The position numbers and the translations under genes were made by a program. A DNA stretch of 60,045 nucleotides. It comes from Chryseosolibacter histidinae. GTDB taxonomy: Bacteria; Bacteroidota; Bacteroidia; Cytophagales; Cyclobacteriaceae. The stretch lies in contig NZ_JAHESF010000042.1 of assembly GCF_018598225.1 (NCBI RefSeq), forward strand, positions 1 to 60,045, in the 5' to 3' direction. Below are positions 1 to 60,045 of this stretch, piece by piece. Position 1 is the stretch's first letter; every line of letters starts with the position of its first letter. The notes under the pieces are model-generated. The model was not told the DNA's origin. It searched no databases and saw nothing but the letters and a program-made list of their open reading frames with translations.

Positions 1-2354
1 GTCTTGGCAGGAGCTTCTGCGGCTTTCGGCGTAGCAGCCCTTCCCCACCGCCCTTTCTTCTCGGGAGCGGCAGCGGCGAGCGTCACACACTCTTCATACG
101 TGAGATCTGCAGGCACCTTGCCTTTCGGGATCTTCACGTTCTTCTTGCCAGCCTTGATGTAAGGACCAAAACGACCATTGAGCACCTGCATGTCAGGGTC
201 TTCGGGGAATAGCTTGATGGTTCTGTTGGCGTCGGCGATGCGCTTGGCCTCGATCAGCTCCACAGCCTTTTCAGGTGTGATCGTATAGGGATCGAGGTCT
301 TTGGGGATCGATACGAATTTCTTATCGTGCAGCACGTAAGGGCCGAACCTGCCGATGTTCACCACCACAGGCTTCTCTTCGAACAACCCGAGGTCGCGCG
401 GCATCTTGATCAGCTCCAGGGCATCTTCAAGTGTGATGTTCTCGATGAACTGGCCCGGTCTGAGGCTCGCAAACTTCGGCTTTTCACCACCATTATCGTC
501 GGGATTCTCACCGATCTGCACATAGGCGCCGAACTTGCCCAGCTTGGCATATACGTTCTTACCTGTTTTAGGATCCACGCCCAGCTCCCGCGACTTGCCC
601 ACGGAAGAGCGCTCCACCTTCTCCGTCTTCGACACTTTCTTGTGGAAAGGCTGGTAGAAGTTGGCGATCATCTTCTTCCACTGAAGCTTGCCGTTGGCGA
701 TCTCGTCGAACTCCTGCTCGATCTCGGAGGTAAAAGAATAATCGGTAATATCAGGAAAATGCTCCACCAGGAAATCGTTCACGATCATGGCGGTGTTGGT
801 CGGGAACAACTTGTTCTTTTCCGCACCCGTGATCTCGGAGTCTACCTGCTTCTCTATGTTGTTGTCTTTCTTCAGCGTGAACACATTGTATTTGCGCTCA
901 ACGCCTTCGCGGATCTCTTTTACCACATAACCACGCTTCTGAACGGTGGTAATGGTAGGCGCATACGTCGATGGCCTTCCGATGCCCATCTCCTCGAGCT
1001 TCTTCACAAGGCTGGCTTCCGTATAACGGGGAGGATGCCGTGAGAACACCTGCTTGGCCACGAGCGAATCCAGGTCGAGGTTCTGACCGATGGTGAGGGG
1101 TGGCAGCGTTTTGCTGTTCTCCTCCTCGTCCTCATCGTCGCCGGATTCCATATATACCTTGAGAAACCCGTCGAACTTCACCACCTCACCTGAAGCGATG
1201 AGCCTGTAATTATTGGTGGAGATGCCGATGGTTGCTGTTGTCTTTTCCAGCTCGGCGTCAGCCATCTGGGAGGCGATGGCGCGTTTCCAGATCAGCTCGT
1301 ACAAACGCAGCGCATTGCGGTCCATACCAGGATCGTTCACTGAAAAATCTGTAGGCCTGATGGCTTCGTGAGCTTCCTGGGCGCTGGATGACTTGGTCTT
1401 GAACTGGCGTGGCTGATGATATTGCTGTCCGAAGGCGGCGTTGATCTGCCGCTGGGCTCCCTGCCGTGCTTCGTCAGAGAGGTTGACGGAGTCCGTTCTC
1501 ATATAACTGATCTTACCCGCTTCATAGAGCTTCTGCGCCACCATCATGGTCTGGATCACAGAGAACCCGAGCTTGCGGGCTGCTTCCTGCTGCAACGTTG
1601 ACGTTGTAAAAGGGGGTGCCGGCGACCGCTTCGAAGGTTTGGTCTGCAGGTCAGTGATGGTGTACTTGGCACCTTTACAGGACTCGAGAAATGCAAGCGC
1701 CTCCTGGTCTGTGTCGAAACGCTCCGGTAGCTCGGCCATCAGCTGCTTGCCCTTGCCGAGATCGAAGATGGCGTTGACCTTATAAGACGATTTCACTTTG
1801 AAATCGGTGATCTCACGCTCGCGCTCCACTACCAGCCTCACAGCCACGGATTGAACACGACCGGCGGAAAGCCCGGTTTTGATCTTTTTCCAGAGGATCG
1901 GTGAAAGCTCATAACCTACAAGCCTGTCAAGCACACGGCGCGCCTGCTGGGCATTCACCAGGTCGACATCGATGCCGCGGGGGTTCTCCAGTGCATTGAG
2001 GATCGCCTTTTTGGTGATCTCGGTAAATACGATCCTTCTGGTTTTGGCGTCAGTGAGGTCAAGCACCTCTTTCAGGTGCCAGCTGATAGCTTCTCCCTCA
2101 CGGTCCTCGTCGCTTGCCAGGTACACCGTTTGGGCGTCATCGGCAAGTTTCTTCAGTTTTTGTATTACATCCTTTTTTTCGGGACTGACCTCGTAGGTCG
2201 GCTCAAAATCATTTTCGATATCAATGGCGCCCCCGCCCTTGGGCAGATCCCTGATGTGGCCCATGCTTGACGCGACCTTAAAATCCTTTCCCAAATACCC
2301 TTCAATGGTCTTCGCTTTCGCGGGTGACTCTACAATTACTAGGTTTTTTGACAT
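1..2354 (-). CDS. topA: DNA topoisomerase I, C-terminally cut by window edge
   Basis: Type IA topoisomerase that relaxes negative supercoils through a transient 5'-phosphotyrosine link. The gene starts at the ATG complementary to 2352-2354 and is open to base 1, giving about 784 visible residues; the stop codon lies outside. The N-terminus (MSKNLVIVESPAKAKTIEGY) begins the Toprim domain, whose acidic centre reads ASDEDREGEA. The catalytic tyrosine is Tyr284 in the motif ISYMRTDS. The C-terminal part carries topoisomerase C-terminal repeats of the GRFGPY type (LGKFGAYVQ, IGRFGPYVL, NGRFGPYIK), as usual in Bacteroidota, instead of only zinc fingers; an Ala/Lys-rich tail begins at the left edge. 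No frameshift was seen. Identification is certain; the length is unknown only because the window ends. Confidence 0.96.
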   Translation of the reverse strand, partial: MSKNLVIVESPAKAKTIEGYLGKDFKVASSMGHIRDLPKGGGAIDIENDFEPTYEVSPEKKDVIQKLKKLADDAQTVYLASDEDREGEAISWHLKEVLDLTDAKTRRIVFTEITKKAILNALENPRGIDVDLVNAQQARRVLDRLVGYELSPILWKKIKTGLSAGRVQSVAVRLVVEREREITDFKVKSSYKVNAIFDLGKGKQLMAELPERFDTDQEALAFLESCKGAKYTITDLQTKPSKRSPAPPFTTSTLQQEAARKLGFSVIQTMMVAQKLYEAGKISYMRTDSVNLSDEARQGAQRQINAAFGQQYHQPRQFKTKSSSAQEAHEAIRPTDFSVNDPGMDRNALRLYELIWKRAIASQMADAELEKTTATIGISTNNYRLIASGEVVKFDGFLKVYMESGDDEDEEENSKTLPPLTIGQNLDLDSLVAKQVFSRHPPRYTEASLVKKLEEMGIGRPSTYAPTITTVQKRGYVVKEIREGVERKYNVFTLKKDNNIEKQVDSEITGAEKNKLFPTNTAMIVNDFLVEHFPDITDYSFTSEIEQEFDEIANGKLQWKKMIANFYQPFHKKVSKTEKVERSSVGKSRELGVDPKTGKNVYAKLGKFGAYVQIGENPDDNGGEKPKFASLRPGQFIENITLEDALELIKMPRDLGLFEEKPVVVNIGRFGPYVLHDKKFVSIPKDLDPYTITPEKAVELIEAKRIADANRTIKLFPEDPDMQVLNGRFGPYIKAGKKNVKIPKGKVPADLTYEECVTLAAAAPEKKGRWGRAATPKAAEAPAK

Positions 2355-2377
2355 GTTTTTGCCCCTCTCAAAGAGGT

Positions 2378-2406
2378 CAAATATCAGTATTTTTTTAAAA
2401 AATCAA
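2378..2406 (-). promoter_or_regulatory. Possible topA promoter
   Basis: On the minus strand GATATTTG (2378-2385) matches seven of eight positions of the Bacteroidota -7 element TAnnTTTG. A TTG (2404-2406) lies 18 bp upstream, slightly short of the usual 19-21. It sits about 24 bp before the topA ATG. Weak evidence. Confidence 0.3.
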
Positions 2407-2560
2407 ATTTTACCCCTTTTTGCAGCCGCTTTTGAACCAGCTATAAACCGCATCGCAAACTGGCGAACAGGTGAGGATTTCAGCGTAGAATTTGATTTTT
2501 TTGCCCCAGAACCGGTATAAATTTGAAACTTAAAATAATTCGGGGAACTGTCTTTTTATT

Positions 2561-3076
2561 ATGGTAAAACAACTCTATCTGTTCCGTCATGCCGAAGCTT
2601 TGGACAAATCTGCCAATCAACCGGACAAAAACCGCGAACTGACCACAGCAGGCGTTCAACAGGCGCTTCAGGCCGGCGCGTACCTGTCGCGGGAAAACCT
2701 GGCCCTGGACGCCATTTTCTCCAGCAGTGCCGAACGGGCCCGGCAAAGCGCCTCCATTATCGGAGACGTGCTCAAGCTGGATCCGCAGCGCGTCGTTTTT
2801 GAAGACGAGCTTTATGATGCCTCGGTGAGGACCTTTTTTGCCTTCATCGGGCAGCTTGACAACGCCTACAATCATGTGATGTGCGTAGGCCACAACCCTA
2901 CCATCTCTTACCTGGCCGAGTACCTTTCAAAGGCGGAGATCGGCGACATGACCCCGGCAGGCGTTGCCATCATCACCTTCAATGTTTCCTCATGGTCTGA
3001 AGTAAACCAGGGCAATGGCGAGCTGCTCCGGTACCTGACACCACGCGAGATGATGAACACGGGCTTTCAGGCATGA
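2561..3076 (+). CDS. sixA: SixA-like phosphohistidine phosphatase (histidine phosphatase superfamily)
   Basis: 171-residue single-domain member of the histidine phosphatase superfamily. The catalytic RH pair is Arg9-His10 in LFRHAEA; the second catalytic histidine is His111 in CVGHNPT, and an ERA(R) segment follows SSSA near residue 58. The size and lack of extra domains match SixA, which removes phosphate from phosphohistidine in phosphorelay proteins, but the substrate here is not shown by sequence. Its 3' end overlaps the next gene by 4 bp (ATGA), so the two are probably translated together. No signal peptide, so cytoplasmic. Confidence 0.85.
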   Translation: MVKQLYLFRHAEALDKSANQPDKNRELTTAGVQQALQAGAYLSRENLALDAIFSSSAERARQSASIIGDVLKLDPQRVVFEDELYDASVRTFFAFIGQLDNAYNHVMCVGHNPTISYLAEYLSKAEIGDMTPAGVAIITFNVSSWSEVNQGNGELLRYLTPREMMNTGFQA

Positions 3077-4128
3077 CAAAAAATGAACTGATCGCACAAT
3101 TTGATCCGAACGGCCCCGGTGTCGCAGGGAACCTGTTTGGGCTTCCGTTCACGCCGGCCACCGCCGAAGTAGTGATCATACCCGTGCCCTGGGAAGTGAC
3201 TGTCTCCTATCATGCAGGCACTGCGCGGGGACCGCTGGCCGTACTGGAAGCCTCCTCGCAGGTAGACCTGGCCCTGAAAGAGATCCCCAACGCATGGCAG
3301 CTGGGCATCAGCGTCCTTCCCTTCCCCGCCGATATGCCGGAGGAAAGTGAAAAGCTCCGCGACCTTTCCGTACGGCACATCCGGGCGCTGGAGGCGGGAG
3401 AAAAAATGTTGCCGGGAAACCCCATCACCACCAAGATCAACGAGGCCAGCGAGAACCTGAATATCTACGTGAAATCCACAGCGCAGAAATGGCTGAAGGA
3501 AAAGAAGATCGTGGGCCTGCTCGGGGGCGACCACAGCACACCCCTGGGCCTGCTGCGGGCGCTGGGTGAGCAGTACGATCGTTTCGGCATCCTCCAAATC
3601 GATGCCCACGCAGACCTGAGAAAAGCCTACGAAGGCTTCACCTATTCGCATGCGTCCATCATGTTCAACGCGCTGAAGCTTCCTTCCATTGGCAGACTGG
3701 TGCAGGTAGGCATCCGCGATTACTGCGATGAAGAGCTCAGGGTCATTGAACGTTCGATGGGAAGGGTTACCACTTACTTCGATGAGGACGTAAAAGCGCA
3801 GCTCTACCAGGGAAAGTCGTGGGAAAATATCTGCGACCGCATTATCCAGGACCTTCCCGAACACGTCTACATCAGCTTCGATATCGACGGGCTCAACCCA
3901 AAGCTTTGCCCGAACACCGGAACCCCCGTAGCCGGAGGACTTGAATTTGAACAGGCGATATATCTGCTCAAAAAGCTGGTCCGGTCAGGCCGCAGGATCA
4001 TCGGCTTCGACCTCAGCGAAGTAGCTCCCGCCCCCGACAACGACTGGGATGCCAATGTAGGGGCGAGACTTCTTTACCAACTTTGCAACTGGGCTGCCGT
4101 GTCGCAGGGCAGGTTATCAGCGAGCTAG
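3073..4128 (+). CDS. Arginase/agmatinase/formimidoylglutamase family hydrolase
   Basis: 351-residue ureohydrolase with the complete binuclear manganese site: His154 in GGDHS, Asp177/His179/Asp181 in DAHAD, and Asp270/Asp272 in SFDID. These enzymes hydrolyse guanidino or formimino groups of arginine, agmatine or formiminoglutamate. The substrate cannot be fixed from the sequence; Bacteroidota members of this length are usually labelled arginase or formimidoylglutamase. No other hut or arginine gene is nearby. The start overlaps the SixA-like gene by 4 bp. Cytoplasmic. Confidence 0.88.
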   Translation: MTKNELIAQFDPNGPGVAGNLFGLPFTPATAEVVIIPVPWEVTVSYHAGTARGPLAVLEASSQVDLALKEIPNAWQLGISVLPFPADMPEESEKLRDLSVRHIRALEAGEKMLPGNPITTKINEASENLNIYVKSTAQKWLKEKKIVGLLGGDHSTPLGLLRALGEQYDRFGILQIDAHADLRKAYEGFTYSHASIMFNALKLPSIGRLVQVGIRDYCDEELRVIERSMGRVTTYFDEDVKAQLYQGKSWENICDRIIQDLPEHVYISFDIDGLNPKLCPNTGTPVAGGLEFEQAIYLLKKLVRSGRRIIGFDLSEVAPAPDNDWDANVGARLLYQLCNWAAVSQGRLSAS

Positions 4129-4299
4129 TTGCCGGTTACCAGTTGCCGGTTTCGGGAGGTGTGTGTTTTCGAAGCATTGCTTCGATTCAAAGAGCAAGAC
4201 CAGAACCTCCTAAGCAAACCCAGTCTGAGCTGGCCATCCGGAAACCGGCAACCGGCAACCAACCCAAACTTTAAACTTCAAACTTTAAACTTTAAACTC
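4129..4299. repeat. Heptad-periodic inverted repeat in the arginase-mtaB spacer
   Basis: The left arm begins just after the arginase stop with GTTGCCG/GTTACCA/GTTGCCG units. The right arm (about 4232-4299) is the reverse complement: CCGGAAACCGGCAACCGGC-type units, then a run of AAACTTT/AAACTTC units, all spaced by 7 bp. The centre contains a small perfect hairpin TCGAAGC-att-GCTTCGA near 4168-4184. The outer arm ends exactly at the mtaB -7 element. The same unit types recur in most spacers outside the long polysaccharide block. Confidence 0.85.
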
Positions 4300-4307
4300 T
4301 ACCTTTG
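4277..4307 (+). promoter_or_regulatory. mtaB promoter, -7 element TACCTTTG
   Basis: TACCTTTG (4300-4307) is a perfect match to the Bacteroidota -7 consensus TAnnTTTG. A TTC (4277-4279), a near-TTG, lies 20 bp upstream, inside the heptad repeat. The mtaB ATG follows 10 bp after the -7 element, so the leader would be very short. Confidence 0.55.
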
Positions 4308-4317
4308 CCCCTTCATC

Positions 4318-5637
4318 ATGAAAAAAGTCGCTTTTTACACGCTGGGATGCAAGCTGAACTATTCGGAGACGTCTACCATTTCAAGGATGTTCGAAGAAAA
4401 GGGCTACAGGAAGGTGGACTTTACGGATACGCCTGACATTTTCATTATTAATACCTGCTCGGTAACAGAGAACGCCGATAAGAAATGCCATAAGATCGTA
4501 CGCGAAGCACGCGGCATTTCACCGGAGGCTTATGTAGCCATTATCGGCTGTTATGCGCAGCTGAAGCCCAAAGAGATCGCGGAGATCCCGGGTGTTGACG
4601 CCGTACTGGGCGCCGCTGAAAAGTTCAGGCTCGTGGAGCTGCTCGACGGTTTTGTGAGAGCACCACAGCCGCAGGTGCTGGCTTCGGAGATCAGCGAGGC
4701 TACGCGGTTCAATACTTCGTACTCACTGCACGACAGAACACGCACATTCCTGAAAGTGCAGGACGGATGCGATTACTCATGCTCTTTCTGCACTATCCCC
4801 CTGGCGCGGGGAAACAGCCGCAGCGACAGCATTCAGAATATCATAGAAACGGCCCGTGGCATCGCCGCCACCGGTGTGCGCGAAGTTGTGATCACCGGGG
4901 TGAACACCGGCGACTTCGGCTTGCAGAACGGCCAACGTGTGGAGCGTTTCATAGACCTTATCAAAAATCTCGACAACGTTGAAGGCATCGACCGCTTCAG
5001 GATCTCTTCCATCGAGCCTAACCTGCTCACCGACGAGATCATCGAGTTCGTAGCTACCTCGCGGAAGTTTGTTCCGCATTTCCATATTCCGCTTCAGTCA
5101 GGATCGAACAAAGTGCTCAAGCTGATGCGTCGCCGATACCAGCGTGAGTTGTATGCGGAGCGGGTTGCCAGGATCAAATCGCTTATGCCCCATTGCTGCA
5201 TTGGCGTGGATGTGATCGTAGGATTCCCCGGCGAGACCCAGGAAGATTTTCTGGAGACGTACAAGTTCCTGAACGAGCTCGACATTTCGTACCTGCACGT
5301 GTTCACCTATTCAGAGCGTGAGAATACCCTCGCCGCCACTATGCCCAACGTAGTGCCTGGAAATGTACGCGCGGACCGTTCGAAGATGCTTCACATTCTC
5401 TCCGACAAAAAACGCCGCAAGTTCTACGAAGAAAACCTGGGCAGCACCGCCACGGTGTTGTTTGAAAACGACGTCGAAAATGGAATGATGCACGGCTTCA
5501 CCCCGAACTATGTGCGCGTGACCGCGAAATACGATCCCCTGCTTATCAACGAGCTTAAATCACTGCAGCTTATTTCCATCAATGAGAAGGGAACGGTGGA
5601 GGTGATGGAGCCGGAAACGGTGTTGGTTACAGGTTAG
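4318..5637 (+). CDS. mtaB: tRNA (t6A37) methylthiotransferase MtaB
   Basis: 439-residue radical-SAM methylthiotransferase that converts t6A37 of ANN-decoding tRNAs to ms2t6A. The N-terminal MTTase domain carries the cluster cysteines Cys11 (TLGCKLN), Cys47 (NTCSVT) and Cys78 (IGCYAQ). The radical-SAM CxxxCxxC is Cys151/155/158 in DGCDYSCSFCTIP; a C-terminal TRAM-like region follows residue about 375. I chose the ATG at 4318 because the family starts with a K-rich beta strand just before TLGCKLN; the frame is open for 63 codons upstream, but that stretch is heptad repeat and holds the promoter. It converges on lolD, with a palindromic repeat between them. Confidence 0.95.
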   Translation: MKKVAFYTLGCKLNYSETSTISRMFEEKGYRKVDFTDTPDIFIINTCSVTENADKKCHKIVREARGISPEAYVAIIGCYAQLKPKEIAEIPGVDAVLGAAEKFRLVELLDGFVRAPQPQVLASEISEATRFNTSYSLHDRTRTFLKVQDGCDYSCSFCTIPLARGNSRSDSIQNIIETARGIAATGVREVVITGVNTGDFGLQNGQRVERFIDLIKNLDNVEGIDRFRISSIEPNLLTDEIIEFVATSRKFVPHFHIPLQSGSNKVLKLMRRRYQRELYAERVARIKSLMPHCCIGVDVIVGFPGETQEDFLETYKFLNELDISYLHVFTYSERENTLAATMPNVVPGNVRADRSKMLHILSDKKRRKFYEENLGSTATVLFENDVENGMMHGFTPNYVRVTAKYDPLLINELKSLQLISINEKGTVEVMEPETVLVTG

Positions 5638-5838
5638 AAGTTTGAAGTTTGAAGTTTAAGGTTAGAGGTTGAAAGTTGGGGGTGGTACCGTTGCCGGTTA
5701 CCGGTTGCCAGTTGGATGAGTTGACCTCAACGGATCGGGTGATGGTCAAGCGTTGAGCAGAACACCGTAACCAGAAACTTACACTGTACTAAACCGGCTA
5801 TCCGGCAACTGGTAACCGGCAACTTTAGACTTTAAACT
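5638..5838. repeat. Two-flavour inverted heptad repeat between convergent mtaB and lolD
   Basis: The left arm reads GTTTGAA-type heptads (from about 5640) and then GTTGCCG/GTTACCG/GTTGCCA heptads (about 5690-5714). The right arm (about 5795-5850) is the mirror image: CCGGCAACTGGTAACCGGC, then CTTTAAA/CTTCAAA units reaching into the end of lolD. The order of flavours is preserved in each arm, so the whole spacer could fold as one long imperfect hairpin. It has no uridine run like a standard terminator, but its position suits a bidirectional transcription end. Confidence 0.85.
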
Positions 5839-6492
5839 TCAAACCTCCAACTGCCCATCCCTGATCTCGAGTCGCCTGTCGGCCATTCGGGAGAGGTCGC
5901 TGTTGTGGGTTACGATGATGAATGTTTGTCCAAGGTCTTTGCGCAGCTGGAAGAAGAGATTGTGAAGCTCTACTGCATTTTTCGAGTCGAGGTTTCCGCT
6001 GGGTTCGTCGGCCAGCAGCAGGTCAGGTGAGTTGATGAGCGCGCGGGCCACAGCGGTGCGTTGCTGTTCTCCTCCCGAAAGCTCCGAAGGTTTATGATGT
6101 TTGCGTCCGTCAAGTCCCAGCATTTCCAGCAGGCCCTCTGCCCTCTTTCGTACTTCGCCTTCATTTCGTTTGCCGATCATGCCGGGGATGAGCACATTCT
6201 CCAGTGCCGTGAACTCCGGCAGCAGGTTGTGAAACTGGAACACGAATCCGATGGACTGGTTACGGAACGCCGCCAGGTTTCTGGCCGATTGTGCGAACAC
6301 GTCGCGGTTGTTGATCAGCACCTTGCCGATATCAGGTGTATCCAGCGTTCCCAGAATATGAAGCAGCGTGCTCTTACCAGCACCCGATGCCCCCACGATG
6401 GCCACGATCTCCCCTTTCAGCACATGAAGGTTGACATTTTTCAGCACCTGCAATTGACCGTACGTCTTCTGGATCCCCGTAGCCTGTAACAT
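5839..6492 (-). CDS. lolD: LolD-type ABC transporter ATPase
   Basis: 217-residue stand-alone ABC ATPase. Walker A is GASGAGKS (34-41), Q-loop Gln86, signature LSGGEQ (138-143), Walker B LLLADE (158-163) and switch His196. Length and motif spacing fit the LolD/MacB/FtsE class; the LSGGEQQR...ARAL signature and DEPSGNLDS are typical of LolD, which powers lipoprotein release from the inner membrane with LolC/E partners. No permease gene is adjacent, so the partner must be encoded elsewhere. Heptad repeats lie on both sides of the gene. Confidence 0.85.
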
Positions 6493-6496
6493 TAAA

Positions 6497-6545
6497 AGTT
6501 CTTGGTTTAAAAGTTTAAAGTTTAAAGTTGAGGTTTGAAGTTGGG
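6497..6545. repeat. Heptad repeat upstream of lolD
   Basis: GTTTAAA/GTTTAAA/GTTGAGG/GTTTGAA units with 7-bp spacing, reading on the plus strand immediately upstream of the lolD start. It is a single arm with no clear inverted partner. Confidence 0.75.
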
Positions 6546-6706
6546 CCGGGTTTCAGTGTTCAGGAAACGGGCACCTCAGTCAGCTTCAACCTGTTTTAAA
6601 TTTAACGATCTCAATCTCACCTTTCACAATCGTTTCTAACTCATTGAAACACCAATCATTATCATAAAAGGTTAGCCGGCAGTATGATGTTGGTGCTCCG
6701 TCTTAA

Positions 6707-6763
6707 ATCTCATATCCCGCATCGCCAATCTAATTCCTTCACATCTCAAATCTAATATCTCAG
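6707..6763. repeat. ATC-type heptad repeat upstream of sucC
   Basis: Eight consecutive units, seven of them exactly 7 bp, start with ATC: ATCTCAT, ATCCCGC, ATCGCCA, ATCTAAT, one 8-bp break, then ATCTCAA, ATCTAAT, ATCTCAG. The sequence is unrelated to the GTTTAAA and GTTGCCG flavours but keeps the same period. It ends about 12 bp before the proposed sucC -33 element. Confidence 0.7.
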
Positions 6764-6774
6764 CGCTACATCGC

Positions 6775-6805
6775 TTGAATTAACGGTTTAAATAAACTAG
6801 TTTTC
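6775..6805 (+). promoter_or_regulatory. Putative sucC promoter
   Basis: TTG (6775-6777) and TAGTTTTC (6798-6805) are separated by 20 bp, matching the Bacteroidota TTG-N19-21-TAnnTTTG layout except for the last base. The sucC ATG is 19 bp further on. Confidence 0.45.
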
Positions 6806-6824
6806 GCACCAAAACAAAAACTAC

Positions 6825-8036
6825 ATGAACATTCACGAATACCAGGGCAAAGAGATTCTTAAAAAATACGGTGTTGCCATTCAGCGTGGCATTGTTGCGG
6901 ATACCCCGGATGCTGCGATCCAGGCGGCGAAGGAGCTTCAGGCTGAAACTGGCACCAAATGGTTTGTGGTAAAATCACAGATCCATGCCGGAGGCCGTGG
7001 TAAAGGTGTTGTGAGAGAAACAGGTTCAAAAGGTGTTGTGCTGGCCAAAAGCATCGCCGAAGTTCCTGATAAAGTAAAAGGTATTCTCGGTGGTGTTCTT
7101 GTGACACACCAGACTGGTCCTGACGGAAAGAAAGTGAACAAGGTGCTGATCGCGGAAGACGTGTATTACCCCGGCGAATCAGAGCCCAAGGAATATTATA
7201 TGAGCATCCTGCTCGACCGTGCTACAGGCAGCCCGGTGATCATGGCCTCCACGGAAGGCGGTATGAACATCGAGGAAGTTGCCGAAACACATCCTGAAAA
7301 GATCGTTAAAGAATGGATCGATGCCACCATCGGTCTTCAGCCTTTCCAGGCGCGCAAGATCGCGTTTGCCATGGGCTGGGAAGGAAACGCCTTCAAAGAG
7401 GGTGTAAAGTTCATTCACTCATTATACAACGCTTACCTGGGCCTGGATGCCTCTATGTTCGAGATCAATCCGCTGCTCAAGACATCTGACAACAGGATCC
7501 TGGCCGTTGACGCCAAGGTAAATCTCGACGACAATGCATTGTACCGCCACAAAGACCTGGCGGAGCTCAGGGATATCACTGAAGAAGATCCACTGGAAGT
7601 AGAAGCCGGAGCCGCAGGACTGAACTACGTGAAGCTCGATGGCAACGTGGGATGTATGGTGAACGGCGCAGGACTTGCCATGGCCACCATGGATATCATT
7701 AAACTTTCAGGTGGAGAGCCTGCCAACTTCCTCGACGTAGGTGGTGGAGCCAATGCCGAGACCGTGGAAGCCGGCTTCAGGATCATTTTGAAAGACCCCA
7801 ACGTAAAAGCTATCCTGATCAACATTTTCGGTGGTATTGTGCGTTGCGACAGGGTGGCGAATGGCGTGGTAGAAGCTTATAAGAAGATCGGAAATATCAG
7901 GGTGCCCATTATCGTAAGGCTGCAGGGTACCAATGCCGAAGAAGGCGCCAGGATCATCGAAGAATCAGGCCTGAAGGTAAAATCTGCGATCCTTTTGAAA
8001 GACGCTGCCAAACGCGTTCAGGAGGTATTGGGTTAA
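6825..8036 (+). CDS. sucC: Succinate-CoA ligase (ADP-forming) beta subunit
   Basis: 403 residues, close to the usual 388-400. It starts with the family hallmark [17 protein letters not shown]. The ATP-grasp domain holds [12 protein letters not shown] for phosphate binding, the middle has FEINPLL, and the C-terminal CoA-ligase domain ends with the nucleotide/phosphate loop GGANAETV and [11 protein letters not shown]. The enzyme couples succinyl-CoA cleavage to ATP in the TCA cycle and needs a SucD alpha subunit, which is not in the window. No sign of damage. Confidence 0.96.
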
Positions 8037-8039
8037 TTA

Positions 8040-8072
8040 TTGCAGAAAAGTCGATAATTCTTGTTATATTTC
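8040..8072 (+). promoter_or_regulatory. Possible promoter for the outer-membrane barrel gene
   Basis: TATATTTC (8065-8072) resembles the -7 element TAnnTTTG, and TTG (8040-8042) lies 22 bp upstream, one base longer than usual. The position argues against an earlier in-frame start at 8061, which would overlap the -7 element. Confidence 0.35.
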
Positions 8073-8090
8073 GCTGAAATTTGCCATGCT

Positions 8091-8942
8091 ATGAAAAGGC
8101 TTTTTACTGTATTGCTATTGATCGGTGCCGTTGTCCAACTGGCGGATGCCCAGAGCTTCTATTCTGTGCGCAGGAACCGCAGCCTGTTGTTCACCGCCGG
8201 GGTCAACACTTCGACCTACTATGGCGATCTGAAAGACAATGGCGATATCTTTGATGTGAAGCCCAGCCTGTCGCTCGGCCTGCTGTATTACGCCAGCAAA
8301 CGCGTTGGTGTGCGGGGCGAATTCTCATGGGTGACGCTGTCAGGCTCGGATGCCAACTCGAAAGATGAGGGCCGCGCTAACCGCAACCTGTCTTTTACTT
8401 CAAGCAATTACGAATTCAATGTCTCAGCTGTCATTAACCTGATTCCCCAGGGAGGCCGATTCTACCAGCGCCCGCCTTTCAACCTTTACGGTTTTATTGG
8501 CGTGGGTGGGTTGTACTTTAATCCCAAAGCCGAACTGGATGGCACTAAATATGCCCTGAAACCGCTGCAGACAGAAGGTGTTTCCTACAGCACTTTTACA
8601 CCCATCATTCCTTATGGTATTGGTGGAAAAATAAAGGTCAATCCATTCTTTAACTTCGCTGTTGAAGCCGGCTGGAGGAAAACGTTTACCGACTACATCG
8701 ATGACGTCAGCACCCGATACGTTGACAACGCGTCTTTCACAGATCCCATTGCACAAAAACTGGCTGACAGAAGGCCCGAATTAGGACTGGCCCCAAGGCC
8801 TGCAGGATCGATCCGCGGTGGAAAATCAAAGGATGCCTATATGCTGTTCAGCGCACGGATAGAGTATTATCTCCCCTATCAGTTCGGAAACAACAACAAG
8901 AGACTTTATCGCTCTAAACGCAGGGGCATGTATCACCGCTGA
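8091..8942 (+). CDS. Outer-membrane beta-barrel protein (DUF6089-like)
   Basis: 283 residues after choosing the ATG at 8091, which gives a clean signal peptide (MKRLFTVLLLIGAVVQLADA, cut before Q-SFYS). The body alternates short amphipathic strands with aromatic girdles (ASKRVGVRGEFSW, FNLYGFIGVGGLYF, FFNFAVEAGWRKTFTDY) and ends in a strand with YYLPY; this is the pattern of an 8-to-10-strand outer-membrane barrel and resembles the Bacteroidota DUF6089 family. Function unknown; family assignment is from memory of the pattern, not a search. A strong terminator follows. Confidence 0.75.
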   Translation: MKRLFTVLLLIGAVVQLADAQSFYSVRRNRSLLFTAGVNTSTYYGDLKDNGDIFDVKPSLSLGLLYYASKRVGVRGEFSWVTLSGSDANSKDEGRANRNLSFTSSNYEFNVSAVINLIPQGGRFYQRPPFNLYGFIGVGGLYFNPKAELDGTKYALKPLQTEGVSYSTFTPIIPYGIGGKIKVNPFFNFAVEAGWRKTFTDYIDDVSTRYVDNASFTDPIAQKLADRRPELGLAPRPAGSIRGGKSKDAYMLFSARIEYYLPYQFGNNNKRLYRSKRRGMYHR

Positions 8943-8966
8943 TCTCAGATACGATCATTATAACCG

Positions 8967-9006
8967 AAGCTCCGTTCGCTCATCAGGGCAAACGGAGCTT
9001 TTGTTT
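8967..9006 (+). terminator. Rho-independent terminator
   Basis: A perfect 10-bp stem AAGCTCCGTT (8967-8976) / AACGGAGCTT (8991-9000) with a 14-nt loop is followed by TTGTTTT. It ends the outer-membrane barrel transcript. Confidence 0.85.
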
Positions 9007-9342
9007 TATAACAGGACCATTTGATTTAGCATTGTTAGTCTATCAATAATAATCAGGATGTTTGCGTCATAGCGCATGCGCTCATGATTGATGCCTCTGG
9101 ATCAGCGTAAGGGATTTGAGCTTCTATCGCTCGTAAAAAAGTCAGAGACAGACCTCAATAATGAGACGATAAGATATGACCAGATCCAAACGCTGAGCTC
9201 CCCGGACCGGAGATTTCAGCAACAGAGCCTCTGTTCGACGTGAATAGCAATGACAAGGAAAAGTTTGGATAGAACGACTTATTCCTTCTTTACCTGAAGC
9301 AAGAACCGGATGTCAAATACGCAGACGGATCTCCATTACAGA
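9007..9342. other. 336-bp gap without a recognised gene
   Basis: I see no convincing coding sequence or heptad repeat. A perfect 12-bp palindrome AGCGCATGCGCT lies at 9071-9082. The spacer separates the plus-strand housekeeping genes from the end of the minus-strand polysaccharide locus. Confidence 0.5.
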
Positions 9343-11274
9343 TCACCTGTCGGTGATACCAGCGCCGATGTTATCGAGCACTTCGAACCTGGAGTAATTG
9401 CTTCTGAACTCAGGCACCAGCTCCTTCATCAACGCCACCATCTTCAGCTCGTTCTTGTCATTGATCAGATCGTTGAACAGCTCGATGTAGCTATTGATCT
9501 CCCCGTATTCGTAGGTCATTACACGGGCGATCATGATCTTTTCGTGGTGTGTAGGGATGGTGTTCTCCTTATCGTTCAGCAGCTCTTCGAACAGCTTTTC
9601 ACCGTTGCGCAGGCCCGTGAATACAATGTCGATGTCTTTGCCGGGCACCATGCCCGAAAGCAGGATCATCTTCTTGGCGAGGTCGAGTATCTTTACAGAC
9701 TGCCCCATATCGAAAATGAAGATCTCGCCTCCACGGCCCATGATGGCAGCCTCCAGCACCAGCTGACACGCCTCCGGAATGGTCATGAAGTAACGGGTGA
9801 TCTCAGGGTGGGTCACAGTGATAGGACCACCTTTTTCGATCTGCTGTTTAAAGACAGGAATAACAGAACCGTTCGAGCCAAGAACATTACCGAAACGGGT
9901 GGTCACAAAAGAGGTGTGACTGTTTCCGAGCTTTTGAAGCTCGTTGTTCAGCGATTGAACGTAGATCTCGGCAATCCGTTTAGAACATCCCATGATGTTG
10001 GTAGGGTTCACCGCCTTATCAGTGGAGATCATCACGAATTTCTGCACCTGCTGCTCTACGGCCACATCGGCCAGGTTCTTTGTACCCAGGATATTGCACA
10101 GTACGGCCTCGCTCGGGTTGTTCTCCATGAGCGGAACGTGCTTGTAGGCGGCAGCATGGAACAGGATATCAGGCTTATGCTCTTTCAGGATCGCCCGGAT
10201 CCGTTCTTTATTGACAATGTCGGCTACGTAAGAAAAGATCGGGGTCTCGAATCCAAGCGATTTGATCTCACGGTCGATCTCAAACAACGGGGACTCTGCC
10301 TGATCGATCAATACAATAAGCTGCGGATGGTGGTGGGCTACCTGCCGTACCAGCTCGCTACCGATAGATCCGGCGGCTCCGGTAATACAGATCTTCTTTC
10401 CCTTGATCTGGCGATTAACGCTGGGGTTCTCAAGCTTGATGGGATCGCGCTCGAGCAGGTCTTCGATGTGGATCTCCTTGATCTGGCTGAGGCTCAGCTC
10501 TCCCTTCACCCACTTTTGAACGGGTGGCACCACGCGCACCTTCACCTGGTTTCTCAAGCAGATATCCACGATCTCGTTTTTCCGGTCCATCGACAGGTTC
10601 TTCACGGTAATGATCACTTCATCCACGTTCAGTCCCAGTAAAAGGCCATCGAGGTCTTCTCCATCGGCGCTGTAGATCTTCGAACCGTTGATAACCTTGC
10701 CGATCTTGTTGCGGTCGTCTTCCAGGAAACCGACCACCCTCGACGACGGTGAAGAATCAATAACGTGTTTGGTAATGATGCCGGTCTGGCCGGATCCGAA
10801 AATCAGCACCTTGGAGTTCTTAACGATACCGCGGTTGTAGAATGAGAATACGTACTTGACCAGCAACCGGTAGTTGAACAGGAACAGGAAAGAAGCGAGG
10901 CCGGTGATCAGTACTACCGAATACGGAATGAGGTTATGGCCGCCGTTATTGTAATAGATCCGGTTCACGCACCATGCCAGAATAGAATTCAGGATCACCA
11001 TGAAGAAGATCCTTACGCCATCCTGGATGCCCGTATACCGCACGATACCCTGGTGGCTACTGGTGATCAGGATCGCCACCAACGCACAGGCTGAGGTCAG
11101 CAGCACGCCCGAGCCAATGTTATTATTGATGATATCCGCCGTCATGAAGTTGAAGCGGAGCAGATATCCCAGCACACAGGAAATAGAAATAAAGAAAATA
11201 TCGATGATGATAATAACCCACCGGGGAAGGATACGGAAGTTATAGATCCACCTGATTACTGAATATTGAAACAT
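9343..11274 (-). CDS. Membrane-bound nucleotide-sugar 4,6-dehydratase (PglF/WbpM/CapD type)
   Basis: 643 residues. Four membrane segments lie in the first 150 residues (about 20-40, 55-75, 88-103, 117-137). A first Rossmann fold starts with IFGSGQTG (158-165), and the catalytic SDR domain carries GAAGSIG (299-305) and STDKAVNPTN (417-426). Met428 replaces the usual Tyr of YxxxK before Lys432, as is normal for large WbpM/PglF enzymes. These dehydrate and isomerise UDP-GlcNAc to the 4-keto-6-deoxy sugar, the first step to bacillosamine, FucNAc or QuiNAc. The aminotransferase and acyltransferase that would follow are encoded at 17.8-20.6 kb. It is the last gene of the minus-strand locus. Confidence 0.92.
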   Translation of the reverse strand: MFQYSVIRWIYNFRILPRWVIIIIDIFFISISCVLGYLLRFNFMTADIINNNIGSGVLLTSACALVAILITSSHQGIVRYTGIQDGVRIFFMVILNSILAWCVNRIYYNNGGHNLIPYSVVLITGLASFLFLFNYRLLVKYVFSFYNRGIVKNSKVLIFGSGQTGIITKHVIDSSPSSRVVGFLEDDRNKIGKVINGSKIYSADGEDLDGLLLGLNVDEVIITVKNLSMDRKNEIVDICLRNQVKVRVVPPVQKWVKGELSLSQIKEIHIEDLLERDPIKLENPSVNRQIKGKKICITGAAGSIGSELVRQVAHHHPQLIVLIDQAESPLFEIDREIKSLGFETPIFSYVADIVNKERIRAILKEHKPDILFHAAAYKHVPLMENNPSEAVLCNILGTKNLADVAVEQQVQKFVMISTDKAVNPTNIMGCSKRIAEIYVQSLNNELQKLGNSHTSFVTTRFGNVLGSNGSVIPVFKQQIEKGGPITVTHPEITRYFMTIPEACQLVLEAAIMGRGGEIFIFDMGQSVKILDLAKKMILLSGMVPGKDIDIVFTGLRNGEKLFEELLNDKENTIPTHHEKIMIARVMTYEYGEINSYIELFNDLINDKNELKMVALMKELVPEFRSNYSRFEVLDNIGAGITDR

Positions 11275-11340
11275 GAAGCCTTGATGTGATAAAGATCGAT
11301 ATTCGGAATATTTGGAGACTGTCTAACAATCAGCTGACAA

Positions 11341-11544
11341 TTAAGTTCCCGGCTTGCGCGACTTGAATTTAAAATATGACTTGATGGCGCCGAACAGTCC
11401 CCCTCCCAGCATCAGCCATTCAATTCCTGAAATAGGTGCCACGCCCGGCTTTGATCCGCCGTTGGGGTCACCACCCGGCTGCGCTGCCACCGCTACAACC
11501 ATCATAGCTAGGGATACCAAAAGAATGACCTTTTTTTTATTCAT
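11341..11544 (-). CDS. Tiny PID-CTERM-like exosortase substrate
   Basis: 67 residues from the second of two in-frame ATGs (the other is 6 bp earlier). It has an N-terminal signal peptide (K-rich start, then ILLVSLAMMVVAVAAQ), a Gly/Pro-rich linker of about 17 residues, and a C-terminal tripartite sorting signal: APISG, a hydrophobic helix (WLMLGGGLFGAIKSYF) and a basic tail (KFKSRK). This is the PID-CTERM layout, with Ser in place of the Asp. Such signals are processed by Bacteroidota exosortases; XrtF is encoded 5 kb upstream in the same direction. It follows the T9SS gene by 12 bp. The mature peptide would be very short. Confidence 0.75.
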   Translation of the reverse strand: MNKKKVILLVSLAMMVVAVAAQPGGDPNGGSKPGVAPISGIEWLMLGGGLFGAIKSYFKFKSRKPGT

Positions 11545-11556
11545 ACCCACTGCGAA

Positions 11557-14500
11557 TTATTGCTTGATAACTTTAATCCTCAAAACCTGATTCTGATCCC
11601 TGAGATTCACCAGATACATTCCTTTCACAAGCGAACGCATATCAATGGTGACACCCTCTTTGCCGGCCTCTACCGGTGCGCTGTTCACTTCCCTTCCCTG
11701 CGCATCATACAGCGATACTTTCACCTGCGCAGGAACATTGGCGATATTCAGGTAATCCGATGTAGGGTTCGGATAGAGCCTTAGGTCGCTGTTCTTACCT
11801 TCAATACCGTTGATGATGAAGCTGATCTCATCCGATACTGTCACGCAGCCGTCTTTGGTTGTTACCACGGCCTTATAGAGACCGGTTTCTTTCACCTCAT
11901 ACTGGCTGGCTACTGCTCCGCTCACAGGCGCATTGTCTTTATACCACTGAACAACCGCGTCCTGTGCCACAGAAAGCACATTATCGGTAACCACTACTTC
12001 GGGCTTGGCAGCATTCACGATCTTTGCTTCTACGGGAAGCCTGAGGGCCGATTCGCATCCGCTGCTGTTAACGACGGAAACAAAGTAGGTTTTCGATGCA
12101 CTCAGCACGGGCGTTGTAAATGCAGCCTCGTTGGCAGCGGGAATGGCCGCGCCTCCGGTTAAAGCTTCATACCACCTGTACGATCCGCCTTTCGGGGCAC
12201 CGGATGCCGACAACGTAACGCTGCCTTCACCACAGCTTTGTGCCGCCGTAACCGAAGTCACTTCGTGAACCGTGTTGATCTTTGCCTCCACAGCCTTGCG
12301 CTGAACAGATTCGCATCCGCTGATATTTACCGCCGTTACAAAATAAGTTCTCGATTGCTCCAGCACAGGTGTTGTAAAAGTTGGTTGGTTTGCACCAGCA
12401 AGTGGTTCTGTGGCGGTGGCAGTTTCATACCACCTATAGGTACCTCCCAGCGGCGCACCGGCTGCTGTCAGCGTAACACTTCCTCCTCCACAATGCTCTC
12501 CGGCAGTAACAGTGCTCACTTCAACCACGGGGTCTATGGTAACGCTCAGGGCATCATTAAAAGTATGGGCATCGCATCCGGCCGCGGAAGAGGCCACCAG
12601 CGACAATTTGTTCAGGCCAGTAGCCAGGCTGCTCCGGTTTACGGACACCGTGATCTTCTGGCCATTGCCTGTGACCGGCGCGTGCAGGTCGGCATTGCCC
12701 AGTTTAAAGACATACGCCACGCCCGGCTGGGAATTGGCTACTTCCAGCTTCACCAGCGGATCGGCACATTGCTGCACGGCGGTCAGCGGAAGCTCACGCT
12801 GCACATCTACGGCCACCGGATTGAACTTCAGCTCAAACCGGGAAGCACCTTTAGACAGGACATCGGCCGTAACGGCAAAGTTGTATTCGGCACCTTCTTC
12901 GATCACTGTTTCCTTATTCAGGAAATGGTCGATGAGCACGATGCCGTAAGCGACATCCATTTTATCCAGGTCGCCGAACCTGAGTGTATAATTTCCGGTA
13001 GCAACATCTTCCACCCTTAACTTGATATTCTTCGCAGCACATTGCAGCAGGGGGATGCTGTTGATGGCATAATCCTCGGCAGCAGTGGTTGTGTAAGAAG
13101 ATACGTTGAGGTGCGTGTAGCGTTGCAGGGCATTGCTGAAGTCTCCGTTCTTACGCTTGCGGGCATCATACTGGCCATCGAAGGTTTCAACGGCATCGTC
13201 CTTGAAACGGATCACGGTTTCATCGTGCTGATTCGCTGAGAGCAGTGTAATACGCATGTAGTCGCGTGGCTGCACTTCCCTGAGGAATTCGTATTGATTG
13301 GAGGTCTTGTCTGCTTCTTTCATTACCAGGTTAGAAGCGCTGGTAGACTGGATCCAGTACGCCTGCCCCATCGCTACTTCGCCGGTCCAGCCACCAAAGG
13401 GAGGATTGGTTGCCACACCCGACACATAGGAAGCAAACTGGTTGTTGGCAGTCCGGATCCACATCGCGTCGTTCAGTCCGGTCTTCGTCACATTATCCCA
13501 GTCGATGGCCGAAGGGTAAGGATTGGGGATCAGGTTATAACCGTTGTTAGCAGTAGAAATTGGAATCGACACATTGTTTTTACCGATCGTACCGCGGACC
13601 GAGATCGTAAAATCTCCCGTCAGGTACGAATAGGCTGAATAACCTACAGTATTGCTCAGCGATGTTGAAGCCGTTGAGCCTCCGGAGCCGACCGCCACAT
13701 ACCCATTGGTTGCAGGGTTGAAAAAATAGATCGAGGCTGACGAGCTGTTAACAACGCCGTTAACGCCATTAGGACTCGGATCGGAGAAATTACCCGTAAC
13801 CGGGAAATCATCTTTCCACATAGACACATTACCATTGGTAATGGGCATGGAGAGATAACGCCACGTATCGGGGCCGTTGATGAAACGTTGAACGGTAACG
13901 GAACCTATGAAATTTGCAGGTGTAGGCAAGGTGGCTATACGTCCGCCTGCGTTGACGCTGGTAGACCGTACGGTGAGCACACCGCTGCCTGAACCGTCGG
14001 CGTCAAACTTCGATCCGCTGTTCACCAGTGTTAGTGTGCCATCGAGATTAACATTTCCGTTTACCAGGATACCGTTTGAAGCGGTTGAATTGGTGATATT
14101 GATGTTGTTCGCGGTAAGCGTACCAGCAATGCTTTGATCCGTTGTACCGTTGAATACCAGCGTGCCGCTGTTAGCATTAAAAGTACCGTTGTTGGTCAGG
14201 TCGCCGGCTACGTTCAATGTTGATGGAGACGTGAAAGTGCCGTTGATGGTAAGGTTATTAAAGGCTGTAGTCGAGCTTCCGCCGACAGACGTGGTGCCAC
14301 TGATAATGACCGTGCTGGTAGATGGGGTGAACGTGCCGTTGTTGGTGATGTTGTTGTTGGTGACCGTCAGTGTATGGGTAGCGAGATCGAACGTGCCCGC
14401 CGATACCGTAAGTCCTGCCGATACCGCAATATTCTGCGCAAGGGTCAATGTCCCGGCCGATTTATTGATAGTAAGTCCATTGCCAAAAGAAGTGGTTGAT

Positions 14501-15600
14501 GTTCCTCCGATCAATTGAGCGCCTGTTCCATTAAAGGTCACCAGCGCGCCGGGTGAGAATGTACCGTTGTTCGTGAGGTTGGTGCCGATATTGATGGCTG
14601 ATGAGCCCGAGCTGAGTGTTGTCGAGGCGGAGTTTATGGTGAGCGATCCACTAACATTCAACGTTCCTCCGCCGGCCAGTGTCTTTATTCCGGTTCCGTC
14701 CAGGATGAGATTGCCGTAAGTTCTCGTATAGACATTCTGGTTAGCAGCCGCTTCGAATGATACCGTAGCGCTGGCATTCATGGTTCCACCCGTAGGTCTC
14801 GCTGACTGATACCACCAGCCCTCTGTCTGGTTAGACCCGTTAAACGTGGTGTGCAGTATGCCCGCTGCACCCATGGTGAAGTTGGTAGCGTTCACGTAAG
14901 ACGAGGTGGTGAGTGTTCCGTTTACAGTAACTGTGGCAAATCCGGTGGAGACCGTTCCTGCCCTGATGGGATCATCGGTTTCGAGAAAAGCATTCGCAGC
15001 GACTGTCAATGTTGAATTGGTCAGGCCAAGGATTTCAACGCCGGGATCCGCTGTTAAAGTGCCTGTAGTCACTGTTAAAGATCTAGCAGAGCCGATGTTA
15101 ATGGTTTCCATCAAACTGCCAGTACCCGCAGCGCCGAAATCAAAAGATAATGCACAAAAATCAGCTACAGTATTATCCCAAAGCAGGATAACGTAAGGTG
15201 AAATAAGATCCACATTCGTTGCCGTAAATCGCAATGTCCCTACGTTTGAGATCACATCGGCTGTCGGATCAGCATAAAATCCAGCGCCAGTATCCCAAAC
15301 CGCCAGTGATCCAGAAATGGTAAGCCTCGCCGCACCGTTACTAAAACTTAACCCGTTGGCAATATTATATTCTACGAACAGGTTATGGCATGAAAAATTG
15401 CCATTTACCGTAACGAGGAACGAGTTGGTATAGGCATTGTCATTAATCCCTGGATAATCGGTGCCTTCCACACAGCCGGTGGTACATGCCCCTCCCCAAG
15501 TGGTGCCAATATTCCAGTTACCATTTTGTGTTGCTGTAAAATCAGCTGAAAAGCCGATTAGGGAAATCATCAGAAAGCAAACCGTAAAAAGTATTCTCAT
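11557..15600 (-). CDS. Giant secreted repeat protein with Ig-like domains and T9SS type A sorting domain
   Basis: 1347 residues from the ATG at 15600, two codons inside the longest frame. A signal peptide (MRILFTVCFLMISLIGFSA) is followed by an N-terminal domain rich in Gly and Asn. Residues about 260-560 form serial beta-strand repeats with the phrases LTNNGTF and VTFNGT or LVFNGT, as in beta-helical adhesins. After a non-repetitive middle come two clear Ig-like repeats of about 87 residues, each with a paired Cys (CGGGSVTL...SGCES and CGEGSVTL...SGCES) and RWYE. A third, divergent one (VVQWYKDNAPVSG) precedes the C-terminal sorting domain (LYPNPTSDYLNI ... KGMYLVNL), recognised by the type IX secretion system. 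Probably a surface adhesin or matrix protein. Confidence 0.88.
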   Translation of the reverse strand: MRILFTVCFLMISLIGFSADFTATQNGNWNIGTTWGGACTTGCVEGTDYPGINDNAYTNSFLVTVNGNFSCHNLFVEYNIANGLSFSNGAARLTISGSLAVWDTGAGFYADPTADVISNVGTLRFTATNVDLISPYVILLWDNTVADFCALSFDFGAAGTGSLMETINIGSARSLTVTTGTLTADPGVEILGLTNSTLTVAANAFLETDDPIRAGTVSTGFATVTVNGTLTTSSYVNATNFTMGAAGILHTTFNGSNQTEGWWYQSARPTGGTMNASATVSFEAAANQNVYTRTYGNLILDGTGIKTLAGGGTLNVSGSLTINSASTTLSSGSSAINIGTNLTNNGTFSPGALVTFNGTGAQLIGGTSTTSFGNGLTINKSAGTLTLAQNIAVSAGLTVSAGTFDLATHTLTVTNNNITNNGTFTPSTSTVIISGTTSVGGSSTTAFNNLTINGTFTSPSTLNVAGDLTNNGTFNANSGTLVFNGTTDQSIAGTLTANNINITNSTASNGILVNGNVNLDGTLTLVNSGSKFDADGSGSGVLTVRSTSVNAGGRIATLPTPANFIGSVTVQRFINGPDTWRYLSMPITNGNVSMWKDDFPVTGNFSDPSPNGVNGVVNSSSASIYFFNPATNGYVAVGSGGSTASTSLSNTVGYSAYSYLTGDFTISVRGTIGKNNVSIPISTANNGYNLIPNPYPSAIDWDNVTKTGLNDAMWIRTANNQFASYVSGVATNPPFGGWTGEVAMGQAYWIQSTSASNLVMKEADKTSNQYEFLREVQPRDYMRITLLSANQHDETVIRFKDDAVETFDGQYDARKRKNGDFSNALQRYTHLNVSSYTTTAAEDYAINSIPLLQCAAKNIKLRVEDVATGNYTLRFGDLDKMDVAYGIVLIDHFLNKETVIEEGAEYNFAVTADVLSKGASRFELKFNPVAVDVQRELPLTAVQQCADPLVKLEVANSQPGVAYVFKLGNADLHAPVTGNGQKITVSVNRSSLATGLNKLSLVASSAAGCDAHTFNDALSVTIDPVVEVSTVTAGEHCGGGSVTLTAAGAPLGGTYRWYETATATEPLAGANQPTFTTPVLEQSRTYFVTAVNISGCESVQRKAVEAKINTVHEVTSVTAAQSCGEGSVTLSASGAPKGGSYRWYEALTGGAAIPAANEAAFTTPVLSASKTYFVSVVNSSGCESALRLPVEAKIVNAAKPEVVVTDNVLSVAQDAVVQWYKDNAPVSGAVASQYEVKETGLYKAVVTTKDGCVTVSDEISFIINGIEGKNSDLRLYPNPTSDYLNIANVPAQVKVSLYDAQGREVNSAPVEAGKEGVTIDMRSLVKGMYLVNLRDQNQVLRIKVIKQ

Positions 15601-15619
15601 AGTCAACCCTTAAGACCCG

Positions 15620-15650
15620 CAAAAGTAACGAAAACTTAATGTACTTCGAA
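15620..15650 (-). promoter_or_regulatory. Promoter of the T9SS gene, -7 element TACTTTTG
   Basis: TACTTTTG (complement of 15620-15627) is a perfect TAnnTTTG followed by CGGG. A TTC lies 20 bp upstream, the same imperfect -33 seen at mtaB. It gives the adhesin, PID-CTERM and dehydratase genes their own promoter. Confidence 0.55.
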
Positions 15651-16138
15651 ATTACTGAAAGTTCTGTGAATGGCTTATATATTCGATAAACAGCCCTATT
15701 AGTAACTCAGCTACCCAATATTTTTATCTCATCGGTGCAATTTGCAGAATATTTGATTGAAGCAGGCTCTCATGATCACAAAGGTTTCTCTTACGCATGT
15801 CCCGGAACCTGCCTTGTAAAGAGCCTGGAGACATGCCAATTCTAAAAAACCGTAAAAAATGCTTGTAAAACGGGCTGCAAATGCAGATCCGGCGCTTCCC
15901 TGCCATCGACGGTCCGATATTACATTCTTCCAAAAAAACAGGTATTGTGCCGCTCGTAACTATTTTGTTTACAATTAAAAAAACAGTCGTTAGGAGCTAT
16001 CCGCACAACATGCAGGGTCAACTGCGCGGCGAAGATATGGCGTTCACTACAAACATTGCAGCATTTCGGGACAGCATGCGTTGGAAGGTTATAATCCGGA
16101 CTATTTCCCGGTTGAAATGCATGGGCGGGTGGCAGCGC
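15651..16138. other. 488-bp gap downstream of the exosortase genes
   Basis: No gene I can support. A 69-codon minus-strand frame (15724-15933) has a phrase loosely like an AraC-type helix but no ribosome-binding context or complete domain. No heptad repeat and no clear terminator were found. Confidence 0.4.
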
Positions 16139-16555
16139 TTAAGGATGTTGCCGGTCTTTCCTTGCCAGTCGCTGGTAATACACGGCGGGAATGATCAGGA
16201 TCATCAGGGTTGGATTCACGATCAGTCGGTGAAACTGTGAAAGAAACGGAGAAGAGATCTCGGAGTCGCCTTCCAGCGAAAGCTTAACCACCAGGTACAG
16301 CGGCAACAGCACCAGCAGATCAATGACCTGTACCCACAATGCCAGCTTTAAGATACGGGTGTCGGCAAAAAGCGCATACAGCACCAGCAGCATGAAGATG
16401 TCGTTGAGAAATATGCGGGCGAGCCGGTTTATGGAGAAGTGCATCTCCGGACTGAGCTGCGCCTGGCTGATGAGTGCCAGCACGTCTGTTCGCTGAAACA
16501 GGAACACAAATGCCAGACCGGCTACACCGGCTGCCCCGATGGCAACACGTTTCAT
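16139..16555 (-). CDS. Exosortase F system-associated membrane protein
   Basis: 138 residues from the ATG at 16555, which overlaps the XrtF stop by one base (TGATG); the longer frame upstream is inside XrtF. Four hydrophobic segments are visible (about 4-20, 49-65, 72-89 and 115-131). Its size, topology and place directly after xrtF fit the exosortase F-associated protein family, whose role is unknown. The assignment leans on gene order; the sequence shows LSPEMHFSINRLARIFLNDI between helices one and two. Probably needed for XrtF activity or stability. Confidence 0.75.
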   Translation of the reverse strand: MKRVAIGAAGVAGLAFVFLFQRTDVLALISQAQLSPEMHFSINRLARIFLNDIFMLLVLYALFADTRILKLALWVQVIDLLVLLPLYLVVKLSLEGDSEISSPFLSQFHRLIVNPTLMILIIPAVYYQRLARKDRQHP

Positions 16556-17079
16556 CAGGCGTTGACCGTGTTCCACCTGCCAAAGTTTTTGATCCAAAAA
16601 TACCACAGCACAAATACCACGGCATAAAGAATACCCGTGAAAAAGAACTTATGAAAGAAGTACAATTGCTGCGGATAATAGAAGGCAATGCCGTACAACG
16701 CTGCCAGGCGCAACACATTCATAATATAAATGACCGCAATTCCAGCAAAAGCAAATTTCAGCAGCGCCTTCCATGCGCCCCGGAACGCGATCAGAAAGCA
16801 CAGGTAGACAATGATGACATTGACGCTGTTACATCCTTCGTAAACCTCGATCACGGTGACGCCATTGCGCACCAGCGGAACATTGATGCTCCCCGTTACC
16901 TGCACAACCGAAACGGGCTCATCGAACATGCGCAGAAAGGCAGCGGTCTGCCGCGTGATCGCCAGGGTCAGCGGATCTTCTTCCTCGTAATGATCGATGT
17001 AAAATGCATACAGGGTGTTGAGCACCAGGTAAAGGGCCAGATACCGGAGGAGAAAATAGATCGCGGGTTTGTAATTCAT
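16555..17079 (-). CDS. xrtF: Exosortase XrtF
   Basis: 174-residue polytopic membrane protein with the exosortase/archaeosortase catalytic set: Cys83 in YEGCNSVNV, Arg124 in MNVLRLAAL and His143 in FFHKFFF, each at the membrane edge of a helix. It is short, like XrtF, not fused to extra domains. Exosortases cut C-terminal sorting signals as substrates leave the membrane; they usually sit in or near exopolysaccharide loci, as here. The start overlaps the preceding acyltransferase by 4 bp (ATGA) and the end overlaps the partner gene. The likely substrate in the window is the PID-CTERM-like protein at 11.4 kb. Confidence 0.88.
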   Translation of the reverse strand: MNYKPAIYFLLRYLALYLVLNTLYAFYIDHYEEEDPLTLAITRQTAAFLRMFDEPVSVVQVTGSINVPLVRNGVTVIEVYEGCNSVNVIIVYLCFLIAFRGAWKALLKFAFAGIAVIYIMNVLRLAALYGIAFYYPQQLYFFHKFFFTGILYAVVFVLWYFWIKNFGRWNTVNA

Positions 17080-17717
17080 CGCTTCACGGATTTGGCTGGA
17101 ACACCCACCACTGTATGACCGGCCGCAACTTCTTTGATAACAACCGCTCCTGCTCCTACTTTGCTGCTGTTGCCGATGGTCAGGTTCTGAAGAATAACAG
17201 CGCCAGTGCCCAGCAGCACTTCTTCACCGATGTGCACGTTGCCTGAAATACGGCAGCCCGGCATGATAGCGGTAAAAGCGCCGACCTGCACATCGTGACC
17301 AATGGTGGTGTCCAGGTTAACGATCACAAATGCACCGAGCGTAATGCCTGTGGTGAGGATCACTCCCGCGGTAATGATCGTTCCCTGCTCAAAGATATTG
17401 GTATCGCTGCCAGTCTGCGCCGATGGATGGACCAGCACAGGAAACTGTATGAGGGAATTGCTGATCTGAGCAATGATCTTCTTGCGGGCCTGCGGGTTTG
17501 AAATGGCTACTGCTACCGAGAGCGGAGCAGTGGTAGTATTCAGGTCGTGAACGCCACCAAGCACGGGCAGCCCATCGATCTGCGCACCCTTCTGTTTTCC
17601 GTCATCGAAAAAGCCCAGCAGGTCCCACTGTTTTTGATGCGCATTGATCTGCTGCACCATCAAAGCTGTTTCGCGTCCCAAACCACCGGCTCCGTAAATA
17701 ACGAGGTCAGATACCAT
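17076..17717 (-). CDS. NeuD/PglD-family sugar acyltransferase
   Basis: 213 residues. The N-terminal Rossmann-like PglD domain starts with VIYGAGGLGRET; the C-terminal half is a left-handed beta helix made of hexapeptide repeats (FVIVNLDTTIGHDVQVGAF, IGEEVLLGTGAVI). His in IGHD is at the place of the catalytic base of PglD. Members transfer acetyl or other acyl groups to an amino or hydroxyl group of nucleotide sugars. It is the first gene after the aminotransferase at 17.8 kb, with a repeat between, and overlaps xrtF. One of this gene and the acyltransferase at 19.9 kb probably acts on the 4-amino sugar. Confidence 0.85.
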   Translation of the reverse strand: MVSDLVIYGAGGLGRETALMVQQINAHQKQWDLLGFFDDGKQKGAQIDGLPVLGGVHDLNTTTAPLSVAVAISNPQARKKIIAQISNSLIQFPVLVHPSAQTGSDTNIFEQGTIITAGVILTTGITLGAFVIVNLDTTIGHDVQVGAFTAIMPGCRISGNVHIGEEVLLGTGAVILQNLTIGNSSKVGAGAVVIKEVAAGHTVVGVPAKSVKR

Positions 17718-17738
17718 TATTCAAAAATAGGTGATTAA

Positions 17739-17838
17739 ATTGAATCAGGCCGGTAATTGGTAATCGGGTGATCGGTAATCAGTAAATGCAAGGTACAGTT
17801 CCAAACCGATTACCGATTACCGAATACTGATTACCGGC
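17739..17838. repeat. GGTAATC-type inverted heptad repeat
   Basis: Left arm units GGTAATT, GGTAATC, (G)GGTGATC, GGTAATC, AGTAAAT; the right arm is the inverted complement (CCGATTACCGATTACCG, then CTGATTACCGG). Arms of about 35 bp are separated by a loop of about 20 bp. It has the same 7-bp period as elsewhere but a third sequence flavour. It lies just downstream of the aminotransferase stop. Confidence 0.85.
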
Positions 17839-18960
17839 TTAAAGCATTTTACCAACCAGCGTAGTGATCTTTTCAAGCTGTGCATCCGTGAGGCTGCTGC
17901 CGGAGGGCAGACACAGGCCACGTGCAAACAGGTCCTCGCTCGCCTTCGAACCATAATAAGGGGTTCCGTTGAAGACCGGCTGCAGGTGCATGGGCTTCCA
18001 TAACGGGCGGCTTTCGATGTTCTCTTTCTCCAGCGCCAGCCTCACCGTTTCGGGGGTAAGCTTGCTGGTAGCAGGTAAAAGCATACACGTGAGCCAACGG
18101 TTAGAAACACTGCCGGGAAGCTCAGGCTGAAACGATACACCCGGCAGTCCGCCCAGTATTTTTTTATAGTAGTCGTATATAGCCCTGCGACGTGCCACCC
18201 GCTGGTCGAGCACTTTCAGCTGGCCGCGTCCGATGCCTGCACTGATGTTGCTGAGCCTGTAATTGTATCCGATCTGTGAGTGCTGGTAATGCGGCGCCTG
18301 GTCACGGGCCTGGGTAGAGAGGAACTTTGCCTGCTTCACCCATTCTGCATTCTCCGATACAAGGGCTCCCCCACCCGAGGTTGTAATGATCTTGTTGCCG
18401 TTGAAAGAGTAAATGCCGATGTCGCCGAACGATCCCAGCTTTTTTCCCTTGTAAAGTGAGCCAAGGCCCTCTGCAGCGTCTTCGATGATCTTGATGTCAT
18501 AGTGACGGGCGATGGCCACGATCTCTTCCATCTGCGCCGGCATGCCATACAGGTGCACCACGATGATGGCCTTGGGTTTCTTTCCCTTCCTGATCCTGTC
18601 TTCAATGGCTGACCGAAGTGCCTGAGGGTCCATATTCCAGGTGCTATCTTCTGAATCCACATACACCGGGGTGGCACCCTGGTAAACAATGGGATTACAG
18701 CTGCCGGCAAAGGTGAAGCTCGAGCAGATCACTTCGTCATGCTGCTTCACGCCCAGCATGATCAGGGCGAGATGAATGGCAGCAGTGCCCGAAGACAAGG
18801 CTGCGCAATGAGGTGTATTGTTATAATCCGCCAGCTCCTTCTCGAACAGGTCGAGGTGAGGACCTGCGGGTGAAATCCAGTTCGATTGAAACGCTTCCTG
18901 TACAAACTTCAGCTCGTCACCTCCCATGTGCGGCGGTGACAGATAGATTCTTTCGTTCAT
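17839..18960 (-). CDS. DegT/DnrJ/EryC1/StrS aminotransferase (PglE-like)
   Basis: 373 residues, normal for the family. PLP-binding Lys190 lies in YSFNGNKIITTSGGG and Asp161 in EDAAEGLGS; the substrate loop has ALSSGTAAIHLAL near 54-66. The N-terminus (IYLSPPHMGGDELKFVQEAF) and the NGNK context are typical of PglE/LegC-type enzymes that aminate UDP-4-keto-6-deoxy-GlcNAc. With the dehydratase at 9.3 kb and an acyltransferase on either side it would complete a UDP-2,4-diamino-2,4,6-trideoxyhexose pathway. Flanked by heptad repeats on both sides, with its own promoter-like motif. Confidence 0.88.
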   Translation of the reverse strand: MNERIYLSPPHMGGDELKFVQEAFQSNWISPAGPHLDLFEKELADYNNTPHCAALSSGTAAIHLALIMLGVKQHDEVICSSFTFAGSCNPIVYQGATPVYVDSEDSTWNMDPQALRSAIEDRIRKGKKPKAIIVVHLYGMPAQMEEIVAIARHYDIKIIEDAAEGLGSLYKGKKLGSFGDIGIYSFNGNKIITTSGGGALVSENAEWVKQAKFLSTQARDQAPHYQHSQIGYNYRLSNISAGIGRGQLKVLDQRVARRRAIYDYYKKILGGLPGVSFQPELPGSVSNRWLTCMLLPATSKLTPETVRLALEKENIESRPLWKPMHLQPVFNGTPYYGSKASEDLFARGLCLPSGSSLTDAQLEKITTLVGKML

Positions 18961-18975
18961 TTAATCTTTTGTTAT

Positions 18976-18992
18976 AAAGGGCGAAAATATAC
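18976..18992 (-). promoter_or_regulatory. Promoter-like motif GTATATTTTCGCCCTTT
   Basis: The minus-strand motif contains TATATTTT (-7-like) and matches in 15 of 17 positions the motif before wza and fcl. It ends 15 bp before the aminotransferase ATG. The region where a -33 would sit is inside the heptad repeat (TGG, 19 bp away). Confidence 0.45.
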
Positions 18993-18998
18993 TTAAAA

Positions 18999-19104
18999 AG
19001 TTGCCGGTTTCCAGTTGCCAGTTACCGGTTGGCGTAGTCATCATTAGCGATTGTGGTCAGTTTCAAGTTAAAAAGTTTAAGGTTTAAAGTTGCGGCCGGC
19101 AACC
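18999..19104. repeat. Heptad repeats upstream of the aminotransferase
   Basis: GTTGCCG/GTTTCCA/GTTGCCA/GTTACCG/GTTGGCG units (about 19000-19034) are followed after a short spacer by GTTAAAA/AGTTTAA/GGTTTAA-type units and a closing inverted GCCGGCAACC (about 19095-19104). Both main flavours occur together. Confidence 0.8.
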
Positions 19105-19106
19105 AT

Positions 19107-19859
19107 TCACTTAGTCAGTGCTAGTTTGGCCAGCCCTCCGTATTCATGAATGACCAGGGCCATCATGTGGATCTTGGCTGACGATGGCCAGAAGTCGTAG
19201 GCATTTTTCTGAGGGTCGCGTTTGATGTAGTGGTCCGTGGGTGCCGCCACCGGAGCCAATCCCTCACGCTCGAAATACTTCATGGCCCTGCGCATGTGAA
19301 AAGCACTGGTTACCAGCACGAGCTTGTGCTGCTTTCCAAATCGCCGGCTATAGTCCTTTGCTTCTTCCGCCGAGTTTGCCGGTGTTGGTACCATCAGCGT
19401 ATCGGCGGGTGCCACGCCCAGCTCGAGCGCAGCCTTCGCCAGCATCTCAGCTTGTGGGATGCGGCCCGACGCCGAGTATCCGCTGCACACGATCCTGCTA
19501 CCGGGCAGCAGGCGGTGAAGGCGGATCGCTTCATTCAGCCTTGCGCGGGCGGGATCAGAGAGCTGATTTAAATGAGGCAGGCCGGGTGCATAGGCATGTC
19601 CTGCGCCCATGACCAGGATGTGCACGTCGGGTGCACCACCGGCCTCCGCGATATCAACCACGGGGTATGTGTCTTCCAGGCGATGAATGAGCCACTGAGG
19701 CACCGGTGAGATGCTGATCACGAAAAACCAGATCGCCGCTGTATAAAGACAAATTTGGAACAAGCGCTTTTTACCGAACCTGCGCGCGACCAGGCACACA
19801 ATGATCAGCAGCCACAGGATCACCAGCGGATGAAGCATGTCGTTGAAGAATCTGTACAT
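19107..19859 (-). CDS. YdcF/ElyC-family (DUF218) membrane protein
   Basis: 250 residues with two N-terminal membrane segments (about 9-24 and 33-52) followed by a DUF218 domain: ILVMGAGH, RLNEAIRLHRLLPGSRIVCSG and LVTSAFHMRRAMKYFEREG. This domain order is that of E. coli ElyC, linked to envelope polysaccharide and lipid-carrier homeostasis; the biochemical activity is unknown. Here it lies between an acyltransferase and an aminotransferase of the amino-sugar pathway, so a role in the lipid-linked steps is plausible but unproven. Confidence 0.8.
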   Translation of the reverse strand: MYRFFNDMLHPLVILWLLIIVCLVARRFGKKRLFQICLYTAAIWFFVISISPVPQWLIHRLEDTYPVVDIAEAGGAPDVHILVMGAGHAYAPGLPHLNQLSDPARARLNEAIRLHRLLPGSRIVCSGYSASGRIPQAEMLAKAALELGVAPADTLMVPTPANSAEEAKDYSRRFGKQHKLVLVTSAFHMRRAMKYFEREGLAPVAAPTDHYIKRDPQKNAYDFWPSSAKIHMMALVIHEYGGLAKLALTK

Positions 19860-19915
19860 GGCGTGATCCGTAAGTTAAGCCAGGAATGTAACGGAAACCG
19901 TAACCGGAAGGCTGA

Positions 19916-20569
19916 TCATATTTTTTGCGTGGCGATAACTTTCTCCTTAAACCTGTAAAACACCACGGTATCGTCTTCCACTGATTTATCGAGCACCATG
20001 CCTGCGGCGATCTTGTTCCTGTTGCCCACGGTGATACCGGGTATGGTGGCGCTGTTGATGCCGAAGAGGTTATCGTCGCCCACTTTGGTGAATCCCGAAA
20101 AAGATACGTTCGGACTGATAAAATTGTGTTGCCCCACAGCGCTGTCGTGCCCGAGGCTTACCCGCGCGTTGAGCAATGTAAAGTCCCCCACTTCCACATT
20201 AGGGCCGATGTTGACGTATGGTGCAATGACCACACCGGTGCCGATCTTCGCTGACGGCGAGACATACGCCACGGGATGGATAACGGTTGCAAAGCGCGCG
20301 CCTTCCGCCAAAAAGCGCTCGACGATGGGCCTGCGGTAAGCCAGGTTGGCAATGCCCATCACGTATTGCTTATCTTTCTGGATCACGTGCTCACGGATGC
20401 TGCCTAAAAAAGGTGCTGATAATTTATAACGCGCATAGCTGGCGGGGTTGTCGTCAATAAAACCTGCCACTTTGAAGGCTGGTGTTTTGCTACGGTCAAA
20501 CCCGGCGAATGCGATGTATTCGTCGATCTCGGCGGCGTGTCCTCCTGCGCCTATGATGATAACTTCCAT
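19916..20569 (-). CDS. PglD/NeuD-family acyltransferase
   Basis: 217 residues from the ATG at 20569; a longer frame would start inside the SDR gene. The start MEVIIIGAGGHAAEIDEY is the PglD-domain signature, and residues about 90-205 are hexapeptide repeats (GTGVVIAPYVNIGPNVEVG, FTLLNARVSLGHDSAVG), with the catalytic-base His in LGHDS. It follows ACP, KAS III and SDR genes in the same orientation, so it is the best candidate to move an acyl group from the ACP to the 4-amino group of the nucleotide sugar. A plain acetyltransferase is the alternative. Confidence 0.83.
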   Translation of the reverse strand: MEVIIIGAGGHAAEIDEYIAFAGFDRSKTPAFKVAGFIDDNPASYARYKLSAPFLGSIREHVIQKDKQYVMGIANLAYRRPIVERFLAEGARFATVIHPVAYVSPSAKIGTGVVIAPYVNIGPNVEVGDFTLLNARVSLGHDSAVGQHNFISPNVSFSGFTKVGDDNLFGINSATIPGITVGNRNKIAAGMVLDKSVEDDTVVFYRFKEKVIATQKI

Positions 20570-20601
20570 GAATGATTGAATGAATGATTTTAATTTTCTC
20601 G

Positions 20602-21366
20602 TCAGCGTGCGGTGTAACCTCCGTCGACCATCAGGTTTGTTCCCGTGATCCATCGTGATGCATCCGACAGCAGGAACACGCAGGCGTTGGCCACATCTTC
20701 CGGTTCGCCCAGCCCCAGGGGGTGATAGCTCCTGATCTTTTCAAGCGAAGCCTCGTCCTGGCTATAGACAGCACTGCTGCTCATGGGTGTAACCACCACA
20801 CCGGGAGAAACACAATTGACCCTGACCTTTTTCGGCGCCAGCTCCAGCGCCAATGATTTCGCACCCGCCACCAGCGCTCCTTTGGTAAGGCTGTACAATG
20901 TTTTGCCGGCTTCTCCCACCACACCCATCACCGAGGTTATAAAGACCACGCTCGCGCCTTCCTTCGCCGCATAGCCCGGCCGGGTGAGCAGCCTGGTCAG
21001 GTTGATGGAAGCGTTCACGTTCGTTTTGAAAAAATTACTAAGCTTATCTTCCGAAATATTCCGCAAAGGCAGCGTGGTGGAAATGCCGGCGCTGTGAATC
21101 ACACCGTGAATACCGCCAAGGTCTTTCAACGCGGCGAGCTTCTCTTCTGTTTCCGCCGCCTCGGTCAGGTCCATGGGCAGGATCCGGTGATGTGAATGAT
21201 CCATCAATGACAATGTCTCGCCGAGCCTGACTTCATTGCGGGCGATCAGGATCACCTTCGCTCCCACTCTGCTGCAGGATATGGCGCACTGGCGGCCGAT
21301 GCCTGATGAAGCACCGGTCACTACAATCACTTTTCCACGCAGGTCAAAAGGATGATGCGCTTCCAT
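20602..21366 (-). CDS. SDR-family reductase, FabG-like
   Basis: 254-residue classical short-chain dehydrogenase. The nucleotide motif is TGASSGIG (17-24), with Arg44 after the second strand suggesting NADPH; the catalytic set is Ser145, Tyr158 and Lys162 in YSLTK, and the C-terminus ends ITGTNLMVDGGYTAR. It resembles FabG-type ketoacyl reductases. It starts 2 bp after the KAS III stop, so I infer that it reduces the 3-ketoacyl product of that enzyme, possibly to a hydroxyacyl-ACP. A sugar oxidoreductase cannot be excluded by sequence. Confidence 0.82.
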   Translation of the reverse strand: MEAHHPFDLRGKVIVVTGASSGIGRQCAISCSRVGAKVILIARNEVRLGETLSLMDHSHHRILPMDLTEAAETEEKLAALKDLGGIHGVIHSAGISTTLPLRNISEDKLSNFFKTNVNASINLTRLLTRPGYAAKEGASVVFITSVMGVVGEAGKTLYSLTKGALVAGAKSLALELAPKKVRVNCVSPGVVVTPMSSSAVYSQDEASLEKIRSYHPLGLGEPEDVANACVFLLSDASRWITGTNLMVDGGYTAR

Positions 21367-21368
21367 GG

Positions 21369-22427
21369 TCAGACCTCAACCAGTTCACTGATGTGGCAAT
21401 TTTCAAAATTCATCACGGCGGTAGCCCACGACATGCCCACACCAAAACCACACAGCAGCATTTTTTTAGATTCAGCAAGATTGTCTTTCAGCTGAGAGAC
21501 AATGGTGAGCGGAATGGATACCGATGACGTATTGCCAAATTTCTCGATCGAGGCCGGAACTTTGCTGTTGTCGAGCTTCAGCTTATTCTTCAGGTAATCG
21601 TTCATGTAACTATTGGCCTGATGGAATACGAAGTAATCGAGGGAGTCCATCGCCGTATTGGAAAAAGACAACAATTTCTTAATGTCTTTCGGGATCTCCA
21701 GCAGCACAAAATTGAAGACATCGGCGCCGTTCATGTATCCGTGCTCTTCGGAGCGGATGTTGCCGTGCTCGTCCACCACTTTTTCTTCCAGGGTCTCGGG
21801 CGTGCTGGGGTTCCTGTATCCGCCAGCGTTCACCTTGATGAGCGATTCTTTGGAACCATCTGAGTTCAGCGAGAACCAGGCATTGCCATACTTCTCGTCA
21901 CGTTCGATGAGCGCTGCCACGCCGCCATCCCCGAACAGGAAAGCGGTCTTCCTGTCTTTGGGTGAATAAATGCGTGAGCGTGTTTCTCCATCCAGTAAAA
22001 GCGCTTTGCGGAAGCCACCGGTCTGCATCATGGAATAGACCACCGAGAGGCCGTACACAAAAGCGGAGCAGCCGAGGTTCATATCAAAAGCCGCCGTTTG
22101 TTTGGAGAGTCCGAGGCGTTCCTGCAGCAGCACACCCGTTGCGGGCATCCTGTAGTCAGGTGTTTGCGACACGAAGATGAGCAGATCTATTTCGCTGCGA
22201 TCAACGTTCAGGTCGGCGATCAGGCGCTCGGCAGCTGCGAAGCAGAGGTCGGAAGAGCAGATGTTGGCCGGCGCGAATCTTCTTTCTTTAATGCCGGTCT
22301 TCTCTACAATATCCCTGACAGAATCCTTATCAAAATACTGCGTGTATTCGTAATTGTTAACAACCTGTTTTGGCACCGCTGCGGCAAGGCCACGAATGCC
22401 AACACCGTTAAAAGAGATTAATGCCAT
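21369..22427 (-). CDS. 3-oxoacyl-ACP synthase III (KAS III/FabH-like)
   Basis: 352 residues with the full KAS III triad: Cys120 in NLGCSAFVYG, His269 in FVFHQAN and Asn299 in FGNTSS. The N-terminus reads GIRGLAAAVPKQVVNN. KAS III condenses an acyl-CoA with malonyl-ACP. The location between a dedicated ACP and an SDR in a sugar locus, away from other fatty-acid genes, argues for making a special short acyl group instead of general lipid synthesis. The length is somewhat above E. coli FabH (317), as for DarB/CerJ-like sugar-locus relatives. Confidence 0.88.
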   Translation of the reverse strand: MALISFNGVGIRGLAAAVPKQVVNNYEYTQYFDKDSVRDIVEKTGIKERRFAPANICSSDLCFAAAERLIADLNVDRSEIDLLIFVSQTPDYRMPATGVLLQERLGLSKQTAAFDMNLGCSAFVYGLSVVYSMMQTGGFRKALLLDGETRSRIYSPKDRKTAFLFGDGGVAALIERDEKYGNAWFSLNSDGSKESLIKVNAGGYRNPSTPETLEEKVVDEHGNIRSEEHGYMNGADVFNFVLLEIPKDIKKLLSFSNTAMDSLDYFVFHQANSYMNDYLKNKLKLDNSKVPASIEKFGNTSSVSIPLTIVSQLKDNLAESKKMLLCGFGVGMSWATAVMNFENCHISELVEV

Positions 22428-22435
22428 TGATGGGT

Positions 22436-22669
22436 TTAATTTTTAGCGGCAGCACGTTTTGCCACTTCATTGAAAAGATCTTCGACCGTGATCAGTTTTT
22501 GAAATACTTCGTCCTCGATCGTTACATCAAACTGGTCGTCAAGGTTTGCGATCAGCGAGAGGCGGCCCAGCGAGTTCCATTCGTCGTAATCGCGAAATTT
22601 GTCACTCATGGTGATTGGCCGGTCTATTTCCAAAGCTTCCTTGAACGATTCTATAAACTTGTCTTTCAT
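22436..22669 (-). CDS. Acyl carrier protein
   Basis: 77 residues from the ATG at 22669. Four-helix acidic protein with the phosphopantetheine serine at Ser33 in DEWNSLGRLSL; the usual Asp before the serine is Asn. The C-terminal half (VTIEDEVFQKLITVEDLFNEV) is the recognition helix II/III region. It is not the housekeeping AcpP type but a locus-specific carrier. It lies 8 bp before the KAS III gene and behind its own -7-like element. Confidence 0.88.
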   Translation of the reverse strand: MKDKFIESFKEALEIDRPITMSDKFRDYDEWNSLGRLSLIANLDDQFDVTIEDEVFQKLITVEDLFNEVAKRAAAKN

Positions 22670-22687
22670 TGTATTACGGATAAACCG

Positions 22688-22695
22688 CAAATTTA
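22688..22695 (-). promoter_or_regulatory. -7 element TAAATTTG before the acyl carrier gene
   Basis: Perfect TAnnTTTG on the minus strand followed by CGGTTT, 18 bp before the ATG. No good TTG is visible at -33; the upstream part lies in the end of the phosphoglycosyltransferase gene. Suggests an internal promoter for the acyl-chain genes. Confidence 0.4.
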
Positions 22696-22702
22696 CACAT
22701 TT

Positions 22703-23308
22703 TTAATTGCCTTTAAAAGATTCCATGGTGGCCGACCCGGAGGCACTGATGCCCTCCCGTTTGAATACTTTGCTGACCGTCATGAAGAGGATCTTCATAT
22801 CGAGGCGAAAAGACAGGTGCTCCACGTAGTAAACATCCAGCTCGAAACGCTCGGGCCATGAAATAGCATTGCGGCCATTGACCTGCGCCCAACCCGTGAT
22901 GCCTGGCCTCACCTCGTGGCGGCGTGCCTGCCGTGCGTTGTACAACGGAAGGTACTTCACCAGCAACGGCCGGGGGCCGATCAGGCTCATGTCGCCCAGC
23001 ACTACGTTGATCAATTGCGGAAGCTCGTCAAGGGATGTGGACCGGACAAACTTACCCACGCGGGTCAGCCTGTCCCTGTCAGGAAGCAGTGCGCCGTTGC
23101 TGTCACGCTTATCGTTCATGGTCTTGAACTTCAGCACCCTGAACACCTTACCTCCCCTGCCAGGCCGCTGCTGTGTAAAAAATGGTTTCCCTGAATTTAC
23201 AAAACTGAGAATGACCGTCACGATCAGGATCACGGGCAGGGCGATCAGCAGCGCGAAACCCGCTACAACGATGTCGATGGCCCGTTTAAAAAAGCTGCGG
23301 TACATCAT
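22703..23308 (-). CDS. Initiating phosphoglycosyltransferase (PglC-like sugar transferase)
   Basis: 201 residues, the size of small monotopic PglC-type enzymes. One hydrophobic re-entrant helix (about 12-32) is followed by the catalytic core: FRVLKFKTMND, TSLDELPQLINVVLGDMSLI with the Asp-Glu pair, and GPRPLLVKYLPLY, then PGITGWAQVNGR. It transfers a sugar-1-phosphate from the nucleotide sugar to undecaprenyl phosphate at the inner membrane. With the dehydratase, aminotransferase and acyltransferase nearby, the likely first sugar is a diamino-trideoxyhexose. This is the only such enzyme in the window. It overlaps the preceding glycosyltransferase by 4 bp. Confidence 0.92.
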   Translation of the reverse strand: MMYRSFFKRAIDIVVAGFALLIALPVILIVTVILSFVNSGKPFFTQQRPGRGGKVFRVLKFKTMNDKRDSNGALLPDRDRLTRVGKFVRSTSLDELPQLINVVLGDMSLIGPRPLLVKYLPLYNARQARRHEVRPGITGWAQVNGRNAISWPERFELDVYYVEHLSFRLDMKILFMTVSKVFKREGISASGSATMESFKGN

Positions 23309-24435
23309 GAGACAGCGATCAATTTATGTGCATTCTCAGGACCAAATTCCGTGGAGGCAGCAAGGGCGTTCGTGTGAAGCTTGCGCTGGTAGTCGGGGCG
23401 GGCCGCGATCTCTTCAATAAAAGCAACCATGGCGTCGAGCTCGGTATCTTCAAAACACCGGCCCATGCCATACTTCGCGATGAGGGCAGCCAGCTCGGAG
23501 TGTTTCGATGCCAGGCAAAGCATGGGCGCTCCAACCGACATCAGGTTGTAGGTCTTGCTCGGCACACTCAGCAGCGACGCCTCCTTGCCCAGCGTTACAA
23601 CAGCGAGGTCTGCCGCTGACAGTGAATACGGAAGCATCTGCACATCCTGCCACGGCAACATCAGGCAGTTGGTAAGCCCATAAGAAGCGATGCGTTCTTC
23701 CAGCATTTTCTTTTTATCTCCTTCGCCGATGATGACAAACTGCACCTGGTTGTTCCGGAGCCTGGCAGCAGCCTCCACCAGCATTTCAAGGTTGTGCGTG
23801 AAGCCCAGGTTACCGGAATACATCACCAGGAACTTGCCCTGCAGCCCGTTTGCTGCGATGAACTTGTTCTCGTGCTTATCTACAGGTTTCAAAAATGTAT
23901 TGTCTGTCCAGAGTGGCGCAACTTCTATTTTCGACGCATCGGCATACTGACTCAGCAACGTCTTCATACCCTCACTGAGGGTGAAGAGCTTCGCTGCCCT
24001 GGCAAATATTTTTCTATTGGCGCGCTTCCATAACCTGATCACGAAGGAGTCTGCCTTCATGATCTTGTATTCCACCAGGGCATCGGGGTACACATCGTAA
24101 GTAAGAATGAAAAACCTGTTGCTGCAAAACAACGGCAGCAGCGGCGCGAAGGGCGGATTGGATACAATGTAAAGATCTGCCTTGCGATATTTGGTCTTCA
24201 CCAGGAACAGGATCTGCACAAATGCCCAGCCCCAGGTCCAGAGTCGTTTGATCGTGGTGGTGCGGTTATAGGTAACGATCTTCTCCACCTTCACATCGCT
24301 ATCAAGGGGTACGTTGCGCGCCGTAAGCTTGCCGGTAATAAAGGCGCGTGTCTTGTACTTTCCCCTGTGGGCGTTGATGATATCGATCATCAGGTACCCG
24401 GAGTTCTGATTAATGAATACGATCTGATCACTCAT
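23305..24435 (-). CDS. Glycosyltransferase, GT4-like (WbuB type)
   Basis: 376 residues of GT-B fold. The C-terminal domain shows LVMYSGNLGFTHNLEML, VIGEGDKKKMLEE and a donor-binding region with LLSVPSKTYNLMSVGAPML, a WbuB-like variant in which the usual E-x7-E is less clear. It overlaps the phosphoglycosyltransferase, so it probably adds the second sugar to the lipid-linked first one. Donor unknown. Confidence 0.85.
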   Translation of the reverse strand: MSDQIVFINQNSGYLMIDIINAHRGKYKTRAFITGKLTARNVPLDSDVKVEKIVTYNRTTTIKRLWTWGWAFVQILFLVKTKYRKADLYIVSNPPFAPLLPLFCSNRFFILTYDVYPDALVEYKIMKADSFVIRLWKRANRKIFARAAKLFTLSEGMKTLLSQYADASKIEVAPLWTDNTFLKPVDKHENKFIAANGLQGKFLVMYSGNLGFTHNLEMLVEAAARLRNNQVQFVIIGEGDKKKMLEERIASYGLTNCLMLPWQDVQMLPYSLSAADLAVVTLGKEASLLSVPSKTYNLMSVGAPMLCLASKHSELAALIAKYGMGRCFEDTELDAMVAFIEEIAARPDYQRKLHTNALAASTEFGPENAHKLIAVS

Positions 24436-24467
24436 GGGTTCAAAAGGTCATGCATGTGACAGGTTGT

Positions 24468-25631
24468 TCAGCGCTGCTTGCCAAAAATGCTGACGAAGTT
24501 CATCGCGAAGGTTTTCAGCCGGTCTTCGTACTTCTGGTACAAGGCCTGGCCCTGACGACCCGGAAATGACGCGAGGAGCTCTGCCAATTTCTTCTCATCG
24601 TGGGGTTTGAAGAAGATACCTTTTTCGCCCAGCTGTTCTATGTTCACATCAAGGTCAGAAGCGATCACAGGAACCTGCAGCGATATCGCATCTTCGATCA
24701 CGGTGCTCCATCCTTCGAACAAGCTTGGCTGAACGATCGCTTTCGCGTGTTTCATCAGGCAAAGCTGATCCTGGCGGGGTATTACGCCCAGCAGGCTGAT
24801 GCGGTCATCCAGTGCGTTGTCGCTGATCAATGCTTTCAGCTCGCTGATATAAGCCTGGTTGATAGCCGACTCCATCTTGCCAGTGAAGGCCACGTGCACT
24901 TTTTCATTCTGCGCTTTGAGCAGTGCCAGGGCCTTCAACACCACCGTGTGGTTCTTGTGATTGTGAAACTGGTTCGATACCAGGTAATAGCTTGCCGGCA
25001 GCTTATACTTCTCCCGAAGCTGATCGATGTTGCCGTTGCTGGCCTTTTCATCGATGATGGACGCAAAATGCAACACATGCACCTTCATCGAGTCCCTGAG
25101 CTTATAGAACTTGCGGAAGTGGCTGGCCACATCATAGCTCGATAGCACCAGGTGGTCTGTGTTCTTCAATAACAGCCTGAGTCTTGCCTCGCGCAAAATG
25201 AGCTGGCTTTTGGTGAAGAACTGCGGATAGAATTTGTGCTGCAGGTCGGGGAACCATGCTGCGGCAACGAAGCCTGGCTTGCGGAAAGCTTTAGACGCCG
25301 GAACAGGCTGATCGTTCAACGGATAAAGTCCATCGAGATCAAATTCATTGACCAGTGATTCAGCGAAAAGGTTCTTGCCTTTAAGCATCGAGAACAGGTA
25401 TTGCTTGTAGAGGTTGCCAAAGTTACGCTGAACGAGCTTGAGGTAAGGATACTGGATCTCCTTCGTAAATTCAGCCAGCGTCGGGTTGTAAAAAAGGATT
25501 ATCTCAGGTTTGTCCTCATCATCCAGGAAGTTCAACGCGTTCACGAGATTGATGACATAGATCACGCCTCCCATCCAGCTTTTGCTGAAGTTGAAGATCA
25601 CCCCTATCTTGAGTCTTTTCTTTGTATTCAT
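24468..25631 (-). CDS. Glycosyltransferase family 4
   Basis: 387-residue GT-B enzyme. The N-terminal domain starts KIGVIFNFSKSWMGGVIYVI; the C-terminal nucleotide-sugar domain has YYLVSNQFHNHKNHTVVL and the GT4 signature PSLFEGWSTVIEDAISLQVPVIASD, with Glu residues eight apart. Cytoplasmic, acting on the lipid-linked repeat unit. Donor and acceptor cannot be read from the sequence. Confidence 0.88.
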   Translation of the reverse strand: MNTKKRLKIGVIFNFSKSWMGGVIYVINLVNALNFLDDEDKPEIILFYNPTLAEFTKEIQYPYLKLVQRNFGNLYKQYLFSMLKGKNLFAESLVNEFDLDGLYPLNDQPVPASKAFRKPGFVAAAWFPDLQHKFYPQFFTKSQLILREARLRLLLKNTDHLVLSSYDVASHFRKFYKLRDSMKVHVLHFASIIDEKASNGNIDQLREKYKLPASYYLVSNQFHNHKNHTVVLKALALLKAQNEKVHVAFTGKMESAINQAYISELKALISDNALDDRISLLGVIPRQDQLCLMKHAKAIVQPSLFEGWSTVIEDAISLQVPVIASDLDVNIEQLGEKGIFFKPHDEKKLAELLASFPGRQGQALYQKYEDRLKTFAMNFVSIFGKQR

Positions 25632-25643
25632 GTTTTCAATTTT

Positions 25644-25664
25644 ACCACGGCTTCAAACCGCGGT
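25644..25664 (-). other. Small hairpin between two genes
   Basis: ACCGCGG-TTTGAAG-CCGTGGT on the minus strand makes a 7-bp stem with one G-U pair. It is followed by AAAATTG, not a uridine run, so it is not a clear terminator. It lies between the epimerase stop and the next ATG. Confidence 0.3.
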
Positions 25665-25682
25665 GACTTTCTAAAATTTTTC

Positions 25683-26597
25683 TCAGATCAATTTTTCAAA
25701 ACGCAGCAGGTCGGTCAGTCCTTCTTCGATGTTCACCTGGGGCGTCCAACCTGTGAGCTGCTTTAAAGTATCGATGCTGGCCACCTGTGTTTGTTTATCG
25801 AACCTTCTTACCCTCGTGTTATCGAACTTCACATCGATGGTTCGTCCGGCGATCTTTCCGATCATGTTAATGATCTCGTGCACGGTGAAGCCCTTGCCTG
25901 TGGCTACGTTCACGGTGCTGACACCCGAGTTGCAAGACTTCCACAACCTGATGAGGGCTTGTGCGCAGTCGCGGGTATGGATGTAATCTCTCACTGTTGA
26001 AATGTTACCGAGCTGAAGCTGGCTGGTGGATTGCAGCTGGCGCAGGATCTCGGGAATGATGTGCGGGTTGGTCTCCCGCGGGCCGTAGTTATTAAAAAGT
26101 CGTGCGATCACCGTTGTAGTGCCATTGAGGCTGTGATTGAGCTGACAGAGCTGTTCGCCAAACAATTTGCTCCATCCATAGATATCCACAGGAGCGATCG
26201 GTGTAGACTCTGACAACAAGCCGGCGCTGTCTGCATAAACGGCTCCTGACGAAGCGAAGACCACTTTATTGACGCCTGCCGCCGCGGCTGCCCGGAGAAT
26301 GCTTTGTGTACCTTCGGCATTCACACGCAGGGTCCGCTCGGGGTTATCGTTGCACTCCGGTATGTAGTGGATGGCCGCCATGTGAAAAACGGCGCTGGGT
26401 TTTACCTCGCGGAAAAAGGCCGTAACCATAGCGTGGTCGGTGATGTCGATCTCGGCCAGCGACACATTCTGGATGTCCTGAATGTGGGGCGCAATCCTGT
26501 TCTTGTTGTCGAGAATAACAACCTCTTCTCCCGAAGACTTCAGCTGCCGAACCAGCTCGTTACCGATAAAACCTAAACCTCCTGTGACAATGACCAT
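25683..26597 (-). CDS. NAD-dependent epimerase/dehydratase
   Basis: 304-residue extended SDR. The NAD motif GGLGFIG (6-12) is complete and the catalytic Ser116/Ser117, Tyr140 and Lys144 (YGWSK) are in place, as in UDP-sugar 4-epimerases. C-terminal substrate region: NVATGKGFTVHEIINMIGKI. It most likely epimerises or modifies a nucleotide sugar; the exact substrate is not recognisable. The spacer upstream holds a possible promoter. Confidence 0.88.
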   Translation of the reverse strand: MVIVTGGLGFIGNELVRQLKSSGEEVVILDNKNRIAPHIQDIQNVSLAEIDITDHAMVTAFFREVKPSAVFHMAAIHYIPECNDNPERTLRVNAEGTQSILRAAAAAGVNKVVFASSGAVYADSAGLLSESTPIAPVDIYGWSKLFGEQLCQLNHSLNGTTTVIARLFNNYGPRETNPHIIPEILRQLQSTSQLQLGNISTVRDYIHTRDCAQALIRLWKSCNSGVSTVNVATGKGFTVHEIINMIGKIAGRTIDVKFDNTRVRRFDKQTQVASIDTLKQLTGWTPQVNIEEGLTDLLRFEKLI

Positions 26598-26629
26598 ATT
26601 TTTAGCTAATTGAGAACGCTATCAAACCG

Positions 26630-26637
26630 CAAAACAA
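26630..26637 (-). promoter_or_regulatory. Possible -7 element TTGTTTTG
   Basis: Seven of eight positions match TAnnTTTG and it is followed by CGGTTTG, like the other -7 elements of this window. It lies 33 bp before the epimerase start. No clear -33. Confidence 0.3.
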
Positions 26638-26680
26638 CGAATTTAGGCGGACATCGATAGCATGGTGTACGATTATATAT

Positions 26681-27784
26681 TTAATTTCTTTTTGCCGAGG
26701 CGATCTCTCCAAAAAACCTGCGATAATCATCGCCGATCTTGCCAATCGCGTATAATTGCCGGGCTTCCGAGGCCTTTTGCTGGATCCTTTCCCGGAGCTG
26801 ACTATCTAAAGCCAATGCCTGCAGCCTCTTCGCCAGGGTGTCTACGTCGCCTACTTCTACCAGGTAACCGTTTTCGCCGTCGTGGATGATCTCCGAAGGA
26901 CCCGCCTCACAATTGAAGCTTACGCAGGCCAGCGGCGTTGACATGGCTTCGATCAGCGCGTTCGGAAATCCTTCGATCACTGACGTAAGCGCGAATATTT
27001 TACTTTGCGCCAGGAACAGATCCACATCCTGCTGAAACCCGGCAAAGTGCACCCTGTCCTGTAAACCCAGCTCCTGGGCCAGCTGCTCCAGCCCGGCTCT
27101 TTTAGGGCCATCGCCCACAATCACCAGCTTCCAGCCAGGGGCGTTCACTTTTGCAAAAGCCTGGATCAGGAAGTGCTGACCTTTTTCACGCACGCACCTG
27201 CCCACGGTCACGATCTGGTCTTTCCGCTCCACGCGGTGCTCTTTAATTTCTCTTAAAAAATTCGGGATGATGCGGATAGGACAGGCGTAGCGTGTGCGGT
27301 AAGCTTGCGCCGCGGCCTCGGTCTGGGCGATGATACCATTGACCCGTTGTTTCAGTACACTGTGCGAAAAACGGTAGAGGGCATCCAGCATCTTGTTGTT
27401 CGGGAATCGCACACGCGAGGGACTGCTCCGTCCTGAGATCACAACTTTGGTCGGGAGCCCCAGTGACGAAAACAATGTCAGCGCCATATACCCCAGTGAA
27501 AAAACAACATCAGGCTTGCCCTTCCGCAGCTCGGTGCGCAGGAAACGCAACACATACGGCATATACATGACCCTTCCCAATTTCTGGCGTACAGATGCGG
27601 GAGGTTCGATGAGCTTGACCGAAGGATGCAATTCGTAGAACACGGGCTTTTTGTACATCACCAGAATGGAGACATCGTCACCCAGGCCCACCAGATAGTT
27701 GGCAAGCACTGCGGCGGTACGTTCTGTTCCACCCACGGTCATTTGGGGAAGCACGATAAAGACTTTTTTTGCCGGATGGTTCAC
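26681..27784 (-). CDS. Glycosyltransferase family 4
   Basis: 367 residues, start codon GTG overlapping the previous stop (GTGA). N-terminus KVFIVLPQMTVGGTERTAAV with the glycine-rich acceptor loop; C-terminus has IVTVGRCVREKGQHFLIQAF, LVIVGDGPKR and the GT4 signature EGFPNALIEAMSTPLACVSF (two Glu eight apart). Retaining transferase of the repeat-unit assembly. Specificity unknown. Confidence 0.92.
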   Translation of the reverse strand: MNHPAKKVFIVLPQMTVGGTERTAAVLANYLVGLGDDVSILVMYKKPVFYELHPSVKLIEPPASVRQKLGRVMYMPYVLRFLRTELRKGKPDVVFSLGYMALTLFSSLGLPTKVVISGRSSPSRVRFPNNKMLDALYRFSHSVLKQRVNGIIAQTEAAAQAYRTRYACPIRIIPNFLREIKEHRVERKDQIVTVGRCVREKGQHFLIQAFAKVNAPGWKLVIVGDGPKRAGLEQLAQELGLQDRVHFAGFQQDVDLFLAQSKIFALTSVIEGFPNALIEAMSTPLACVSFNCEAGPSEIIHDGENGYLVEVGDVDTLAKRLQALALDSQLRERIQQKASEARQLYAIGKIGDDYRRFFGEIASAKRN

Positions 27785-28755
27785 TTTGAAAGTTTCGTTT
27801 TGTAAAAATTGTTGGCCATCATGGCTATGCGCAGGAGCCCAGCCTTGTCGAGCAACAACTTGTATTTGTTGACCCTTGAATTGAAGTTCAGTTTATTAAC
27901 ACTGTAGTCGATGTGCGCTTCTATCGCCTCCGGAAGCTGTACAGGGTTTTCCTTTTCCAGGAAAGAAATGTCGGCGCTGGTAAACTTCTCACTCTTCCTG
28001 GTCCTGGTACCGCTGCCGTCGTTGCCAACGTTAAACGATTTGGGAACATACGGTGACACGGTGAGCAGGTCGTGCTTCACCATGTGGTACACGTTCAGAT
28101 AATCCAACGCGAGCATTTTATTCTGCGAGACAATGCTAAGCATCGCCGGATAGAGGTCAGCGCCGTTCCTGTAAAGGCGGTCAACGAACGTTTTATCTTT
28201 CAGCGACGCCTTCACCTGTGCCAGGTCATATTCATTGCCCTTCAGGAACCTGTCCTTCCACATAGCAAAACCCCATGGATTGAACCTGTTCTGGAAATAG
28301 ACCTTATTCTTTTTATCAGCCTCTACAGGGAAAAACACAGAAAAGGAAAAAGCAGATATGGAGTAGACACGTTTGTTGTGCTCATAGAAGGATAGTCCTT
28401 CATTCATATACTTCAGGAAATCGGGCGCCACAACCACATCGTCTTCGAGGAAGATGAACCGGTCGTGATCCCTGAACAAAATTTCGAATGAATCGGAATA
28501 TGCTTTTGCCAGTCCTTTGTTCTTTTCATGAAAAACGCGCACTACCTTACCAAAGCCTGTGATCTGGCGGATATAATTCCTGACCTCTTCAATGGAAGCG
28601 CTGTGCTCCGGCTTATACGGTGCATCCGAAGAAATGTAAACTGTGGTATCACGCGCAAAGTCACATCGCTTCAATGATTCGATGCATTTCTTCAGGTATT
28701 CCAACCGGTTATACACCATGATCAGCACCGGGGCTTTCTTATTCTCGATACTCAT
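27781..28755 (-). CDS. Glycosyltransferase, GT-A fold (GT2/GT13-like)
   Basis: 324 residues from the ATG at 28755, one base after the preceding stop. It begins with VLIMVYNRLEYLKKCIESLK and carries the metal-binding acidic motif FLEDDVVVAPDFL, followed by NPWGFAMWKD. The EDDVV pattern and length resemble GT-A enzymes of the alpha-1,3-mannosyl GlcNAc-transferase type found in Bacteroidota polysaccharide loci. Substrates unknown. Confidence 0.8.
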   Translation of the reverse strand: MSIENKKAPVLIMVYNRLEYLKKCIESLKRCDFARDTTVYISSDAPYKPEHSASIEEVRNYIRQITGFGKVVRVFHEKNKGLAKAYSDSFEILFRDHDRFIFLEDDVVVAPDFLKYMNEGLSFYEHNKRVYSISAFSFSVFFPVEADKKNKVYFQNRFNPWGFAMWKDRFLKGNEYDLAQVKASLKDKTFVDRLYRNGADLYPAMLSIVSQNKMLALDYLNVYHMVKHDLLTVSPYVPKSFNVGNDGSGTRTRKSEKFTSADISFLEKENPVQLPEAIEAHIDYSVNKLNFNSRVNKYKLLLDKAGLLRIAMMANNFYKTKLSK

Positions 28756-28756
28756 G

Positions 28757-29404
28757 TCATCCAATATTCAGTGGTGGCAGCGTTTTGATCTTTCTTGCCG
28801 GCACGCCAACGGCAAGGGAATTGTCAGGCACATCTTTCGTAACAACAGCTCCGGCCCCCACAACCACGTGATTGCCGATGACCACATTGGGCAGGATGAT
28901 GGCGCCACTACCAATGGAGCAGAAGTCGCCTATCGAAGCGCCACCCAGCACGGTTGCCCGCGGCGAGAGCTCGCAGTAACGGCCCACCGTCACATCGTGG
29001 TGAACGGCAGCAAAGGCGTTGACGAGGCAACCTTCACCGATGCGCACGCTGTTGCTGATCATTACAAATTCCATCACATTCAACCCTTCACCGAGGCTTA
29101 CATCAAAATGACCTGTTCGCGACGTAGCAGCAACAACCGAGACCAACTTTCCTCCGGCGGTACGCAGCTTCGATGCCACTTTCCAACGGTTGGCCGGGCT
29201 GCCGAGCCCCAGGATGAATCGCGGATCCTTTTCGAAAATCACCGCAGCCTGCTCAACACTTTTCACTACCGGAAACCGGCCATAAAAAAGCTCCGGACCT
29301 CCTTTGCTGATGTCGTCAAAGAAATAAAGATCATCAAGGCTTTCCTGCTGGTGCAGTAATTCCAGTATCTCTTTCGCGTGTCTGCTGGCGCCGGCTACGA
29401 TCAT
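28757..29404 (-). CDS. NeuD/PglD-family sugar acyltransferase
   Basis: 215 residues. The N-terminal PglD domain (MIVAGASRHAKEILELL) has GASRH where others have GAGGH; the C-terminal hexapeptide helix includes FVMISNSVRIGEGCLVNAFA and IGSGAIILPNVVIGNHVVVG, with the base His in VHHDVTVG. It starts 2 bp after the aminotransferase at 29.4 kb, so the two probably work in sequence to make an N-acylated amino sugar, in the manner of VioA/VioB. Confidence 0.85.
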   Translation of the reverse strand: MIVAGASRHAKEILELLHQQESLDDLYFFDDISKGGPELFYGRFPVVKSVEQAAVIFEKDPRFILGLGSPANRWKVASKLRTAGGKLVSVVAATSRTGHFDVSLGEGLNVMEFVMISNSVRIGEGCLVNAFAAVHHDVTVGRYCELSPRATVLGGASIGDFCSIGSGAIILPNVVIGNHVVVGAGAVVTKDVPDNSLAVGVPARKIKTLPPLNIG

Positions 29405-29406
29405 GT

Positions 29407-30486
29407 TCAGTTATTTTGAACCCTCAGCATAAGCCTCGCCACAAAATCGATCTCCTCTTTGGTGAGCGAATGGTAAATGGGGAGACACAGGATGCGGGTG
29501 CTGACAGTTTTGGTGACGGGCAGATTGGCCTCCTTCACGTAGGGCAGGCTATCGAGCGAGGGATAAAAATATCTTCTCGGATAGATCCAGTTCCTGTTAA
29601 GCTCCTCGACGATGCGCAGTGTGATGTCTTCTGACGGCAGCACGATGGGGTAATAGGCGTAGTTGAACTCGGCGTGTTTGCTGACCACCGGTCTTTCATG
29701 GCGCAGGTTCTTCAGCACTTTGTCATAGTAAAGGCTTTGCGTGCGCCTGCTTTCCAGGATGGAGGCGATATGATTCAGGTTTACCAGCCCCATGGCGGCA
29801 TGAAACTCGGAGTTCTTGCCATTGATGCCCAGGTCGGCAAATCTTTCGGGGCCGTCGTGCCCGAAGTTACGCAGGTACGACATTTTCTTCAGCAGCTCAG
29901 GCCTGGTCGTAAACACCGCTCCTCCTTCTATGGTATGATAAAGTTTGGTAGCATGAAAACTGGTGGTGCTTACGTCGCCATACTCGAATACCGATCTTCC
30001 CTTGTACTTCGTGCCGAAGCAGTGGGCGGCATCGTAGATCACTTTGAGATTATGCTTTTTCGCAATGGTTTCTATGGCATCGATATCGCAGGGAATACCG
30101 TAAACGTGCGTGGCCAGGATGGCTGACGTTTTCGGCGTGATGGCAGCTTCAATTTTGGAAGGATCGATGTTCAGCGACGAGGGGTCGATGTCAACAAATA
30201 CCGGTGTGCATCCTTCCCACACAATGCTGCTGGTGGTGGCCACATAAGAGAATGGTGTGGTGATGATCTCTCCTTTCAGGTCGAGCGCTTTGATGGCGAT
30301 CTGAATGGCAATGGTACCGTTGGTCATATACAACAGGTGATTGACATTCAGATACTCCTTCAGCTTCAGCTCCAGCTCATTGACCAGCGGGCCATTGTTG
30401 GTGAGCCAGTTGCGCTCCCAGATACCATCCAGATATTTATCAAACTCTGCTCTTGGCGGTAAGAATGGTTTTGTTACTTGTATCAT
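29407..30486 (-). CDS. DegT/DnrJ/EryC1/StrS aminotransferase (VioA/WecE-like)
   Basis: 359 residues. PLP lysine Lys181 in TTSFHATKLYHTIEGGA and Asp152 in YDAAHCFG, where Tyr replaces the usual Glu before Asp. N-terminus IQVTKPFLPPRAEFDKYLDGIW. The SFHATK context is typical for 4-aminotransferases acting on dTDP-4-keto-6-deoxyhexoses. Paired with the acyltransferase that follows. If it acts on the same 4-keto intermediate as the ketoisomerase enzymes at 49 kb, the cell would make two different dTDP-amino sugars. Confidence 0.87.
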   Translation of the reverse strand: MIQVTKPFLPPRAEFDKYLDGIWERNWLTNNGPLVNELELKLKEYLNVNHLLYMTNGTIAIQIAIKALDLKGEIITTPFSYVATTSSIVWEGCTPVFVDIDPSSLNIDPSKIEAAITPKTSAILATHVYGIPCDIDAIETIAKKHNLKVIYDAAHCFGTKYKGRSVFEYGDVSTTSFHATKLYHTIEGGAVFTTRPELLKKMSYLRNFGHDGPERFADLGINGKNSEFHAAMGLVNLNHIASILESRRTQSLYYDKVLKNLRHERPVVSKHAEFNYAYYPIVLPSEDITLRIVEELNRNWIYPRRYFYPSLDSLPYVKEANLPVTKTVSTRILCLPIYHSLTKEEIDFVARLMLRVQNN

Positions 30487-30515
30487 AGGTATTTTTTTGC
30501 CAAAACTTGTCGCGG

Positions 30516-30523
30516 CAAAGTTA
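30516..30523 (-). promoter_or_regulatory. -7 element TAACTTTG in an AT-rich spacer
   Basis: Perfect TAnnTTTG followed by CCGCG, 30 bp before the aminotransferase ATG at 30486. The 72-bp spacer is markedly AT-rich. No clear TTG at -33. Suggests an internal promoter in the middle of the polysaccharide block. Confidence 0.45.
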
Positions 30524-30558
30524 TTAACTTAATTAAATTTATTCTTCTTCATTAAAAG

Positions 30559-31572
30559 TTACTCCTTACAAACAGCATCCACCATCCATCCATACGGATT
30601 GAATTTGCCCTCGTGCCAGTTCATCTGCCGGTCCCAGAAACCGGGACATGCCTCATACACCGCCGGTGCAAAACCATAACTGATCTCGATCAACAAAGGG
30701 TTGTTTTTCGCATCAAACACAAAATCATAAGCAACACACTGGGCCTTCAGCTTTTCTGTGAACGCAAAGGCCAGCTTCACGCAGCGCAGATCGATCTGTT
30801 TCATATCGTGCACAATGTGGCCACTGCCCGAAGCCCTGAAATCGTTTTTGCGCACCATTCTTTTGATGGCGAATGCTTTTCCATCGATCACGATGATGCG
30901 GGTGTCTGAATCATTTCCGGGCATAAACTCCTGGAAGTAGATATAACCTGATTCATTACCCATGATCTGCGCATAGGGCGGGGGTACGATCAGCCTCACC
31001 ATTCCTTTCACCACCTCTCTTGCATTCGCTTTGCCGAGCCGGTATTTCCTGATCCGCTCTTTCAGGCTGCCGAATGCATCATAAGCTTTGAATCCTTTGC
31101 TAAACGCACGATCGATCAGCTTCCTGGCCATCGCCTTGGTCCGCACCAGCCTGACATTCTGCGAGGCGGCGCCACCACGCAATTTGAATACTTTCGGAAA
31201 CGAGACACTATCCGCCCACTTCAATGCATCGGCTTTGTTATAAAACACCCAGGTGGGCACAAGCTCCGTAATATTCAAAGCTTCCAGCAGGTATTTCTGC
31301 CCGATCTTGTCATCGAAATGCCAGCCGGTGTTGAAGTCGGGAAAAACCTTCTTCCCGCTCTGCTCGAGGGAGAAGAGAAGTTGTTTGGCAAAGAGAATAT
31401 CTTTGGGTCCCCCCTGCTGGTGATGCCAGAGCAATGCGTCACAATCCGCCAGCTGCTGCACGATGTCATTTGCGTGGCAATTGACGATCTTGTAAGGAAT
31501 GCGCTTTTCCTCGCAGTAGGCGATCCACCGCTCGGCGAACGAGCTTTTTGTATTATGAATGGCCAGTCTCAT
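30559..31572 (-). CDS. ATP-grasp family protein
   Basis: 337 residues from the ATG at 31572 (TGATG overlap with asnB). The central part fits an ATP-grasp fold: DKIGQKYLLEAL, FPKVFKLRGGAASQNVRLV (Lys and glycine loop), IYFQEFMPGNDSDTRIIVI, and VAYDFVFDAKNNPLLIEISY with the metal-binding D...E...N-like end. Such enzymes join a carboxylate to an amine or thiol with ATP. It may attach an amino acid to a sugar or to the amidated product of the adjacent asparagine synthetase-like enzyme. No close named family recognised. Confidence 0.72.
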   Translation of the reverse strand: MRLAIHNTKSSFAERWIAYCEEKRIPYKIVNCHANDIVQQLADCDALLWHHQQGGPKDILFAKQLLFSLEQSGKKVFPDFNTGWHFDDKIGQKYLLEALNITELVPTWVFYNKADALKWADSVSFPKVFKLRGGAASQNVRLVRTKAMARKLIDRAFSKGFKAYDAFGSLKERIRKYRLGKANAREVVKGMVRLIVPPPYAQIMGNESGYIYFQEFMPGNDSDTRIIVIDGKAFAIKRMVRKNDFRASGSGHIVHDMKQIDLRCVKLAFAFTEKLKAQCVAYDFVFDAKNNPLLIEISYGFAPAVYEACPGFWDRQMNWHEGKFNPYGWMVDAVCKE

Positions 31573-33461
31573 CACACTTTGAATTTTTTCGCCCATGCTT
31601 CGAACGCAATCATGATCCAAAGTGCGTCCAGCTCTGCGGATGAAATGTGTTGTAATTTCTGAAGCCAGCCCTGCACCACCTTTCCATCGAAAAGTCCTCT
31701 TCCGGAAATGGATGGAATAATATCATCCATCAGGTATGCGCTGAACTCTTTATCCGCGAAGAAATTGCGAACGGGGATCCCGAATCCTCCTTTGCTGCGA
31801 TAAGCGAACTTGTCGCCGAAGATGCCCGCGGCCATTTTCTTCAGCTCGAATTTCGTTTGCCCTCCTTCGCCGATCAGGTAATGCTCTGGGATTGTAAAAC
31901 TGCGCTCCACCAGGTCGTTATCCAAAAAAGGCACCCGGTTCTCTATGCTGGCGGCCATCGACATCTTATCCTGGCGGATGAGCAGGTCGGGCAGATAAGT
32001 CTTAATCTCATACTTCACCTGCTTATCAAAAACAGATCCACCCAGTGCGTTGTAGATATTTTTCCTGTTGGCCAACGCCACGTCCATACTAAAATCCTTC
32101 TTCAAGGCGGCAGCCAGCGCAGGCGTCATATAGGCCGATCCCATGATGGCCCGGTAATCTTCCGACAGGTAAGACAGCAGATGCCGCACCGGAGTCTCTT
32201 TGTATTTTTTGAGGCTCGATAAAACAGTACGTGGCTTGAAAGGCCTGTACGTGTTGGCAAAACGGCTGTATCCGCCGAACACTTCGTCAGCGCCTTCTCC
32301 GCTCAGCAGCACGGTAACATGCGCTTTTGCTTTTTGCGATAACAGATAAATGCCGATGGTGTTCGGGTGGTTGAGGGGCCCTTCAAAATGCCAGGTAGAT
32401 CGCTCGAAGCTCTTCAGGTAAAAGGAAGCATCGAGCTGGAACTTGTGCGAGATCAGACCGAGCTGTGCCGTAACATGATCCATGTAGGGCTCTTCGTTGA
32501 AGAAGGGGTCTTCGAAAATAATGGAAATGGTCTCGAGCCGGTCGTCCTGCTTGATCTCCTTGGCGAAATACGTCACCAACGATGAGTCTATACCTCCTGA
32601 AAGCTGACAACCCAACTTCACATCGCTGATCAACTGGCGGTCAACGCTCTTTTTCAGATTAGCACGCAGGTCTGAGCTTATGCGCGCACTGCCTGAATCG
32701 CTTTGCTGGCGGGTGTAATCATTGATATCGAAATACTGGCGTGTCTCGACCTTTTTACCGGGAGAATAGACCTTAAATGTTCCTGGCTCGAGGCAGCTCA
32801 CGCCTCTGAACAAGGTCTTGTTAATGCTATTCCTGAACAACAGGTATTCATCCAGCAGCGTTTGATCGAGCGCTGGTTTAAATTCCGGCAGTGATAAAAA
32901 ACTTTTGATCTCGGAAGCAAATGCAAACATCTCTTCCGTTTCAAAGAAATACACGGGCTTGATGCCGAAGCGGTCTCTGGCGATGTAGATTTCGCGTGAG
33001 CGCAGGTCGACGATCGCCAGGCCGAACATGCCATTCAGGCGGCGGATCATTCCATCAAAGCCGAACTTGAGGTACAGGTAAAGGATCACTTCCGTATCGG
33101 TGGAGCTCCTGAACCGGTAACCATCCGCCACAAGCTCATCCTTAAAATCAAAGGCGTTGTAGATCTCACCATTGAAGATCAGTATCACCTGGTTGTCAGG
33201 ACTGCACATGGGCTGATGACCATTCTTGGATAAGTCGAGGATGCTAAGCCTGTTGAAGCCGAGCATGCCTTCAAACCCATTGCGGACCTGTTCTGTCTCG
33301 CCTGGTGTATATTCAAAGCTCTGCGGCGCTACGAGCGAGAACGCGCGCACACCTGCATCATCGGGACCACGGTGATGCTGCAGCTCCAGCATCCCGTTGA
33401 TGCCGGCTGTAGAATTTATACTCTTCCCAGATTTATAATAATATCCCGTGATTCCACACAT
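31572..33461 (-). CDS. asnB: Asparagine synthetase-like glutamine amidotransferase
   Basis: 629 residues. Class II glutaminase domain with Cys2 as nucleophile (MCGITGYYYK) and NGEIYN; synthetase domain with the PP-loop CQLSGGIDSSLVTYF near 286-302. In polysaccharide loci, AsnB paralogues (such as WbpS-like enzymes) are thought to amidate uronic acids or make amidated amino acids for sugars. It overlaps the ATP-grasp gene and follows the CapA gene at 47 bp, so a role in decoration is more likely than bulk asparagine synthesis. That is inference. Confidence 0.9.
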   Translation of the reverse strand: MCGITGYYYKSGKSINSTAGINGMLELQHHRGPDDAGVRAFSLVAPQSFEYTPGETEQVRNGFEGMLGFNRLSILDLSKNGHQPMCSPDNQVILIFNGEIYNAFDFKDELVADGYRFRSSTDTEVILYLYLKFGFDGMIRRLNGMFGLAIVDLRSREIYIARDRFGIKPVYFFETEEMFAFASEIKSFLSLPEFKPALDQTLLDEYLLFRNSINKTLFRGVSCLEPGTFKVYSPGKKVETRQYFDINDYTRQQSDSGSARISSDLRANLKKSVDRQLISDVKLGCQLSGGIDSSLVTYFAKEIKQDDRLETISIIFEDPFFNEEPYMDHVTAQLGLISHKFQLDASFYLKSFERSTWHFEGPLNHPNTIGIYLLSQKAKAHVTVLLSGEGADEVFGGYSRFANTYRPFKPRTVLSSLKKYKETPVRHLLSYLSEDYRAIMGSAYMTPALAAALKKDFSMDVALANRKNIYNALGGSVFDKQVKYEIKTYLPDLLIRQDKMSMAASIENRVPFLDNDLVERSFTIPEHYLIGEGGQTKFELKKMAAGIFGDKFAYRSKGGFGIPVRNFFADKEFSAYLMDDIIPSISGRGLFDGKVVQGWLQKLQHISSAELDALWIMIAFEAWAKKFKV

Positions 33462-33508
33462 AACTTTATTCCAGCGATTGAGGGTGAGGTTTATTTCAGT
33501 AACGACAT

Positions 33509-34639
33509 TTAATTTTCAAGGCTTTTGAGCAAAATATCCCGGTGCGCTTCACATCGCGTGATGTTCAGCATCAGTCTTCTTTTCTCTTTGCTGAACATGC
33601 TCGGAATGAACCCGCGCTTGCGAAGGGACGCGAGCAATGAATTCCGGTATGGCTCGAGGTAAATGTTATAAATATCTTTTTTGCTCCTGCAGTAGTCATC
33701 AAACTGTTTTTTTAGCTGCGCATCATCTGCAATGACGGAATTCAACCTGCTGAGGTTGTCATTAAATTTCGACAACGCCTCCCCTGACAGCCTGAATACG
33801 CCCGGCTTCGCGTCGTTTTGCTCAAATGGTATGATCTCAAACGATACCGGTGTATGCTTGCCGATCTTCAGTCGAACGGCGTAGCCTGTATTCCAGAAAG
33901 AATTTCGCTGGCCTGCCCAATCGAACACAAAATTGCCCAGGCTGTAAAAGATCGGGGCGCCTTCATAGACCTCGTATCCTGACACAATGTGCGTGTGGTG
34001 GGCTATCACCGCTGAGGCACCGGCTTCAACAAAAAACCGGAGGGTCTCCTTTGTACGGGGGCTCGGCAATTCATAGAACTCGTTGCCTCCGTGAAAGATC
34101 ACGATCACAACATCCGACTGGGATTTCGCCTGGCGGATGTCGTGAAAGTTCTTCGCCAGGTCGAGCGGGTTCGCACCGGCCTCATCGCCATGGGTATTGG
34201 ACCATTCGTTCTCGGTGATGTTCAGCACCGCGATGCGCGTTCCCTTGATCTCGGTATAAAAAGGCTTTCGCGCTGCTTCCAGGTTACGGCCTACGCCAAC
34301 GGTAGCAATACCCGCGCCTTTGCAAAGCTCCATGGTATCGAACAGTCCCTGGCTTCCGTAATCCATGATATGGTTATTGGCCATGGCCACCAATCCTACA
34401 CGGGCATACTGAAGCGCCTTCACACCTTCGGGATGTGCTTTCAAATGAGGGCCTGTCTTGGGGATCGTTTGGCCATCCTTCACCAGCGGGCACTCGAGGT
34501 CCACGATATTGAGATCGCTTTTATCGAACTCTGCCTTGAGGTCGTTAAAGACAGCCTGCATCTGACCTTTCAGGATCAGGTCTTCAACGCGCAGCTGCGG
34601 GCAAAAATCGCCTGTTAACAGTATGCTTACTTCATTCAT
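33509..34639 (-). CDS. CapA/PgsA-like metallophosphatase-fold protein
   Basis: 376 residues with the CapA motif set: LLTGDFCPQLR (start), ANNHIMDYGSQGL, IFHGGNEFYELPS, HHTHIVSGYEVYEG and FYSLGNFVFDW. CapA proteins belong to the calcineurin-like fold and occur in poly-gamma-glutamate and polysaccharide loci; the reaction is not known. No signal peptide or membrane helix is seen, unlike PgsA. It overlaps the upstream deacetylase by 4 bp. Confidence 0.87.
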   Translation of the reverse strand: MNEVSILLTGDFCPQLRVEDLILKGQMQAVFNDLKAEFDKSDLNIVDLECPLVKDGQTIPKTGPHLKAHPEGVKALQYARVGLVAMANNHIMDYGSQGLFDTMELCKGAGIATVGVGRNLEAARKPFYTEIKGTRIAVLNITENEWSNTHGDEAGANPLDLAKNFHDIRQAKSQSDVVIVIFHGGNEFYELPSPRTKETLRFFVEAGASAVIAHHTHIVSGYEVYEGAPIFYSLGNFVFDWAGQRNSFWNTGYAVRLKIGKHTPVSFEIIPFEQNDAKPGVFRLSGEALSKFNDNLSRLNSVIADDAQLKKQFDDYCRSKKDIYNIYLEPYRNSLLASLRKRGFIPSMFSKEKRRLMLNITRCEAHRDILLKSLEN

Positions 34640-35760
34640 TTTGACGTTGTTGTTTTGATCAGGTCACCCAATTCGTCTGAGCTCATGAATTCAACATCGG
34701 GCCATTTTTTTACAATGGTGCTGAGCAGCTGTCTGAGCATCTTTAAATTATTATCTCTGTTGGCAGGATCGATGGTGCCGATAAAATTGATCCTGTGCGA
34801 GCAAATGATCGCTGGCTTATTCCATCGAAAAGCATCGTTGATACTTGCCAGCGTATAATCAACCCAGTCGCTTTTGTAAAGCAAACCTGGCTCGAACACA
34901 CTGTTCCTCACCAGGTAGATCAGGTTGTTGTCATTTCGTTTTCCGAGATAATGAGAGGCTTTCTTATAATTATCGAAGCCTCCATTCGGTATATACTGGT
35001 ACCGGCTACCCTGTAGATACGAAACACCCTGCTTCGCCAACTGACCTTCCATCCCGCTATCCCAGGTATAACAGGGTGCGATAAAGGATTGTGAGGCATA
35101 CCCGAATGTTTTCCTGAACATCTGCAAACCATCCGCTGCGATCGCTGTTACCTGATCGAGCTCCGCAGGGCTGTCCATGTCCATCGCTTCCATAAAGCTG
35201 TAGTCGCCCTGGCCCGAGAAGGTTGTTTCCTGATCAAATGCAAACAGCACATCCTTGCCTCCTTGCTGCAGCGCCTTCATCCATCTACTGATATTCAGGT
35301 GTTCCCTGCCGTGGAACTGTGGCCTGAACAACCGCTGCTGCTGGCCTTGCTCATATAACTGAAACACCTTGTTGTGGCAGGGATACCGCTTCAGGGTTTC
35401 AGTAAAATGTTCGTAGTGATATTCACGATATCCTGAATCTTTGATCTTCCTGAAATCGGGGTTGGCCATGATGGCGTTGGCTGTGAGCACTGCGGGATTG
35501 CCATTCTTATCGCGCGACGAGCTCAACACCTCAAACAACGACTCAAGGTCTTCATTGGATTCAAGACAATCCAGCCGGTTATACTGACTACTCGTTACCT
35601 TGAACCCGTATTTCAGAAAACGTTCATACACTTCTTTCGAAGGTACGCGAATGCTTCCCCAGTCATCGGACTCAATAACAACGATCTTCCGCCGGCTGGT
35701 CCAGCCCGGTATGTTCCTGAGATTCCTCATGACGGAGGCGCCAATAGTCCTGATGTTCAT
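34636..35760 (-). CDS. Polysaccharide (de)acetylase-like protein, copy 1
   Basis: 374 residues. Homologous to the next gene along its whole length. The NodB-like first motif is IVVIESDDWGSIR with a DD pair, then PQFHGREHLN, FIAPCYTWDSG and a C-terminal ICSHRINFIG. These place it among divergent polysaccharide deacetylase/acetylase proteins of Bacteroidota. No signal peptide, so it may act on the precursor in the cytoplasm or at the inner face. Start overlaps the previous stop (TAATG). Confidence 0.75.
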   Translation of the reverse strand: MNIRTIGASVMRNLRNIPGWTSRRKIVVIESDDWGSIRVPSKEVYERFLKYGFKVTSSQYNRLDCLESNEDLESLFEVLSSSRDKNGNPAVLTANAIMANPDFRKIKDSGYREYHYEHFTETLKRYPCHNKVFQLYEQGQQQRLFRPQFHGREHLNISRWMKALQQGGKDVLFAFDQETTFSGQGDYSFMEAMDMDSPAELDQVTAIAADGLQMFRKTFGYASQSFIAPCYTWDSGMEGQLAKQGVSYLQGSRYQYIPNGGFDNYKKASHYLGKRNDNNLIYLVRNSVFEPGLLYKSDWVDYTLASINDAFRWNKPAIICSHRINFIGTIDPANRDNNLKMLRQLLSTIVKKWPDVEFMSSDELGDLIKTTTSK

Positions 35761-36881
35761 TATTTCGATTGGTTCATGAGGTCTCCCAACTGGTCTGAGG
35801 TGATGAACTCCGCGTCAGGCCAGGTCTTTAAAATTTTCCCCAGCAGCTCATCCAGCATCCTTAGTCCATTTTCCCGGTTCTTAACATGGATGGCACCGAT
35901 ATAATTCACCCGGTGGCTACTGATCACAGCCGGTTTGTTCCATTGAAATGCCTGCTCGATGTCGCGCATACAGGACGACACCCAATCCTTGCCTGCTTGC
36001 CCGGGTTCGAAGAAACAATTTCGTGTGATGTAGCGCTGGCCATGTTTGTTCTTTTGTCCCAGGTAATGCAGCACACGCCGGGTCTTCCCTTCTCCCAACG
36101 CCTCCTGCTGGATCTTGGAGCACGACATATACTTTACCCCGCCGGCGGCCGCTGCTGCTTCCAGTGTATTGTTGAACGGTCCGTTCGGCGGCACAAAGAA
36201 TGTGGCCTTATACCCGAAGAGCTTTTCAAATAGCTGGAGGCCGTCTGTGATGATCAGCTTCTGCTCGGCCACTTCAGACGCATCGGTGAGATCGAAGGCT
36301 GCCTGGTAGCTCACGCCATAGGGATGCAAATTGTTAAAGCCCCACATCTGTTCATCGAAAGCCAGCCGCGTAGGTTTATCGTTCTCACGAAGCGCTTTCA
36401 TCCACGCGGCCACGTTGAGGTGCTCTCTTCCATGGAATTGTGGAACGAACAATTTTCCTTTAATGCCCTGCTGCCACAGTGTGAACACGCCTTCACGGCC
36501 CGGATAGCGACGTAAGGTCTCTGTAAAAGGCTCGTAGTGGTATTGCTGAAAATCAGACTTTCTTATTTTTTCAAAGTCAGGATTGGCAACCATGCTCACG
36601 GCGGTGAATGCTGCGGCGCGGCCATTCTTGTCTTTGTGGTTTTGCAATGTCTCGAACAGCGCTGTGAGATCAGCGGCATTAGCCAGGGTATCGTTGTTGT
36701 TATAACGAAATGAGTCACCTGAATCCAGGTCCACACCTCTCGATTTCAGGGAAAGGTAGGCCTCGTGTGATGGCATCCGTACGCTGCCCCAGTCATCGGA
36801 CTCGATCACTACGAGCCGGCGCCTGGTTTTCCAGCCGGGAAGATTGGACAAGAACTTTTTGATATTGGATACGACGCTCAC
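35760..36881 (-). CDS. Polysaccharide (de)acetylase-like protein, copy 2
   Basis: 373 residues, GTG start. Shares with copy 1 the blocks LVVIESDDWGSVRMPS, PQFHGREHLN, FFVPPNGPFNN (copy 1 APCYTWD), and VISSHRVNYIGAI, so the two arose by tandem duplication and then diverged. The DD of SDDWGS and the two His of HGREH are kept in both, so both look active. It lies 13 bp after the polymerase gene. Confidence 0.75.
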   Translation of the reverse strand: MSVVSNIKKFLSNLPGWKTRRRLVVIESDDWGSVRMPSHEAYLSLKSRGVDLDSGDSFRYNNNDTLANAADLTALFETLQNHKDKNGRAAAFTAVSMVANPDFEKIRKSDFQQYHYEPFTETLRRYPGREGVFTLWQQGIKGKLFVPQFHGREHLNVAAWMKALRENDKPTRLAFDEQMWGFNNLHPYGVSYQAAFDLTDASEVAEQKLIITDGLQLFEKLFGYKATFFVPPNGPFNNTLEAAAAAGGVKYMSCSKIQQEALGEGKTRRVLHYLGQKNKHGQRYITRNCFFEPGQAGKDWVSSCMRDIEQAFQWNKPAVISSHRVNYIGAIHVKNRENGLRMLDELLGKILKTWPDAEFITSDQLGDLMNQSK

Positions 36882-36893
36882 CTGGAAAAATAT

Positions 36894-38147
36894 TTACTTG
36901 ATCAGATCTATTAAGGGCACATCATTATCAACAAACGGCGCTGTCAATGGATTACCGACCACCGTCATCATTCCCAGTGTATTAAAACCAACCCTTATTT
37001 CAACAACGATGAACAGGAGCGCCGCCAGGATGAACGGGATTCTGATCCACTGCGGGAATAAATTACCCTGATGTGTTTGCACAAAAAGAAATAACGCTGC
37101 AACGATGATCATCAGCGAGACCAGCTGAAACCTCACGCCCAAAGACGGGACACTGATCATCAGGTTGGTTAAGGTAAACAGCATCAACCCGAATGAAAGA
37201 ATGCTCGCCGTTGTATGATCTTTCGCAATGGTGCCTCTGTACTTGAAAAAGATAATGGCCAACATCACGTTGATCACATACATCAGCGCCACCACTCTCC
37301 ACCGGATGTACCAGTTGGTTTGCTGGGGAGCCACGTTGACTTTTTCAAGATATTCTTTGCTGACATAAGTGCTCGAGCGTTGTTCCAGCACCGTGGGCAG
37401 AAAGCTCGCGTAGGTTCTCAGCGCATCGGGGCTGACCTGCGAAATAAAGAAGGAAGAAAAATAGAGCAGTAAAAGTAACAGCAGGCGGTTGCCCACAAGA
37501 AAATAGATCAGCAAAATAACCGCAGGCAGCACAAAGCTGAAATGAACGAGCAGCGACGAAAGGCAGATCAGGAAACCGCGTATTCTATGGCCTGCCGAGA
37601 TCTGAAAGAGGCCGTAAACAAATATGTGCGCCGCCGTCCAGAACCTGAATCCATTGATCTGCCAGATGGCCACGATGAGCGCGAACAATATGATAAACAG
37701 GATCGCTTCCTTTTTTAGCTTGTGTTCTACAAAAGACAAAAGAAACCAAAGGTTGCGCGAGTAGAAAAAGCCGAAGATCAATCCGAAGAAAGCGAACAGC
37801 ACCCTGCCGTTATCGGTGAACCTTGAAACGATAAAGGTCAACAAAGGCTGCACCACATCGATGTAGCTTGTCTGCTCGCTGTAAAGCAGCTGGGTAAAGT
37901 CGCTCAGGCCGAGGCCGTGCTCTTTTGAGAAACGGCTCAGGTTCAGCTGATACCGGTTGGCATCGATATCATTGTTTGAAATAACAAAGGTGAATCCATA
38001 AAACACAATGAACAACCAGACGAGGTTTCTGGCACCAGAGAATTTATAATTGCGCACAGCCGCTATCAGTGCCCCGAAAGGCATGATCAGAAACAACACG
38101 AAAGGTACAGGTGCTGCGTTGGCCGCGCGGTTCAATGGCTGGTTCAA
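36894..38147 (-). CDS. EpsG/Wzy-like polysaccharide polymerase
   Basis: 417-residue integral membrane protein with about ten hydrophobic helices and a conserved N-terminal loop (NNDIDANRYQLNLSRFSKEHG) typical of EpsG-family proteins. These are taken as Wzy-type polymerases. The frame starts at TTG, which overlaps the upstream stop (TTGA); the next ATG is at codon 22, so the start is uncertain. It is the only polymerase candidate here, fitting one flippase and one initiating transferase. Confidence 0.83.
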   Translation of the reverse strand: MNQPLNRAANAAPVPFVLFLIMPFGALIAAVRNYKFSGARNLVWLFIVFYGFTFVISNNDIDANRYQLNLSRFSKEHGLGLSDFTQLLYSEQTSYIDVVQPLLTFIVSRFTDNGRVLFAFFGLIFGFFYSRNLWFLLSFVEHKLKKEAILFIILFALIVAIWQINGFRFWTAAHIFVYGLFQISAGHRIRGFLICLSSLLVHFSFVLPAVILLIYFLVGNRLLLLLLLYFSSFFISQVSPDALRTYASFLPTVLEQRSSTYVSKEYLEKVNVAPQQTNWYIRWRVVALMYVINVMLAIIFFKYRGTIAKDHTTASILSFGLMLFTLTNLMISVPSLGVRFQLVSLMIIVAALFLFVQTHQGNLFPQWIRIPFILAALLFIVVEIRVGFNTLGMMTVVGNPLTAPFVDNDVPLIDLIK

Positions 38148-39259
38148 TTCGTTTTATTCATCAAATTTAAAAAAGAAACTGATACGTTTTGTATTCGATA
38201 TTGCTCGTAACCTTGCATAGGCACCCGTGCAGTAAAGTCTCTGTTCAGGAACTGGTCGATCTCCGCTTTGTTCAGCCGGTTGCTGGGGATGGAAAGCACG
38301 GGCCTGCCCGTCAGGTAATAGTCGATAAGCTTGCTCGGCGCCTGTGTTACGGTGCTGTTCTCGAAGTTCACAAGGAAGTCCATGGCCGCAAGTGTATGGA
38401 TCAGCTCCTGCCTTGGAATGTAGGGCCTGATCACCACCTTACCCTCAGACCGTGCGGCATAGTCAGCCACCAGCGCGGGAGCGTTTGTAAAAATAACAAA
38501 CCTGTAATCTATCTTCTGGGTAAGCAGGTAATCCAAGAACATCCGCGGATCACGTTTACCCATGATGAATGAGCCAGCATATCCAAAAGTGATGGTCTTG
38601 TTCGGTGTGAAAACAGGAAGCCCTTTTGTGAATTCATCGAAGTCAAGCCCCTGGGGGATGATCTGCATCTTGGGATGGAACTCTTCGTAATAGGCAGCGC
38701 GTGCAGTCTCGATCGGGATGGCGATATGATCCGCCCTCCTGAAAGTAAACTGCTCCACATATTTGAAATAGAACATCTTTTTGAACGAGTCGCTCAGGTC
38801 TCCCATGTAAGGATCTCCGCAGTCGGCCACCCATACTTTGGCGATCTTTTTCTTTTTGCCCTGCGCCCAGGCAACTCCCCAATGCACGGGATAAGGCACT
38901 GCAAAGGACAACAGCAGGTCATAGCCACGTTTAGACCGCAAGGCACTTTTGTACCGGAAAGCCAGTTCAAGATCAGGGTACTCCAGCAACAGCAGCAACA
39001 TCCTGTTAAGCGCCCTGAAAAAAATGCTAAGCCTGCCGTTGGGAATGCGTACTGGTTTCAACAAAAGTTTGGGAAGGTATTTCAGATCGATTCCATGAGC
39101 TTTGCAAAACGTACGGGTAACTTCTCCCCTGTCGAGGGTGATCACCGTTACATGATGTCCCTGGCGCACCAATTCCTTCGCCAGCTCTGTCGCCCTGAAC
39201 GAACGCGGAGAATTCTCAGGATAAAAAGCCGAAGAAGCGATCAGGATCTTCTTACGCAT
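38144..39259 (-). CDS. Glycosyltransferase, GT4-like
   Basis: 371 residues. N-terminal GT-B domain: ASSAFYPENSPRSFRATELA and QGHHVTVITL. C-terminal domain: ITFGYAGSFIMGKRDPRMF and QAPSKLIDYYLTGRPVLSI, in which a shorter loop replaces the usual E-x7-E. Overlaps wecB by 8 bp and the polymerase by 4 bp. Specificity unknown. Confidence 0.82.
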   Translation of the reverse strand: MRKKILIASSAFYPENSPRSFRATELAKELVRQGHHVTVITLDRGEVTRTFCKAHGIDLKYLPKLLLKPVRIPNGRLSIFFRALNRMLLLLLEYPDLELAFRYKSALRSKRGYDLLLSFAVPYPVHWGVAWAQGKKKKIAKVWVADCGDPYMGDLSDSFKKMFYFKYVEQFTFRRADHIAIPIETARAAYYEEFHPKMQIIPQGLDFDEFTKGLPVFTPNKTITFGYAGSFIMGKRDPRMFLDYLLTQKIDYRFVIFTNAPALVADYAARSEGKVVIRPYIPRQELIHTLAAMDFLVNFENSTVTQAPSKLIDYYLTGRPVLSIPSNRLNKAEIDQFLNRDFTARVPMQGYEQYRIQNVSVSFLNLMNKTN

Positions 39260-40343
39260 ACAATGCTAATAAATGTTCTACAATCCGCTCGGCTGTGTGG
39301 CCATCCCATTTTTCAGGAATGCCTCCCTTCTTCCACTGCCCTGCAAACAACCTGTCGAGGGCTGGCCTGATGTTCCTGGGATTGGTGCCGATAAGCTCGT
39401 TGGTTCCGACGGCTACGGTTTCAGGACGTTCCGTGCTGTTGCGCAGTGTCAAACAAGGTATGCCCATCACCGTGGTCTCTTCCGTGATGCCACCCGAATC
39501 GGTGATCACAGCTTTTGCATGCTGCACCAGGTAATTGAACTCGAGGTATCCCAACGGATCGACTATATGCAGGTTCTTTGCGCTTATTCCCAGTTCTGAG
39601 AAGATCCTTGCGGTGCGGGGGTGGATCGGGAAAACAATGGGCAGGTCTCTCACATTAGCAGTGATCTCATGCATCAATTCTTTTAAAGTATGATGATGAT
39701 CCACATTGGCGGGGCGGTGCAGTGTCAGCACAAAATAGCCGGACCGGTTGAGCTTCAGCTGATCGAAGAATGCAGGTCTTTTGAAGTTCTTCTGATTCTT
39801 CAGCAGCGTATCGATCATCACGTTCCCAACGAAGAAGATCTGATCGTTGGTAGCACCCGCCTTTCTTAAATTATTGCTGGCTTCTTCTGTTGTGGTAAAG
39901 AAATAATCCGTGATGCTGTCAGTCACCATCCTGTTGATCTCTTCAGGCATGGTCAGGTCAAACGAGCGGATCCCAGCTTCCACGTGCACTACTTTTGTAT
40001 TGAGCTTTTTGGCCACGATCGAACAGGCCATGGTGGAGGTCACATCGCCCACCACCATCACAAGATCTGCGGGGTTCTGTATCAGCTCCTTTTCGAAGGC
40101 CACCATGATCGCCGCCGTTTGCTCTGCCTGTGTTCCTCCTCCGCATCCGAGGTTGGCGTGCGGCTCAGGAATGCCCAGCTCGTGAAAGAAGGTATCACTC
40201 ATTTTCTGATCATAATGCTGGCCGGTATGCACAAGGCGATAGGAAATATTAGATCCTTCGGTTGCCGCTTTCTGAATGGCGCTGATGATCGGAGCTATCT
40301 TCATGAAATTAGGACGCGCGCCTGCAATAATCGTAATGGTCAT
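39252..40343 (-). CDS. wecB: UDP-N-acetylglucosamine 2-epimerase (non-hydrolysing)
   Basis: 363 residues. Family signatures: IIAGARPNFMKIAPI, VHVEAGIRSFDLTMPEEINR, TLHRPANVD, PLGYLEFNYL and ITDSGGITEETTVMGIPCLTLR. Interconverts UDP-GlcNAc and UDP-ManNAc. No UDP-ManNAc dehydrogenase lies in the window, so ManNAc is probably used as such, or the partner is elsewhere. Overlaps the next glycosyltransferase by 8 bp. Confidence 0.95.
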   Translation of the reverse strand: MTITIIAGARPNFMKIAPIISAIQKAATEGSNISYRLVHTGQHYDQKMSDTFFHELGIPEPHANLGCGGGTQAEQTAAIMVAFEKELIQNPADLVMVVGDVTSTMACSIVAKKLNTKVVHVEAGIRSFDLTMPEEINRMVTDSITDYFFTTTEEASNNLRKAGATNDQIFFVGNVMIDTLLKNQKNFKRPAFFDQLKLNRSGYFVLTLHRPANVDHHHTLKELMHEITANVRDLPIVFPIHPRTARIFSELGISAKNLHIVDPLGYLEFNYLVQHAKAVITDSGGITEETTVMGIPCLTLRNSTERPETVAVGTNELIGTNPRNIRPALDRLFAGQWKKGGIPEKWDGHTAERIVEHLLALYA

Positions 40344-40345
40344 TC

Positions 40346-40873
40346 TTAAAGTGAATTTTGTTTAATGATCTTCGCCGGACACCCGGCAATAATGAGATTG
40401 CTGTCAAAAGATTTTGTAACCACGCTGCCGGCGCCGACAATCACATCGTCTCCGAGGCGAACTCCCGGCAGGATCACCGCGTTGGCACCGATCCAGCACC
40501 GCTTTCCGATAACGATGGGACCAATGGTTTTGTCGTGTTTAGTAAAATCGTTCTTCACGTGATTCGCTGAAATGATCTTGACCCCTGGCGCGAATATGGT
40601 ATCGTCACCAATGATCACACCATTGATACCTTGAATATAACATGAGCCCGAGTTCGCAAAATAGGGCGCAACATTCTTACCGAGGGTAATGGTCTTGCTC
40701 ACAATAGACGTGTAGTGTACCATAAAAGGCACCTCCGCATTGATCCTGAAGATCTTCTGGTAGATAAAATTGATGATCCTCAGCCCAAGGGTACAGGGTG
40801 AGAACATGTACTCCATGAGGTTCTCGGGTTGATTTTTTTTCCAGTTCCTGTATTTGAATCTATTAAAAATCAT
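40346..40873 (-). CDS. Hexapeptide acyltransferase (CatB/LacA-like)
   Basis: 175 residues with a short N-terminal helix region and a left-handed beta helix: IVSKTITLGKNVAPYF, TIFAPGVKIISANH, IGKRCWIGANAVILPGVRLG and VIVGAGSVVTKSF. The His of ISANHVKN is the likely catalytic base. O-acetyltransferase or N-acyltransferase of the serine acetyltransferase-like group, likely adding acetyl groups to the polysaccharide. Confidence 0.85.
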   Translation of the reverse strand: MIFNRFKYRNWKKNQPENLMEYMFSPCTLGLRIINFIYQKIFRINAEVPFMVHYTSIVSKTITLGKNVAPYFANSGSCYIQGINGVIIGDDTIFAPGVKIISANHVKNDFTKHDKTIGPIVIGKRCWIGANAVILPGVRLGDDVIVGAGSVVTKSFDSNLIIAGCPAKIIKQNSL

Positions 40874-40903
40874 ATGCGCGATGTTTGAACGTGTATGCCG
40901 CTA

Positions 40904-41938
40904 CTAAGGACGAAGGATCCTCAGCAGTGGCGTTTTCAAAATCCTGTGAAGGAAAAACAAATACGGCGACACGTTATAAAACCATCCTTCAATGCGATAA
41001 TAATTATTACAATCCTTTAATTGACATTTCGAAAGCCCGGCATCTTTCAGGCGTTTTATTGCCATCCTGAATTCCTTGAGCCGCGACAGGGAGCAGCGGG
41101 GTATCAGCACCAGCAAAATAAACTTGCAGATCGGCTGGTTCAGAAAATCTTTTTGATGCTGATCCAGTTTTTCCTTCTCCCTGAAACGAATGAGGTTCTG
41201 TGCACCTAGAATAAATCCCTGCGTAGCCCTTTCTGTGTAGAAGAGTGTGGAGTTGGTGGCAGACCCCGGCCTGGTCGTGCGCTGATAAAATGACCCGCCA
41301 TCGAAGGCACAGCGCTCGGCGAGGCAAAGCAGCCTGGCGAGGAACTCTCCATCTTCCAGGTAGGGCACATTGGCCACATACCGGAGGTTAAATTGATTGA
41401 TAAAACTTCTTTTGTACAGGATGCCCACCGATCTGTCGGGATCTGTTTTGCCATCTCCCCTCGAGATGTGGTACGCTTCCGGGCCTTTGAAGACCCGTCC
41501 CGCCACATCGGTGTACAGGATCTCGATGCGTTCACTGCCATCTGCTTCCAGGAATTTGTATCCGAGAAAAGTCACCTGCGCATCATGGCGCGACGCCGTT
41601 TCCAGGATCCGGCCGAACGAGTTCTCCAACACGTAATCGTCAGGGTCGATGAAAAGCAAGTACTCGCCTGTTGCCCTGTCGAGGGCGGCATTCCGTGCCA
41701 TTGAAACGCCTTTGTTCACCTGGTCTATCAATACAATGTTGCTGAACTCCTTCATCAGGCGCAGCACCACCTCCCGGCTATTGTCCGGTGAGCCGTCGTT
41801 CACCACAATGATCTCATATTCATCGCGGGGTATGTCCTGGGCTTCAAGTGAACGGATACCTTTTTCGAGGTAGTCTTCGACCTTATAAACCGGGAGCATC
41901 ACACTCAAACGTTTCTTATGGTTCAGGGACTCTGCCAT
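40904..41938 (-). CDS. Glycosyltransferase family 2
   Basis: 344 residues from the ATG at 41938. GT-A core: LSVMLPVYKVEDYLEKGIRS, EIIVVNDGSPDNS, MARNAALDRATGEYLLFIDPDD with the DPDD metal motif. It resembles bacterial chain-elongating transferases with a basic C-terminal part. Follows the next GT2 gene at 5 bp. Donor unknown. Confidence 0.9.
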   Translation of the reverse strand: MAESLNHKKRLSVMLPVYKVEDYLEKGIRSLEAQDIPRDEYEIIVVNDGSPDNSREVVLRLMKEFSNIVLIDQVNKGVSMARNAALDRATGEYLLFIDPDDYVLENSFGRILETASRHDAQVTFLGYKFLEADGSERIEILYTDVAGRVFKGPEAYHISRGDGKTDPDRSVGILYKRSFINQFNLRYVANVPYLEDGEFLARLLCLAERCAFDGGSFYQRTTRPGSATNSTLFYTERATQGFILGAQNLIRFREKEKLDQHQKDFLNQPICKFILLVLIPRCSLSRLKEFRMAIKRLKDAGLSKCQLKDCNNYYRIEGWFYNVSPYLFFLHRILKTPLLRILRP

Positions 41939-41943
41939 TGTGA

Positions 41944-42915
41944 TCAATTGGAATAAAATACATCATGCTTGCCTTTGCCCAGAACACGCTTCTTGAACGC
42001 AACAGCATACTGGAATGGGTTCAGGTATACCGTTAAGAATTTATAAAGCGTTTTCTGAAAGGCTTTGTTCTTGTTCAACCCAGCGCTCTGAAACAGCCGC
42101 GATACCAAAATGACGAATCGCTCCTGCCCGATGATATCCCAGGGCAGGTAAGGATAAACAAACTCCTTGCGGAAGAAATGCGTCTTTAGCAAAAGGGGTT
42201 TAAAGATTTGCTGGTTTCCAATATTATTCAACGCCTGTCCGTGCTGACGGTATCCCACGGTAAGCTTCATCATAAAATACAGCCTGAATCCCGCGTGTGT
42301 CAGCTTCAGCCACATGGGATAATCTTCAGCCACTTTGTGACGTTCATCGTACCCACCCACTGAAGTCAACGCCTGTTTATTAAAGAAGTAAGAGGGTGTA
42401 AAAGAGATCCTGTCTGAGATCAGCAGCAGCCTGAACTGGTCATCCGCGCTCAACTCAGGTTTCATGATATTTACCGGGAATTGCGCAGGCAGGATCCTCA
42501 GAAAACTTTTCTCATGGAAGTTGTCGGCATATAAAGCCACCTGCGAGAACAGGATCTTCACCTCGGGGCGCTCCATGACAAAGCTCATATTGTCTTCGAT
42601 GCAATTCGGCAGCAGGATGTCATCGCCTGCAATGAACTTTATCCATTCAGCGCGCGAAGCTTTGATACACCGGTTGCAGTTGGCGGATACGCCCGTGTTC
42701 TGCGGAACCGTGATGAGGTCTGTTCTTACAAACCGGGAGCCATTCTTTTCCAGCCATGCCCTGCCGACCGCCACCGTATCATCAGTAGAGCAATCGTCAG
42801 ATATGATAAGCTCTATGTTCTGATAGGTCTGCGCCTTCACACTTTCCAGCGTCTCAACGATGAACCGCGCCGAGTTATAGCTTGTTACAATGACCGATAC
42901 TAAAGGTGTTGCCAC
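41944..42915 (-). CDS. Glycosyltransferase family 2
   Basis: 323 residues with a GTG start. LVSVIVTSYNSARFIVETLE, IELIISDDCSTDDT and FIAGDDILLPNC give the nucleotide and metal sites. Second GT2 of a tandem pair. The C-terminal region is basic (KKRVLGKGK). Acts on lipid-linked intermediates at the inner membrane; specificity unknown. Confidence 0.9.
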   Translation of the reverse strand: MATPLVSVIVTSYNSARFIVETLESVKAQTYQNIELIISDDCSTDDTVAVGRAWLEKNGSRFVRTDLITVPQNTGVSANCNRCIKASRAEWIKFIAGDDILLPNCIEDNMSFVMERPEVKILFSQVALYADNFHEKSFLRILPAQFPVNIMKPELSADDQFRLLLISDRISFTPSYFFNKQALTSVGGYDERHKVAEDYPMWLKLTHAGFRLYFMMKLTVGYRQHGQALNNIGNQQIFKPLLLKTHFFRKEFVYPYLPWDIIGQERFVILVSRLFQSAGLNKNKAFQKTLYKFLTVYLNPFQYAVAFKKRVLGKGKHDVFYSN

Positions 42916-42921
42916 TTTAAA

Positions 42922-43707
42922 TTAATACGTTACTGATGTATATTGTCCATCCCTGTTTGCCGAATCATAAAAGTACCTGTACAGCTTTCGTTCCATTGGC
43001 TTGTCGCTGATGTATTCTACATTTTCCTTCAGCAGCTTAGCCGGTACTCCGCCAAGCATAATGCAGGAGGTATGGGTACTTGTGTAATTTTTATTGCATA
43101 CGCTGCCGACGGCTACGATACAACAGTCAGGCAGTTGTGTTCCTTTCAATACCGTGACCCTGCTCCCGAGCCAAACCTGATTGCCGATGCTGACCGGTGC
43201 CGTGTTATCCGGAATACTGTTCAAGGCTGTGTCCCGGATAAAATGAAAGTCTGTATCGAAGAGCTGACATTCCCATGAGCCCATAAAATTATCGCCAATG
43301 GTCATACTCCTAAAAGAAACGATCTTTGAAAAACTACCGAACCATGCGTTGTTTCCCACTTCAAGCGATCCATTGGTCCATACAAGCAATTGCACCGCCC
43401 TCGAGAACTTGCACTCGCCTTTAAAGGTCAGGTTCCCTGACACTGAGATGCGCACAGGCTCGCGGGTGGCGATGATATTTTCATCTTCGCATCCGAATTG
43501 TATCATGCCTCTTTTCACGTTCTCCGCTTCTATCTGTATTTTCCCTGACATATCCGCCAGCTTCACCGGCCCGAAAATATATACAGGAAGTTTAAGCGCC
43601 CCACGCCAGCCAAATGCCCTGACATTAAAGTAGATCGTCTTCACAATATTTAATCTCACAAGCAACTTCAGGAACTCCCATGCGCGCGTCAACAAAAACC
43701 TAACCAT
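42922..43707 (-). CDS. Hexapeptide acyltransferase
   Basis: 261 residues from the ATG at 43707, which overlaps the flippase by 8 bp (an in-frame TTG lies 27 bp earlier). An N-terminal basic amphipathic region of about 40 residues precedes hexapeptide repeats: FKGECKFSRAVQLLVW, LEVGNNAWFGSFSKI, MTIGDNFMGSW, IGNQVWLGSRVTVLKGTQL. The FDTDFH segment has the catalytic-type His. Likely an O-acetyltransferase of the polysaccharide. Confidence 0.8.
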   Translation of the reverse strand: MVRFLLTRAWEFLKLLVRLNIVKTIYFNVRAFGWRGALKLPVYIFGPVKLADMSGKIQIEAENVKRGMIQFGCEDENIIATREPVRISVSGNLTFKGECKFSRAVQLLVWTNGSLEVGNNAWFGSFSKIVSFRSMTIGDNFMGSWECQLFDTDFHFIRDTALNSIPDNTAPVSIGNQVWLGSRVTVLKGTQLPDCCIVAVGSVCNKNYTSTHTSCIMLGGVPAKLLKENVEYISDKPMERKLYRYFYDSANRDGQYTSVTY

Positions 43708-45190
43708 TTCTCTTAAAAACCAGTTTATTAACAATTCCTTTCAGATCGATCCGGCGATTTATCTCATAATAAGAATAAACAACCGACAGGATCAATAAAG
43801 GTGCTGAAACAACGTACAATAAATTGCCTTCGATGTTTTTCGCCAGGACAAAACTTAATGCTGCGATTAGAAAATGCACTGCAAAAACCCTGTAGCATTC
43901 CGGGCTGAAAGCAAAGCCATAGCGATTACGAATGACTAAGAAATTCTGGACAACGGCGACGACATACGCAACTAAAAAAGAGATCCCAAGGCCTTCCAGT
44001 CCGAACAGGTAGTAACCAGCAATGTTCATCGCCAGTGTATAGACATTTGCGATCAGCTCATTATAGAAGAATACCTTTGTAGCGCCCTTGGCCATAAGCA
44101 TAAAACCCATTGCCCAGGCGACCGCTTTCAGGAATATTGCCATCACGATCCATTGCACCATGCCGAGTGACGCGAGGAATTGCGTGGAATACAATACGAC
44201 GATCGCAAATTTTATAAAGATCAAAAAGAGGATCAGGATCGGGCCGAGGATCAAAAGGGTCATTTCAGCCTGGTGGTTGAGCAGCGACCTGGCCTGCCCA
44301 TCATCGTGCGCTACTGCCGAGAGTCTGGGATAATAATCCGTGCTCATCGCCGTAAAGACCATACCTACATATGTATTCACAATCGCAAAGCCGGCATTGA
44401 AGAGGCCCACATCTTCCACGCCACCGGTATTGCTGATATAGATCCTGGTAACGTATGAAGTTGCCAAGCCTATCACGCCACTCAGGCTGAGCAACACGCC
44501 CATCTTTACCATCCCCTTGCCCTCTTTGAAAAGGGTTGGCGTATCGAGCGGAACGGGAGCAACTTTCACCTTATTGCCAAAATAGTACGCGAGCATCATG
44601 GCCGACAGGGAGGTCAGCACCAGGGCTGGCACGATGCCGTCCACGCCATAATAGTAATAAACCGGCAGCGACACGATCAACCCTATGGTGGCACCCGCCA
44701 CATTGGCCTTGGCAAGATAAGCCACCTTTCGAAGACCCTGCAACAACACATACTGGCCATTGCTCAGCGTGCTGAATAACAGCGTCACCGACAGCCACAC
44801 AAATCCCAGCGTGTAATCCCTGTTGCCGAAGGTGATCTCGCTAAGCCAGGGAGACAGCACGATCACAACCCCTGTTCCCAATAAACCGGTGATCCAGACC
44901 AGCCTTCTCAGCGCGCTTGTTACCAGCGCAACCCGGTTCATATCACCCGTTGCATTGGCTTCGGAAACATTCTTCACTGCGCTCACATTCAGACCCAGCG
45001 ACGTGATGCCGGTGATCAACGTGGTGGCTGATGTAAACAACCCGGAGATGCCCATCCCCGCTGTGCCCAGAAGAACAGCAACGATCTTGGTCCGTACAAT
45101 GGTCAGCACGATCTGATAGAACTGAACACCACCGAAGATGGAAGTGGCCTTCATGATCTGACGGTACGATGACTGATTTGTGTTGGACAT
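43700..45190 (-). CDS. wzx: Wzx-type O-antigen/capsule flippase
   Basis: 496 residues, about 12-14 hydrophobic helices, polysaccharide-transport/MOP superfamily. The start (SYRQIMKATSIFGGVQFYQI) and the long alternating segments fit O-antigen translocases that flip undecaprenyl-linked repeat units to the periplasm. Only flippase in the window. No conserved catalytic motif is expected; the call rests on topology, length and neighbours. Confidence 0.88.
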   Translation of the reverse strand: MSNTNQSSYRQIMKATSIFGGVQFYQIVLTIVRTKIVAVLLGTAGMGISGLFTSATTLITGITSLGLNVSAVKNVSEANATGDMNRVALVTSALRRLVWITGLLGTGVVIVLSPWLSEITFGNRDYTLGFVWLSVTLLFSTLSNGQYVLLQGLRKVAYLAKANVAGATIGLIVSLPVYYYYGVDGIVPALVLTSLSAMMLAYYFGNKVKVAPVPLDTPTLFKEGKGMVKMGVLLSLSGVIGLATSYVTRIYISNTGGVEDVGLFNAGFAIVNTYVGMVFTAMSTDYYPRLSAVAHDDGQARSLLNHQAEMTLLILGPILILFLIFIKFAIVVLYSTQFLASLGMVQWIVMAIFLKAVAWAMGFMLMAKGATKVFFYNELIANVYTLAMNIAGYYLFGLEGLGISFLVAYVVAVVQNFLVIRNRYGFAFSPECYRVFAVHFLIAALSFVLAKNIEGNLLYVVSAPLLILSVVYSYYEINRRIDLKGIVNKLVFKRNG

Positions 45191-45221
45191 CTGCTATGCC
45201 AAGGGCTTTAAGGAATAAGAC

Positions 45222-46337
45222 CTAAAATGTGTTTACTGCTTCCACTACTTTTTTAACCTCATCGTCTGTCATCACCGGGCTGATCGGGAGGCTCAGCACC
45301 TCATGATGAATCAGTTCCGTGATAGGAAAGGTCAGGTTGTTCCAGCTCCGGTAGGCTCCCTGCTTGTGCGGGGGGATCGGGTAATGGATCACCGTCTGCA
45401 CGCCACGGTCAGTCAGGTGCTTTTGCAACGCATCGCGCTGTTTGCTCCTGATCACAAAGAGGTGCCACACATGCTGCAGGTATTCCACCGGCGCACCGGC
45501 GCTGCCGATCTTTGGTAACTGAACTTTGCCGTTCGTGATGTTATTCAAATAGAAGGCAGCAACTTCGCGACGCCGCAGGTTGTCTTTGTCCAGGCGCCTG
45601 AGCTTTACGCGCAATGCCGCGGCCTGAAGCTCATCCAGGCGGGAGTTCACACCCTGTATATCGTTGTGGTATTTCTGCTTCGAGCCATAGTTGCCCAGGG
45701 CAGCCACGACACCGGCAAGCTCATCATCATCGGTGGTAACGGCACCGGCATCGCCCAATGCGCCAAGATTCTTACCGGGATAAAAGCTGTGGCCCGCCGC
45801 ATCTCCCAACGCCCCTGTGCGCTTACCGTCATGAAAACAGCCAATAGCCTGCGCATTGTCTTCGATCAGCTTCAGGTTATGTTTTTTGGCCAGTCGTTCG
45901 ATCTCAGGGTGCATGGCGTTTTGACCGTAGAGATGAACCAGCAAAATACCTTTGGTGCGCGGTGTGATCTTCTCCTCTATCCGGAGCGGATCCAGGTTGT
46001 AAGTATTGATATCCGGCTCCGTCAGCACCGGCACGAGGCGGTTGTCTGTGATGGCCAGGATGGAAGCGATGTACGTGTTGGCGGGTACGATGATCTCATC
46101 GCCTTCTTTCATATGGCCCAGCTCCATGTATGCCTTCAGGATCATGCGCAGCGCATCGAGTCCGTTGGCCACGCCAACACAATGCTTCGTGCCTGTGAAC
46201 GAAGCGTATTCCTTTTCGAAAGCCTTGAGCTCATCACCCAGCAGATACCAGCCTGAGTCGAGCACGCGGTTTACGGCCTGCTTCAGCTCAGGGTTAAAAG
46301 AGTCGTTGATTTTTTGAAGGTCGAGAAACTTGATCAT
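45222..46337 (-). CDS. dTDP-3-amino-3,6-dideoxyhexose aminotransferase (FdtB/QdtB-like)
   Basis: 371 residues. PLP-binding Lys189 in [17 protein letters not shown] and Asp160 in EDNAQAIG. The N-terminus [13 protein letters not shown] and the [11 protein letters not shown] context are those of FdtB/QdtB 3-aminotransferases, which act on 3-keto-6-deoxyhexoses. The adjacent acyltransferase and the two FdtA-like ketoisomerases at 49 kb complete the pathway to dTDP-Fuc3NAc or dTDP-Qui3NAc. dTDP-glucose synthesis genes are not in the window. Confidence 0.9.
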
Positions 46338-46837
46338 TCACTTAAGATTTTAGCTTTTTCCGCTTCCGTCATCTCGCGGATCACTTTGGCCGGCGCGCCG
46401 CCGATGATCGTAAAGTCGGGAAAGGACTTATTGACAAAACTATTAACAGCAACAATACAATATTTACCCAGCGTCACGCCCGGCATGATCACGGCCCCTG
46501 CCCCGATCCAGCTATGATCGCCGATGGTCACGGGTCCGCTGGTGATGGGGAACACACGCTGAAGGGCTTTGGATGCATTGGGACCCGACGCTGACATGAT
46601 GTGCACGTTGGGCGCAATGCTCACGTTGGTTCCGATGATCACCTTCTCGGCATAGCCGTCGATGATGGTATTCATTCCCACATACGAATCGTTCCTGATC
46701 TCCAGGATGTGCGCCGCGCTGCCATACACACTGCAACGCTTGGCGATCTTCACATTGTCGCCGATCCTGATGTTGTTAAAAGACGTTGAAGGATCTATCT
46801 CAACATTGTTGCCAAGGTCTATGTTTGAAAATTTCAT
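46334..46837 (-). CDS. Hexapeptide acyltransferase (FdtC/QdtC-like position)
   Basis: 167 residues, short beta-helix transferase: [60 protein letters not shown] and the ending [13 protein letters not shown]. His of DHSW or of NVHIMSA is the probable base. It overlaps the aminotransferase by 4 bp, suggesting that it acetylates the 3-amino sugar made there. Confidence 0.83.
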
Positions 46838-47745
46838 TTTGAAAAAGATTGTATGACCATTGCAAAATAATCCAGATCAACACCGATCAACGACTGGTGT
46901 ACCGGTATAAAGAACGCGCGCTCTCCGTAAAAAACGCTGCACTGTATGCCGTGACTGAAAAGATAGTCGCGCATTCTTTTCAGGTCGGTTTTTTCGTCAG
47001 GAACCTTGAACATAAAGACACCGGGCACAACACCTTCCTCGAGCGGAAGCCGCTCTTCGAAACCCAATGCGTGCAGCCGCATCTTCAGGCCGTTGTAGCT
47101 CCTCAGCCTGTTGGCGATGATCTCCGCTTTTTTGGCAAGATGAAAAGACAGCACTTTTCTGATATACGGCAACATCCGCGGATGCTCCCAACGCTCCGGT
47201 TCAACAGCAACGTCTTTGTTGTGCACCAGCACGCCGCCTATCTGAACGGGAAACATCTTCGGAAAGCTGTACACGACAAAATCGCCGACCTTGCCGATAG
47301 TGCTGTTCGCGTCTTCCGAAAAGAAAGCATAGGCAACGTCTTCGATGATGGGAAGGTTATAAGCCCTGAGCTGCTCCAGCTGAGGATACGGATAGCCGAA
47401 TTCATGGATGACCAGGATCACCTTGGTTGTGGCGTCAACCTCCCTGTTCCACCGGCAATATCTTTCGATCTCTCCGGTAACACATCCGCTCACGTAAAAA
47501 TTACCGGTGGTCGTTAGAATGGTGACCACATCATGCTTCTGAAGCTTGTAATGGCTCAGCGCTTTGTTGATGGCACTTCTGCCATTGATCGTATAAGTAA
47601 AACGACGGCCGGGGAACCGTGTAGCAAAATATGTGTCTGCCGTATCATCGTCGGGCAGCCGCATATGCTCGTGTATGTCTGCTGTGGTGAACGGACTTAT
47701 CTTGTAATCAGGAAGTAAATATGGATCTGGGTTAAGGATGAGCAT
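46834..47745 (-). CDS. Short divergent DegT-family aminotransferase-like protein
   Basis: 303 residues, about 60-70 fewer than usual. The PLP-lysine candidate is Lys163 in VYSFPKMFPVQIGG and the cofactor Asp136 lies in IEDVAY; INGRSAINKAL and TILTTTGNFY stand in for the substrate loops. The C-terminal small domain is present but short. It may be an active but specialised PLP enzyme or a scaffold-like relative. It overlaps the adjacent acyltransferase by 4 bp and follows the GNAT-like gene at 2 bp. Confidence 0.65.
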   Translation of the reverse strand: MLILNPDPYLLPDYKISPFTTADIHEHMRLPDDDTADTYFATRFPGRRFTYTINGRSAINKALSHYKLQKHDVVTILTTTGNFYVSGCVTGEIERYCRWNREVDATTKVILVIHEFGYPYPQLEQLRAYNLPIIEDVAYAFFSEDANSTIGKVGDFVVYSFPKMFPVQIGGVLVHNKDVAVEPERWEHPRMLPYIRKVLSFHLAKKAEIIANRLRSYNGLKMRLHALGFEERLPLEEGVVPGVFMFKVPDEKTDLKRMRDYLFSHGIQCSVFYGERAFFIPVHQSLIGVDLDYFAMVIQSFSK

Positions 47746-47747
47746 AT

Positions 47748-48689
47748 CTACAGCGCTTTGATAAAAGTAAACTTGGACGTGACCTCACAACCGATGCTTT
47801 CCTTGAACTCACACAAACCATAATTGGGAACGGAATTTTCCGTTGATGGCCCGATATCGACAATGCGGTAATTATTCTTTTTATAGTACTCAAAAACACT
47901 GTACGATAAAAAGTTCATCGTTCTCAAATGTGCGTATTCAGGCAGGTCGCCCCAATAGATCACCTGCACCACCTTGTCTGCCACGGTGAAAACAACGGCG
48001 GCGGCGATATCGGTACCTGTGGCATCTGCTGCCAGGAAAAAATCCGCGGGAACCACCTGCGAGGTAGCGTGCACCTGCTCCCAGGTCATGCGCAGCGGGA
48101 AGCCCCTCGCCTCACGGTTGCGCCTGATCACTTCATAGGCTGCTGCCTGCTCGTCAACCGACTCGCAACGCCTGAACGACAGGTTGCTCGCCAGCGATGC
48201 CTTCAGGTTCTTTCTCGCATTATGCCAGATCGACTCAAGGTAGCCCGGCCCCAGCCTCGACAGATCGAAGTGATGGTTGAGCTCGATGTTCCCAATAGTG
48301 AATTGCTTACGGTATAAGCTGTTGACCTGCTTGGCAATAAAAGTATTGTCATATACTGCCGGCGGCAAGGTCAGCTTGATCTTGCTGATCTTTTTTTCCC
48401 GGGCCCAGGTCTCCAGCGCGTCGATCGACTCTTCCAGGAAAGGAAGCCTCAGATCGGCACTGAGCGGAATAAATGCGCCAAAGGGAGCGGAAAAAGGCGA
48501 AGAGAACACACCCCCGGTAACACCACCTGAAATGGCTACACGGTTCTTGGTGTCTTTGAACAGGAGGTAATAAACACTTTCTGCTTTCGACTCGTTGAGC
48601 TTGTTGAATGCCGCACCGCCAAATACATGATAGGGTACTCTAACCGCACCTTTGTATAAGTCAGCCGACACTTCCTCTACCGTCATCAT
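47748..48689 (-). CDS. FemAB/GNAT-like acyltransferase
   Basis: 313 residues. The C-terminal half has a GNAT-like core: FFLAADATGTDIAAAVVF, VIYWGDLPEYAHLRTMNFLSYSVFEYYKKN, DIGPSTENSVPNYGLCEFKESIGCE. The RKNLKASLASNLSFRR region resembles FemAB-type aminoacyl/acyltransferases. The N-terminal half (VYYLLFKDTKNRVAISGGV) looks like a degenerate first GNAT domain. It may transfer an amino-acyl or acyl group to a sugar; substrate not identified. Confidence 0.65.
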   Translation of the reverse strand: MMTVEEVSADLYKGAVRVPYHVFGGAAFNKLNESKAESVYYLLFKDTKNRVAISGGVTGGVFSSPFSAPFGAFIPLSADLRLPFLEESIDALETWAREKKISKIKLTLPPAVYDNTFIAKQVNSLYRKQFTIGNIELNHHFDLSRLGPGYLESIWHNARKNLKASLASNLSFRRCESVDEQAAAYEVIRRNREARGFPLRMTWEQVHATSQVVPADFFLAADATGTDIAAAVVFTVADKVVQVIYWGDLPEYAHLRTMNFLSYSVFEYYKKNNYRIVDIGPSTENSVPNYGLCEFKESIGCEVTSKFTFIKAL

Positions 48690-48721
48690 CGATGATTGAA
48701 AAAAATTACGTTTAAAGAGGA

Positions 48722-49141
48722 TTACAATTTTTTCTTGTAATCGAGAAATTCATTATAGTGCCTGATGTAATCCGCCTCTGAATACAACAGCGACGATAAC
48801 ACAAGGCAGATTGCGCCTGATGAAAAATTATCCAGCTCGCGCCAGATACCGGGCGGCACAAACACTCCCATATAAGGCCTTGACAGGTTGAAGGTCCTTT
48901 TTACTTTTCCATCGTTCAGAATAATATCGAAACTTCCGCTGGCCGCCACGATAAACTGCTGCAGATCCTTATGCGCATGCCCGCCCCTTGCCTCACCCCC
49001 CGGCACATCGTATAAATAGTACACCCGCTGTATGTCGAACGGTATTTCCTGTCCGGTGTTCACGGCGGTGATGTTGCCAGAAGGACTATAGACACGCGGC
49101 AACTGCATCAGGCTGCAATCAAATACGGTTGTTGTTCTCAT
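48722..49141 (-). CDS. FdtA/QdtA-like cupin sugar 3,4-ketoisomerase, copy 2
   Basis: 139 residues from the ATG at 49141, overlapping the upstream paralogue by 23 bp. Cupin fold with the conserved loop YDVPGGEARGGHAHKDLQQF; His55 and His57 make the HxH pair of FdtA/QdtA. It isomerises dTDP-4-keto-6-deoxyglucose to the 3-keto sugar. It should supply the FdtB-like aminotransferase at 45 kb. Looks complete. Confidence 0.87.
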   Translation of the reverse strand: MRTTTVFDCSLMQLPRVYSPSGNITAVNTGQEIPFDIQRVYYLYDVPGGEARGGHAHKDLQQFIVAASGSFDIILNDGKVKRTFNLSRPYMGVFVPPGIWRELDNFSSGAICLVLSSLLYSEADYIRHYNEFLDYKKKL

Positions 49142-49544
49142 GCAGTTTTTTAAATTCATTAAAGTCACGGATGTAGTCCTCGGCGCTGTACACCATGTTC
49201 GACAGGTGCAGCCCCAGGGCATTCGTGGAAAAATTCTCCATATGTCTCCAGGTCAGCGATGGCAGGTACAAGCCATAATACGACCTGTTCAACGGATACC
49301 GCACCTGCGTGCCATCCGGTTTTGTTACCACCACGTCGAAGCTTCCGCTCAGCGCGATGATGATCTCCCGCTGCTGATGGTAAGCGTGCCCGCCGCGCGT
49401 ATCTCCCCCCGGCACATCGTAGGTCCAGAAAGCGCGCTCCATCTTGAAGGGCAGATGATCGGGGTGTTGCAGAAAAGTGAGATTTCCCCGGGGATCGTTG
49501 ATCTTCGGGAAGCTCAAAATGGCGGGCTCTGTTGAATGATCCAT
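49119..49544 (-). CDS. FdtA/QdtA-like cupin protein, copy 1 with altered active site
   Basis: 141 residues. Same fold and context (YDVPGGDTRGGHAYHQQRE) as the following gene, but the HxH pair reads His53-Ala-Tyr55-His56: the second histidine is replaced by Tyr and a His follows one residue later. Either a non-catalytic paralogue or an isomerase with other stereochemistry. Tandem duplication is evident from the shared ending (YSxxDYIRxxNEF). It lies 5 bp after wzc. Confidence 0.83.
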   Translation of the reverse strand: MDHSTEPAILSFPKINDPRGNLTFLQHPDHLPFKMERAFWTYDVPGGDTRGGHAYHQQREIIIALSGSFDVVVTKPDGTQVRYPLNRSYYGLYLPSLTWRHMENFSTNALGLHLSNMVYSAEDYIRDFNEFKKLHENNNRI

Positions 49545-49549
49545 AGCAA

Positions 49550-51922
49550 TTATTCAGTATAGTACCCGCCTCCGTTCTTTTCTCCTTTTATGTAACCATA
49601 GCCGTACCCGTAGCCATAGCCGTAACCATAGCCATAGCCATAACCGTAGCCAGGTCCTGACCTGTAAATATCATTGAGCACAATGCTGATGCGCTGCAGC
49701 TTTGACGAAGCATAAAAATCCTGCACGGTCTTCAGCAGGTCCTTCGGTGTATAGTTCTGCCGCACCAGGAAAAGTGTATGGTCTGCGTAACGCGACAGCG
49801 CAAAGGCATCTGTAACGATGGCCAGCGGCGGCGTATCGATGATGATGCAGTCGTATAGTTCCTTCGCTTCTTTGATGAATGAGTCCATGCGCGGGGTGAG
49901 CAACAGCTCGCTGGGGTTCGGAGGCACGGGGCCGCCGGTGATCAGGTCGAGGTTCTCGTACGGAGTCTTTTGCAGCACCTCCTTGAACGATCCAAGTCCT
50001 GCCAGGTAGGTGCTCAGGCCTGTGTTGTTGTTCAGGTTGAAGTCGCCAAACAGTTTGGGCTTCCGCATATCGGCGCCCACGATCAGTACACGTTTACCGG
50101 ACAACGCAAGCACAGAAGCAAGGTTGATTGACGTAAAGGTCTTGCCTTCACCGCTGATGGAGCTGGTGATGAGAAATATGGATTTGTCTCGCTGCCCGAT
50201 GAAATAATGAAGATTGGAACGCAGCGCCCTGAACGACTCTGCGATCAGCGATTTCGGCTGATTAAAAACGGCAAGGTTATCACGACCCTTCTTATGGCCT
50301 ACCCCCCCGATGAAAGGAATGGTGGTGTGCTTCTCGATATCCTCCCTTGACTGGATCCTGTTATCCAACACTTCAAACAGGCCGAAGATCAGCAGGGGCA
50401 GGATCAGTCCGAGCGAGAATGCAAAAGCGTAATTGGTAGCTGCTTTAGGGGCGATGGGGCCGCCTGCAATGGGTGGATTCACCAATACGATATCCGATGT
50501 GTTGGATGCCTGGGAGATGGCTGCCTCCGAACGTTTCTGGAGCAGGAAAATGTAAAGATTCTCCATGAGCGAATAATTCCGCTGAATTGATACCAGCGCA
50601 CGTTCTGTCACCGGCAGGTAGCCCAGCTCCTTTTCAGCGGCCTTGATCTGCCGGTCAAGATACTGTAGCTTGATGTCATCGGTAGATTCCTGGTTGCGTA
50701 CAGACTCTACGATATCGCGCTTCATCTCACTGATGCCTTTTATCGCGTCCTGTACGATAGGGTTGTCTTTTTTACGGAGCATCTTGATCTCCATCTGGAT
50801 CCCGGTCATTTTGGAGACGAGGTCGCTGAGGATCGGATCTGTGATGCCTACAGAAGTTGGCAGGATGATCTGATCAAGGTTTTCATTCTGCTGAATGTAA
50901 TCGATCAGGTACTTATAATAGTTCTTACGGATGATGAGCTCCGCTTTCTGAGCCTCCACCACTTCAATTTTTTCGTACAGCCTGAGCGCCTCTTCCGAGA
51001 GGTCGGTCATCACATTCTTGCCCTTGAAGTGTTGGAGCTGGCGTTCAACCTGCCGCAGGGAATCGCTGATGCCTTCGAGCTGTTCAGAAATAAAATCCAC
51101 GGTTCTCGAGGCCGTCTGGTTCTTCTTGTCCAGGTCGCTTTTCTGATAGTGGGCTATCAGTCCTGTCAGAAAATCCTTTTCTTTTTTGGGGTTGGAACCG
51201 GTGATCGACAGGTTCAAAACGCCTGCGCCCTCTTCCGCCCAGTTCACACCCAGATCGCGGATGTACCGTGATGCCATCGACATGGGCAGCGTGTATGTAA
51301 AGATCAGGTGCTCGTTGAAAATGGCTTCCAGGGTCTCAGGCGTCTTCACCCTGAATACACCACGGAATCCTTTAAAGGAGATCGTATCGTCGAAATGGAA
51401 CTTCTTGGTCTGCAGGTCCTCTTCGTCACCTGTTTTCAGCTCGAACTCGCGGGCATTGAGCGCTACAAAATAGAAACGTGTATTCCGTGAAACACTGTCC
51501 CTGACAGGAATGGCTTCTATGGGAAGATCGTCATAAGCTTCCGTGGTGAGGATGTTCCCCTCGCGGAAAAAGGCAACGTCAAAATTCAGGTCTTCCACCA
51601 CCCGCTGCACCAGCGGATAGGATTTGATGATGTAGGTCTCGTTAAGGTAATTGCGTTTAACGTTCAGCAACGGGTTGTTATAGATGAGCTCGGCGCCCGA
51701 GATATCGCCTTCTTCTTTTACAATAACAGAAGCTGTGACGGGATAAATGCGTGTAGAATAACGGTTGTTCAAAAAGGCAATGACCAGCGCAACCCCTATG
51801 GAGATAACCACGATGTACCAATAGTGCAACGCGCGGTACAACACTCTTTTGTAATCAATGTTGAACCCTTCATTGGATTGCCGCTCGATCAATGGTTCCG
51901 GATGTAATTCGGTTTTGTTCAA
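49550..51922 (-). CDS. wzc: Wzc-like polysaccharide co-polymerase/tyrosine autokinase
   Basis: 790 residues. N-terminal Wzz domain with a membrane segment (about 33-50, WYIVVISIGVALVIAFL), a long coiled-coil periplasmic part (about 265-470), a second membrane segment (about 500-520, YAFAFSLGLILPLLIFGLF), then the BY-kinase with Walker A SSISGEGKT, Walker A' GADMRKP and Walker B CIIIDTPP. The C-terminal tyrosine cluster is ten Gly-Tyr pairs. It controls polymerisation and export with Wza. The apparent start is TTG; no nearby ATG exists in frame. Confidence 0.93.
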   Translation of the reverse strand: MNKTELHPEPLIERQSNEGFNIDYKRVLYRALHYWYIVVISIGVALVIAFLNNRYSTRIYPVTASVIVKEEGDISGAELIYNNPLLNVKRNYLNETYIIKSYPLVQRVVEDLNFDVAFFREGNILTTEAYDDLPIEAIPVRDSVSRNTRFYFVALNAREFELKTGDEEDLQTKKFHFDDTISFKGFRGVFRVKTPETLEAIFNEHLIFTYTLPMSMASRYIRDLGVNWAEEGAGVLNLSITGSNPKKEKDFLTGLIAHYQKSDLDKKNQTASRTVDFISEQLEGISDSLRQVERQLQHFKGKNVMTDLSEEALRLYEKIEVVEAQKAELIIRKNYYKYLIDYIQQNENLDQIILPTSVGITDPILSDLVSKMTGIQMEIKMLRKKDNPIVQDAIKGISEMKRDIVESVRNQESTDDIKLQYLDRQIKAAEKELGYLPVTERALVSIQRNYSLMENLYIFLLQKRSEAAISQASNTSDIVLVNPPIAGGPIAPKAATNYAFAFSLGLILPLLIFGLFEVLDNRIQSREDIEKHTTIPFIGGVGHKKGRDNLAVFNQPKSLIAESFRALRSNLHYFIGQRDKSIFLITSSISGEGKTFTSINLASVLALSGKRVLIVGADMRKPKLFGDFNLNNNTGLSTYLAGLGSFKEVLQKTPYENLDLITGGPVPPNPSELLLTPRMDSFIKEAKELYDCIIIDTPPLAIVTDAFALSRYADHTLFLVRQNYTPKDLLKTVQDFYASSKLQRISIVLNDIYRSGPGYGYGYGYGYGYGYGYGYGYIKGEKNGGGYYTE
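49592..49651 (-). repeat. In-frame hexanucleotide repeat encoding (YG)10 in Wzc tail
   Basis: Ten Gly-Tyr pairs in 60 bp, encoded by mixed TAT/TAC and GGC/GGT/GGG codons. The codon mixture shows that the peptide is kept by selection and the DNA is not a perfect microsatellite, though slippage could still change its length. Confidence 0.9.
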
Positions 51923-51926
51923 GTTG

Positions 51927-52718
51927 TTATTTACTTAAGGTAAAGGCCACCAGGATCAGGGAAAGAGTAGAAACGACCACAGTGAAGTTCTGACCAAAAT
52001 ACTTCCTGAAGGGACGTTGCTTCAACGGAGGCACGATCAGCACATCATTCTGATAAACATAGTAATAAGGCGAATTGATAAAATTCTCATCCAGCAGGTT
52101 CACATACTGCACTTCGGTCTTTCCGCCGTGCTGCCTGATCAGCTTGATGTTCGAGCGGTCGGCCAGGTCACTCAGTCCGCCTGCCTGCCCGATGGCTTCC
52201 AGCAGGGTTACCCGGTTGTTGCTCAGGGTCACCGTTCCCTCCTGGGCCACCTCACCGAGCAATGTAAAACGATAGTTCAGCAAACGTACCTTCACCACTG
52301 GCGATTCAAGATACTGGTTGGCCAGCTGCTGAAGTTTATCCTGGATCTGAAAAACCGTGAGGCCGGCTACCTTGATCTTGCCTACTGCGGGAAATGGTAT
52401 TTCGCCATTGTCGTCAACCAGTTCTCCGATGAGCAGCGCCCCGCTTCCGGTGGCCATGTTACCGCCCATCTGCTGGAGGTTCTTGTTGGAGAGGAAATCG
52501 TATTTCTCAGGTGTAAGACTTTCAAAACGAACCGAGATCAGGTCGTTCGACTGGATCTTGTAATCGAAGGTGTCAGGCTGATACGACCGCAGGACAGTAT
52601 CTTTGGGGATGCCCGTTTGGTGGAGGTCGTTCTTCTGTAAAAGGGTCACTTTCTTGTTCGAAACACAGGCGCTAAAAAGTAATAAGGCAAGAACAAAAAA
52701 CAGCCATATTCGCGTCAT
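51927..52718 (-). CDS. wza: Wza-like polysaccharide export lipoprotein
   Basis: 263 residues from the ATG at 52718 (a GTG lies 6 bp before). The signal peptide ends in the lipobox LFSAC with lipid-anchored Cys18. Poly_export region: [18 protein letters not shown]; one SLBB-like region: [31 protein letters not shown]. Shorter than E. coli Wza (379); the C-terminus has a hydrophobic segment ([13 protein letters not shown]) instead of the usual amphipathic helix. Outer-membrane export channel, paired with Wzc 4 bp downstream. Confidence 0.9.
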
Positions 52719-52724
52719 TTTCAC

Positions 52725-53075
52725 ATTTTTTTCAGGTTAAAGGCCGTAAATATACAATAAGAAAAGGAAATTCCATTTCACTTTTTAAGCGGCACTAATT
52801 GCACTTTAACTGGCCAACAGTCACGTTAATCGCTTTACTGTTTGAAAAGTAAACGCGAGGTAAAGATTTATCTCAAATGATGAGCTCAACCATTAAAGCC
52901 TGTCTGCAACGCAGGAGATAGCGGCACACAAAGCCTGTTACGGGGACACCGGGATTTCACAAAAAAGGTTACAGCGCGTTCATCAAACTGCACCGGCATC
53001 TCGTGCAGACCCCGCCCCTGTCATTTGGTGTGCATGAACCTGGCCGGAATCCGTTTTTTGGCGATTGAAATAAGT
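52725..53075. other. 351-bp spacer between gmd and wza
   Basis: Contains the wza promoter-like motif at its left end and a small hairpin CTGCAC...GTGCAG (52988-53008) downstream of gmd. No gene and no heptad repeat found. It probably separates the gmd transcript from the export and assembly genes. Confidence 0.5.
52739..52755 (-). promoter_or_regulatory. Promoter-like motif GTATATTTACGGCCTTT before wza
   Basis: This 17-bp minus-strand sequence is identical to the one before fcl (55266-55282) and 15/17 identical to one before the aminotransferase at 18.9 kb. It contains the -7-like TATATTTA. The wza ATG is 20 bp downstream. Confidence 0.5.
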
Positions 53076-54194
53076 TTACTCGTGGTAATTGAACACCCGG
53101 AAGCCTCCCTGCTTCAGGTGGGTGTCCCTCCTCATCAGGCTGAGGTCGGCGTCGACCATCTCTGCCAGCAAGGAGTTCACGTCATGCTTGGGTTTCCATC
53201 CCAGGATCGACTTGGCTTTGGTCGGGTCTCCCAGCAGCAGGTCTACCTCCGTTGGCCTGAAATAGCGGGGATCGATGGCCACGATCTCGTCTCCCGGCTT
53301 CAGCACACAATCCTCCACGGCATTGGTCACACTCTCAACAATGCCAATTTCATTCACACCTTTGCCTTTGAAGGAGAGGATCACACCTACGTGGGCAAAA
53401 GAGCGGGTCAGGAAATCACGCACCGAGGTAGTGGCACCGGTAGCGATAACGTAGTCTTCTGCTTGGGGCTGCTGAAGGATCAGGTGCATCGCCTCGATAT
53501 AATCCCGGGCATGGCCCCAGTCGCGTTTGGCATCGAGATTACCCATGTAAAGTTTTTGCTGCAGTCCCAGCACAATACGGGCTACGGCCCTGGTGATCTT
53601 CCTCGACACGAAGGTCTCCCCGCGAAGTGGGGACTCGTGATTGAAGAGGATCCCATTGCAGGCATACATATCGTAAGCCTCGCGATAGTTCACGGTGATC
53701 CAGTACCCGTACAGCTTCGCCACGGCATACGGAGACCTCGGGTAGAAAGGTGTTGTTTCCTTCTGCGGGATCTCCTGCACTTTGCCGTACAGCTCCGAAG
53801 TGGAGGCCTGGTAGATCCTTGTTTTTTTGGTCAGTCCCAGGATCCTTACCGCTTCCAGTATGCGCAGGGTTCCAACGGCATCGGTATTGGCTACATATTC
53901 AGGCATCTCGAAGCTCACCCTCACATGACTCATGGCACCGAGGTTGTAGATCTCGTCGGGCTGGATTTCCTGGATCAGGCGGATCAGGTTGGTGGAATCC
54001 GTAAGGTCGCCATAGTACAGCTTCATCCTCGCACCTTTGTCGTGCGGGTCCTGATAAATATGGTCGATCCTGTCGGTATTGAATAAAGAAGATCTCCGCT
54101 TCAAACCGTGCACTTCATATCCTTTATTCAAAAGGTATTCGGCCAGATAAGCGCCGTCCTGTCCTGTGATACCTGTAATAAATGCCTTTTTCAT
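53076..54194 (-). CDS. gmd: GDP-mannose 4,6-dehydratase
   Basis: 372 residues. NADP motif GITGQDG (8-14), [24 protein letters not shown] and [10 protein letters not shown] with the catalytic Tyr/Lys, then [20 protein letters not shown]. Converts GDP-mannose to GDP-4-keto-6-deoxymannose. The fcl gene lies just upstream with a heptad repeat between, so together they make GDP-L-fucose. GDP-mannose synthesis genes are elsewhere. Confidence 0.96.
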
Positions 54195-54236
54195 ATCAAT
54201 GATCTATAACCAAACTTTAAACTTCAAACCTTAAAC
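54195..54236. repeat. Heptad repeat between fcl and gmd
   Basis: On the minus strand GTTTAAG, GTTTGAA, GTTTAAA, GTTTGG units at 7-bp spacing reach from the fcl stop toward the gmd start. One arm only. Confidence 0.75.
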
Positions 54237-55181
54237 CTTCACAGTCGAGTAAACATCGACCTTCGCGAGAAAATCCTCGTATGTTTTTACCAGGCCTTCC
54301 CGGAGACCGGTTTTATGCTTGAACCCTAACGCATGCAGCTTCGAGCTGTCCATCAGTTTTCTGGGTGTGCCATCAGGCTTCGAAGCATCGAAGGTGATCT
54401 TACCCTGATACCCTACGACCTCAGCCACGAGGCGGGCCAGCTCGAGGATGGATACTTCTTCGCCGGTGCCCACGTTGATCAGCTCCGGGTTCTCATAACG
54501 CTCCATAAGGAAAACACAGGCCTCCGCCAGGTCGTCTGAGAACATGAATTCCCGCAGCGGTTTGCCCGATCCCCAGATAGCCACTTCCGGGCTACCCGCC
54601 ACCTTGGCTTCATGGAACCGCCTCATCAGCGCCGGAAGCACGTGCGAGTTCTGCGGATGATAATTGTCTCCATACCCGTACATGTTGGTGGGCATGGCCG
54701 ATATAAAGCGGCTGCCGTGCTGCTTGTGATAGGCCTGGCAAAGCTTGATGCCTGCGATCTTGGCAATGGCATAAGCTTCGTTGGTCGGCTCCAGGTATCC
54801 AGATAAGAGGCTTTCTTCCCGGATGGGCTGCTCGGCCAGCTTCGGATAGATGCACGACGATCCGAGGAACAGCAGCTTCTTCACTTTGTGGGTGAAAGCA
54901 GCATGGATCACGTTGTTCTGGATCATCAGGTTATCGTACAGGAAATCGGCGGGATAGGTATTGTTAGCGTAGATGCCGCCAACCTTGGCCGCAGCATCAA
55001 AAACATATTCGGGCTTTTCCTGTGAAAAGAAGTTGTTCACTGCCGCCGTGTCGCGGAGGTCAAGCGTAGCGCTGGTGGCATAGACCAGGTTCGTATATCC
55101 TTTGCTCTTCAGGCATCGCACAATGGCTGAGCCTACCATTCCGCGGTGGCCGGCTACGTATATTTTTGATGATTTCTCCAT
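54231..55181 (-). CDS. fcl: GDP-L-fucose synthase
   Basis: 316 residues from the ATG at 55181, chosen because the family starts with [17 protein letters not shown]; an upstream frame adds 20 unrelated residues. NADP motif GHRGMVG (11-17), GSSCIYPKL with the catalytic Cys, and [13 protein letters not shown] with Tyr/Lys. Epimerises and reduces GDP-4-keto-6-deoxymannose to GDP-L-fucose for the surface polysaccharide. Confidence 0.95.
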
Positions 55182-55265
55182 AACTGCTTGAAAGGCATTT
55201 GTCGTAACGAGGTTATGGAAGCCAAAACCTCCATACAGCACGATCCTGCCCGCTTTTTAACTTTA

Positions 55266-55282
55266 AAAGGCCGTAAATATAC
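55266..55282 (-). promoter_or_regulatory. Promoter-like motif GTATATTTACGGCCTTT before fcl
   Basis: Identical over 17 bp to the motif upstream of wza. It lies about 85 bp before the chosen fcl ATG, in the spacer that separates fcl from cysQ, suggesting a transcription start for fcl-gmd. Confidence 0.5.
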
Positions 55283-55345
55283 GGTGGAAAATCGAATTCG
55301 ACGTTATTCCAGGGCATTACCCCTTGTAACAGAAAATCATAACGC

Positions 55346-56107
55346 TTACAGAACCAGGAAAAACGGATTCAGCAGGTTCTCTTTATTGTAGATGAGCGCT
55401 TCGTTTGTACCAGCCTGCAGCACCTGTGCGCCCGTTTCGAGCACCACCGCATGCGCTGCCGCTGTATCCCATTCCATTGTCGGTGCATACCGGGGATAAA
55501 GATCGGCGTGCCCCTCTGCCACCAGCATGAACTTGAGGCTGCTGCCTTTTGATACCAGCACAGGGTTCTTCAGTTTATCGATAAAATTTTGGGTCTCCTC
55601 ATTCATGTGCGATCGCGAGGCCACCACCCGCAGCCCGGGTTGATCAAGCTTTACCGGGGCGCGTTTTTTCAACGGTACCTCCTGTCCATTTTTCTTCAGC
55701 CACGCGCCGAGTCCTTTCGCGGCATAGAACACGTCGCCCGTCACCGGAACAGCCACCACACCCAGCACCGGAGCACCTTTGTGGATGAGCGCAATGTTTA
55801 CCGTGAACTCACCGTTGCGTTTGATGAATTCCTTGGTGCCGTCAAGGGGATCCACCATCCAGAAATACTCCCAGCCACGCCGTGCAGCATAAGCAACGTC
55901 CGCTCCCTCCTCGCTGAGCAGGGGAAGGTTAGTTGGGGTGAGCAGCTCACTGATCTTCTCGTGTGCCCGTTTGTCTGCAAGGGTCAGCGGAGAATTGTCT
56001 CCCTTTACCTCCGCCTGAAAATCGGCCGAGTTGTATACCGCCAGTATCTCCCTGGAGGCGGCAGTTGCGGCTTCGATAGCGGTGGGGAGTAGTGATTTTA
56101 GGTCCAT
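55346..56107 (-). CDS. cysQ: 3'(2'),5'-bisphosphate nucleotidase
   Basis: 253 residues of the inositol monophosphatase fold. Metal-binding Glu in LLSEEGADV and the motif MVDPLDGTKEFIKRNGEF; second metal motif near PTMEWDTAAAHAV. Hydrolyses PAP, left over when PAPS is used. It is the last gene of the sulfate-activation block, downstream of cysN. Complete. Confidence 0.93.
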   Translation of the reverse strand: MDLKSLLPTAIEAATAASREILAVYNSADFQAEVKGDNSPLTLADKRAHEKISELLTPTNLPLLSEEGADVAYAARRGWEYFWMVDPLDGTKEFIKRNGEFTVNIALIHKGAPVLGVVAVPVTGDVFYAAKGLGAWLKKNGQEVPLKKRAPVKLDQPGLRVVASRSHMNEETQNFIDKLKNPVLVSKGSSLKFMLVAEGHADLYPRYAPTMEWDTAAAHAVVLETGAQVLQAGTNEALIYNKENLLNPFFLVL

Positions 56108-56123
56108 CTTTGTAAACGCGGTA

Positions 56124-56216
56124 TAGTTTCAGGTTTAAAATTTAAAGTTTAAAGTTAGCGGATGCTCCGACTCAACTTGAAACTTCAAACCTGAAACTTG
56201 CAACTTTAAACTTAAA
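56124..56216. repeat. Inverted heptad repeat between cysN and cysQ
   Basis: Left arm AGGTTTAAAATTTAAAGTTT-type units and a right arm with CTTGAAA/CTTCAAA/CCTGAAA/CTTGCAA/CTTTAAA units (about 56174-56216), in opposite orientations around a short centre. The right arm runs up to the cysN stop. Confidence 0.8.
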
Positions 56217-57471
56217 CTATCATCCCCGCTGCCACCGTCTCGTTCGTGCCTTCATCCACCAGGATCAGGCTGCCGGTGATCCGATTCTTCCGGTAGCTGT
56301 CGAAGAACAGGGGTTGTGCCGTTCTGATCTTCACGCGGGCGATATCGTTCATGGCGAGGTGGTCTACGTTCTCGAGGCGGGTGAGCGAGTTAATGTCGAG
56401 CTTGTACTGGATCTCTTTGAGCACACCGCGCACTTCACGGGTGGTGTGGCGCACGTAGAACTTGGTGTTGAGGTTTACAGGCTTCTGGTTCATCCAGCAC
56501 AGCATGAGGTCAAGGTCCTGCTCCGACTGCGGATGATTGTTCGGTTTGGCGATGATGTCGCCGCGGCTGATATCGATCTCGTCGGCCAGCGTCATGGTCA
56601 CCGACATGGGCGCAAATGCTTCCTCCAGTGGTTTGCCACCGAACTCGATGGTTTTGATCTTTGAATTGAAACCAGAAGGCAATACCACGATGTCGTCGCC
56701 CGGGCGGAAGATCCCGCCTGCAACCCTGCCCGCATATCCACGGAAGTCATGATACTCCTTCGACTGGGGTCTTATCACATACTGAACAGGAAAACGGCTA
56801 TCGATATGGTTGTAATCACTTTCGATGTGAACCGTCTCCAGCATGTGCATCAGCGTGGCGCCCTGGTACCATGGCGTGTTCTCGGAACGGTGCACCACGT
56901 TGTCGCCCGCCAGCGCGCTGATGGGCACGAACTGGATGTCGGAAACTTCCAGCTTAGAAGAAAATGCTTTATACTCCTGTACAATCTTGTCATACACCGC
57001 TTCATCGTAGCTCACGAGGTCCATCTTGTTGACGCATACAATGATGTGGGGGATCTTCAGCAGTGATGCGATGTACGAGTGCCTGAAGGTTTGCTCCACG
57101 AGGCCTTTCCGCGCATCGATGAGGATCAGCGCCAGGTTGGCAGTAGAAGCACCCGTCACCATGTTGCGGGTATATTGAATATGTCCAGGTGTATCGGCAA
57201 TGATGAACTTACGCTTGGGTGTGGCGAAGTAGCGGTACGCAACATCGATGGTAATGCCCTGCTCCCGTTCAGACTTCAATCCGTCTGTCAGCAGTGAAAG
57301 GTCCACATAATCGAAACCTTTCTTCGCGCTGGAAGCTTCCACCGCCTCGAGCTGGTCTTCAAAGATCGATTTGCTATCATACAGCAAACGCCCGATAAGC
57401 GTGCTCTTGCCGTCGTCTACGCTGCCGGCGGTGGTGAAACGGAGTAACTGATTATCTAAGTAAGTTGACAT
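56212..57471 (-). CDS. cysN: Sulfate adenylyltransferase subunit 1 (GTPase)
   Basis: 419 residues from the ATG at 57471 (an in-frame TTG lies 6 bp before). EF-Tu-like GTPase: G1 GSVDDGKST (16-24), G3 DTPGHIQYTRN, G4 NKMD, then beta-barrel domains. It drives ATP sulfurylase (with CysD) by GTP hydrolysis to form APS. Not fused to CysC, unlike many CysNC proteins. Heptad repeats flank the gene on both sides and separate it from cysD by a four-helix-bundle gene. Confidence 0.95.
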   Translation of the reverse strand: MSTYLDNQLLRFTTAGSVDDGKSTLIGRLLYDSKSIFEDQLEAVEASSAKKGFDYVDLSLLTDGLKSEREQGITIDVAYRYFATPKRKFIIADTPGHIQYTRNMVTGASTANLALILIDARKGLVEQTFRHSYIASLLKIPHIIVCVNKMDLVSYDEAVYDKIVQEYKAFSSKLEVSDIQFVPISALAGDNVVHRSENTPWYQGATLMHMLETVHIESDYNHIDSRFPVQYVIRPQSKEYHDFRGYAGRVAGGIFRPGDDIVVLPSGFNSKIKTIEFGGKPLEEAFAPMSVTMTLADEIDISRGDIIAKPNNHPQSEQDLDLMLCWMNQKPVNLNTKFYVRHTTREVRGVLKEIQYKLDINSLTRLENVDHLAMNDIARVKIRTAQPLFFDSYRKNRITGSLILVDEGTNETVAAGMIV

Positions 57472-57473
57472 GG

Positions 57474-57512
57474 TCAAGTTTGAAATTTAAAGTTTGAAGT
57501 TTAAGGTTGAGG
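57474..57512. repeat. Heptad repeat between the four-helix-bundle gene and cysN
   Basis: GTTTGAA, ATTTAAA, GTTTGAA, GTTTAAG, GTTGAGG at exact 7-bp spacing, directly upstream of cysN. It reaches almost to the stop codon of the four-helix-bundle gene. Confidence 0.8.
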
Positions 57513-57515
57513 GGA

Positions 57516-57965
57516 TCAGTTTGTTTCGGAGAGATCGGTATCAGAGATGGGGTGATTGCCGTATCCTTCAAAGGGTTCTAGAAATTTTGATCCTCTTATG
57601 GACGAAGTCTGAAGATAGCTCATAAATCCAGAAATCATTTTACTGATTGCCAGGGCTTCTGTCTTTAAGTTGACAAAAGTTTCCTCAGTTATGTGTTTCC
57701 TGTCCACTGCCCTGTACAACTGTGATCGGGTTTCACCAGCAGACCCCTTGGCATACGATAAAAAGTTTATAAACTCCTTATTCCCTCCACGTTCGAATCC
57801 CTCTGCTATATTATCCATAACGGATCCACTGGCATCGTTGATCTGATTTCTCAAGGAGTAATCTTTCGCAAAACTCCCCTCCTGGGTCAAATCATATATT
57901 TTCAGCGAAAAAGCCCGCGCCCTTTGCCAGACCTCAATATCCTCAAATGATTTTATCGTAGCCAT
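57516..57965 (-). CDS. Four-helix-bundle protein (S23/Avd-like family)
   Basis: 149 residues. Typical motifs: SFEDIEVWQRARAFSL, LRNQINDASGSVMDNIAEGFER, NKEFINFLSYAKGSAGETRS, QLYRA; helices about 7-27, 36-64, 68-92 and 100-121, then an extra C-terminal tail of about 27 residues (SDTDLSETN end). The family is found in rRNA intervening sequences, in Avd of diversity-generating retroelements, and often alone in Bacteroidota genomes; its function alone is unknown. Here it interrupts cysD and cysN and is bordered by heptad repeats on both sides. No reverse transcriptase or variable repeat is seen nearby. Confidence 0.9.
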   Translation of the reverse strand: MATIKSFEDIEVWQRARAFSLKIYDLTQEGSFAKDYSLRNQINDASGSVMDNIAEGFERGGNKEFINFLSYAKGSAGETRSQLYRAVDRKHITEETFVNLKTEALAISKMISGFMSYLQTSSIRGSKFLEPFEGYGNHPISDTDLSETN

Positions 57966-58066
57966 CTTTAAACTTTTAACCCAATTTAACCAACACCCAC
58001 CCCTAAACCGAGCTTAACTTTAAACTTTTAACTTTAAACTTTTAACTTTAAACTCACCCGACCCGC
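57966..58066. repeat. Heptad repeat between cysD and the four-helix-bundle gene
   Basis: On the minus strand GTTTAAA and GTTAAAA alternate (GTTTAAA, GTTAAAA, GTTTAAA, GTTAAAA, GTTTAAA), preceded by GTTGCGG-like units and followed, after a GC-rich centre, by GTTAAAT and GTTAAAA, GTTTAAA right up to the start codon. The densest array in the window. Confidence 0.85.
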
Positions 58067-58076
58067 AACTGGCAAA

Positions 58077-58982
58077 TCAAAAATACCCGCTTTTTTTCCG
58101 GTCTTCCATCGCCGTCTCCGAGCGTTTGTCGTCGGCGCGGGTGCCACGTTCTGTTTTGCGCGAGCTCGCTACTTCGGCAATGATCTTTTCGAGTGTATCT
58201 GCATCCGACTCAACGGCCCCGGTAATGGGCATGTCACCGCAGGTCCTGAAACGTACGATCTTCTTCATGGGAACTTCATCGGGTTTCAGCTTCAGGTACG
58301 GCGATGTGGAGAGGATCGCTCCATCGCGGATGATCACCTCACGTTCGTGCGAGAAGTAAAGTTTGGGGATCGGAATGTTCTCGGCATAAATGTATTGCCA
58401 CACGTCCATCTCGGTCCAGTTAGAGATCGGGAACACGCGGAAGTGTTCGCCCATGTGTTTGCGTCCGTTGAAAAGATTCCAGAGCTCCGGGCGCTGGTTC
58501 TTGGGATCCCACTGTCCGAACTCATCGCGGTGAGAGAAGAAACGTTCCTTGGCCCTCGCCTTCTCTTCGTCCCGGCGGGCACCACCCATGGCGGCACCAA
58601 ACTTATGCTGCTCAATGGTGTCCAGCAGGGTCACGGTCTGCAGCGCATTGCGGCTGGCATTGTATCCTGTCTCTTCTTTTACACGTCCCTTGTCGATGCT
58701 CTCCTGAACCGAGCCCACCACCAACCGCACGCCCAGCTCGTTCACCAGCCAGTCCCTGTATTCCATGGTCTCCGGAAAATTGTGACCGGTGTCGATGTGC
58801 ACCAGCGGGAAAGGGATCTTGGCCGGATAAAACGCCTTGCGCGACAAATACGCTAACACGATCGAGTCTTTACCACCCGAGAACAGCAGCGCCGGGTTCT
58901 CAAACTGCGCAACCACCTCACGGATCACAAACACAGCCTCCGCCTCAAGCTCTTTCAGATGACTCAAATAATACTGGCTCAT
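58077..58982 (-). CDS. cysD: Sulfate adenylyltransferase subunit 2
   Basis: 301 residues, the usual size. PP-loop ATPase motif LLFSGGKDS (35-40 for SGGKDS), then VHIDTGHNFPETMEYRD, GGARRDEEKARAKERFFS and the basic C-terminal end RGTRADDKRSETAMEDRKK(S)GYF. Forms APS with CysN. Transcription order is permease-cysC-cysD-four-helix-cysN-cysQ. Heptad arrays on both sides. Confidence 0.96.
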   Translation of the reverse strand: MSQYYLSHLKELEAEAVFVIREVVAQFENPALLFSGGKDSIVLAYLSRKAFYPAKIPFPLVHIDTGHNFPETMEYRDWLVNELGVRLVVGSVQESIDKGRVKEETGYNASRNALQTVTLLDTIEQHKFGAAMGGARRDEEKARAKERFFSHRDEFGQWDPKNQRPELWNLFNGRKHMGEHFRVFPISNWTEMDVWQYIYAENIPIPKLYFSHEREVIIRDGAILSTSPYLKLKPDEVPMKKIVRFRTCGDMPITGAVESDADTLEKIIAEVASSRKTERGTRADDKRSETAMEDRKKSGYF

Positions 58983-58986
58983 TCGC

Positions 58987-59116
58987 TAAGTTTAAAGTTT
59001 CAAGTTACAAGTTCAAAGTTACAGGTTTAAAGTTTAAAGTCAGGTCGCAGTTTCAAGTCCATGGAGCGAAGCGACTACCTCACCCCAACCTTAAACTTTA
59101 AATTTTAAATTTTCAA
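58987..59116. repeat. Inverted heptad repeat between cysC and cysD
   Basis: Left arm of seven or more units (GTTTAAA, GTTTCAA, GTTACAA, GTTCAAA, GTTACAG, GTTTAAA, GTTTAAA) and right arm ACCTTAAACTTTAAATTTT-type units in the opposite sense. The centre contains GAGCGAAGCGAC. The right arm overlaps the very end of cysC. Confidence 0.85.
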
Positions 59117-59701
59117 CTTCACCACCGGCCCCACCACCTTCATCAGCTCCCGCACGGATTCTTCCACGCTCATGGTGTGCGTAAGAATGGTCACGTCAGG
59201 GTGTCTGGGCTCCTCGTACGGCGAATCGATGCCTGTGAAATTTTTCACTTCACCGGCACGCGCTTTCTTATACAATCCTTTTACATCGCGCTGCTCGCAG
59301 ATCTCGATCGGGGTGTTCACATACACTTCGAGGTAGTTGTCAGCGCCAACGATGTTCTTCACCTGCTGACGGTCTGCCTCGAACGGCGAGATGAAGGCCG
59401 ACAACACTATGATGCCCGCATCCAGCATCAGCTTCGACACCTCCCCGATCCTGCGGATGTTCTCGATCCGTCCCTCGTCGGTAAACGTAAGGTCTTTGTT
59501 CAGGCCCGTCCTGATATTATCGCCATCGAGCAGGTAGGTTTTGAAGCCCAGCGCATGCAGCTCCGCTTCAAGCTGTACCGCCAGCGTCGATTTGCCCGAT
59601 CCTGATAGCCCGGTAAACCAGATCAGCAGCGGCCGCTGGTTCAGCAACTGGTGCCGTTGCGCGGCGCTCACTTTTGTTTTGATGGGATACAGGTTGTTCA
59701 A
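59105..59701 (-). CDS. cysC: Adenylyl-sulfate kinase
   Basis: 198 residues. P-loop GLSGSGKS (31-38), [16 protein letters not shown] for APS binding, and ISPFEADR containing the phosphoryl-acceptor-type Ser, then [19 protein letters not shown]. Makes PAPS from APS. The apparent start is TTG, 4 bp after the permease stop; no ATG lies nearby in frame, so the true start is uncertain. Because no PAPS reductase is adjacent, PAPS may serve sulfation. Confidence 0.92.
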
Positions 59702-59703
59702 GG

Positions 59704-60045
59704 TCAGATCAGGTTATAGTAGTAGGCAATAAATCCGATACAAATTACTGTATAAAGCACTGTGAGCGGTCCGCCCACGCGCAGAAAATCTTTGAACGTA
59801 TAACCACCGGGGCCATACACCATGAGGTTGGTCTGGTAGCCGATGGGTGTCATAAAATCGCCCGACGCAGCATAGGCAATGGCCACAAAAAATGGCGTGT
59901 AGCTCAGGTGCATTTGTTCGGCCATCGACATGGCAATGGGGAACACAATAGAAACCGCGGCCGCGTTGGTGATGAGGGCTGTGAGGAAGATGTGTCTCTT
60001 ATTCACATCTGACGCTGCCGACGAAGTTGGCTGTGTAGCTGGGGG
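59704..60045 (-). CDS. SLC13-family anion permease, C-terminal part
   Basis: The frame is open at the right window edge, so only the last 113 residues are visible. Motifs [16 protein letters not shown] and [20 protein letters not shown] are hallmarks of the DASS/SLC13 transporters, and two membrane helices follow (last about [15 protein letters not shown]). Placement before cysC suggests sulfate uptake. The N-terminal part, including any TrkA-C domains, lies outside. Confidence 0.85.

Follow-up and report, generated by a model that had tools for sequence, protein, structure and literature searches.

A putative private acyl-synthesis cassette beside amino-sugar genes in Chryseosolibacter histidinae

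The closest described counterpart of the cassette considered here is the wfpB–G set of Flavobacterium psychrophilum, for which a pathway logic leading to the O-polysaccharide was proposed in 2019 (PMC6519341). According to the sections of that paper available to us, wfpB–G brings together a PglC homologue, an ACP, a 3-ketoacyl-ACP synthase, a 3-ketoacyl-ACP reductase and a PglD homologue, as the cassette does, and is predicted to add an acyl group to the UDP-Qui2NAc4N that PglF and PglE produce, as proposed here. The O-polysaccharide structure of F. psychrophilum is known; two ketosynthases go with a 3,5-dihydroxyhexanoyl product there against one KAS in the cassette, the two systems being likened by published description (PMC6519341). 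By comparison with the predicted F. psychrophilum pathway, the cassette appears to be a simplified form with a single condensation. The available text on the Acinetobacter qhbCB/gdr (PMC9676051) and WeeI/J/K (PMC3628348) genes describes QuiNAc4N bearing (S)-3-hydroxybutanoyl and, as here, a dehydratase, an aminotransferase and an acyltransferase, but mentions neither a private ACP, KAS or reductase nor where the acyl group comes from. The PglF–PglE–PglD–PglC pathway of Campylobacter jejuni, which yields N,N'-diacetylbacillosamine, shares the nucleotide-sugar route and the initiating transferase family of the cassette locus. We know of no private acyl synthesis in this Pgl system. C. jejuni PglD adds acetyl (PMC6519341, available sections). 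Among open-licence PMC papers, PMC6519341 was the only direct precedent found, which is not proof of absence; a word search of the accessible text of Rochat 2017 (PMC5601056) found none of five acyl-gene terms.

The window, by which we mean the whole 60,045-nucleotide stretch of C. histidinae DNA analysed, carries an ACP, a KAS III, an SDR reductase and a PglD-type acyltransferase in the places and order that an earlier note on this DNA had given, and the PglC-like and PglE-like neighbours that it had named are likewise present (Table 1). Two more PglD-type genes (17717-17076 and 29404-28757) and the PglF-like dehydratase are absent from that note's text. The top PDB match of the PglC-like protein is an N,N'-diacetylbacillosaminyl-1-phosphate transferase. 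The PglE-like protein best matches 1o61 (E 1.6e-109) and 4ztc (E 9.8e-109), which we take to be C. jejuni PglE, and its top NCBIfam match is the LegC family aminotransferase (389.2 bits, under the cut-off of 420). With a dehydratase whose best match is WlaL, presumably PglF, the PglF-PglE-PglC-like set fits UDP-Qui2NAc4N as first sugar.

Table 1. Features of the cassette and its surroundings, in window positions.
Feature	Position	Strand	Evidence
PglC-like polyprenol-phosphate sugar-1-phosphate transferase (initiating enzyme)	23308-22703	-	Best PDB match 8g1n, E 5.1e-77, residues 2-200
ACP, 77 aa, phosphopantetheine site WNSL	22669-22436	-	ATG at 22669; Pfam PF00550 (PP-binding) 25.9 bits, cut-off 20.8
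KAS III, single condensing enzyme of the cassette	22427-21369	-	ACP_syn_III domains; NF006829 258.3 bits, cut-off 249
SDR reductase, proposed 3-ketoacyl-ACP reductase	21366-20602	-	Pfam PF13561 184.4 bits, also PF00106
PglD-type N-acyltransferase, distinct clade	20569-19916	-	PglD_N and hexapeptide domains (PF17836, PF00132 above cut-off)
DUF218 / ElyC-like protein	19859-19107	-	Pfam PF02698; NCBIfam ElyC model matched below cut-off
PglE-like DegT aminotransferase, proposed UDP-4-keto to UDP-4-amino step	18960-17839	-	Pfam PF01041 339 bits
PglD2, second PglD-type acyltransferase, CoA-type C-terminus GVPAK	17717-17076	-	NeuD/PglB/VioB family 193 bits, cut-off 160.8; best PDB match 4m98
Third PglD-type gene	29404-28757		
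DegT aminotransferase, adjoining the third PglD-type gene	30486-29407		
PglF-like membrane UDP-GlcNAc 4,6-dehydratase	11274-9343	-	Pfam PF02719 393.1 bits; best PDB match 5bju WlaL, E 1.4e-91

We consider it probable, though well short of certain, that the cassette is a one-round private type II acyl-synthesis kit that acylates UDP-Qui2NAc4N at its 4-amino group with a C4 chain of the 3-hydroxybutyryl type; we infer the chain, its stereochemistry and the acceptor from the genes. Housekeeping FabD would load malonate onto the private ACP, and the KAS III, judged by its intact triad, would condense malonyl-ACP with a starter on CoA, in the simplest case acetyl-CoA; the SDR would reduce the resulting acetoacetyl-ACP to 3-hydroxybutyryl-ACP. 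The PglD-type enzyme would then move the 3-hydroxybutyryl group from ACP to the 4-amino group of UDP-Qui2NAc4N, itself presumably supplied by the PglF- and PglE-like enzymes; the genes for the last step being present, the PglC-like enzyme would transfer the acylated sugar phosphate to the lipid carrier and so start a Wzx/Wzy-type polymer.

The ACP is 24% identical to E. coli AcpP and has its serine within WNSL. The condensing enzyme lies above the NCBIfam beta-ketoacyl-ACP synthase 3 model NF006829 but below the narrower fabH model TIGR00747 (228 bits against a cut-off of 292.1) and is, by these scores, filed as KAS III and not as housekeeping FabH; its Cys-His-Asn triad (C120/H269/N299) is invariant across 20 aligned homologues. 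In alignment with E. coli FabG, the reductase has the catalytic residues N116, S145, Y158 and K162, and this N-S-Y-K set is found in 102/102 SDR ORFs with 35% identity or more from the examined loci. It reaches 144.5 bits on TIGR01830 (cut-off 297.75) and stays under every FabG model cut-off among the 25 NCBIfam families listed of 234; it is filed as an SDR whose FabG-like working is presumed. Lysine occupies the positions of FabG R129 and R172, which we take to be ACP docking residues, and both positions vary among the 102 SDRs. The acyltransferase start is credibly the ATG at 20569, the longest-ORF start at 20653 being one that would overlap the SDR, and the successive intergenic gaps are 8, 2 and 32 bp. 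GC content of the cassette is 0.51–0.55 per kb, within the range of the rest of 9–40 kb (0.43–0.55). A box matching TAnnTTTG, in our understanding a promoter consensus, lies at 22695–22688 (minus strand) between the PglC-like gene and the ACP; as a cassette promoter it was given no weight, the window holding 26 such boxes against 26.7 expected by chance.

Elsewhere in the genome, a housekeeping-type ACP is followed by FabF on contig C39, a second FabF lies on contig C45, FabH-like genes are found on both, and stand-alone ACPs are located on other contigs; the other KAS III matches of the genome, also on other contigs, are 32, 31 and 26% identical to the cassette KAS. Within positions 8001–36900 of the window there is no FabD-like ORF and none resembling E. 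coli FabF at E 1e-5, and FabD-like ORFs occur in three examined loci (L123, L126, L139), none with the cassette acyltransferase clade. Because housekeeping-type ACP, FabF and FabH-like genes exist elsewhere, the cassette can be regarded as a private pathway, as the earlier note had supposed; like the gene order, the catalytic residues and the conserved linkage, this status is read from sequence. A reverse search with the acyltransferase (E 1e-35 or better, the first look scoring only some candidates) returned 14 distinct genomes from samples of 196 and 395, and in 14/14 the start of the gene lies about 4.2 kb or less from that of the KAS. The KAS itself is patchy, occurring in 8 of 196 family genomes, the own genome counted, and missing from the two same-genus genomes listed in that sample; a plasmid search with it gave 389 records, all below 60% identity. 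That the cassette proteins fall in FAS II families would suit a role of the four genes in general fatty-acid or lipid A synthesis, the outcome against which the earlier note had set its own reading, but the separate housekeeping-type genes, the patchy KAS and the PglC-like or glycosyltransferase genes near the cassette in many relatives contradict this role, which we reject as very improbable.

The comparison covered 103 loci, made up of 27 stretches, 80 genome-contig loci and the window, minus five duplicates (L081, L083, L084, L087, L120); the 80 are the best of 586 confirmed and are biased to close relatives of the cassette KAS. Genes were classed by their best BLAST match to chosen references. 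Thirty-one loci hold the cassette acyltransferase clade (32 sequences, L097 contributing two), and in 28 of them, in this set that includes the best 80 of 586, recognised genes follow the order ACP–KAS–SDR–acyltransferase, a recurrence that argues against chance; no SDR was recognised in the cassette of two (L015, L108). With the same best 80 of 586 included, the PglC-like gene immediately precedes the cassette in 24/31, a PglE-like gene (at least 45%) is present in 17/31, the stretches being of limited length, and DUF218 occurs in 12/31 against 1 of 27 loci with other PglD types. The two cassettes with no recognised SDR and the limited occurrence of the PglE-like gene count against the explanation we favor. 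Directly after the acyltransferase, an AcpS-type phosphopantetheinyl transferase is found in 3/31 (L013 and L017 by Pfam, L018 by BLAST).

PDB matches of the cassette acyltransferase are VioB, PerB and PglD. H141, D39 and D40 are invariant across 26 clade members, and the histidine region aligns with PglD; in the available text of PMC8040287, the catalytic histidine of PglD-type enzymes is PglD His125 or Pcryo_0637 His142, and the Asp pair binds UDP. CoA binding is switched on by a conserved proline at the C-terminus, Pro213 in Pcryo_0637. The CoA-responsive C-terminal motif GxP[AS] is found in 0/32 clade members against 63/65 other PglD types, one member (L097:6826) having VGVPGK, and RxK[EQ][KR] is present in 30/32, as RFKEK in the window enzyme. 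The latter scores 149.6 bits on TIGR03570 (NCBIfam), below the cut-off that PglD2 passes, and by sequence is filed as a divergent PglD clade and not as a CoA-type PglD. Its predicted structure has a pLDDT of 72, with residues 198–217 below 50, so that the RxKE tail could not be placed in the model; the top Foldseek matches belong to the same family and superpose poorly (PglB-ATD, E 2.1e-05, rmsd 11.1). The acyltransferases of loci with two KAS are likewise expected to depend on ACP, yet they retain the CoA-type loop; loss of the loop is therefore no proof of ACP use.

PglD2 adjoins the aminotransferase gene and could be the real 4-N-acetyltransferase, a point against the explanation we favor. 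Were it to acetylate the 4-amino group of the first sugar, the cassette would acylate another amine, for example on the sugar of the DegT enzyme at 30486–29407. Its CoA-type tail, its place beside the PglE-like gene and its passing of the NeuD/PglB/VioB cut-off that the cassette enzyme fails all suit this arrangement, as does the presence in the window of three PglD-type genes and at least two DegT-type genes besides the PglE-like one. We nevertheless find it quite unlikely: in five relatives (L051, L077, L080, L082, L088) the cassette enzyme is the sole PglD type of a stretch that also has PglE- and PglF-like genes, PglD2-class ORFs were recognised in 4/31 clade loci (the window, L015, L019, L044; set including the best 80 of 586), and the second aminotransferase already adjoins a PglD-type partner of its own. 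The five relatives support the 4-amino group as the probable target of the cassette, as had been suggested for the first sugar before.

Ketosynthase number tends to go with acyltransferase class. With KAS genes counted on the same strand within 6 kb, where contig ends can hide genes, one KAS is found in 30/31 loci of the cassette clade against 14/27 with other PglD types, and in the 69-locus table (KAS identity at least 51%, 34 loci left out) 13 of 14 two-KAS loci with a PglD type found have types other than the cassette clade, both counts coming from the set that includes the best 80 of 586 (Fisher P 9e-5, loci counted regardless of relatedness). Mapped onto the acyltransferase tree, the one-KAS label takes 16 changes (32.0 in shuffles) and the two-KAS label 10 (28.5 in shuffles); 0/500 shuffles were as low as observed, an outcome that near-copies also help. 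Another 14 recruited one-KAS loci use ordinary PglD types, so that one KAS does not require the cassette clade. Chlorobium-type and Flavobacterium two-KAS cassettes (L045–L047, L054, L055, L145) resemble ours in having an ACP, a KAS of the same or a near clade, an SDR and a PglD-type enzyme, but differ in the second KAS and in their acyltransferases, which belong to other classes and retain the GxP[AS] loop.

These patterns bear on the chain. The same private pathway and sugar could carry a C5, longer or branched 3-hydroxyacyl group, or 3,5-dihydroxyhexanoyl made by reuse of one KAS. KAS III enzymes vary in starter, and the cassette KAS has Met where Phe87 of E. coli FabH aligns, in our understanding the position used when reading starter choice, although at 30% overall identity to FabH starter choice is not readable. 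A CoA-primed KAS III is not expected to extend acyl-ACP. In F. psychrophilum a sugar of the same kind bears a C6 chain, but that species, in the available text, has two KAS genes, and two-KAS relatives mostly carry other PglD types; we hold such other chains to be unlikely. A single ketosynthase with its own acyltransferase clade makes C6 dihydroxyhexanoyl less likely here. The private kit and its amino-sugar link in the earlier note are thus supported, whereas its F. psychrophilum parallel probably does not extend to a dihydroxyhexanoyl substituent; the hydroxybutyryl-type C4 chain, which it had also named, is the expected product.

A broader joint reading, which we put forward tentatively and would not yet bet on, is that Bacteroidota use plug-in kits in which KAS number and acyltransferase lineage set the chain, with a private route for the (S)-epimer and an RxKE tail that docks ACP. 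One KAS, with the RxKE-tailed clade or some GxPA-tailed lineages, may give C4, and two KAS with other GxPA-tailed lineages may give C6. The private route may exist to make an (S)-3-hydroxyacyl epimer beyond the R-specific housekeeping synthase, and the RxKE tail, replacing the CoA loop, would offer the private ACP a surface to dock on. The F. psychrophilum acyl group is (3S,5S) in the available text of PMC3210612, and by our reckoning both centers match S-selective reduction.

Differences in such R-group genes between F. psychrophilum strains go with antigenic differences (PMC6519341, available sections). Given the pattern among relatives, the attached acid may be predictable from gene content: should the rule hold, the first-sugar substituent of many Bacteroidota surface polysaccharides would be readable from KAS number and acyltransferase clade. 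If true, the reading would also mark out a PglD clade whose acyl donor is a carrier protein and not CoA, and stereochemistry would explain why one cell runs an additional, private acyl pathway.

ORF and domain annotation of the window agreed with the earlier note on the coordinates and names of the four cassette genes. The flippase, EpsG-like, Wzc-like and Wza-like genes, together with glycosyltransferases also upstream of the cassette, identify the window as a Wzx/Wzy-type surface polysaccharide locus.

Genes of the cassette and its surroundings in the window
Feature	Coordinates	Strand	Remark
PglC-like transferase	23308-22703	minus	
ACP	22669-22436	minus	
KAS III	22427-21369	minus	
SDR	21366-20602	minus	
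PglD-type acyltransferase	20569-19916	minus	
DUF218/ElyC-like gene	19859-19107	minus	follows acyltransferase
PglE-like aminotransferase	18960-17839	minus	
Second PglD-type enzyme (PglD2)	17717-17076	minus	
XrtF-like exosortase	17079-16555	minus	TIGR04128, 135 bits, cut-off 90
PglF-like dehydratase	11274-9343	minus	further on from cassette
Wzx-type flippase	45190-43700		upstream of cassette
EpsG-like protein	38147-36894		upstream of cassette; under its cut-off
Wzc-like gene	51922-49550		upstream of cassette
Wza-like gene	52724-51927		upstream of cassette

The exosortase and PglD2 genes overlap by 4 bp, and such genes also adjoin in relatives L015 and L019; passages of PMC10936215 report less biofilm and abolished zorbs upon xrtF deletion in F. 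johnsoniae. Two neighbouring genes at 34636-36881 (minus; 374 and 373 aa) look alike by eye, and ORFs resembling them are present in L050 and L052; the 374-aa gene, the first of the pair, has no Pfam match.

The cassette proved to be private rather than housekeeping, as the earlier note had held, since ACP, FabF and FabH-like genes are present on other contigs of this 8.04-Mb genome: on C39 an ACP (13002) stands immediately ahead of a FabF (13275) that passes its cut-off, as does a second FabF on C45; C80 has a further short-frame ACP; and C45 and C39 carry FabH-like genes that share 32% and 31% identity, respectively, with the KAS (ketoacyl-ACP synthase) of the cassette. Among the other SDRs that reach E 1e-25, the nearest shares 34% identity with that of the cassette. 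No ORF resembling E. coli FabD or FabF occurs in window 8001-36900; given the lack of a FabD-like ORF there, malonyl loading of the private ACP would be supplied by housekeeping FabD. No phosphopantetheinyl transferase gene was found in the examined part of the window; three matches lie on other contigs of the genome. Elsewhere in the genome, FabF-like, ACP and phosphopantetheinyl transferase matches group together at C43:69699-91525; at a guess, this is perhaps a locus of the aryl polyene or flexirubin type.

At E 1e-70 or better, the KAS was detected in 8 of 196 family genomes, but in neither of the two same-genus genomes listed, and at E 1e-80 or better in 21 of 395 phylum genomes, both counts including the window's own genome. 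A profile scan of named genomes confirmed 586 loci, the best 80 of which were, judging by record title, mainly from Bacteroidota, with Chlorobium and Ignavibacteria and a few titled Opitutales, Methylotenera, archaeon, Proteobacteria or Chloroflexi. Across 103 annotated loci (window included, five duplicates removed; BLAST against window and relative proteins), the cassette acyltransferase belongs to a lineage, the ACYLTRANSFERASE clade, present at 31 loci including the window. The order ACP-KAS-SDR-acyltransferase is kept at 28 of these, counting recognised genes only, between which unrecognised ORFs may intervene (2.3 kb in L017), and a PglC-like gene directly precedes the cassette at 24 of the 28. 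The exceptions are L014, with two SDR genes, and L015 and L108, where KAS and acyltransferase are present but no SDR was recognised. Because these loci had been recruited by KAS, a reverse search was run with the acyltransferase; it was found in 7/395 and 8/196 genomes (14 distinct, the window's included), in all 14 within about 4.2 kb of the KAS detected in the family and phylum searches. A KAS of at least 58% identity occurs in 12 phylum-sample genomes; seven carry the clade acyltransferase, four have two KAS genes (G311, G333, G337 and G390) and one is cut by a contig end (G561).

At three clade loci an AcpS-type phosphopantetheinyl transferase gene directly follows the acyltransferase (L013:12542-12901 and L017:14255-14617 by Pfam; L018 by BLAST); their acyltransferases form a supported subclade (99/96), and the arrangement supports ACP loading for a putative acyl pathway in those relatives. 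DUF218 genes occur at 12/31 clade loci versus 1/27 with other PglD types. In L048:1133-4240, between PglC-like gene and cassette, lie a second ACP, an AMP-binding ligase (Pfam), another SDR and an uncharacterised 269-aa ORF, perhaps a route to another acyl group.

KAS identity is at least 51% at 69 loci. Of these, the loci with the clade acyltransferase have one KAS in 30 cases and two in one; the loci with other PglD types comprise 14 with a single KAS, 12 with two and one with three; and the 11 where no PglD type was found comprise six with one KAS and five with two. KAS number is clustered on a tree of 97 acyltransferases (clade support 98/97 for 31 rows, 100/100 for 32), and F. psychrophilum, with two ketosynthases and a C6 chain, agrees with the pattern. 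As the sample is biased, the pattern counts as an association and not yet as a rule. The sole two-KAS clade locus, L014, carries both acyltransferase types and a pair each of KAS and SDR genes, which would suit production of both chains; this stretch (L014:7014-13246) has but one ACP.

The clade retains the catalytic His and Asp pair (H141, D39, D40), named for Pcryo_0637 and PglD in passages of PMC8040287. Its C-terminal GxP[AS] loop is absent (0/32, versus 63/65 in four other PglD classes; PglD2 retains GVPAK), and 30/32 sequences end in RxK[EQ][KR] (0/65 others). The loop proline aligns, by count, with Pro213 of Pcryo_0637, which switches from trans to cis upon CoA binding (same passages of PMC8040287). 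We read the loss as a probable change at the donor site, which would fit a carrier protein as donor; the argument is one-sided because two-KAS acyltransferases retain the loop.

For the PglC-like protein the best PDB match is 8g1n, an N,N'-diacetylbacillosaminyl-1-phosphate transferase (E 5.1e-77); the PglE-like aminotransferase matches PDB 1o61/4ztc, which we take to be C. jejuni PglE, and the PglF-like dehydratase WlaL (5bju), presumably C. jejuni PglF. UDP-Qui2NAc4N is therefore the predicted first sugar, the compound to which homologues in F. psychrophilum are assigned in parts of PMC6519341. PglE-like (at least 45%) and PglC-like (at least 50%) genes lie in the stretch at 17/31 and 24/31 clade loci. 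At L051, L077, L080, L082 and L088, the clade enzyme is the sole PglD type within the stretch, beside PglE-like (at least 50%) and PglF-like (at least 38%) genes, and thus the only candidate in sight there for the 4-amino group; in the window itself, the presence of PglD2 makes this assignment less certain.

Hydroxyacyl groups on such sugars are known in other bacteria, so the predicted product is a known kind of substituent: sections of PMC3210612 list N-[(S)-3-hydroxybutyryl] bacillosamine (Pseudoalteromonas), QuiNAc4N with (S)-3-hydroxybutanoyl (Plesiomonas), (3S,5S)-3,5-dihydroxyhexanoyl (F. psychrophilum) and 3,5-dihydroxyhexanoyl of undetermined configuration (V. cholerae O3), and Acinetobacter qhbCB/gdr are assigned QuiNAc4N with (S)-3-hydroxybutanoyl in part of PMC9676051. 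The F. psychrophilum group has two S centres, each of which, as we infer by priority rules, would correspond to S-selective reduction. The principle of a private acyl kit was proposed earlier for F. psychrophilum; in open-licence PMC papers we found no prior description of a form that has a single KAS and a separate acyltransferase clade, of the RxKE tail or of the relatives bearing a phosphopantetheinyl transferase. The cassette is real, conserved and private; it most likely supplies the first sugar with a hydroxyacyl chain made in one round, a C4 chain being the favoured product. FabG-type synthesis yields R-3-hydroxyacyl chains; if the private SDR had the opposite selectivity, this would account for the upkeep of a private pathway.
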